This document shows positions 1 through 26,282 of a stretch of 26,282 nt of DNA, one piece after another. The stretch covers positions 1-26,282 of the IMG/VR virus record IMGVR_UViG_3300044636_000552; one strand, 5' to 3'. The stretch comes from a virus. Position 1 is the first letter of the stretch. Each line of letters opens with the position of its first letter. The notes beneath the pieces were generated by a model, which worked only from the letters and a program-made list of their open reading frames with translations, did not search any database and was not told the DNA's origin. Both the position numbers and the translations under genes were made by a program.

Positions 1-1
1 G

Positions 2-262
2 GCTGCCGCCGATTGGAGCCAGTGCCCGTATCGGGAGTGGCACACGGGGCACTTCCACTCTCAGGCAGCCGAGTGGCAACGCCCGATCGAAACGCTCGAC
101 GGCGTGATCGTGCGGACGGCCCCAGCACTCTGCCCGCCGGATGACTGGCACAGCGTGAACGGATTCATCGGCAGTAGACAGGCATGCGAAACATTCATCT
201 ACAGCCCGGAGGGAGGGCTGACGGCGATGCACGTTTCAAGACTTCAGAAAGGGACTACATGA
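2..262 (+). CDS. 5'-truncated hypothetical phage protein
   Basis: An open frame runs from the window edge to a TGA at 260-262, giving the last 86 residues of a protein whose start lies outside the window. It is rich in Trp, His and Cys, with WSQCPYREWH near its visible start. GC-rich third positions support coding. Its stop overlaps the next start as ATGA (259-262), the junction style used throughout this genome, which supports it being a real upstream operon member. I do not recognise the family. Confidence 0.6.
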   Translation, partial: AAADWSQCPYREWHTGHFHSQAAEWQRPIETLDGVIVRTAPALCPPDDWHSVNGFIGSRQACETFIYSPEGGLTAMHVSRLQKGTT

Positions 263-633
263 CAGCGGCGTATTGTGAAGGGCGATGCCTCGGCGACTCG
301 CTCCTGGCGGAAGACGTTCACCCGACGAGCCAGGCGTTCTTCGACCTGTGCGACTCGCTGAAGGAAATGCACCGGCGGAAGTCGAGAGACTACGGCTGCC
401 CGACAGGCGGCGATCCCCTGGCCAACATTCGCAACGGCGCGAAGTTCGTGGGCATCCCGTCGTGGAAGGGCGCGATGGTTCGCCTGTCCGACAAGGTGAC
501 ACGGCTTGCCAGCTACAACGCCACGGGCCGGCTGGAGAACGAGAGCCTCGAAGACAACCTCTTCGATCTCGCCAGCTACAGCCTGCTCGCCCTCTTGCTG
601 CACCGCGAGGAGCGTGATGGAAAAGTTGACTGA
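259..633 (+). CDS. DUF1599 / Nmad1-like nucleotide-modification-associated protein
   Basis: About 124 residues from ATG 259. The core reads F..LCDSLKEMHRRKSRDYG, then DPLANIRNG..FVGIP, then a helical segment with RLSDKVTRL and a late ESLEDNLFDLASYSLLALLL helix. That order (KxxDYG, RLxDKxxRL, ESLxDxxxDLAxY) is typical of DUF1599, a phage family named for association with nucleotide-modification genes; its activity is not established. I chose ATG 259 over an in-frame ATG at 184 because 259 has the ribosome site AGAAAGGGAC (246-255) and forms an ATGA junction with the upstream gene. The same ribosome site precedes the integrase and RecT-like genes. The family call is by motif reading. Confidence 0.7.
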   Translation: MTAAYCEGRCLGDSLLAEDVHPTSQAFFDLCDSLKEMHRRKSRDYGCPTGGDPLANIRNGAKFVGIPSWKGAMVRLSDKVTRLASYNATGRLENESLEDNLFDLASYSLLALLLHREERDGKVD

Positions 634-796
634 CGCCTACCTGCAGCAATGCGAGTTCGACGCTCGCAAGTTCTCGGGCTGCTGGGACCAGGGCACCTCG
701 GGCACGCTGGCGGCCCATGTGATGCGTCTGCTGGCTGAGCTCTCCCGCACGCGCGGAGACCTGGCCGTGGAGCGGGCGCGGCGAGTGGATTCATGA
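617..796 (+). CDS. small hypothetical protein, 59 aa
   Basis: ATG 617 lies inside the end of the preceding gene (stop 631-633), with GAGGAGCG just upstream as ribosome site. The product starts MEKLTDAYLQQCEFDARKFS and ends in a helical segment (LLAELSRTRGDLAVERARR). It resembles small helical phage proteins found in operons but has no motif I can name. It is the last gene of this rightward operon before the converging integrase. Confidence 0.55.
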   Translation: MEKLTDAYLQQCEFDARKFSGCWDQGTSGTLAAHVMRLLAELSRTRGDLAVERARRVDS

Positions 797-875
797 GCCG
801 GGCGGCGGGTAGAGGCGGCGCAGGGTTTTCTCCCTTTCCCCCGCGTCGCCTCCCCGCTTGCTCGGCTGACATACG
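797..875. other. convergent gap between operon and integrase
   Basis: No gene is supported here. GGCGGCGC (814-821) can pair with GCGTCGCC (843-850) through 8 bp with one G-U, enclosing AGGG and CCCT that could form a small inner stem. This might act as a bidirectional transcription stop, but no clear U-run follows. Gaps next to integrase genes often hold attP; no core site can be recognised without the host junction. Confidence 0.25.
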
Positions 876-1781
876 TCAAGCGGCCGGCGGCCGGTCGCCG
901 AGATCCAGCGGCGGGAGCACGGTTCGCTCCTGCGGGCAGATCGCCGGATCGACGTATACCTCTTGCATTGCAGGGTCGGCGTGATCGAGCAGCTGCGTTG
1001 CTGCGGCCCGTCCGCCGGCCAGGGCTGCGTAGGACGCCGCAGTACGCCGGAACCCGTGGAAGCCCCTGTATCGCACGCCTGCGAGCCTACAGAGGAGTTT
1101 CAGGCTGTTCCATTGGGCTCGGCTCTTGCGGTCCCAAGGCCACACAAGATCGTCTGGCTGCCCCTTCTGCGTCGCCAGCATGGCGGCGAGCTCTGGCGTT
1201 ATGTCTCGCTCAATGTCCCGCGTGCGTCCCTTGCGCGTCTCGCCCAAGAAGACGAGCTTGCGGCGGTCGAGATCCACTTGGCCCCACCGCAGCGACGTGA
1301 GGGCCGTAAACCGCTCGCCGGTGCAGTACGCGGCATAGAGCACGGTCGGCCACCACCAGGCCGAAGGCTTGCCGCCCGTCTTGCCTTTGCGGCATTTGCC
1401 CCGCACGACAAGCTTCGCCACGTCCTCTGTTGTGTAGGCCCGGCCCGTGGGCAGACGCACCGGCACCTTGATGCGGGGAAGTTCGGGAAACTCGTTCACC
1501 CATTTTTTCCTGGCGGCTAGGTTCCAGGCTGCCTGAATCATCACCTTGTCTTTCTGGACACTGGCCGCGCTGGGTTTCTTGCCTTTCCAGCCGACAGTGT
1601 CCGCCCGCCACCGCAGGTAGCGTGAAATCACCAAGTCATCGAGGTCTGCGATCGTCGGCTCCCTGCCCAAGAACCGGGACAGCCTGTCGTTCAGCCCCCT
1701 GTACAGCGATACAGTTTTGGCGTCGAGATTGCGAAGTGTGGCATACCGCTCGATAAGGTCGGAAAACGTGAGTAGATTCAT
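876..1781 (-). CDS. int: tyrosine-family integrase
   Basis: Tyrosine recombinase of 301 aa that would catalyse site-specific integration and excision. Residues 1-105 form the helical SAM-like core-binding part; the catalytic domain follows. Visible catalytic residues are Arg157 (TGERFTALTSLRW), Lys184 in the beta-hairpin (GETRKGRTRDI), the HxxR box His242-Gly-Phe-Arg245, His267 (LLDHADP) and nucleophile Tyr276 (MQEVYVDP), so the site looks complete. The start at 1781 is supported by AGAAAGGGAC on the minus strand (1787-1796). It is the only leftward gene in the window and diverges from the HTH gene at 1933, as in temperate-phage control regions. Confidence 0.93.
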   Translation of the reverse strand: MNLLTFSDLIERYATLRNLDAKTVSLYRGLNDRLSRFLGREPTIADLDDLVISRYLRWRADTVGWKGKKPSAASVQKDKVMIQAAWNLAARKKWVNEFPELPRIKVPVRLPTGRAYTTEDVAKLVVRGKCRKGKTGGKPSAWWWPTVLYAAYCTGERFTALTSLRWGQVDLDRRKLVFLGETRKGRTRDIERDITPELAAMLATQKGQPDDLVWPWDRKSRAQWNSLKLLCRLAGVRYRGFHGFRRTAASYAALAGGRAAATQLLDHADPAMQEVYVDPAICPQERTVLPPLDLGDRPPAA

Positions 1782-1806
1782 GGTCGGTCCCTTTCTTGCC
1801 CAGTAG

Positions 1807-1820
1807 TGTACATAAGTACA
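1807..1820. promoter_or_regulatory. palindrome in the integrase leader/promoter region
   Basis: TGTAC-ATAA-GTACA is a perfect 5+4+5 inverted repeat 26 bp upstream of the integrase start. It overlaps AT-richer minus-strand DNA (TACTTATGTA) that could serve as the integrase -10 region. A regulator site is the obvious guess; no binding protein can be assigned. Confidence 0.4.
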
Positions 1821-1898
1821 ACTCCCGCCGCCTCCACTCGAACATTGCCCCGGCGGTCGATCCTACGGTGGGTCGGCTGACCGGGGCAAGCGGCGGAT

Positions 1899-1926
1899 TT
1901 GACGCCGCTATTTCCGGCGTTAGTAT
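1899..1926 (+). promoter_or_regulatory. promoter for the HTH gene, possibly leaderless
   Basis: TTGACG (1899-1904), a 16-bp spacer and TAGTAT (1921-1926) form a sigma70-like promoter. The predicted start of transcription, about 7 bp past the -10, falls on the ATG at 1933, so the transcript may have no leader. The DNA also holds TGACGCC (1900-1906) facing GGCGTTA (1916-1922), half-sites resembling the TAACGCC operator half-site found at the other early promoters, but with a 9-bp gap. Confidence 0.55.
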
Positions 1927-1932
1927 TGGGGC

Positions 1933-2169
1933 ATGGTTTTGGCACTACCCGAAGGCAAGAAGCTGATTTCCACCGCTGAGGCGGCGAAGATCCTTGGCGT
2001 GACCATGGGCCGCATGCGGCAGTTGGCGATCGCCGGGCCGAAAAAGGGCGGCCTTCACTCTTGGCTGGCCGCACCGACCGCCCGCGTCTTTGACGAGGTC
2101 GAGGTAAAGAAGCGGGCCGGCTCGACGCAAAAGACCGGCCGGAAGGCTGGCGGCTTCAAGGCCAACTAG
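1933..2169 (+). CDS. small HTH DNA-binding protein (MerR/excisionase-like)
   Basis: A 78-residue protein. Residues 11-58 read as a helix-turn-helix/wing module: STAEAAKILGVTMGRMRQL, then AGPKKGG..S.L and ARVFDEVEVKKRA, the layout of MerR-type excisionase and AlpA-like proteins where a first HTH is followed by a wing and an F/Y-x-x-x-x-V segment. The tail is Lys/Arg-rich. No SD is visible; the promoter -10 ends 7 bp before the ATG, suggesting leaderless translation. Divergence from int fits an excisionase, a directionality factor or a small repressor; the sequence does not decide which. Confidence 0.6.
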   Translation: MVLALPEGKKLISTAEAAKILGVTMGRMRQLAIAGPKKGGLHSWLAAPTARVFDEVEVKKRAGSTQKTGRKAGGFKAN

Positions 2170-2216
2170 CGTTTCCTGCGGGAAAACAGCCCAGAAAAAA
2201 ATCTTTTTCTCACCCC

Positions 2217-2244
2217 TTGCACGTTCTAACGCCGACGCTAGAAT
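2217..2244 (+). promoter_or_regulatory. early rightward promoter with built-in operator
   Basis: TTGCAC (2217-2222), a 16-bp spacer and TAGAAT (2239-2244) make a strong sigma70-like promoter. An A/T tract at 2193-2210 sits where an UP element would lie. The 14-bp inverted repeat TAACGCCGACGCTA (2227-2240) fills the spacer and enters the -10, so a bound protein should block polymerase. It would drive the small gene at 2297 and genes beyond. Confidence 0.7.
2227..2240. promoter_or_regulatory. operator copy 1
   Basis: TAACGCCGACGCTA is a pseudo-palindrome with half-sites TAACGCC and TAGCGTC (consensus TARCGYC). It is identical to the copy at 2737-2750 and one base different from the copy at 2710-2723. 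It lies between the -35 and -10 of the promoter at 2217. Confidence 0.65.
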
Positions 2245-2296
2245 ACGGGCGTCGGGCACATGAGACCTGACGCAACGCCAACTGGGAGACGAAACA

Positions 2297-2467
2297 ATGA
2301 ACGCCCTGATCAGCAACGACCGCGTGGTGGCCATCGAGGTTCGCGGCGAGACTCGCTACTTCATCGCCATGGGCCGCCCTGGCTTTAATCTTCCGGCGAA
2401 CAACCGGAAGGGCTACGCCACGGCCAAGGCTGCCGAGGCCGCCAGCCTCCGCTGCGAGCGGGCCTGA
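2297..2467 (+). CDS. small hypothetical protein, 56 aa
   Basis: ATG 2297 has GGGAG 9 bp upstream. The product starts MNALISNDRVVAIEVRGETR and ends with an Ala-rich helix (ATAKAAEAASLRCERA). GC-rich third positions, a good ribosome site and a strong promoter about 50 bp upstream support it as the first gene of the early rightward transcript. First-position early genes of this size often encode regulators or host-takeover factors, but nothing here identifies a function. Confidence 0.6.
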   Translation: MNALISNDRVVAIEVRGETRYFIAMGRPGFNLPANNRKGYATAKAAEAASLRCERA

Positions 2468-2485
2468 GAAAACACAAAGGTGGGG

Positions 2486-2519
2486 CCACCCGGCCAGCCG
2501 ACAGCAGCGAAACGGGTGG
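2486..2519 (+). other. hairpin between two small early genes
   Basis: CCACCCG (2486-2492) pairs perfectly with CGGGTGG (2513-2519) around a 20-base loop. No U-run follows, so it is not a standard terminator. It could be an mRNA stability or processing element, or chance in GC-rich DNA. Confidence 0.25.
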
Positions 2520-2559
2520 CAATCGCACAGCGGACTTTACGGCCAAGGAGGGCCACGCC

Positions 2560-2703
2560 ATGAAACGCCAGTGGAATGCCGCCATGAAATCCCTGCTTCT
2601 GATCCGCGTCGGCCAGGAGCTCGGCACGTCGAGCGAGTTAGCCCAGACGATCGCCCACTCGATTGACTTCGTTCTGGGCACGCTCGCCCGTTTTCTTAGT
2701 TGA
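2560..2703 (+). CDS. small hypothetical protein, 47 aa
   Basis: ATG 2560 is preceded by a near-ideal AAGGAGG (2545-2551). The product MKRQWNAAMKSLLLIRVGQE... looks like two short amphipathic helices with no membrane-length hydrophobic run. Its TGA stop (2701-2703) lies inside the -35 hexamer of the next promoter, so this gene ends exactly at the next control element. Function unknown. Confidence 0.5.
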   Translation: MKRQWNAAMKSLLLIRVGQELGTSSELAQTIAHSIDFVLGTLARFLS

Positions 2704-2727
2704 CAGTTCTAACGCCGCCGCTATGTT
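2700..2727 (+). promoter_or_regulatory. second early promoter with built-in operator
   Basis: A perfect TTGACA (2700-2705), a 16-bp spacer and TATGTT (2722-2727). The operator copy TAACGCCGCCGCTA (2710-2723) occupies the same place between the hexamers as at the promoter at 2217. This repeated promoter-operator architecture argues for common repression. Confidence 0.7.
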
Positions 2728-2736
2728 GCCACGATC

Positions 2737-2750
2737 TAACGCCGACGCTA
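2737..2750. promoter_or_regulatory. operator copy 3
   Basis: TAACGCCGACGCTA, identical to copy 1 and 27 bp downstream of copy 2, so two dimers could bind side by side. A weaker promoter-like pair, TTGCCA (2726-2731) with a 17-bp spacer to TAACTA (2749-2754), would place this copy in the same position relative to its hexamers. Confidence 0.6.
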
Positions 2751-2797
2751 ACTACTGTACGAAGTTTCGACTCCCCTCATTTTGTTGGTCTGCCCCC

Positions 2798-2825
2798 TTG
2801 ACGCTTGAGTATACGTCCTTACAGT
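2798..2825 (+). promoter_or_regulatory. promoter upstream of the 84-aa gene
   Basis: TTGACG (2798-2803), a 16-bp spacer and TACAGT (2820-2825), with a predicted start about 20 bp before ATG 2852. No TAACGCC operator is present here, unlike the two promoters just upstream, so it may be independently regulated or constitutive. Confidence 0.45.
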
Positions 2826-2851
2826 ACGCCACCCACACGAAAGGATTCGCC

Positions 2852-3106
2852 ATGAATGACGCCCACGAAAACGAGTACGCCGCCGCTGTCGCCGGCATGC
2901 AGGAAACGTACGGCAGCCCCCGCCACGCTGACACATACGCCGTTGGCGATCACATCACGTTTCGCATGCGTGGCTGGTCTGATCGCTCGTACGACGATGG
3001 CCGCGTCATCAACCACCACGACGGCCGGCTGATCGTGGAGACGGCCAGCGACATCGTGGAGCTCGACCCGAGGCCGTGGCCCACGGGGAACGTGCTGCCG
3101 TTTTGA
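2852..3106 (+). CDS. hypothetical protein, 84 aa
   Basis: ATG 2852 is preceded by AAAGGA at good spacing; a longer in-frame extension upstream would read through the promoters and is rejected. The product begins MNDAHENEYAAAVAGMQETY and then has a beta-like part (YAVGDHITFRMRG, DDGRVINHHDGRLIVET, DIVELDPRPW) that resembles a small barrel such as an SH3/KOW-type fold. That fold is only an impression. It precedes the recombination gene in the same transcript. Confidence 0.65.
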   Translation: MNDAHENEYAAAVAGMQETYGSPRHADTYAVGDHITFRMRGWSDRSYDDGRVINHHDGRLIVETASDIVELDPRPWPTGNVLPF

Positions 3107-3115
3107 ACACAGGAG

Positions 3116-3130
3116 CCCGGTGGAACCGGG
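3116..3130 (+). other. short hairpin before the RecT-like gene
   Basis: CCCGGT-GGA-ACCGGG is a perfect 6-bp stem with a 3-base loop, 10 bp after the preceding stop. No U-run follows. It may be an RNA-stability element; weak evidence. Confidence 0.25.
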
Positions 3131-3205
3131 ATTGCCCAGGAAGGGACCAACCAGCCAACGCAGGACGCTGAGGCTGGCATTTCACATCGCAGAAAGGGAC
3201 GCGAC

Positions 3206-4057
3206 ATGACAACGGAAATCAGCACAAACACGGCACCAGCGAGAGGGTTGGCTCTCGCTTCATTTGAGGACGCATTTCGGTTTTCAAAGATGGTGGCGGC
3301 GAGCGAGTTCGCCCCAAAGGATTTCAGGGGCAAGCCTGAGTCCTGCATGCTCGCCATCCAGCACGGCAGCGAAGTGGGCCTCTCCCCCATGCAGTCGCTC
3401 CAGAGCATTGCCGTCATCAACGGCAGGCCGACGATCTGGGGCGACGCCGCCTTGGCCCTGGTGCAGTCGAGCCCGGTCTGCGAGTACGTCCGCGAGTACA
3501 CCGAGGGCGAAGGCGAAACGCTAGCGGCCGTCTGCGAGGCGAAGCGTCGAGGATACCCACAGCCCACCGTGGTGCGGTTCTCGATGGCAGACGCCAAGCG
3601 GGCCGGCTTGGCTGGCAAGTCTGGCCCGTGGTCGCAGTACCCGGCCAGGATGCTGACGCTGCGAGCCCGAGGCTTCGCCCTGCGTAACGCCTTCGCAGAC
3701 GCTCTGCGTGGGCTGATCACGGCCGAGGAAGCCCAGGACTACCCGACGCCACAGCATACGCCTGTCACGCAGCCCGAGGCTGTGTATGCGAAGACTGCCG
3801 AGCAGGCCAAGCCCGAGGACATGACCAAGGCCCGCCGAGCGATCGCCGCAGCCAAGGCCGTGGATCGTCTGCGGCAGATTCACGCCACCGTCAGCGAACG
3901 GCTAGACGCTGGGTTCTACACGCCGACGCAGGCAAGCGAGCTGGTCGAGCTCATCGACACGCGCATCGAGCTGCTGACGCCGCGTGGCGACGCATACGAG
4001 GACAACGGCAGCGAGCACTTCGACGCAGCCGAGATCGAAGCGGAGGCCCGAGCATGA
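3206..4057 (+). CDS. RecT-like phage recombination protein
   Basis: 283 aa. Residues about 48-190 carry the pattern CMLAIQHGSEVGLSPMQSLQ, INGRPTIWGDAALALVQ, an FSMADAKRAGL segment, then SGPWSQYPARML and RARGFALRNAFADALRGL. This layout (GLSPMQAL, vINGrPtlwgD, ddAkrAGL, w..yP.rML..RA) is common in phage proteins annotated as RecT-type single-strand annealing proteins. The C-terminal third is Ala/Glu-rich and helical. AGAAAGGGAC (3191-3200) is its ribosome site. It would promote annealing of single-stranded DNA during phage recombination; the RusA resolvase downstream fits that. RecT assignment is by pattern and would need a profile search. Confidence 0.65.
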   Translation: MTTEISTNTAPARGLALASFEDAFRFSKMVAASEFAPKDFRGKPESCMLAIQHGSEVGLSPMQSLQSIAVINGRPTIWGDAALALVQSSPVCEYVREYTEGEGETLAAVCEAKRRGYPQPTVVRFSMADAKRAGLAGKSGPWSQYPARMLTLRARGFALRNAFADALRGLITAEEAQDYPTPQHTPVTQPEAVYAKTAEQAKPEDMTKARRAIAAAKAVDRLRQIHATVSERLDAGFYTPTQASELVELIDTRIELLTPRGDAYEDNGSEHFDAAEIEAEARA

Positions 4058-4305
4058 GCCACGACATCGAGCCCGACGAGGACCGCATGCAGGCCCAGCG
4101 GCGCGAGTGGAAGCGTCTTGATGACCTGGCGGCCGAGATCGTTGCCGAGCGGGCGACCATGCAGACCGACATCGGCAAGGTGCTCGAGGACGGCCCGCCG
4201 TCACCGTTCATCGTTGACGTTGGCATTTACACAAGCAGGCGCGACCGCGAAGCGATCCAGCGAGAGGAAGACCGGATTACACGCCTGGAGCAAATGGGCC
4301 GCTAG
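4054..4305 (+). CDS. hypothetical coiled protein, 83 aa
   Basis: Starts in an ATGA overlap with the RecT-like gene. The product is highly charged and helical (EDRMQAQRREWKRLDDLAAE near the start, DREAIQREEDRITRLEQMG at the end) with a short central hydrophobic stretch (PSPFIVDVGIY). Translational coupling to the recombination gene suggests a partner role, but no domain is recognisable. Confidence 0.65.
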   Translation: MSHDIEPDEDRMQAQRREWKRLDDLAAEIVAERATMQTDIGKVLEDGPPSPFIVDVGIYTSRRDREAIQREEDRITRLEQMGR

Positions 4306-4459
4306 CACACAGCCGGCACGCGATTGCCACAGCGGCCTGAGCATTGGGCCGCATTCGCCGCCAAGCAGGAGTGGCGCGTAACCACTGCAGCCGCAGCTCT
4401 GCCTCCCAGGGTGAAGCGGCCGACGCCCGGCGTATCCGGGCCAATACACGGAGGTTGGA
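4306..4459. other. intergenic gap with a hairpin before the wHTH gene
   Basis: No convincing gene. GCCCGG (4425-4430) and CCGGGC (4436-4441) form a perfect 6-bp stem with loop CGTAT, ending 8 bp before the GGAGG ribosome site (4450-4454) of the next gene. No strong promoter hexamers were seen. Confidence 0.3.
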
Positions 4460-4762
4460 ATGTCAGACTACTTCAGCGAATCGCTCGACACGCTGCCGCT
4501 GTTTCGCCGCACAGACCCGGTGACGAGCAAGGCCGCAGCGGCTGACGCGAAGACGTTCAGAGGCGAGCACCACGCGGCGATCCTCGAGGCCCTGAGCCAA
4601 GGCCCGGCCGGGGCCAGCGGCATTGCGGCACGGTGTGGGCTTGGGCCTCACCAGATCGGCAAGAGGCTGCACGAGCTCGCCAAGTGCGGGCGGATCGCAG
4701 AGACGGGCAACATTGTCACCAGCGCTAGCGGGCGCGGCGAACGGGAATGGAGGGTGTCGTGA
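4460..4762 (+). CDS. winged-helix DNA-binding protein
   Basis: 100 aa with GGAGG six bases before ATG 4460. After an N-terminal tail containing DPVTSKAAAADAKTFRGEHH, residues about 38-95 follow a winged-helix plan: ILEALSQGPAGASGIAARCG, GPHQIGKRLHELAKCGRI, then a wing and REWRV. The D-x-V/x-T-S-x-x-A-A lead followed by a wHTH is common in small phage regulators near replication genes. It probably binds DNA; its target is unknown. Confidence 0.65.
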   Translation: MSDYFSESLDTLPLFRRTDPVTSKAAAADAKTFRGEHHAAILEALSQGPAGASGIAARCGLGPHQIGKRLHELAKCGRIAETGNIVTSASGRGEREWRVS

Positions 4763-5178
4763 ATATTTACCCATACCGCTGTGTATCTCAAAACGCTGAG
4801 CTGCTTTACCTGTTAAGCGACGGCCTGCACGTCAAGGTTGGCAGGACTCGCAGAAGAATAGGAACACGAGTTTCCGCCCTGCAAACCGGATGTCCTCGTC
4901 GCATCAAAGCAATTGTGTCAGTCGAAATCCCACTGTGTGCGGCAGAGGCGGAGAACTACTGCCATCGGATGCTTGGCCCTTTTAAGACCGTTGGCGAATG
5001 GTTTAAGTGCAGCCTTGATGATGCGTTTAGCGCAATGCTTGTTGCTGCATCTGCATATGTTGGCAGCTGTTGGTTTGTTCACGACCTTAGTAACAAGTGC
5101 AGGTTTGAGAGAGCAATGGAGCAGCACAGGCGAAATTGGCACGGGATTAAGGAGGCCACGAATGGCACGCAAGCCTGA
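4759..5178 (+). CDS. T5orf172 / GIY-YIG-like nuclease-domain protein
   Basis: 139 aa from GTG 4759, which overlaps the previous stop as GTGA and has GGAGGG five bases upstream; an in-frame ATG at 4747 lacks such a site. The domain reads LLYLLSDGLHVKVGRT, RVSALQTGCP, AEAENYCHRMLGPF and VGEWFKC, matching the T5orf172/MUG113 branch of the GIY-YIG superfamily (Y..G..VKIG, RL..LQTGCP, E...H..F, GEWF). Such proteins are often mobile or homing-type nucleases. Third positions are clearly more A/T-rich than neighbouring genes (runs such as GTTGTTGCATCTGCATATG), suggesting later acquisition. Confidence 0.72.
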   Translation: MNIYPYRCVSQNAELLYLLSDGLHVKVGRTRRRIGTRVSALQTGCPRRIKAIVSVEIPLCAAEAENYCHRMLGPFKTVGEWFKCSLDDAFSAMLVAASAYVGSCWFVHDLSNKCRFERAMEQHRRNWHGIKEATNGTQA

Positions 5179-5986
5179 CAGCCACCACGTCCTTCCGCTG
5201 TTCTGCGATGACTTGATCGCGTCCTGCGTCGATATGACGCCGGCTTGCTTCGGGGCATACATGCGTCTCCTGTGCTATGCGTGGACGCGAGGTGGCATAC
5301 CAGATGACGAGGGGGCATGCGGCCGGATTGCCGGCGGGCTGGAGCCTGGCGACTGGGCAGCCATCAGGTCACGCCTGGTGCAGATCCCAGACGGATCGCA
5401 CTGCGATCGCAGTGCGATCGCAAACGGATCGCAAACGGATGTCCGGCTGACCCACCCGAGGCTTGAGCTTGAGCGGCAGGCCGTCGAGGCCCACAAGCAA
5501 AAGAAGTCAGAGGCCGGGAAAAAGGGCAATGATGCCAGGTGGGGATCGCAAACGGATCGCAAAACGATCGCAGAAGGTATCGCAAACGGATCGCAAACGG
5601 ATCGCAAAACGATCGCCCCTAATCCTTCCCCTAGCCTTCCCGTAAGACAAGACAAAACACACACACAGGCCGAAAGCGAGTTTCGCCAGCCAGGCTGGGC
5701 AGCGGTCGAGTGGGAGCGCTTTGCCGAACGATGGAACCGCACCGAGAAGGCTGCGAAGTGGACCCCGCTTATTGCGCCGGCCGGCTGGGTTGAGAGAGCC
5801 TGTGACGGCAGCTGGATGGCGAAGGCAGACGAGGCCCTTCAGCGTCTCCCTGGCTGCCATTGGTTTGACAGCCCGTTGGCGGTCACCAGGTTCTTCGACT
5901 ACGTCGACCGCATCTTGGCCGGCGAGTTTGACAACCCAAAGCAGGATGTAAGGCGAAAGAAACAGCCAGTAGGAGGGAACCTATGA
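5162..5986 (+). CDS. DUF1376 (YdaU-like) replication-initiator-type protein
   Basis: 274 aa from ATG 5162, with TAAGGAGG (5148-5155) six bases upstream. Residues 9-75 (HHVLPLFCDDLIASCVDMTP, then GAYMRLLCYAWTRGGIPDDE) and the LTHPRLELERQ and KKSEAGKKGNDARW segments match DUF1376, found in phage genes next to helicase loaders. Residues about 78-152 form a low-complexity linker with repeated GSQTDRKTIA units, encoded by 11-bp iterons. The C-terminal part (PGWAAVEWERFAERWNRT..., WVERACDGSWMAKADEAL) is a separate domain. The position before a loader-like gene and the internal iterons suggest it recognises the phage origin, like lambda O or P22 gp18. Confidence 0.7.
   Translation: MARKPDSHHVLPLFCDDLIASCVDMTPACFGAYMRLLCYAWTRGGIPDDEGACGRIAGGLEPGDWAAIRSRLVQIPDGSHCDRSAIANGSQTDVRLTHPRLELERQAVEAHKQKKSEAGKKGNDARWGSQTDRKTIAEGIANGSQTDRKTIAPNPSPSLPVRQDKTHTQAESEFRQPGWAAVEWERFAERWNRTEKAAKWTPLIAPAGWVERACDGSWMAKADEALQRLPGCHWFDSPLAVTRFFDYVDRILAGEFDNPKQDVRRKKQPVGGNL
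5393..5447 (+). repeat. iteron array A, 11-bp units
   Basis: The core GATCGCA begins at 5394, 5405, 5416 and 5427, each exactly 11 bp apart, and a degraded fifth unit (GATGTCC) follows at 5438. The full-unit consensus is (G/C)GATCGCAAAC. An 11-bp step is not a multiple of three, so the repeat is kept at DNA level, close to one helical turn. It lies inside the DUF1376 gene and probably forms part of a replication origin. Confidence 0.75.
5543..5620 (+). repeat. iteron array B, 11-bp units
   Basis: Cores at 5544, 5555, 5566, 5589 and 5600, a variant TATCGCA at 5578 (one 12-bp step, then back to 11) and a final GATCGCC at 5611. It uses the same unit as array A, about 96 bp downstream. A purine/AC-rich stretch (GTAAGACAAGACAAAACACA, about 5641-5660) follows and is the least GC-rich DNA nearby, a possible unwinding region. 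Confidence 0.75.
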
Positions 5987-6492
5987 GGACATGGGAAGAG
6001 AACAAAACGGCCATCAACCAGCTGTGGCCAACAGTGCAGTTCACGGACGAGGAAAAGCGTCTGTGGCACGAAGACCTGTCTTCGCTCGACCAAGACGTGC
6101 TGTACGACGCGATACGAAACGCAAAGCGAACGCACGACAACCCGTGGCCGCAGTTGAAGTGGGTGCTGGAGTGCTACCGGGATCTCCGTCAGGCACGAAA
6201 AAACGCGACGGCTAGGCAAGTTGATCGCGGCGAGAAGCTTGACCTGCAGATCGACAGCAACGAATCAGAGCATCTAGCAAACGACTTTGCCGCGCTGATC
6301 GACATGTCACTGCCGGCAGACTTTGAGCATGTCCAGGAAAGAGTGCTGGAGAAATGCAACCGCATGGAGGCAGTCTCTGCCATCAGGGTTTTGAAGTACG
6401 CACGCAAAAGACTGCTCGGAGAAACGGAGCAATTCGGCCGCGTTACGGATGACGGCGGCATTGAGCAGGTTGCGTTTAAGGAGATCGCATGA
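5983..6492 (+). CDS. helicase-loader-like protein (G39P-type N-terminus?)
   Basis: 169 aa, starting in an ATGA overlap with the initiator-like gene. Residues 1-65 follow the plan LWPTVQFTDEEKRLWHEDLS, a D-V-L-Y-D-A-I helix, then THDNPWPQLKWVLECYRDL. This resembles the N-terminal helical domain of SPP1 G39P-type loaders and inhibitors (W..L....-V..A+......-P.....). The rest is helical and charged. Loader genes sit directly after initiator genes in many phages (lambda O-P, SPP1 38-39), so context agrees. The call is mainly contextual, with limited motif support. Confidence 0.45.
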   Translation: MRTWEENKTAINQLWPTVQFTDEEKRLWHEDLSSLDQDVLYDAIRNAKRTHDNPWPQLKWVLECYRDLRQARKNATARQVDRGEKLDLQIDSNESEHLANDFAALIDMSLPADFEHVQERVLEKCNRMEAVSAIRVLKYARKRLLGETEQFGRVTDDGGIEQVAFKEIA

Positions 6493-6731
6493 CAACCACC
6501 ACCCCTATACGCCCGCTGACAGATCGCCAGCGCGAGATCTACCGCTGGATCGTCCAGTACATCGCCAACCACGGGTTCAGCCCCACGATCAGGGAGCTCT
6601 GCTTATCGTTTGGCTTTGCCTCCACCGAGGGTGCCATGTGCCATCTGCGACCGCTTCGCAGCAAGGGCTACGTGGTGTGGAACGAACGGCAGTCGCGCAC
6701 GCTTCGCCCGCTGCAGGAGGTGGACGCATGA
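6489..6731 (+). CDS. solitary LexA-type DNA-binding domain
   Basis: 80 aa in ATGA overlap with the preceding gene. Almost the whole protein is a LexA N-terminal winged helix: LTDRQREIYRWIVQYIANHG, SPTIRELCLSFGFAS, GAMCHLRPLRSKGYV, then NERQSRTLRP. It lacks the S24 autoprotease domain, so it cannot undergo RecA-triggered self-cleavage. Possible roles are competing with host LexA at SOS boxes, or regulating phage promoters under control other than RecA. No LexA-like site was recognised here. Family assignment is confident; role is inferred. Confidence 0.8.
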   Translation: MTTTTPIRPLTDRQREIYRWIVQYIANHGFSPTIRELCLSFGFASTEGAMCHLRPLRSKGYVVWNERQSRTLRPLQEVDA

Positions 6732-6919
6732 AGGACAACCCGTACCCAACTCCACCGATCAGGACCTTGATTCAGATGCTTCGCATACACGCATGGGCAG
6801 ACCACATCGACGATGACAGCCGCATCCTGCACGAGCAGTCTGCCGACGCGCTCGAGCACATGGCGAATCGTTTGGAACGCCAGGCGTTGCACCTCGAGCG
6901 AGCGGAGGCTGCCCGATGA
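6728..6919 (+). CDS. small hypothetical protein, 63 aa
   Basis: ATGA overlaps at both ends make it part of a coupled series. The product has an N-terminal KDNPYPTPPIRTLIQMLR stretch, then a long charged helix (HEQSADALEHMANRLERQAL) likely to form a coiled coil. No known family recognised. Confidence 0.55.
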   Translation: MKDNPYPTPPIRTLIQMLRIHAWADHIDDDSRILHEQSADALEHMANRLERQALHLERAEAAR

Positions 6920-7059
6920 CCGTGCGCGACTTCGTGATGCTCTCACTTGGCGAACTGATCCTGATGCTGACGTTCGGCCTCGGGATTTTGATAGGGATTT
7001 CACTTACTCGAAAGGAATCGAGACATGGCAACCGCGACGAAGAAACGAACCGGAATTGA
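6916..7059 (+). CDS. small single-span membrane protein, 47 aa
   Basis: ATG 6916 overlaps the previous stop (ATGA), and the stop at 7057-7059 lies 35 bp into dnaN. Residues about 6-30 (VMLSLGELILMLTFGLGILI, then GISL) form one transmembrane helix, followed by a basic, polar tail (TRKESRHGNRDEETNRN). Coupling and a clean membrane span support it; function unknown. Overlap with dnaN means its translation could affect the clamp's ribosome site. Confidence 0.5.
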   Translation: MTVRDFVMLSLGELILMLTFGLGILIGISLTRKESRHGNRDEETNRN

Positions 7060-8128
7060 ACTGGCGTCCGCTGACCTGAAGGCGGCGCTGGCCGCAGTCT
7101 CGCCGGCTGTGCCGACGCGCAGCCCGAAGCCGATCTACCAGGCCGTGCGCCTTGGCGACGGCCTGCTCACCGGCTCGGATGGCGAAGTGCGGATCGACGT
7201 GGCGCTCGACTACCACGGGGATGCGATCCTGCTGCCGCATGGCAGGCTCTCGCAGATCCTCGGGGCCGCCACGGGCGAGACGGTCACGCTGGAGCCGGGC
7301 GATACGTCCTGCGTTGTGCGGGCGGGCTCGGGCACGTGGACGCTTCCCACGGAGTCGGCGGCGGAATACCCCATGTGGGAGCCGACCGACGCGAAGCCCG
7401 TGACACGGCTGCCGGCCGATCAGTTCTGCCGTGCTGTGCGTGGCGTAAACTTCGCCACCGACGATGACTCCAGCCGGTTCGCCTTGGGCGCGGTGCTCAT
7501 CGAGGTCAAGGGCGAGACGGTCAGCTTCGTGGCAACGGACGGCCGGCGTCTCTCGCTCGTGGAGTGCGAGCACGACCTGGCCGTGGACGATTCGCAGACG
7601 CTCGTGCCGAGCAGGGTAATGGCGATCCTGTCGCGCCTCGCCCTGGCCGACTCCGATGGTTCGATCCAGCTGGAGGCGACGGGCAAAGAGATCGTGGCCA
7701 CCGTGGGCACGGCGACCGTGACGGCCCGGCTGATCGAAGGGCGATTTCCCAAGTGGCGCGACGTGGTGCCGGATCTCGACTGCGAGCCCACCACCGTGCT
7801 CGCCGAGCAGCTGCTGGCGGCGGTAAAGGCGGCGGCGATCGTCACCACCGAGGCCAGCCGGGGCATCGACTTCGCCTTCTCCGACAAGGGGCTGTGGCTC
7901 CACGGGAAGAGCAGCGAGGCCGGCGAGTCCAGCGTGACGTGCGACCTCGTGGAGGCTGGCACGGCATGCGTGGTGAAGCTGGACCCGCGCTACGTGCGGC
8001 AGTGGCTTGAAGGGCTGCCGGCGGATGGCGAGCCAACGGTGAGCGTCCAGGCCAAAGACGGGCAGAGTGCTGTGATCCTGCGTACGGATTGCAGCACGGG
8101 CGTTGTCATGCCTATGGCAGCGGAGTAA
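7025..8128 (+). CDS. dnaN: DNA polymerase III beta sliding clamp (DnaN)
   Basis: 367 aa, full length for bacterial beta clamps. It should form the dimeric ring that holds a polymerase on DNA. Visible features are the central FVATDGRRLSLVE motif (168-180), ARLIEGRFPKWRDVVP in the middle domain (234-249), and a C-terminal VVMPM (360-364), equivalent to the end of the hydrophobic partner-binding pocket. No phage DNA polymerase is seen in the window, so the clamp likely recruits host polymerase. Its AAGGAA ribosome site lies in the loop of a short hairpin (CTCGA 7007-7011, TCGAG 7018-7022). Confidence 0.93.
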   Translation: MATATKKRTGIELASADLKAALAAVSPAVPTRSPKPIYQAVRLGDGLLTGSDGEVRIDVALDYHGDAILLPHGRLSQILGAATGETVTLEPGDTSCVVRAGSGTWTLPTESAAEYPMWEPTDAKPVTRLPADQFCRAVRGVNFATDDDSSRFALGAVLIEVKGETVSFVATDGRRLSLVECEHDLAVDDSQTLVPSRVMAILSRLALADSDGSIQLEATGKEIVATVGTATVTARLIEGRFPKWRDVVPDLDCEPTTVLAEQLLAAVKAAAIVTTEASRGIDFAFSDKGLWLHGKSSEAGESSVTCDLVEAGTACVVKLDPRYVRQWLEGLPADGEPTVSVQAKDGQSAVILRTDCSTGVVMPMAAE

Positions 8129-8132
8129 CGCC

Positions 8133-8459
8133 ATGGGAGTGTGCAAGAACATCGACCTGCCGACGCTGTACCAACTTTGGAACGACCACACGCTGACCCG
8201 CGTGCAGGTTTCCAGCAGGCTCGGGATCAGCGCCACGCATCTCACGCGGCTCGTGACACGGCACAAGTTGCCGCCACGGCGGCGTGACTACAGACGCGAT
8301 GTGGCGGACCCGACTCCCGACGAGATTGCACAGCGTGCAGCAGAGTGCCGCGAGAAGCACTTCGCACAGCGGCGGGCCGAGCCTGACTGCTCGACCACGT
8401 CGAAGGTGTCGAAGTGGCGAGCCGGGATCTGCCAGCCAAGCGGAGGCCGTCACGCTTGA
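8133..8459 (+). CDS. HTH protein, paralogue A
   Basis: 108 aa from ATG 8133, with GGAG overlapping the end of dnaN. Residues about 9-50 form a helix-turn-helix (LYQLWNDHTLTRVQVSSRLG, ISATHLTRLVTRHKLPPR), followed by a conserved DPTPDEIAQRAAECREKH block. It aligns with the gene at 11020 (W..H, R..IS...L.RL, LP.R, DPTP.EI). The fold resembles GcrA-type or transposase-type HTHs. Probably a small phage regulator; target unknown. Confidence 0.6.
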   Translation: MGVCKNIDLPTLYQLWNDHTLTRVQVSSRLGISATHLTRLVTRHKLPPRRRDYRRDVADPTPDEIAQRAAECREKHFAQRRAEPDCSTTSKVSKWRAGICQPSGGRHA

Positions 8460-8480
8460 CGCCGTAGCCATGCTGCGTGC

Positions 8481-8630
8481 ATGGCACCTTGGCTGATCGC
8501 ACTGACGGGCGGCATTTATCTCGTGGTGGCGGCCGACCTGGCCTTGCACGGCAAGGCTGGGTTGGCCCTCGCCTACTTGGGGTACAGCTTCGCCTGCGTC
8601 GGCCTCTTTCTCGCGGCGAGGGCCGGATGA
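8481..8630 (+). CDS. small two-span membrane protein, 49 aa
   Basis: ATG 8481 to TGA 8628-8630, overlapping the RusA start. The product MAPWLIALTGGIYLVVAADL, then LHGKAGLALAYLGYSFACVG and LFLAARAG, has two hydrophobic spans separated by a short polar loop (HGK). This is a familiar design for small phage membrane proteins. No good ribosome site is visible, so it may be translated by reinitiation. Function unknown. Confidence 0.5.
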   Translation: MAPWLIALTGGIYLVVAADLALHGKAGLALAYLGYSFACVGLFLAARAG

Positions 8631-9034
8631 TGGCCCTGACGTTCAGCGTGCCTGGCGACCCGGTGCCGCAGCCACGGCCGCGCGTCTCAACCCGCGGAGG
8701 ATTCGCTCGGGCGTACGTGCCGGCGAAGCATCCCGTGCATTCGTACCGGGCAGCAGTCGCTGCTGCGGCCCTGGAGGCCGGGGCCACGCCGACAACCGAC
8801 GCACCGATAACGGTGATACTCGATCTTGTATTCGCCAGGCCCGCTTCGCACATGACCAAGAAGGGGCTGCGGAAGGGAGCGCCGATGCTTCCACGGTTCG
8901 ACGTGGACAACTGCGCGAAGGCCGCCCTGGACGCCTTGAACGGCGTGGCGTTTGCCGACGATTCGCAGGTGGCCAAGCTCGTGGTGGAAAAGTCGTACGG
9001 CACGGAGGCACGGACCACCGTGCGGATCACATGA
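8627..9034 (+). CDS. rusA: RusA-family Holliday junction resolvase
   Basis: 135 aa; ATG at 8627 or 8630. RusA enzymes are small dimeric nucleases that cut four-way DNA junctions. Visible features are FSVPGDPVPQPRPRV at the N-terminus, the metal-binding core RFDVDNCAKAALDALNGV (90-107), ADDSQVAKLVVEK (110-122) and the essential-type Asp pairs at 92/94 and 111/112. The start sits in an ATGA overlap with the membrane protein. Together with the RecT-like protein it makes up a phage recombination set. Confidence 0.9.
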   Translation: MMALTFSVPGDPVPQPRPRVSTRGGFARAYVPAKHPVHSYRAAVAAAALEAGATPTTDAPITVILDLVFARPASHMTKKGLRKGAPMLPRFDVDNCAKAALDALNGVAFADDSQVAKLVVEKSYGTEARTTVRIT

Positions 9035-9552
9035 CGTGGCAGGAGTACCTGGCAACGGTGGACTACTCGCACCAGATGACCACGGCGCGCGAGCACATCG
9101 CCGAACTGTGCGAGATCGTGCAGGGCCGTGAGTGGCGTGTGCTCGAGCTCGGCAGCCACGCCGGGATCTCGACGGCCGCCATGGCGATCGCCGCTCCTGA
9201 GTCCACGATCGTGAGCGTCGATCTCTGCGACACGATGCCAGAGCCAAGCCGCGTGGCGTATTGGGAAGCGGTTGGCGTCGCCAACATTCAGCCGGTGGCC
9301 GATGACGCCGGGCGGTTCCTGCGAGACTGCCAGCTGCATCTCGACTCGTGGGATTTGATCTTTCATGACGCAGCCCACGGCGACGCTGTGCTGCCCGAGT
9401 ACCTGACGGCGGCCGGCATCACCAGCATCCTGGCCATCCACGACTGGGAGCAGCTGTCGAGCTCGTCGCAGGACGCCGTGGCCAGACGCTTCCAGCGGCA
9501 CACGGTGACAACCGACACACAGGGGCGGGCGTTGTTCGTCGGCCATGCCTGA
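9031..9552 (+). CDS. class I SAM methyltransferase-like protein
   Basis: 173 aa in ATGA overlap with rusA. The Rossmann-type signature is present: VLELGSHAGIST (37-48) as the SAM loop, IVSVDLCD (60-67) as the acidic strand-2 end, ADDAGRFL (90-97), WDLIFHDAAHGDAVLPEYL (107-125) and ILAIHDWE (133-140). This matches the Methyltransf_24 style, often found beside glycosyltransferases and acting on sugars or small molecules. It lies directly before two glycosyltransferase-like genes. Substrate unknown. Confidence 0.75.
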   Translation: MTWQEYLATVDYSHQMTTAREHIAELCEIVQGREWRVLELGSHAGISTAAMAIAAPESTIVSVDLCDTMPEPSRVAYWEAVGVANIQPVADDAGRFLRDCQLHLDSWDLIFHDAAHGDAVLPEYLTAAGITSILAIHDWEQLSSSSQDAVARRFQRHTVTTDTQGRALFVGHA

Positions 9553-10162
9553 CCTGGTGCTGACCGGCTGGGCTGGCGTGGAGTTCGCCCAGATCGCAGC
9601 GCACACGCTGCCACGCATCCACGCCTACGCTGCCCGGCATGGGCTGGCCTGCGGGTGTGCGAACCTGGCCGGCGAGCGGCCGGCGTCGTGGATGAAGGTG
9701 CGTGCGATCATGCAGGCACTACAAACGCACGAGCGTGTGGCGTGGATCGACGCCGACGTGGTGATCCTCGATGGCTCGGCGAACATCGTGGGCGAGTTGG
9801 GCAGCGCGTGGCAGGGGATCGTGGAGCACGAGACAGAGTGCGGCCTGGTGCCCAACTGCGGCGTGTGGGTTGTCGCTCAGCAGATGCTGCCCGTGCTCGT
9901 GGACGTGTGGAACGCCGAGCACTGCGTCGAACATCCGTGGTGGGAGCAGGCGGCGCTGCTCGAGCAGATGGGGTACCGGGTGGACGGCGTCCGCTCCACG
10001 CTTGACAAGCCCACCACGCTGTACGAGCTGACGAAGTTTCTCGACCCGACGTGGAATCATCACCCGGCCGATCGGCGGCGAGTCGATGCGCCACGGTTCC
10101 TACACGTGACGCAATATGGCGACCGACTCGGAAAAATCCGCTCGCTCTGTGACGGTGCCTGA
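9545..10162 (+). CDS. GT-A-like glycosyltransferase 1
   Basis: 205 aa, overlapping the methyltransferase gene by 8 bp. ASWMKVRAIMQAL (47-59), then VAWIDADVVIL (65-75) with a DxD metal/nucleotide-sugar motif (Asp69-Ala-Asp71), then ECGLVPNCGVWVV give the pattern of galactosyl/mannosyltransferases of the GMA12/MNN10 type (W.K...L..., WIDAD, N.G.w). It probably transfers a sugar from a nucleotide-sugar donor. Acceptor unknown: cell surface, virion protein or modified base are all possible. Confidence 0.7.
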   Translation: MPDLVLTGWAGVEFAQIAAHTLPRIHAYAARHGLACGCANLAGERPASWMKVRAIMQALQTHERVAWIDADVVILDGSANIVGELGSAWQGIVEHETECGLVPNCGVWVVAQQMLPVLVDVWNAEHCVEHPWWEQAALLEQMGYRVDGVRSTLDKPTTLYELTKFLDPTWNHHPADRRRVDAPRFLHVTQYGDRLGKIRSLCDGA

Positions 10163-11045
10163 GCACCTCGTTTATCCGCTGGAGCCGTTCGCGGCTGACT
10201 TCCAGCGGCACGTCGAGATCGGCGAGAGCGAGCTCGCAGACGCCAGCGTGGTCTTCGTGGGGCTCGCCCGCAACTGCGACCGCTGGCTGGCCGACAACCT
10301 CGGGCGGCTGCAAATGCTCGTGGCCAAGTGCCGAGAGTGGCGGTTTCATTGCGTCACAAACGACAACACGGACGCCACCGACCAGGTGCTCATGGACTTC
10401 TGCCGTGAGTTCCCACGGGCGACGTTTCACAGCCAGCGGCTGGGCCGCAAGCAATACACCACGGAGTTCGCAGGCCGCCGCACGGAAGCGCTTGCCGAGT
10501 ACCGCACAGCGTGCCAAGCGTGGGTGCGTGAGAACGCCCGCTATGCCGACTACGTCGTGGTCATCGACTTGGACGCATGGGGCGGTTGGTCGCACGCTGG
10601 CTTTATGCACGGGCTGGGCCGCCTGCTGATGACGCCCGACGCCGCTGGCATGGCGAGCGTTTCGCTGATCGAGCACCCGACGCTGACGATGGGCAAGGAC
10701 AAGCAGCCGACGCTGACAAAGGCGTGGACGCACTATGACGCGTGGTGTCTGCGGTTGAACTCATCGTTTGACGATTACACCGCTGGCCTTGGTGGCTGGA
10801 AGCACCAATGGATTCCACCCGTTGGCAGCCCGCCCGTGCCGGTGGTGTCGGCCTTCGGCGGCATGGCCATCTACGACACGTACGCCTACCTCAAAGGCAC
10901 GTACGACGGCCGCGACTGCGAGCACGTGCCGTTTCATCAGACGATGGCAGAGCGGACGGGGCTGCGTCTCTACCTAGACCCGGCAATGCGAACGGTCATG
11001 CACTGGATGGAGCCGAGCGATGGCGGGCGTAACGGCCACGATTAG
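10116..11045 (+). CDS. GT-A-like glycosyltransferase 2
   Basis: Up to 309 aa. The ATG at 10116 overlaps the previous gene by 47 bp with no clear ribosome site; GTG codons at 10149 or 10155 are alternatives. SVVFVGLARNCDRWLADNL near residues 44-62, then YVVVIDLDAWGG (146-157) with an Asp151-x-Asp153 motif, VVSAFGGMAIY (243-253) and DCEHVPFH (267-274) are typical of CAP59-like and related GT-A enzymes, where the late EHvxFH motif lies near the active site. It forms a sugar cassette with the two upstream genes. Confidence 0.7.
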   Translation: MATDSEKSARSVTVPEHLVYPLEPFAADFQRHVEIGESELADASVVFVGLARNCDRWLADNLGRLQMLVAKCREWRFHCVTNDNTDATDQVLMDFCREFPRATFHSQRLGRKQYTTEFAGRRTEALAEYRTACQAWVRENARYADYVVVIDLDAWGGWSHAGFMHGLGRLLMTPDAAGMASVSLIEHPTLTMGKDKQPTLTKAWTHYDAWCLRLNSSFDDYTAGLGGWKHQWIPPVGSPPVPVVSAFGGMAIYDTYAYLKGTYDGRDCEHVPFHQTMAERTGLRLYLDPAMRTVMHWMEPSDGGRNGHD

Positions 11046-11379
11046 CGTGACGGCGTTTCGCGCCGACTGGGACACGCACATGCCCATTGCGGCACTGTGC
11101 CAGCGGTGGACGATTTCCAAGGACCAAGTTTTGAGGCTCCGCGATGTGTGGCATCTGCCGTTACGCAACGACCGGCGGCTACGGTTCAAGCCTAAGCGCT
11201 GCGACATGCGCGACCCGACGCCACGCGAGATCATCCAGGCGTGCAAAGAGATACAGGCCAAGTGGGACGCTCGCACCCGTGAAGAGCGGGCGGTGATCAA
11301 GACGCAGCACGTCCACTTGCGGCGCGTCGAGATGACCGACGAGGCCCGCGAAGCGTTCGGCCAGTTTGAGGACGAGTGA
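11020..11379 (+). CDS. HTH protein, paralogue B
   Basis: 119 aa, overlapping the glycosyltransferase end by 26 bp, with GGAG upstream of ATG 11020. FRADWDTHMPIAALCQRWTI, then SKDQVLRLRDVWHLPLR and RDPTPREIIQACKEIQAKW parallel the gene at 8133. The two paralogues bracket the RusA, methyltransferase and glycosyltransferase genes, so the cassette may have entered at or between duplicated copies. DNA binding is inferred from the helix-turn-helix look. Confidence 0.6.
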   Translation: MAGVTATISVTAFRADWDTHMPIAALCQRWTISKDQVLRLRDVWHLPLRNDRRLRFKPKRCDMRDPTPREIIQACKEIQAKWDARTREERAVIKTQHVHLRRVEMTDEAREAFGQFEDE

Positions 11380-11648
11380 TGCAGCACCAGGACCACATCG
11401 AGCGGCGGATCGTCGTGGAGTACGGCCGGCGATACGTCTACCTCACCATGCAGGACGCAGACGGCAAGCTGGTGCCGGGCTTTGAGGAAGTCTTTACGCA
11501 GCCCTTCCTGCTCGACCGGAAAGACTGCCACGAAGAAGCGGGCGACTGCTGGCAGGACGTGTACCAGTTCGTGTCAGACACGTGCGTGTGGCCTCTGCCA
11601 GAGGCCGAGGACGGCCCGGCACAATCGGGTGAGGAGGACGCCACATGA
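11379..11648 (+). CDS. hypothetical protein, 89 aa
   Basis: ATG 11379 overlaps the preceding TGA; a GTG at 11376 is also possible. The product MQHQDHIERRIVVEYGRRYV...VPGFEEVFTQPFLLD is mixed beta/alpha with an acidic C-terminus and a Trp-Cys element (CWQDVYQF, DTCVWPLP). No family recognised. It is translationally coupled on both sides. Confidence 0.6.
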   Translation: MQHQDHIERRIVVEYGRRYVYLTMQDADGKLVPGFEEVFTQPFLLDRKDCHEEAGDCWQDVYQFVSDTCVWPLPEAEDGPAQSGEEDAT

Positions 11649-11953
11649 GCACGCCGAACTACCAGGGCACCGCAGACGAGTACGCAAAGTTTGGGCCGAT
11701 GTTGAACGTGTGGCAACAGCTGGCCTTGCTGCAGGCCTGGGCTCCGCTGATCGGCTACGGCCAACGTTTCGTCAACGAGATCGACCCTTACAGGAAGTCG
11801 CTCGTGGTGAGTGACGCCGCCGAATGGCTCGCAAGCAAGACAAGCGCTCAGGTAGACGATCAGCTCGTGCGACTGCTCGCCGACATTCTGAAAACGAAGG
11901 AAGGCGAAAACCTCGTCCGGTTCCTGTTGCTGCAAGCCGAGGCCGCGAAGTGA
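11645..11953 (+). CDS. hypothetical helical protein, 102 aa
   Basis: Starts in an ATGA overlap. The protein is largely alpha-helical (MLNVWQQLALLQAWAPL, DDQLVRLLADILKTKEGENL) with no membrane-length hydrophobic run. No motif known to me. It is coupled by GTGA to the membrane protein downstream, so it may belong to the same functional group. Confidence 0.6.
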   Translation: MSTPNYQGTADEYAKFGPMLNVWQQLALLQAWAPLIGYGQRFVNEIDPYRKSLVVSDAAEWLASKTSAQVDDQLVRLLADILKTKEGENLVRFLLLQAEAAK

Positions 11954-12558
11954 ATGACTCGCTCCTACGCGCCTGCTGTGTCGTTGCCGCTGCTGCTCTC
12001 GCAGCTTCGCCGTACTGGTCGGAGATCCGAGCTGCGGCCGAGCGCGCCGCCAAGGCCGTGCGAGCCAGCGGCGGCGGGCTGATGCGTTGGGGCGCTGTTG
12101 CCTTGCTGCTCGCTGTAGCGTCTGGCGTGCAGCTGCCGAGGCTGCCGCAGTTGCCGAGCGTGCCTGTGCCGACGATCACCGTGGAGACGCCGAGCGTGGA
12201 GATGCAGACGAGAGTGGCGGGCGTTGCTCGAGCACTGGCCGGGGCGAATCCTGCCGAGCGTGCCATCTGGGCATCAGTGTGGGAGAAGGCCGCCGTGGTG
12301 GTTGCGGCCCCGGAGGGGAAGGAGCCCGTCTTCACTGACAGCCGATCGCTGCGTGGCTTCACCGTCTTGTCGCTCGACATCGCCTGGCGGCGTATGGCTG
12401 GCGTTCAGCCTGGCACCATGCCGGGGCTGCGTGAAGCCGTTGAGGCCGTCATGAGCGAGGCCGTGGGGCTCGACGTGAAGCCTGTGGATGCCGAGATGAA
12501 GCGACGGTATGCCGAGGCGTGCCGTGCGATTGCGTGGGCTGGCATCGGGAGGGGCTGA
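11950..12558 (+). CDS. membrane-anchored hypothetical protein, 202 aa
   Basis: GTG 11950 overlaps the previous stop as GTGA and has GAGG upstream; longer starts would overlap that gene heavily. Two hydrophobic segments, LLRACCVVAAAALAASPYW near the N-terminus and MRWGAVALLLAVASGVQL about 30 residues on, suggest membrane insertion. A Pro/Val-rich linker then leads to a C-terminal helical domain of about 130 residues. It comes just before the papain-like peptidase and may be part of a lysis or envelope module. Family unknown. Confidence 0.55.
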   Translation: MNDSLLRACCVVAAAALAASPYWSEIRAAAERAAKAVRASGGGLMRWGAVALLLAVASGVQLPRLPQLPSVPVPTITVETPSVEMQTRVAGVARALAGANPAERAIWASVWEKAAVVVAAPEGKEPVFTDSRSLRGFTVLSLDIAWRRMAGVQPGTMPGLREAVEAVMSEAVGLDVKPVDAEMKRRYAEACRAIAWAGIGRG

Positions 12559-12560
12559 CC

Positions 12561-13472
12561 ATGGCCGACTTCCTGCCACTCATGGGGTACGCGCCCGATC
12601 GCAAGGGCACGGATGACTTCCTGGCCACGCTCGCCCGCCCAACGCTCGCCCAGGCCGGGCCGGATCTCGTGCTGGACGAAAGCCGCGACGTGTTCCTCGG
12701 GCAGTATCTGCTCGCCTGCGATCCTGGCTGGAAGCGTGGAGCCCAGAAGATCGGCAGCTGTGTCGGCTGGGGCTGGGCCTTGTCGTGCGACATCCTCGCC
12801 GCGTGCGACATCCTGTTACGCCGTGAGTCGGAGAGTTACGGCGGCCGGGTGCTCGAGGCGAGCGTGTACGGGTTTGCGCGCGTCGAAACTTCCGGCAAGC
12901 GCAACCTTGGTGGCGACGGTTCCTACGGCGGCGCGGCGGCCAAGGCCGTCACAAGGTTCGGCACGCTGCACTACGGGCAGAACTATGACGGCGTGACGTT
13001 CACCGACAACAGCGGCAGCCGCGAGAAGGAATGGGGCCGCGACGGCGTGCCCGATCGGTTCGAGCCGTTTGCTGCGAAGCGCACCGTGTCGAGCGTGGCC
13101 CTGGTGAAGACGTTTGAGGATGCCGCCAAGAGCATCCAGAACGGCTACCCCGTGGCTGTGTGCTCCATGCGTGGGTTCTCCATGACGCTGCGAGATGGCT
13201 ACCTGACGCCGATGGGCCAGTGGGCTCACTGCATGATGTTCGCAGGCGTCCGGTGGAAGCCTCGCCCTGCCCTGCTTTGTGTGAACAGCTGGGGCGACTG
13301 CTACTCGGGCAGCGTCGATCCGAACCTGCCGCCGCAGTTCCAGAAGTCGGCCGGATGGGTGGATGCCGCCACCTGCACGTCGATGCTCTCGGGGGAAGAC
13401 TCGTTCGCCCTGAGCGGATACGAAGGATTCCCGCCACGCATGCTGCCCGATTGGACGGGAGGCGTGCTGTGA
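12561..13472 (+). CDS. papain-fold (C1-like) cysteine peptidase
   Basis: 303 aa from ATG 12561, preceded by GGGAGGGG. The catalytic layout of papain-type peptidases is visible: Gln62 then GSC with Cys67 (QKIGSCVGWGWALSCDIL), His223 (GQWAHCMMFAGV) and Asn242 in VNSWGDCYSGS. No signal peptide or separate wall-binding domain is seen, and no prodomain is obvious. Possible roles are lysis of a protein-rich envelope, maturation of a virion protein, or attack on host proteins. Membrane proteins lie on both sides, which favours an envelope role, but the substrate is unknown. Confidence 0.75.
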   Translation: MADFLPLMGYAPDRKGTDDFLATLARPTLAQAGPDLVLDESRDVFLGQYLLACDPGWKRGAQKIGSCVGWGWALSCDILAACDILLRRESESYGGRVLEASVYGFARVETSGKRNLGGDGSYGGAAAKAVTRFGTLHYGQNYDGVTFTDNSGSREKEWGRDGVPDRFEPFAAKRTVSSVALVKTFEDAAKSIQNGYPVAVCSMRGFSMTLRDGYLTPMGQWAHCMMFAGVRWKPRPALLCVNSWGDCYSGSVDPNLPPQFQKSAGWVDAATCTSMLSGEDSFALSGYEGFPPRMLPDWTGGVL

Positions 13473-13753
13473 GGCTTTCCCGCATTCTGCTTCTGGCCCT
13501 GGCCGGCGGCTGCGTCAACGCAACGGCCGTTGATCGCCCCGACATCGTTGCCGACCTCGCCTGCGAGACAGCCCGCATGGCCGTGCAGCTCGGGCAGCAG
13601 ATGACGCCTGCCCCGGCCTCGGACAAGTGCGACAACTGCGACGGCACCGGCAAGATCGGCGACGGCCGGATTGTGATGACCTGCCCCGTGTGCAAGGGCA
13701 CCGGCAAAAAGGCGAAGTCTGTGCTGTGTACCTCGGGGAGCTGCAAGCCATGA
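13469..13753 (+). CDS. lipoprotein candidate with two CxxCxGxG zinc motifs
   Basis: 94 aa from GTG 13469 (GTGA overlap with the peptidase gene). An N-terminal hydrophobic segment (LSRILLLALAGGC) ends at Cys15 in a lipobox-like LAGGC, suggesting lipid attachment after export. Two DnaJ-type motifs, CDNCDGTG (54-61) and CPVCKGTG (72-79), could bind one zinc ion. Such a motif on a small lipoprotein is unusual. Being next to the peptidase, it may be an envelope partner, for example spanin-like; that is speculation. Confidence 0.55.
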   Translation: MRLSRILLLALAGGCVNATAVDRPDIVADLACETARMAVQLGQQMTPAPASDKCDNCDGTGKIGDGRIVMTCPVCKGTGKKAKSVLCTSGSCKP

Positions 13754-14091
13754 GCCTCGAGGATCTCGACGCCTACGTGTGGTCGCAGCTGTCACCACGA
13801 CGGTATGCCGCAGGCAGGCCGCTCGTGGCCCGGCTCACCAAGCGAGTGGTCCGCAAGTTCCCGCACCTAGTCATGTCGCAGACCAGGCCCGAGTCTTACG
13901 GCATGGTCATGCACGAGATCGCCAAGAGCATCGAACGAAGCGAACGGCAGAACTACGGCATGGGCATCATCCTGACGCTCGTTCTGGGCGCGATCATCCA
14001 AGAGATCGTGAAGGCCGTCCTGCGGTGGTGGCTGCAATCTGCCAGCAATCGGGCACTCTTGCTAGGTTGGCAAACGGAGATGCGACGATGA
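13750..14091 (+). CDS. membrane protein, 113 aa
   Basis: ATGA overlap with the lipoprotein gene. A basic, soluble first half (VARLTKRVVRKFPHLVMSQT, ESYGMVMHEIAKSIERSERQ) is followed by one transmembrane helix, GMGIILTLVLGAIIQEIVKA, and a WW-containing tail. It could belong to a holin/spanin-type module, but the single span and long basic front are not diagnostic. Confidence 0.6.
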   Translation: MSLEDLDAYVWSQLSPRRYAAGRPLVARLTKRVVRKFPHLVMSQTRPESYGMVMHEIAKSIERSERQNYGMGIILTLVLGAIIQEIVKAVLRWWLQSASNRALLLGWQTEMRR

Positions 14092-14351
14092 CCGACGAAG
14101 TAAAAGGCACCCTGTTCGGCATTATGGAGCGGTGGGGCTTTCCCACGCTGGTTGCCATCGTCGCCATGTGGGTGCTTCGCCAGGACGTGTTGCTGCCGCT
14201 GGTAGAGTCTCACAAGCAGTTCGTTCAGCAGCTCGGCGAGACGCAGGGCGACATCTCGAAGGCGATCCAAGAGCAGACCCGCCTGCTCTACGCCATGCAG
14301 CCAGGACGATCAGCGGCGGCCCGCATGCCCGATACCGACGCGGCGAACTGA
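14088..14351 (+). CDS. small membrane protein, 87 aa (holin-like?)
   Basis: ATGA overlap with the preceding gene. One transmembrane helix near the N-terminus (WGFPTLVAIVAMWVLRQDVL) is followed by an amphipathic, polar helix (LVESHKQFVQQLGETQGDIS). Size and topology fit phage membrane proteins annotated near holins, but a single span alone does not prove pore formation. It ends the coupled series from 11379 to 14351. Confidence 0.55.
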   Translation: MTDEVKGTLFGIMERWGFPTLVAIVAMWVLRQDVLLPLVESHKQFVQQLGETQGDISKAIQEQTRLLYAMQPGRSAAARMPDTDAAN

Positions 14352-14380
14352 CCCTACATCACCACAAGAGCGTCATTCCC

Positions 14381-15091
14381 ATGTGCGCAATGAGCCCGAG
14401 ACTGCTGCGACCAAGGGCGACTGGGTTCAACCCCAAGAGCATCGCAGGGCTGGCGGTCTGGCTTGATGCCGGCGCTCCTGCCTCACTGACGTTTAATGGC
14501 AGCACTATTTCGCAGATTAACGACCAGAGCGGAAACGCCCGAAACGGTACGCAGGCGACAGCCGCGAGGCAGCCCAGTTATTCAGCGACCGACGCCAACG
14601 GCAGACCGGCAATCACGTTTCCATCTGGCGGCCTTAGCGTGGTGACGCCTGAATGGGCATTCACGAACACGGTGACTGTGTTCGCCGTTGCAAAAAACAC
14701 CAACAACAGCTTCGGTGGAATGTTTCAGCGAGGCGCAGTCAACGAGCGGCACGCTGGGTTTCGCAACTCAGGCACGCTTGTGGCACGGAGAGGAGGAAGT
14801 TCCGACGCCAGCGTGACGTTTACGAGCAGCGACTACAACGTGATGCAATGGTCATTTGCTGCGACTCTCGGCCGTACGACCGTCAACGGCACAGCCGGCA
14901 CCGACCAAACGTCATCAGTATCGTTTGCCGCTGACATTAAAAGCCTTCGCGTGGGAAGTCTGGGCGACGGCACGCTTGGAATGATTGGCGGCATTGCGGA
15001 GTTCCTGTATTACGACGCCTTAATTTCAACAACCGAAGCGGCGGCCGTGCGGCGTTACCTTGGGCGCAAATACAACATCGGCACCACATGA
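14381..15091 (+). CDS. LamG/ConA-like lectin-fold protein
   Basis: 236 aa from ATG 14381 (14390 also possible); no strong ribosome site. The sequence follows the bacterial LamG/ConA-like beta-sandwich plan: IAGLAVWLDAGAPASL, QINDQSGNARNGTQ, RPAITFPSGGLSVV, VTVFAVAKNTNNS, then IAEFLYYDALISTTEAAAVR and YLGRKYNI. Such domains bind sugars or surfaces. In phages they often occur in structural or receptor-binding proteins, so this may be a decoration or adhesion protein. Third positions are slightly more A/T-rich than in neighbours, hinting at mobility. Confidence 0.7.
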   Translation: MCAMSPRLLRPRATGFNPKSIAGLAVWLDAGAPASLTFNGSTISQINDQSGNARNGTQATAARQPSYSATDANGRPAITFPSGGLSVVTPEWAFTNTVTVFAVAKNTNNSFGGMFQRGAVNERHAGFRNSGTLVARRGGSSDASVTFTSSDYNVMQWSFAATLGRTTVNGTAGTDQTSSVSFAADIKSLRVGSLGDGTLGMIGGIAEFLYYDALISTTEAAAVRRYLGRKYNIGTT

Positions 15092-15363
15092 GATACTTTC
15101 GCTCCACGCCAGCCGTTTATGCCGACATATGTGCCCAGCTAGACGCGGCATATGGCTACCCAAACACTGAGACGAAGACCGAGCGGACGTTGCCGCTGGT
15201 GTCATCGCTGCCGACAGACGGACAGGGCCGCGTATACCTTGCCATTTCGGCCGAGTATTGCGAGTACAACCTGCCGTCAGAGTTGCTTCCGCAACTGATT
15301 GCAGCCGGTGCGGTAGAGGAAGTCACGGCAGAGCAGTATTTGGCCGTGCTGCCCGCAGCCTGA
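15088..15363 (+). CDS. partner of the LamG-type protein, 91 aa
   Basis: ATGA overlap with the LamG-type gene. The sequence (RYFRSTPAVYADICAQLD, GRVYLAISAEYCEYNLPSEL, IAAGAVEEVTAEQYLAVLP) resembles small phage proteins found beside fibre- or lectin-like genes. It may be an assembly partner or chaperone; no catalytic motif. Its end marks the end of this transcript block before a non-coding stretch. Confidence 0.55.
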   Translation: MRYFRSTPAVYADICAQLDAAYGYPNTETKTERTLPLVSSLPTDGQGRVYLAISAEYCEYNLPSELLPQLIAAGAVEEVTAEQYLAVLPAA

Positions 15364-15524
15364 GTTGCGCTCTTCACCTTAGAGACGGTCGGCCATGCTA
15401 AAGGCTGGGCGTAGCAGCCCGGCTATATGCAAGGCACGACGCTCTTGCACCAGTGTCGCGTCGGCACGGTATTTCGGGCGGAATGGCTGGCAGCCACTAA
15501 TCGAAAAATAGGGTGCCGTTACGG

Positions 15525-15556
15525 AACCTATGCCGAAAGAAAAACGGGCATAGGTT
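15525..15556 (+). terminator. strong hairpin, terminator or small structured RNA
   Basis: AACCTATGCC (15525-15534) and GGCATAGGTT (15547-15556) form a perfect 10-bp stem around a 12-base A-rich loop. Only a short TT follows, so it is a poor intrinsic terminator by the usual rule. Its position between two transcription blocks suits a stop or processing site. Confidence 0.45.
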
Positions 15557-15582
15557 TCTGACACACCGGACGCTAGATGGCA

Positions 15583-15610
15583 TTGCGCCTGCTAGACCGG
15601 GCGGTAGAAT
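15583..15610 (+). promoter_or_regulatory. promoter before the 67-aa gene
   Basis: TTGCGC (15583-15588), a 16-bp spacer and TAGAAT (15605-15610), the same -10 and spacer length as the early promoter at 2217 but without the TAACGCC operator. It would start RNA near 15617 and drive genes from 15653. Confidence 0.45.
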
Positions 15611-15652
15611 GTTCTTCGGTTTGAACGCCAGGAATACACCTACGGTATATCC

Positions 15653-15856
15653 GTGCAAGCCGTTCTGAAGTTCACGCTGCCGAAAGATCAGGCCCAGTAC
15701 GACGCCGCCCGGCTGGGCAGCGAGGCGATGCAGACGCTCTGGCAAATCGACCAGCGGTGCCGCAGCCTGTGCAAGTACGGCGAGCCGACCGCAGAGGAGC
15801 GTAAGCTGGCAGAGCAGATACGCGAGATGATTCCGGGCGAACTGTTGGACATTTGA
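15653..15856 (+). CDS. conserved small phage protein, 67 aa
   Basis: GTG 15653 without an obvious SD. The product (QAVLKFTLPKDQAQYDAARL, then ALWxxDQxxRSxxKYG-like text and a C-terminal LAEQIREMIPGELL) resembles a widespread small phage protein with the pattern VLEFxLPEDQxEFDxA, LWDLDxxLRxxxKY. Function unknown. A promoter with TAGAAT lies about 40 bp upstream. Confidence 0.6.
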   Translation: MQAVLKFTLPKDQAQYDAARLGSEAMQTLWQIDQRCRSLCKYGEPTAEERKLAEQIREMIPGELLDI

Positions 15857-15882
15857 CGCAACACGCCGCAGAGAGAGACGCG

Positions 15883-15999
15883 ATGGAAGCGAAGATTGTG
15901 TCGCACAAGGAATACCGGCTGCACCCCATCACTACGCCCGTCCCGCTCGGGTGGACATGGGCCGAATGGGTGCGCGGCTGGCGAGAAGTGCGCTCTTGA
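15883..15999 (+). CDS. tiny hypothetical protein, 38 aa
   Basis: ATG 15883 with GAGAGAGAC upstream. The product begins MEAKIVSHKEYRLHPITTPV and ends with a Trp-rich TWAEWVRGWREVRS. It lies between two supported genes in the same direction with little intergenic DNA. Short length makes this uncertain; no family. Confidence 0.4.
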   Translation: MEAKIVSHKEYRLHPITTPVPLGWTWAEWVRGWREVRS

Positions 16000-16017
16000 G
16001 CGAAGGGACGGTCGCAG

Positions 16018-16326
16018 ATGAGTGTTGATAGAATTTCATCCGAATGGGCGGCCAGAGATCGCAACCCGGTCGCCGCCATGACAACGCTTCCAGAAGGGTT
16101 CAATATGACCGTCGTGCCGCAGCCGTGGATTCTGGTCGATCAGCAACTTCCTCCCGCCGGCCTTGTTCTGGCCTGCACGCCAGATGGCGGCGTAATTGTT
16201 ATTGCTGGATGGTCGGAAAAAGAATGCGAATGGGTTGTCCCGGAGTGGTTCGGTGGGGCAAACAACGGGAAACGAAAGAAGGAGTGCTTCTCGCACTGGA
16301 TGCCGCTGCCCGAGCCGCCGGGCTGA
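16018..16326 (+). CDS. DUF551-type protein
   Basis: 102 aa from ATG 16018 (internal ATGs at 16078 and 16105 are alternatives). PWILVDQQLPPAGLVLACTP and the terminal HWMPLPEPPG are the hallmark of DUF551 (W-I-x-V-x-x-x-LP-x-x-G-x-x-V-L ... HW-M-PLPEPP), common in phage genomes, function not established. The middle part (KECEWVVPEWFGGANNGKR) varies between members. Confidence 0.75.
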   Translation: MSVDRISSEWAARDRNPVAAMTTLPEGFNMTVVPQPWILVDQQLPPAGLVLACTPDGGVIVIAGWSEKECEWVVPEWFGGANNGKRKKECFSHWMPLPEPPG

Positions 16327-16412
16327 AGTGCGCTACAGCGGCGATGTCGTGCCGCGCCGTACTGCAAGGATTGCGGCCCCCATGCCTAGCCTAGAAGCAC
16401 AGGAGACTCTGC

Positions 16413-16769
16413 ATGTCCACGAGCCGAATCAGCCGACTGAACCGCGATATTGACATCACCCTGCATACGGCCACTGCATTGGCCACCACGCTGGATATGC
16501 GTGACATCGCAGGTGCTGTGCTAACCATTGGCACGATCTCGACCAACGCCAGCACGCTCCAGATGTGGGCGGGCACTTCGCCTACCGGCACGTTCCGCCG
16601 GCTGTACAAGTCGGACGGCTCGGCCGCTGATCTGACCATGGCCCCCTCGAGCACGGACGGCCGGGCCTACGCGTTGCCTGATGAAGTGTTCGGCACCGAA
16701 TATCTGAAGATCGTGTCGAGCACGACGAACAGCACGGGCACCACAGGCGTGGTGATGTTCAAGAGCTGA
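16413..16769 (+). CDS. small structural-type phage protein, 118 aa
   Basis: ATG 16413 with AGGAGA upstream. The sequence (MRDIAGAVLTIGTISTNAST, MWAGTSPTGTFRRLYKSDGS, YLKIVSSTTNSTGTTGVVMF) is Ser/Thr/Gly-rich and beta-like, as in small virion or decoration proteins; it resembles proteins with a repeated I/V-x-I-x-x-ST pattern. No enzymatic motif. The gap 16327-16412 before it holds no clear promoter. Confidence 0.5.
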   Translation: MSTSRISRLNRDIDITLHTATALATTLDMRDIAGAVLTIGTISTNASTLQMWAGTSPTGTFRRLYKSDGSAADLTMAPSSTDGRAYALPDEVFGTEYLKIVSSTTNSTGTTGVVMFKS

Positions 16770-16774
16770 GGCGT

Positions 16775-17092
16775 ATGCCCACTCGGATACCAAGCCACAG
16801 GCCGCTGCGGTTGCGCACTGCCGCCGGGCCAAAGCAAGACGACTCGGCCAGGCCTAGCGCTGCGGCCCGAGGCTACTGCAGCAAAGCCCACAAGCTGTGG
16901 CGTCAAGCGGTGCTGACAAAGTGCGACTGGCAATGCGTCGACTGCGGGCGAGTTGCTACGAATCTTCACGCTGACCACGTCGTGCCCATCACTCAAGGCG
17001 GCGATAGGTATGACGTTGCCAATGGTGCGGCACGTTGCCACGCATGTCACAACCGGAAGACGGCACGCGAGCGCGTGCGAAACGGAAAGTGA
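16775..17092 (+). CDS. HNH endonuclease next to terminase
   Basis: 105 aa. Two zinc-binding Cys pairs, CVDC (54-57) and CHAC (88-91), frame the HNH centre: HADHVVPI with Asp67-His68, Asn83 and CHACHNRKTAR (His92-Asn93). HNH proteins encoded just before the small terminase are common in HK97-type phages and can be needed for cutting packaged DNA together with the terminase. That role is inferred from position. Confidence 0.88.
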   Translation: MPTRIPSHRPLRLRTAAGPKQDDSARPSAAARGYCSKAHKLWRQAVLTKCDWQCVDCGRVATNLHADHVVPITQGGDRYDVANGAARCHACHNRKTARERVRNGK

Positions 17093-17098
17093 TCGCCA

Positions 17099-17117
17099 CA
17101 CCCACCGAGGGTGGGTG
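17099..17117 (+). other. strong hairpin between HNH and small terminase
   Basis: CACCCACC (17099-17106) pairs perfectly with GGTGGGTG (17110-17117) around a GAG loop. No U-run follows. In phages with an HNH-TerS arrangement the cos site is usually near here, so this may be a recognition element or an mRNA structure. Confidence 0.4.
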
Positions 17118-17206
17118 CCGCCTCTAGGCCTGCCATTGAGCAATACCCGCCGTCCAACAGCTATACGCGCGGCCGCGAAATCCCGCAGCGTTTTTGAGGT
17201 TCTGCA

Positions 17207-17677
17207 ATGACCAGTGGCCGAAAACCAAAGACCGCAGCACAAAAGCTGATGGACGGCAACCCCGGCAAGCGGAAGATCCGCCCCGACCTGCCCGCTCCGC
17301 CCGGCGCGCCGCCGATGCCGAAGCGTTTGATGGTCGAGCCGCTGGCGGTTGAGAAGTGGACCGAGTTCGTGCCGATCCTGATGCAGCTGGGCACGCTGAC
17401 CACGGCCGATGGCGAGGCTCTTGCCACTTTGTGCGAGGTGTACGCTGCCACGCAGGCGTGCCTCTTGGAGTTGCGGGCGACCGGCCCGGTGATGAGGACC
17501 GACCTGGGCGGTGTGAAACCCAACCCGGCAGGCCCGCTATATCGTGGATTAGTGAGCCTTCAGGCTTCGCTAATGGGCGAGTTTGGATTGACGCCGACAT
17601 CAAGGGCACGCCTAGGTGGCAAAGAAGAAAAGCCCAGCGACGAAGTCGAAGACTTCTTCCGCGTCCACGGCGCGTGA
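17207..17677 (+). CDS. terS: terminase small subunit, P27 family
   Basis: 156 aa. GNPGKRKI (17-24) after a short basic start, a Pro-rich segment, a W..F.P.L..LG.LT..D helical region (51-70) and FGLTPTSRARLGG (126-138) are typical of the P27-like small terminase family. It recognises the packaging start on phage DNA and brings it to the large subunit, which overlaps it by 62 bp. Confidence 0.88.
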   Translation: MTSGRKPKTAAQKLMDGNPGKRKIRPDLPAPPGAPPMPKRLMVEPLAVEKWTEFVPILMQLGTLTTADGEALATLCEVYAATQACLLELRATGPVMRTDLGGVKPNPAGPLYRGLVSLQASLMGEFGLTPTSRARLGGKEEKPSDEVEDFFRVHGA

Positions 17678-18368
17678 GCTGACGCCCGAGGGCCAGGCGA
17701 AGTACGAGCGCGTCGTGGCCTTCTTCGAGAAGGTGCTGCGGCACAGCAAAGGCCAGAACGCCGGCAAGCCGTTCACGCTGTTGCCGTGGCAGCATCATGT
17801 GCTGCGTGAGCTCTTCGGCCGGCTGAACCCTGACGGCACGCGGCAGCATCGTGTTGGGTACATTGAGCTGCCGAAGAAGCAAGGCAAGAGCACCACACTT
17901 GCCGGCATCGCCCTCTATCTGACGGCCTTCGACTCTGAGCCTGGTGCTGAGTGCTATTCGGCGGCTGCGGATCGTGAGCAGGCAGGCATCATCTACCGCG
18001 AGGCCGCGTCAATGGTGCGGGCTTCGCCTGCGTTGTCTCGCCACCTCGAGGTGATCGACAGCCGCAAGACCATCGTGCATAAGGCGAGCAATTCGTTTTA
18101 CCGGGTTCTCTCGGCTGATGCGTTCCGGGCCGAGGGCCTCAACATCCACGCCCTGCTCTTTGATGAACTCCATGCACAAAGGGACCGCCGCCTCTGGGCT
18201 TTCGCCCCTGGCCGAGAGGCTGGGGGCGAAGGCCCGGCACAACAAGAGATGCACTCAGGTACGGCGGGGCGGCTCGGAGATCACCAATGCTGTTATCGAT
18301 CACCACGGCGGGCTTCGACCGCAAGAGCATCTGTTGGGAGCAGCACCAGTACGCAGAGCGTTGCATAG
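17616..18368 (+). pseudogene. terL: terminase large subunit, N-terminal ATPase part (frame broken)
   Basis: GTG 17616. Residues 1-194 match the P27-type large terminase ATPase: FTLLPWQHHVLRELFG, Walker A PKKQGKST (86-93), and Walker B ALLFDE (179-184) followed by LHAQRDRRLW. After Trp194 (codon 18195-18197) the frame meets a 50-nt insertion and reads 56 unrelated residues to a stop at 18368. The expected next text, DALRYGGAARRSP.LLSITTAG, resumes at 18248 two bases out of frame. It is thus a truncated ATPase, or the first half of a gene that needs recoding or RNA processing to work. Confidence 0.8.
18198..18247 (+). other. 50-nt hairpin insertion in terL
   Basis: The frame before 18198 and the frame from 18248 join into a normal terminase sequence (RRLW then DALRYGG), so these 50 nt are extra. 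GGGCTTTCGCCCCTGGCC (18196-18213) and GGCTGGGGGCGAAGGCCC (18218-18235) pair over 18 bp with three G-U pairs and a GAGA (GNRA) tetraloop. Two more pairs (18194-18195 with 18236-18237) extend it. A short tail, GGCACAACAAGA, follows. No target duplication is visible. See findings for interpretations. Confidence 0.85.
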
Positions 18369-19267
18369 CCGATCCGGCAGTGGACCCGGCTTTCTTCGGC
18401 TGCATCTATGCCGCCTCGCCGGAAGACGATTGGAAAGACCCAAAGACGTGGCACAAGGCGAACCCGTCGCTAGGCCAGACGATCACCGAGGAGTCTTTCG
18501 CTGCCGACGCCCGCGAGGCGGATCAGTCGCCCAGCAAGCTGAACGCCTTTTTGCGATACAGGCTCAATGTCTGGACCACTCAGGACACGCGGTGGATTGC
18601 CCCAGACGCATGGGCCAAGTGCGGCAACCCGATCGACTCTGACCTAGAGAAGCGGGAGTGGTTTGCCGGGCTCGACCTCGCCAGCACCACCGATCTGTCG
18701 GCGCTTGTGCTCGTGAGCCAGTCCAGCGACGGCACCTTCGACGTGCTGCCGTTCTTCTGGGTGCCAGAGGTACACGCGGCCGAGCGGACGCTGCGGGACA
18801 AAGTGGACTACGTCGGCTGGATTCGTGACGGCTTTATCCGTGCCACGGATGGAAACGTCACTGACTACGACGTAATCAGGCGAGACATCAACGAACTGGC
18901 CAAGCAATACAACATCCGGCAGATCGGAATCGACCGCTGGAACGCCACGCAACTGGCCACGCAACTGCAAGGCGATGGGCTAAATGTGGCAGGGTACGGG
19001 CAAGGGTTTGCCAGCATGACGAGCCCTTGCCGCCAGCTCGAGACGCTCGTGCTGTCGGAGCGGATACGGCACGGCAATCACCCGGTGTTGAGTTGGATGG
19101 CCGCCAACGTGGCGGTGCAGACCGACCACCAGGGCAACATGAAATGCAGCAAGGCTAAGAGCACCGAGCGGATCGACGGCATAGTGGCTCTCGTCATGGG
19201 CCTGGGCCTGCACGCCACAGCAACGGCACCGCCGCCAGAACAATCCTGGGACATCATGACGCTATGA
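18287..19267 (+). CDS. terL: terminase large subunit, C-terminal part
   Basis: Homology-like text in this frame begins at GAT 18248 (DALRYGGAARRSP), before the first ATG at 18287. That ATG has GGAG (18276-18279) seven bases upstream, so separate translation is possible. The part includes the coupling motif SITTAG, ICWEQHQYAE, and the RNase-H-like nuclease with acidic segments (FAGLDLASTTDLSALVL, IGIDRWNATQ, ERIDGIVALVMG). It supplies headful or cos cutting in packaging. With residues 1-194 of the upstream part it would make about 533 aa, a normal length for this family. Confidence 0.85.
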   Translation: MLLSITTAGFDRKSICWEQHQYAERCIADPAVDPAFFGCIYAASPEDDWKDPKTWHKANPSLGQTITEESFAADAREADQSPSKLNAFLRYRLNVWTTQDTRWIAPDAWAKCGNPIDSDLEKREWFAGLDLASTTDLSALVLVSQSSDGTFDVLPFFWVPEVHAAERTLRDKVDYVGWIRDGFIRATDGNVTDYDVIRRDINELAKQYNIRQIGIDRWNATQLATQLQGDGLNVAGYGQGFASMTSPCRQLETLVLSERIRHGNHPVLSWMAANVAVQTDHQGNMKCSKAKSTERIDGIVALVMGLGLHATATAPPPEQSWDIMTL

Positions 19268-20556
19268 GTGAAAACGCCGCCGCCGACTTCAAGATGTTTG
19301 ATCTGCGTGGCATCGACTGGACCGAGTCCAGCGGCACCCGCACGCCAGCCGGCATCCGCGTCACGGCCGACAACTCAATGGCATGCTCGGCCTACACGGC
19401 CTGCATCCGCGTCATATCGGATGCGGTATCAGCCCTGCCGCTGCACGTCTACGAGCGGATGGCGAACGGCGGCAAGGCGAAGGCTACCGCCCATCCCGTC
19501 TATCGGCTCCTGCACCAGCAGCCAAACCCGTGGCAGACGGCGCAGGAGTTCCGCGATTGGATGACCGGGATGTACTTGCACTACGGTGCCAGTTACGCCG
19601 AGATCCGCCCAGGTGCCCGAGGTGCCGTCTCCGAGCTCTGGCCGCTTCACAGTAGCCGCATGGAGGCCGAGCGGCTTGAGGACGGCACGCTGCGTTACAA
19701 GTACCGCGAGCCCAGCGGTAAGCAGACGATCTACAGCCAGGATCAAATCTTCGCCCTTCGGTTCACGACCGAAGACGGCATTAAGCCGATTCCAACCTAC
19801 AAGCTGTTTCAGAACGTGATCGGCCTTTCGCAGGCTCTTGAGACGCACGCGGCCACGTACTTCGGTTCCGGCGCTCGGCCGGGCGTGATCCTTGAGAGCG
19901 ACAACCCGATTCCGGCAGAGGCCGCCGAGCGTCTCCGTGAGCAATGGGAACGGATGCACCGTGGGCCGGATCGCGCCCATCGGACTGCCGTGCTGCCCAA
20001 CGGGGTGAAGGCCCACGAGCTCAGCGGCAGCAACGAGAGTGCCCAGATGCTCGAGAGCCGGCAGTTCGCCGTGATCGAGTGCTGCCGAATCTTCAGAGTG
20101 CCGCCCCATCTGATTCAGGATCTGTCGCGGTCTAGTTTTTCGAATATCGAAACGCAGTCGGTTGAATTTCTCCAGCACTGCCTGCTGCCGCACCTGAAGC
20201 GGTGGGAGGCGGCAATCGCCCGGGACCTGATCGTTGACGACGAGAAGTATTTTGCCGAGCACGCGGTGAGCGGGATTCTTCGGGCCGATCACGCCGCACG
20301 CTCGGCCTACTACGTCTCGGCTTTGCAAAACGGCTGGATGACTGTGAACGAAATCCGCGAGCTTGAGAACCTGAACCCGATCGGGCCAGAGGGTGACAAG
20401 CATTTCGTACAGTTGAACATGACAACGCTCGACAAGATGGGCCAAGAGCCGCCCGCACCGGAGCCGATGCCCGCGCCCGTCGCGGAAGTAGAGGATTTGC
20501 CCGAAGACGACACAGAAGACCAGGCCGAGCAGGAGGGCCAGACCAATGGAAATTGA
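19264..20556 (+). CDS. HK97-family portal protein
   Basis: 430 aa in ATGA overlap with terL. The family plan is visible: ACSAYTACIRVISDAVSALP, HPVYRLLHQQPNPWQTAQEF, YLHYGASYAEI, the long LSQALETHAATYFGSGARPG segment, LESRQFAVIECCRIFRVPPH, and SSFSNIETQSVEFLQHCLLP. The tail is Pro/Glu-rich. Twelve copies form the ring at the capsid vertex through which DNA enters and leaves. Confidence 0.95.
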   Translation: MSENAAADFKMFDLRGIDWTESSGTRTPAGIRVTADNSMACSAYTACIRVISDAVSALPLHVYERMANGGKAKATAHPVYRLLHQQPNPWQTAQEFRDWMTGMYLHYGASYAEIRPGARGAVSELWPLHSSRMEAERLEDGTLRYKYREPSGKQTIYSQDQIFALRFTTEDGIKPIPTYKLFQNVIGLSQALETHAATYFGSGARPGVILESDNPIPAEAAERLREQWERMHRGPDRAHRTAVLPNGVKAHELSGSNESAQMLESRQFAVIECCRIFRVPPHLIQDLSRSSFSNIETQSVEFLQHCLLPHLKRWEAAIARDLIVDDEKYFAEHAVSGILRADHAARSAYYVSALQNGWMTVNEIRELENLNPIGPEGDKHFVQLNMTTLDKMGQEPPAPEPMPAPVAEVEDLPEDDTEDQAEQEGQTNGN

Positions 20557-21217
20557 ACGCCGCTGCCTGACCGTAGACGAGGCACCAGAGTGCGAGCTGC
20601 AGATTGAGACGCGCTCCAGCGGACGCGAGGCGATCCGTGGGCTGGCGGTGCCATACAACCGGCTTTCACTTGACCTCGGTGGCTTTCGGGAGCGAATCCT
20701 GCCAGGTGCCTTCGACAAGGTGCTGAACCGCCAGCGTGGCAAGGGTGAGATCCTGAGCTACTACAACCACAACAGCGACATGCTGCTGGGCCGGGAGTCG
20801 GCTGGCACGCTCGAGATCATCGCTGACGATCGTGGCATTTCGTATGTCGTGGAGCCGCCGGATACCTCGGCGGGCCGTGACGTTCTCGCCCTGGTGCGTG
20901 CTCGCCTGCTCACTGGCAGCTCCTTCGCGTTCACCGTGAGCCAGCGTGGGGAACGCTACACGACCGACGAATCAGGCAAGGCCATCCGCGAGATCGTGGA
21001 GGCTTCGGGCCTGTACGAAGTTGGTCCGGTAAACGTGCCGGCCTACGGCAGTGCTACGACTGCGGTGGTGTCCCGGCGGTCCTATGAGGCGTGGCTGGCA
21101 GAGCAGGCTGCCGCCGTCGAGGCCAATGCGGATGCCGAGCCCGAAGTGAAGAAGGCCATGCGTTCCCTGGTCCGTGACGCAGCTGCTGCGTGGGCTCTGA
21201 GGTTGCGACGTGTCTGA
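20546..21217 (+). CDS. HK97-type prohead protease (U35)
   Basis: 223 aa, overlapping the portal gene by 11 bp. IRGLAVPYNRLSLDLGGFRE, YNHNSDMLLGRESAGTLE with the catalytic-type His, LVRARLLTGSSFAFTVS with the nucleophile-type Ser, and YEVGPVNVPAYGSATTAV match the U35 protease fold. It removes the scaffold part of the capsid protein during head maturation. The C-terminal 50 residues are Ala/Glu-rich and helical. Confidence 0.93.
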   Translation: MEIERRCLTVDEAPECELQIETRSSGREAIRGLAVPYNRLSLDLGGFRERILPGAFDKVLNRQRGKGEILSYYNHNSDMLLGRESAGTLEIIADDRGISYVVEPPDTSAGRDVLALVRARLLTGSSFAFTVSQRGERYTTDESGKAIREIVEASGLYEVGPVNVPAYGSATTAVVSRRSYEAWLAEQAAAVEANADAEPEVKKAMRSLVRDAAAAWALRLRRV

Positions 21218-21380
21218 AGCACGCTGCACTTGCGGCGAGAAACTCCGGTGCCGCTCCAGCCGTCCATGTGGTGACGAGCGGCAGCGGTATTTACGTTGCC
21301 CGAGGTGCGGGGCTCGCGCGGTGGCTTTTGTGAAAACAACACTTTCCGAAGTGCGGTTCTGCAAGGTTCCCCGCACGTAG
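21210..21380 (+). CDS. small zinc-ribbon protein, 56 aa
   Basis: GTG 21210, overlapping the protease stop, to TAG 21378-21380. Cys pairs CTC (Cys6, Cys8) and CPRC (30-33) with SRPCGDERQRYLRCPRCGAR between them resemble NrdR-like or Ogr-like zinc ribbons (C.C..., SRP...RRRR.C..CG.R). It could be a small DNA-binding activator of late genes, but this is a guess from the motif. Too short for routine length cut-offs. Confidence 0.55.
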   Translation: MSEARCTCGEKLRCRSSRPCGDERQRYLRCPRCGARAVAFVKTTLSEVRFCKVPRT

Positions 21381-21427
21381 TGGCACGATTGACTCCATCG
21401 GCAATACCGCCGGCGGAGACAATCCAC

Positions 21428-22753
21428 GTGGACAACCTCAAGAGACTGCAGGACGAGGCCGTTAACCTCGCCAACCGGATCGACGCCGTGCGGGCGATCG
21501 AGAGCACCGATGCCGACAAGATCGCGGAGCGCGATCTGGAACTTGAAACGCTCAACGCCGATGCGTCGAAGCTCGCCAAGAAGATCGACTTTGAGCGGTC
21601 GGTTGCCGACTCGGCCAAGAGCCTCCGCAGCGTCGTTGATCGCTGCACTCCGGCTCCCGAAGTGACCGAGGAGCGCAAGGCTCCCCGCATCCAGGCCGTG
21701 CCGTTCCACGGCAAGCTCAAGGCGTTCCGCTCGCATGAAGACGCTTACAAGAGCGGCATGCAGCTGAAGGCCGCGCTGCTTCGTGACGCCGAGGCGAAGC
21801 GGTGGTGCGAGGATGCCGGCATCGAGGTGCGTGCCCAGGGCTCGACGGGCTCCACCACGGGTGCGGCGTTCGTGCCGGACATTCTCCTTTCCGACACGGT
21901 GCTGCGGCTCGTGACCGAGAACTCGTCGTTCGCATCGAACGCTCTGAACATCCAGATGCCGTCCGACGTGGTCCTCGTGCCGCGCCGCACGGGCGGGGCG
22001 ACCGTGAACTGGCAGAACGAGAACGTGGCGATTACGGACAGCGACCCCACCAGCAGCCAGGTGACGCTGACCGCCCGCAAGGCCACTGCGGCCACGCGGA
22101 TCGCCAACGAGCTCCTTTCGGACGCGGTCAACCCGGCGGCCTATGCCGACTGGATCGCTTCCGAGCTGGCCCTGACGCTGACGAACGCAATCGAAAACAT
22201 TGCGTACAACGGCAACTCGGCCAACGCTCCGAGCGTGGCGGGCATCCTGACGGCGAACGGCCTCCTCGCGGGCTCGGCGGCAACCTACGCCGCTTCGCTC
22301 GTGACGGCTGCCGGCGACACTCCCGACGAAGTCACCCGTGCCAACATGCTGCGGATGATGGCTCTCATGCCGTCCCACAGCCGCGCCGGTGCGAAGTGGT
22401 ACTGCAGCCCGTATTTCTTCGCGGACTGCATGCAGGCCCTCGACGCCGCCCAGGGCGGTTCCGTCGGCCTGTCGCAGGGCCTTGGCCTCACGTTCATGGG
22501 ATACCCTGTGGTGCTCACGGACGAAATGCCGAGCTCGGGCGATCAGACGGGCAACGTGTTCTGCCTCTTCGCCAACCTGGCCAACGCCGCGATCTTCGGC
22601 ACCCGCCAGGGCATCGAGCTCGCCTCGAGCTCCGAGGTGGCATTCCTCAGCGACCAGACCGTTTTGCGTGCGACCGCCCGCGTGGCGATCTCGTGGCACA
22701 CGCTGGGAACCGACACGGTGGCCGGCCCGGTCATCGGCCTCCGGGGTGCGTGA
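21428..22753 (+). CDS. HK97-fold major capsid protein
   Basis: 441 aa from GTG 21428, with GGAG (21415-21418) upstream; earlier in-frame starts would overlap the zinc-ribbon gene. Residues 1-75 (VDNLKRLQDEAVNLANRIDA...) are coiled coil, the delta/scaffold part removed by the protease. The shell domain has VPDILLSDTVLRLVTENSSF, NWQNENVAITDSDPTSSQVT, RIANELLSDAVNPAAY, LGLTFMGYPVVLTDEMPSSG and FGTRQGIELASSSEVAFLSD, the order seen in HK97-type capsids. A strong terminator follows at once. Confidence 0.93.
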   Translation: MDNLKRLQDEAVNLANRIDAVRAIESTDADKIAERDLELETLNADASKLAKKIDFERSVADSAKSLRSVVDRCTPAPEVTEERKAPRIQAVPFHGKLKAFRSHEDAYKSGMQLKAALLRDAEAKRWCEDAGIEVRAQGSTGSTTGAAFVPDILLSDTVLRLVTENSSFASNALNIQMPSDVVLVPRRTGGATVNWQNENVAITDSDPTSSQVTLTARKATAATRIANELLSDAVNPAAYADWIASELALTLTNAIENIAYNGNSANAPSVAGILTANGLLAGSAATYAASLVTAAGDTPDEVTRANMLRMMALMPSHSRAGAKWYCSPYFFADCMQALDAAQGGSVGLSQGLGLTFMGYPVVLTDEMPSSGDQTGNVFCLFANLANAAIFGTRQGIELASSSEVAFLSDQTVLRATARVAISWHTLGTDTVAGPVIGLRGA

Positions 22754-22782
22754 GCCTGACGGCTTGACTGATGTGCGACTCT

Positions 22783-22823
22783 GAGCGGGCGGCTTCCAAG
22801 CGGGGGCCGCCCGCTCTCTTTTT
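22783..22823 (+). terminator. intrinsic terminator after the capsid gene
   Basis: GAGCGGGCGGC (22783-22793) and GCCGCCCGCTC (22806-22816) form a perfect 11-bp GC-rich stem with a 12-base loop, followed by TCTTTTT. It lies 30 bp after the capsid stop, as expected for a high-copy gene with partial read-through to downstream genes. Confidence 0.88.
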
Positions 22824-22833
22824 GGAGTCACGC

Positions 22834-23601
22834 ATGATCGTCAAGGTAGGTTCCACTGAGTGTGACATTCGCGTGGAATGCGTCATGAGTGTTCCACGGC
22901 TCGGTTTCATGTCGAACTTCTACACGTGGGCTCAGGCGCTGATGCCGCTGGGTATCCGCCCCACGATGATGCAGGGAGCCTTCTGGTCTCAATGCCTGTC
23001 TCGGGTCTGCCAAAATTTCATCGACAAGGCCGAGTATCTGCTGGTAGTCGATTACGACAGCGCGTTTTCTCGGGCCGACCTCGAACAGCTTTTCGCCATG
23101 GCGATGACGTTTCAGTGTGACGCCTTGGCCCCGCTCCAGACAAAGAGGGAGGACGGTCGCCCGATGCTCACACTGCCGGGCACGCTTGAGAATCCGTTAG
23201 CTGAGCAAAAGACAAAGCTGCCGATGTCGTGGTTTGCCGAGCCAGTGCAGGAGGTGGATAGCGCACACTTCGGATGCACCATCCTGAGCACGGCCGCCCT
23301 GAAGCGGTGCAAGCTGCCTTGGATGCAGGAACTGCCTAACAGCGACGGCACCTGGGACGAAGAGCCAAAGACTCCTGGCGACCCTAACTGGCGGCCACGG
23401 CGCGACTCTGACATAGCGTTTTGGGTCAACTGGCGAGAGAGCGGAAACCGCGTGTTCGTCACGCCACGGGTGTGTATTGGGCATGGCGAATACGTTTTCA
23501 CGTGGCCCGGCAAAGACTTGGGAAAGCCCGTGTATCAGCACGCCACTGAGTACTGCAACACGATGAAGAAGCCCGAAACTGCATGGAGTGTGGGGGAATG
23601 A
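22834..23601 (+). CDS. GT-A-like glycosyltransferase in the head module
   Basis: 255 aa from ATG 22834; GGAG (22824-22827) abuts the T-run of the terminator. ECVMSVPRLGFMSNFYTWAQ near the start, YLLVVDYDSAFSRADLEQL with Asp73-Tyr-Asp75, SAHFGCTILSTAALKRC, and RRDSDIAFWVNWRESGNRVF then CIGHGEY give a GT-A plan with a metal-binding DxD and a late acidic/His site. It sits between capsid and neck genes, so virion glycosylation or host-surface change is possible. It differs in sequence from the two transferases at 9545 and 10116. Confidence 0.7.
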   Translation: MIVKVGSTECDIRVECVMSVPRLGFMSNFYTWAQALMPLGIRPTMMQGAFWSQCLSRVCQNFIDKAEYLLVVDYDSAFSRADLEQLFAMAMTFQCDALAPLQTKREDGRPMLTLPGTLENPLAEQKTKLPMSWFAEPVQEVDSAHFGCTILSTAALKRCKLPWMQELPNSDGTWDEEPKTPGDPNWRPRRDSDIAFWVNWRESGNRVFVTPRVCIGHGEYVFTWPGKDLGKPVYQHATEYCNTMKKPETAWSVGE

Positions 23602-23837
23602 AGAAAATCAAATTCGTACGGTCGTGGCGTGCGTACCGATCGGGCCAGGTCGCGGAGATCTCGGGCGGGCTCGCCACGCAGCTGCTCGCCCAAGGCGTGG
23701 CCGTCGAGGATCGCCAGCAACAACTGATCGAGACAGCCGCCGTTGAGCCCGAGGCGGAGACGGCAGACGCCACGCCCAAGAGGAGCAAGCGACGTGCAGT
23801 ACCGAAGCCTGGCCCGTCAGACGCAGCCCGCCGTTGA
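23598..23837 (+). CDS. small head-associated protein, 79 aa
   Basis: ATGA overlap with the glycosyltransferase-like gene. The N-terminal part (KKIKFVRSWRAYRSGQVAEI, SGGLATQLLAQGVAVE) follows a pattern common in small proteins before head-tail connectors (K.V.F.R.W..Y.PG.v..l..g.A..L...G.A). The tail is acidic then basic. Probably structural or assembly-related. Confidence 0.6.
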   Translation: MKKIKFVRSWRAYRSGQVAEISGGLATQLLAQGVAVEDRQQQLIETAAVEPEAETADATPKRSKRRAVPKPGPSDAARR

Positions 23838-24405
23838 GCCCGTCACGCTCGCGGAGGCGAAGAGCCATCTGCGTGTCGATACGGCTGACGATGACACATA
23901 CATCACAGGGCTGATCCGTGCAGCCCGCGAGTGGTGCGAGCAGTACCTGGATCGCACGCTCGTGCATACCCAATGGGTGATGCGGTTCGACAGATTCCCA
24001 CCTGACGGCACGCACGACATCGAGCTGCCACGCCCGCCGATCGTGGCCAGCGGCACGGCAACGGCGGTGGCCCTGACGTTCACGTTCGAGAACGGCACCA
24101 CGTCCACCTACAGCACAGCGAGCTACCGCGTGGACCGGGCGAGCACGCCGGGGGCCGTGAAGACTCTGTACGGCCAGGCATGGCCGCCACACCTGCAGGA
24201 CGATAACTCGATCAGCGTGACGTGGTGGGGCGGCTACGGCCCGAGTGGCTCGGACGTGCCGCAGTCCATCCGCCACGCCATGCTGATGCTCGTCGCCTTC
24301 TGGTACGACAACCGCAGCACGGTGCTCGTGGGCAGCATCAGCAAGCAACTAGAGTTTGCCGTGGAGTCGCTGCTGTCTTCCCAGAAGTGGGGCAGCTACA
24401 GATGA
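23794..24405 (+). CDS. head-tail connector, gp6-like
   Basis: 203 aa from GTG 23794 with AGGAG (23781-23785). EPVTLAEAKSHLRVDTADDD, TYITGLIRAAREWCEQYLDR, then late RHAMLMLVAFWYDNRST match the HK97 gp6 / SPP1 gp15 connector family. It binds under the portal ring and continues the DNA channel. It overlaps the previous gene by 44 bp. Confidence 0.85.
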   Translation: MQYRSLARQTQPAVEPVTLAEAKSHLRVDTADDDTYITGLIRAAREWCEQYLDRTLVHTQWVMRFDRFPPDGTHDIELPRPPIVASGTATAVALTFTFENGTTSTYSTASYRVDRASTPGAVKTLYGQAWPPHLQDDNSISVTWWGGYGPSGSDVPQSIRHAMLMLVAFWYDNRSTVLVGSISKQLEFAVESLLSSQKWGSYR

Positions 24406-24719
24406 TCGACGCTGGCAAGCTCCGCGAGCGGGTGACGGTTCAATCCGCCTCTGGCAGCACCAACAACCTCGGCGAAACCGTGCTCACGTGGAGCAACTTC
24501 GCCACAGTGTGGGCAAGCGTCGAAGGCGTCTCGGCCCGCGAGGCCCTTGCGGCCGGGCAGCAGGACGTGAGCCTGACTCACAAGGTGCGGCTGCGGTATC
24601 TCACTGGGCTCACCCAGAGCATGCGTTTCCGGTGGCGGAATCGCACTCTCGACATCATCAGTCTCCTCGAGCACAACAACCGCAGCGAGCACGAGGCCAT
24701 CTGCACGGAGAGCCCCTGA
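24402..24719 (+). CDS. head-closure protein, SPP1 gp16-like
   Basis: 105 aa in ATGA overlap. DAGKLRERVTVQSASGSTNN, TWSNFATVWASVEGVSAREA, then HKVRLRYLTGLTQSMRFRWR and TLDIISLLEHNNRSEHEAIC match the head-tail joining family (AGkLReRVtiq, vWAsV, I..r). It closes the head and joins it to the tail. Confidence 0.85.
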   Translation: MIDAGKLRERVTVQSASGSTNNLGETVLTWSNFATVWASVEGVSAREALAAGQQDVSLTHKVRLRYLTGLTQSMRFRWRNRTLDIISLLEHNNRSEHEAICTESP

Positions 24720-25441
24720 TGGCAGGCATCAGGGTTGAGGTTTCATTCGATGACGTGGGCAAGCCGCTGGAGATGCTGCGAGCCCTGCCGGATGAAGTCG
24801 CCAGCAAGATGCTGAAGGCCGCCCTAGAGAAGGCCATTCAGCCGGCGTTCACGGCGTTGGGCAACGTCACGCCCGTGGGGGCGACTAGCAACCTCTACCG
24901 GGCTCGTAATAAGAAGGTGGTCATGTACCCGCGCGACCGCACTGGCGTGGGCCTGGTGGGCTACAACCAAAGCGGCAAGGGCTCGGCGTCGAGCGCCCAA
25001 GGCGGCCGGGTTCGGGCCGGCAAAGATCGGGCCTTCCATCAGTGGTGGATCGAGAACGGCACCCGGCCCCGCAAGATCGAAACGCTGGCCAATAAGCCAT
25101 ATCAGCGGCGGAGCAAAAACGGCCTGGTGCATTGGGTGAGCGGGCAGAATGGCTATATCGCCAGTTCGTTTAACGGGCTCGGGCCGTTCTCGATTCGAAA
25201 GCAAGGCGAGAAGTTTACGACCCGGCCCGGCTACCCGAAGGCGTTCTTCGTCAAACGCAGCCAGCCGTTTGAGATACCGGCGACACCTCGCGGCGGCGTG
25301 GCACGGCAGCCCCCGGTCGAAACGGCGTGGAACCGCTCCAGGCCGCAAGTCACGAGCATCCTGCGTGAGCAGCTTTCTATGTCGCTCGAGCGTGCCCTGG
25401 AAGCCATCACGCGATTCTCTGGCAGCACCGTGTCTGGATAA
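24719..25441 (+). CDS. HK97 gp10-like neck/tail-completion protein
   Basis: 240 aa; TGATG junction with the previous gene. The N-terminal part (EVSFDDVGKPLEMLRALPDE, KMLKAALEKAIQPAF, NVTPVGATSNLYRA) and HQWWIENGTRPRK match the HK97 gp10 pattern (l..lp......l..Al..aa.p......PvdTG.L, v..GT). It is longer than usual, with an inserted middle part of about 90 residues (NGLVHWVSGQNGYIASSFNG...). Confidence 0.75.
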   Translation: MAGIRVEVSFDDVGKPLEMLRALPDEVASKMLKAALEKAIQPAFTALGNVTPVGATSNLYRARNKKVVMYPRDRTGVGLVGYNQSGKGSASSAQGGRVRAGKDRAFHQWWIENGTRPRKIETLANKPYQRRSKNGLVHWVSGQNGYIASSFNGLGPFSIRKQGEKFTTRPGYPKAFFVKRSQPFEIPATPRGGVARQPPVETAWNRSRPQVTSILREQLSMSLERALEAITRFSGSTVSG

Positions 25442-25477
25442 CTCAAAGACAAGCCCCCTCTGCGGGATAATGGCAGC

Positions 25478-25894
25478 ATGTCGCTGAAGAGCCCGGAACA
25501 GGTCGCCCGCAATGCTCTCGTGACGAGCACGGCCGTGTCGTCTCTGGTGGGCTCCCGCATCTATCCCGTGCTGGCACCGTCCACGGCCACGCTGCCCTTT
25601 GCCGTGTACCGCCGCAGTTCAATCCAGCGGCAGCAGACTCTTGCCGGCCCGCTGGGGCTGCCAACCGTGAACATGGAAGTGCAGATATACGCCACTACCT
25701 ACGAAAACGCTCGCCAAGTGGCCGACTCGTTCCGCAAAGTTCTGGATGGCTACGCCGGAAACTTGAACAATGTGGAAGTGCAGAACGCTTCGCTTGAGCA
25801 GGAGTCTGACGACTTCGTGCAGCTCACCGGGGCGGAGTTGCCGCCGGTGTACAGCGTGACGCAAAACTACGCTTTGTTCTGGGTGGAGACCTAA
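25478..25894 (+). CDS. tail terminator / completion protein (DUF3168-like)
   Basis: 138 aa. SLVGSRIYPVLAPSTATLPF, AVYRRSSIQRQQTL, VNMEVQIYATTYENARQVAD and FRKVLDGYAGNL follow the tail-terminator family plan (RI....p....P....P.v.y, v.v...s.....a..l...V...L.g). No SD is visible; GATAAT (25466-25471) lies 7 bp before the ATG but lacks a good -35. Confidence 0.8.
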   Translation: MSLKSPEQVARNALVTSTAVSSLVGSRIYPVLAPSTATLPFAVYRRSSIQRQQTLAGPLGLPTVNMEVQIYATTYENARQVADSFRKVLDGYAGNLNNVEVQNASLEQESDDFVQLTGAELPPVYSVTQNYALFWVET

Positions 25895-25895
25895 T

Positions 25896-26246
25896 ATGGC
25901 AAGCCTTTCGAGTGGCTCGGTGACGATCGCCGGCAGCACGGTTGCGGCCTACTCGGTCCAGTTCTCTGGATCGGGCGGCGGCGGTGGCGATGACACGATC
26001 GACGTGACCACGCTGAATGACAACGCCATCGTGTCTTTCAATCGCCCGCTGCGTGCGGCTGGCGCGGCCGGTGCCACCTACTCGGTGACGGTCGAGTATT
26101 TCGGCGTCACGGTCGCAACTTCCAACAGCGTCACCGTGTCGCTGCCAGTGCTCGGCAGCCGCAGCAACTGCACTGTGTCTTCTTCGTCCACGACGTTCGG
26201 CGTCAATGACGTGATTCGCGGCTCGGCAACCATCCTCGTTCCGTAA
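25896..26246 (+). CDS. tail tube protein candidate, 116 aa
   Basis: ATG 25896, with GGAG seven bases upstream. It is Ser/Gly/Thr-rich and beta-like (SGSVTIAGSTVAAYSVQFSG, TIDVTTLNDNAIVSFNRPLR, YSVTVEYFGVTVATSNSVTV). DDTIDVTTLND followed by alternating hydrophobic strands fits a small major tail protein, and position after the tail terminator agrees. It is short for a tube protein, so a decoration role remains possible. Confidence 0.6.
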   Translation: MASLSSGSVTIAGSTVAAYSVQFSGSGGGGGDDTIDVTTLNDNAIVSFNRPLRAAGAAGATYSVTVEYFGVTVATSNSVTVSLPVLGSRSNCTVSSSSTTFGVNDVIRGSATILVP

Positions 26247-26255
26247 GGTGCAGTA

Positions 26256-26282
26256 ATGGCATCCAGCTCACAAGGCAATCGT
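26256..26282 (+). CDS. start of a further tail gene (truncated)
   Basis: ATG 26256 with AAGGTG upstream, reading MASSSQGNR to the window edge. Position after the tail tube suggests a tail assembly or chaperone gene, but too little is visible. Confidence 0.4.

Follow-up and report, generated by a model that had tools for sequence, protein, structure and literature searches.

The DNA analysed here (the window) is a 26,282-base fragment, IMG/VR virus record IMGVR_UViG_3300044636_000552, whose gene families include HK97-type head genes, an integrase, a sliding clamp, RusA and RecT. On its + strand, a cassette of genes that mostly overlap by 4 bases sits between the RusA/replication genes and the terminase, which is a lambda-like lysis position. 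The first gene (11645..11953) encodes a 102-aa soluble-looking protein with no hydrophobic segment and overlaps by 4 bases the second (11950..12558, GTG start), which encodes a membrane-anchored protein with a C-terminal helical domain. They are followed by the gene of a 303-aa papain-fold cysteine peptidase (12561..13472, ATG start), that of a zinc-ribbon protein with a lipoprotein-like N-terminus (13469..13753), and the genes of two membrane proteins (13750..14091 and 14088..14351). Directly downstream of the cassette lies a LamG/virion-structural-like gene (14390..15091, + strand; phrog_10356, E 2e-20), and a terminase small subunit with two terminase large-subunit ORFs (Terminase_4, TerL_ATPase, TerL_nuclease) occupies 17207..19267 on the same strand. 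The window also encodes a Peptidase_S78 prohead protease, separate from the papain-fold peptidase, and a methyltransferase-like gene is found upstream of the cassette. A previous reading of the sequence alone (the sequence-only reading) had delimited a module at 11950-14351; such a module exists, but it is wider, from 11645 to 14351.

The peptidase sequence matches no Pfam and no PHROG family at E<=1. A PDB search with the single sequence gave no credible match, and a search with a profile found no chain. Its fold was recognized on an AlphaFold2 model of medium confidence (pLDDT 70, pTM 0.78) built from a 21-sequence alignment, for which Foldseek retrieved papain-family structures from the PDB (best E 1e-7). 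The best solved fold match is xylellain (PDB 3ois), with a Z score of 17.6, an rmsd of 3.4 and 11% identity over 236 aligned residues, and it spans residues 1-288 of the 303. Among viral protein models, the matches were peptidase C1 proteins, with weaker matches to lysins such as Mycobacterium phage LysA and a Gordonia endolysin. Since no curated C1 sequence family is matched, the protein is designated here by its papain fold and is not assigned to Pfam C1.

The predicted catalytic residues are those named in the sequence-only reading, Cys67 (codon 12759..12761), His223 (13227..13229) and Asn242 (13284..13286), all on the + strand. Conservation was counted column by column in an alignment of 92 loci. 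Cys67 is Cys in 90/90 letters, His223 is His in 92/92 and Gln62 is kept in 90/90. Position 242 is Asn in 69/91 and Gln in 22/91, the window peptidase itself carrying an NSWG motif, and the Ser-Trp that follows (243-244) is present at 91/91 loci. The upstream Gln, the Cys, the His and the (Asn or Gln)-Ser-Trp motif are also found in every row of a divergent alignment with 26 rows. The upstream Gln lies 5 residues before the catalytic Cys in the window peptidase; in papain the spacing is 6 residues. The product of ORF 12561-13472 is, on its model, a papain-fold protein with a predicted Cys67, His223 and Asn242 catalytic set, from which we infer proteolytic activity.

The membrane proteins and the lipoprotein candidate that the sequence-only reading had placed around the peptidase are borne out. 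The hydrophobic segment of the 11950 protein is borderline in the window (KD19 1.59) and reaches at least 1.4 in 15/17 homologues. Residues 81-200 of its model are all-helical with pLDDT >80; the best match to a solved fold (Z 5.8) was uninformative and was set aside, and no match was obtained in BFVD at E<=0.001. Its N-terminal part is encoded as a gene of its own in some relatives. The 13469-13753 product has a hydrophobic start followed by Cys15 and contains two CxxC knuckles; its DnaJ/anti-TRAP-type match is weak. A Cys is found within residues 13-20 in 16/17 homologues and a strict lipobox in 7/17, the strict pattern being absent from the window protein. The segments of the last two proteins are clear: the 13750 product, a candidate holin, has one in its C-terminal half (KD19 2.21), and the 14088 product, a candidate holin or inner-membrane spanin by layout only, has an N-terminal one (KD19 1.89) followed by a polar helix. 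Neither of these two matches a Pfam or PHROG family, no holin family is matched by the 11950, 13750 or 14088 product, and no cassette protein of the window matches a holin, endolysin or spanin family. The lipoprotein-like 13469 protein and the membrane-coil 14088 protein resemble a spanin pair by layout only; the sole spanin hint is a weak match (E 0.076) between a relative's coil protein and a spanin PHROG.

Genes were called in 16 fetched relative records, giving 17 phage records with the window, and the order 11645 / 11950 / peptidase / 13469 / 13750 / 14088 is kept in 17/17. Since the records had been picked for having the peptidase, its presence is no evidence; the presence of its partners is. 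The 11645 protein (cluster 2, always upstream of the peptidase), the 11950 protein (cluster 3) and the 14088 protein (cluster 5) are each present in 17/17 records. The 13469 gene was found in 14/17 by clustering and in G012, G013 and G020 by reading the gap by eye, and the 13750 protein (cluster 7) is present in 15/17, another small protein (cluster 145) taking its place in G020 and G023. Moreover, a zinc-ribbon-like ORF lies within 900 bases downstream at 84/90 peptidase loci, compared to 15/335 control stretches; it was not found at L049-L053 and L043. The conserved order together with the low dN/dS of the peptidase (0.10-0.17 against three relatives, with dS near saturation for one pair) indicates that the cassette is more than a chance assembly.

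The association was also examined in the reverse direction. Loci were fetched by homologues of the 11645 protein (80 of 232) or of the 11950 protein (60), and the peptidase is present at 139/140 of these loci, many of which lie on the same contigs and are not independent; the last one ends 129 bases past the partner. Among loci fetched by the portal protein (80 of at least 596), the peptidase is present in 11/11 with a full 10 kb upstream and in 14/19 with >4.5 kb upstream. The five portal-fetched loci without it were not accepted as cases of a swap: the sequence of L342 and L368 breaks off within the cassette or shortly beyond it, the peptidase gene of record G001, to which L312 belongs, is located elsewhere in that record, and L349 and L353 offer only 4.8 and 7.3 kb of upstream sequence. 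No swap was found among the loci fetched, neither cassette partners accompanied by a different enzyme nor related phages lacking the peptidase. At L345 the peptidase is only 30% identical within an otherwise close cassette.

The absence of a classical lysozyme or amidase from the window, as claimed in the sequence-only reading, holds: no peptidoglycan hydrolase is among the 22 Pfam families recognized in the window's 40 other proteins. A standard endolysin elsewhere, which would have spoken against a replacement, was sought in 30 relative records with nine families. Amidase_2, NLPC_P60, Phage_lysozyme, SLT, M23, CHAP, M15_4 and Amidase_3 each gave 0/30 with positive controls, and GH108 also gave 0/30 with a silent control and was left unused; the records may be incomplete, CheckV completeness not being given, so that this absence is not proof. 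Pfam searches of two sets of representative proteins returned no lysin among the matches listed, which cover 25 of 44 families for 94 proteins and 25 of 39 families for 81 proteins. Among 50,697 records of cultured phages, tblastn gave 0 matches.

When 84,980 species genomes were scanned, 5/5 confirmed peptidase loci were in Planctomycetota, in Planctomycetales or in Aquisphaera, itself a planctomycete, with a relative in Aquisphaera insulae JC669, and the peptidase was present in 10/392 genomes of a Planctomycetota sample. Eleven chromosomal peptidase loci were fetched. Their upstream gene often encodes a short membrane-anchored or exported protein, and small hydrophobic proteins are encoded downstream or nearby, with a terminase in several. 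The Pfam families pooled from the surroundings of seven of these loci include a lambda-type portal, the terminases GpA and Terminase_6N, an SU10 capsid protein and an S49 peptidase. These genes are unlike the HK97-type set of the window, and thus the module travels independently of head genes. The neighbours of the cassette at L414 and L415 are host-like, with no phage gene recognized among them; these two loci may be remnants or represent a domesticated use.

No export signal was detected on the window peptidase. Orthologues at L407, L409, L416 and the viral locus L376 carry an N-terminal hydrophobic anchor of their own, which would put their catalytic domain outside the cytoplasm. At 6/11 chromosomal loci (L407, L408, L409, L410, L414 and L415), the next exported gene downstream has a thioredoxin domain above the Pfam cut-off. 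This domain is fused to a zinc ribbon at L410, and a zinc-ribbon lipoprotein gene immediately precedes the thioredoxin gene at L415. L411 and L413 were not counted, their proteins having CxxC motifs and no family match, and neither thioredoxin nor zinc ribbon was seen at L412, L416 and L417. Viral loci L044-L048 encode an exported zinc ribbon with a thioredoxin-like end of sub-threshold support: in a scan that covered L044-L047, Pfam thioredoxin matched the proteins of L044, L045 and L046 at E 0.0075-0.047, below threshold, and did not match that of L047, and the L045 protein matched PDB 3d4t at E 0.0029. The window family has kept the zinc ribbon alone.

A lambda-type cassette consists of holin, endolysin and spanin genes, overlapping and placed before the terminase, with small membrane proteins and a lipoprotein partner. 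The cassette described here shares the position before the terminase, the small membrane proteins, the lipoprotein-like partner and the overlapping genes; however, it has no lysozyme, holin or spanin family and instead a papain-fold peptidase with a zinc-ribbon or thioredoxin partner. Xylellain, the closest solved fold, is a bacterial C1 peptidase and is not known to belong to a phage cassette. Papain-family domains are already known in lysins (PMC3314691, PMC4982276), and the account of mycobacteriophage lysins in PMC3314691 describes a papain-family cysteine protease domain, N5, which in some of them is one domain of the modular LysA and in most cases precedes another conserved domain. Unlike N5, the peptidase described here is a single-domain protein of 303 aa with no second, C-terminal domain, belongs to a membrane-protein cassette of its own and matches no sequence family. 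The cassette of Gordonia phage BetterKatz, as described in PMC4982276, likewise has a cysteine protease-like predicted endolysin adjoining membrane proteins, but its host is an actinobacterium and it also has a glycoside hydrolase, of which none was found here.

Taken together, the fixed cassette, its lambda-like position, the lack of a common lysin in relatives and the exported or membrane-bound partners best support a lysis or envelope function, as the sequence-only reading had proposed. Genes 11645-14351 probably serve a temperate tailed phage of Planctomycetota as its lysis (host-exit) module, in which the peptidase replaces the endolysin. The 13750 product, the 14088 product or both would make the inner membrane permeable or bridge the envelope, their holin and spanin roles being candidate assignments from gene layout. 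The peptidase would then have access to the periplasm, where it would cleave the load-bearing part of the envelope, whether the stem peptides of peptidoglycan or proteins of the envelope. The zinc-ribbon lipoprotein, for which other lineages have a fusion with thioredoxin or a thioredoxin in its place, would serve to maintain the catalytic cysteine in its reduced state or to break disulfides of the envelope. In this scheme the membrane permeabilisation, the substrate, the timing and lysis itself are all putative. Several observations weigh against lysis: no export signal is present on the window peptidase, none of its partners belongs to a holin, endolysin or spanin family, L414 and L415 lie beside host-like genes, and planctomycete peptidoglycan need not be cut by a classical protease.

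As to the substrate, older work portrays planctomycete envelopes as rich in protein and stabilised by disulfides (PMC3035269), those of Planctomyces consisting of protein that resists SDS and has a high content of cysteine and disulfides (PMC3035269, PMC2754498). A tentative possibility is that a periplasmic papain-type protease and an exported thioredoxin or zinc-ribbon lipoprotein dismantle a disulfide-stabilised envelope protein layer without any peptidoglycan hydrolase. However, later work describes lysozyme-sensitive peptidoglycan in planctomycetes (PMC4432640), and the peptidase may therefore cut peptidoglycan peptides instead of envelope protein. The further suggestion of the sequence-only reading, that a protease-based exit could suit a host with a protein-rich envelope, is a conjecture.

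The module could instead remodel the host envelope in lysogeny or early infection, by lysogenic conversion or superinfection exclusion, with no lysis. We consider this unlikely, even though L414 and L415 keep the module beside host-like genes and a methyltransferase-like gene is present upstream in the window. Genes for conversion tend to be patchily distributed, whereas every gene-called relative has the module, in the lambda-like lysis position and with no other lysin candidate among the families searched. It is also improbable that the peptidase is an entry or virion enzyme, carried on the tail or fibres and used to breach the envelope on infection. LamG/fibre-like genes do come after the cassette, and many viral protein models contain papain-like proteins, but the peptidase has small membrane proteins and a lipoprotein-like exported protein as its nearest partners, not virion proteins, some orthologues bear their own membrane anchor, and the cassette recurs next to unrelated head types. 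An equally doubtful variant of the lysis reading is that the module lyses by way of a separate wall-cutting agent, a protein of phage or host that the peptidase only processes; papain-type enzymes normally cut proteins and several module proteins, e.g. the 11950 product, have no known fold, but no other wall-cutting candidate was found in the searches described above. Finally, a role as prohead protease or other capsid-maturation enzyme, suggested by the proximity of the terminase and head genes, is very improbable, because the head genes next to which the cassette recurs are unrelated and come with proteases of their own (Peptidase_S78 in the window, Peptidase_S49 near chromosomal relatives) and its partners are membrane-bound or exported.

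Among open PubMed Central papers, phage lysis of planctomycetes is almost undocumented and none was found on the papain-fold cassette. If the host-exit reading is true, it adds a lysin type that has no current family model, and the module may account for the failure of annotation to detect a lysin in phages of this kind. Whether protein walls or peptidoglycan bear the load in the planctomycete envelope is debated, and a conserved exit module centred on a papain-fold peptidase with a redox partner would then provide a genetic handle on this question.

Beyond the proposed lysis module, the window encodes its own sliding clamp (beta subunit of DNA polymerase III; 7025-8128), whose cluster (cluster 24) is present in 12 of the 17 gene-called records. 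The terminase large subunit is found in two pieces, carried by overlapping ORFs in different frames (17616-18368 and 18287-19267). This arrangement may reflect a frameshift, a sequencing error or a true split; a C-terminal piece of 326 aa is also present in the relative record G001. The gene matching T5orf172/MUG113 (4747-5178) shares bases with the following ORF (4913-5986). Among the matches listed for representative proteins of the relative records (alignments A2 and A3), Trypsin, CAP, Amidoligase_2 and ART-PolyVal domains are scattered.

Within the module, the exported zinc-ribbon/thioredoxin-like protein of three viral loci starts with a 4Fe-4S domain (L046:4900-5607, L047:4542-5267 and L048:1883-2611). 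This domain was matched by Fer4_19 in L046 (E-value of 6.9e-15) and L047 (E-value of 1.7e-12), and was read from the alignment in L048. The cassette of locus L345 is close to that of the window, except that its papain-like protein (L345:1217-2212) shares just 30% identity with the peptidase of the window, which suggests that the peptidase was exchanged within the module. In the chromosomal loci L414 and L415 (Planctomycetota), the cassette lies near the 7-kb position when the strand is reversed. No phage genes were recognised around it, and the peptidase and zinc-ribbon/thioredoxin genes adjoin genes that look like those of a host, including ones for a U32 peptidase and an alpha/beta hydrolase. 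The module of these two loci is possibly a remnant or a domesticated form.
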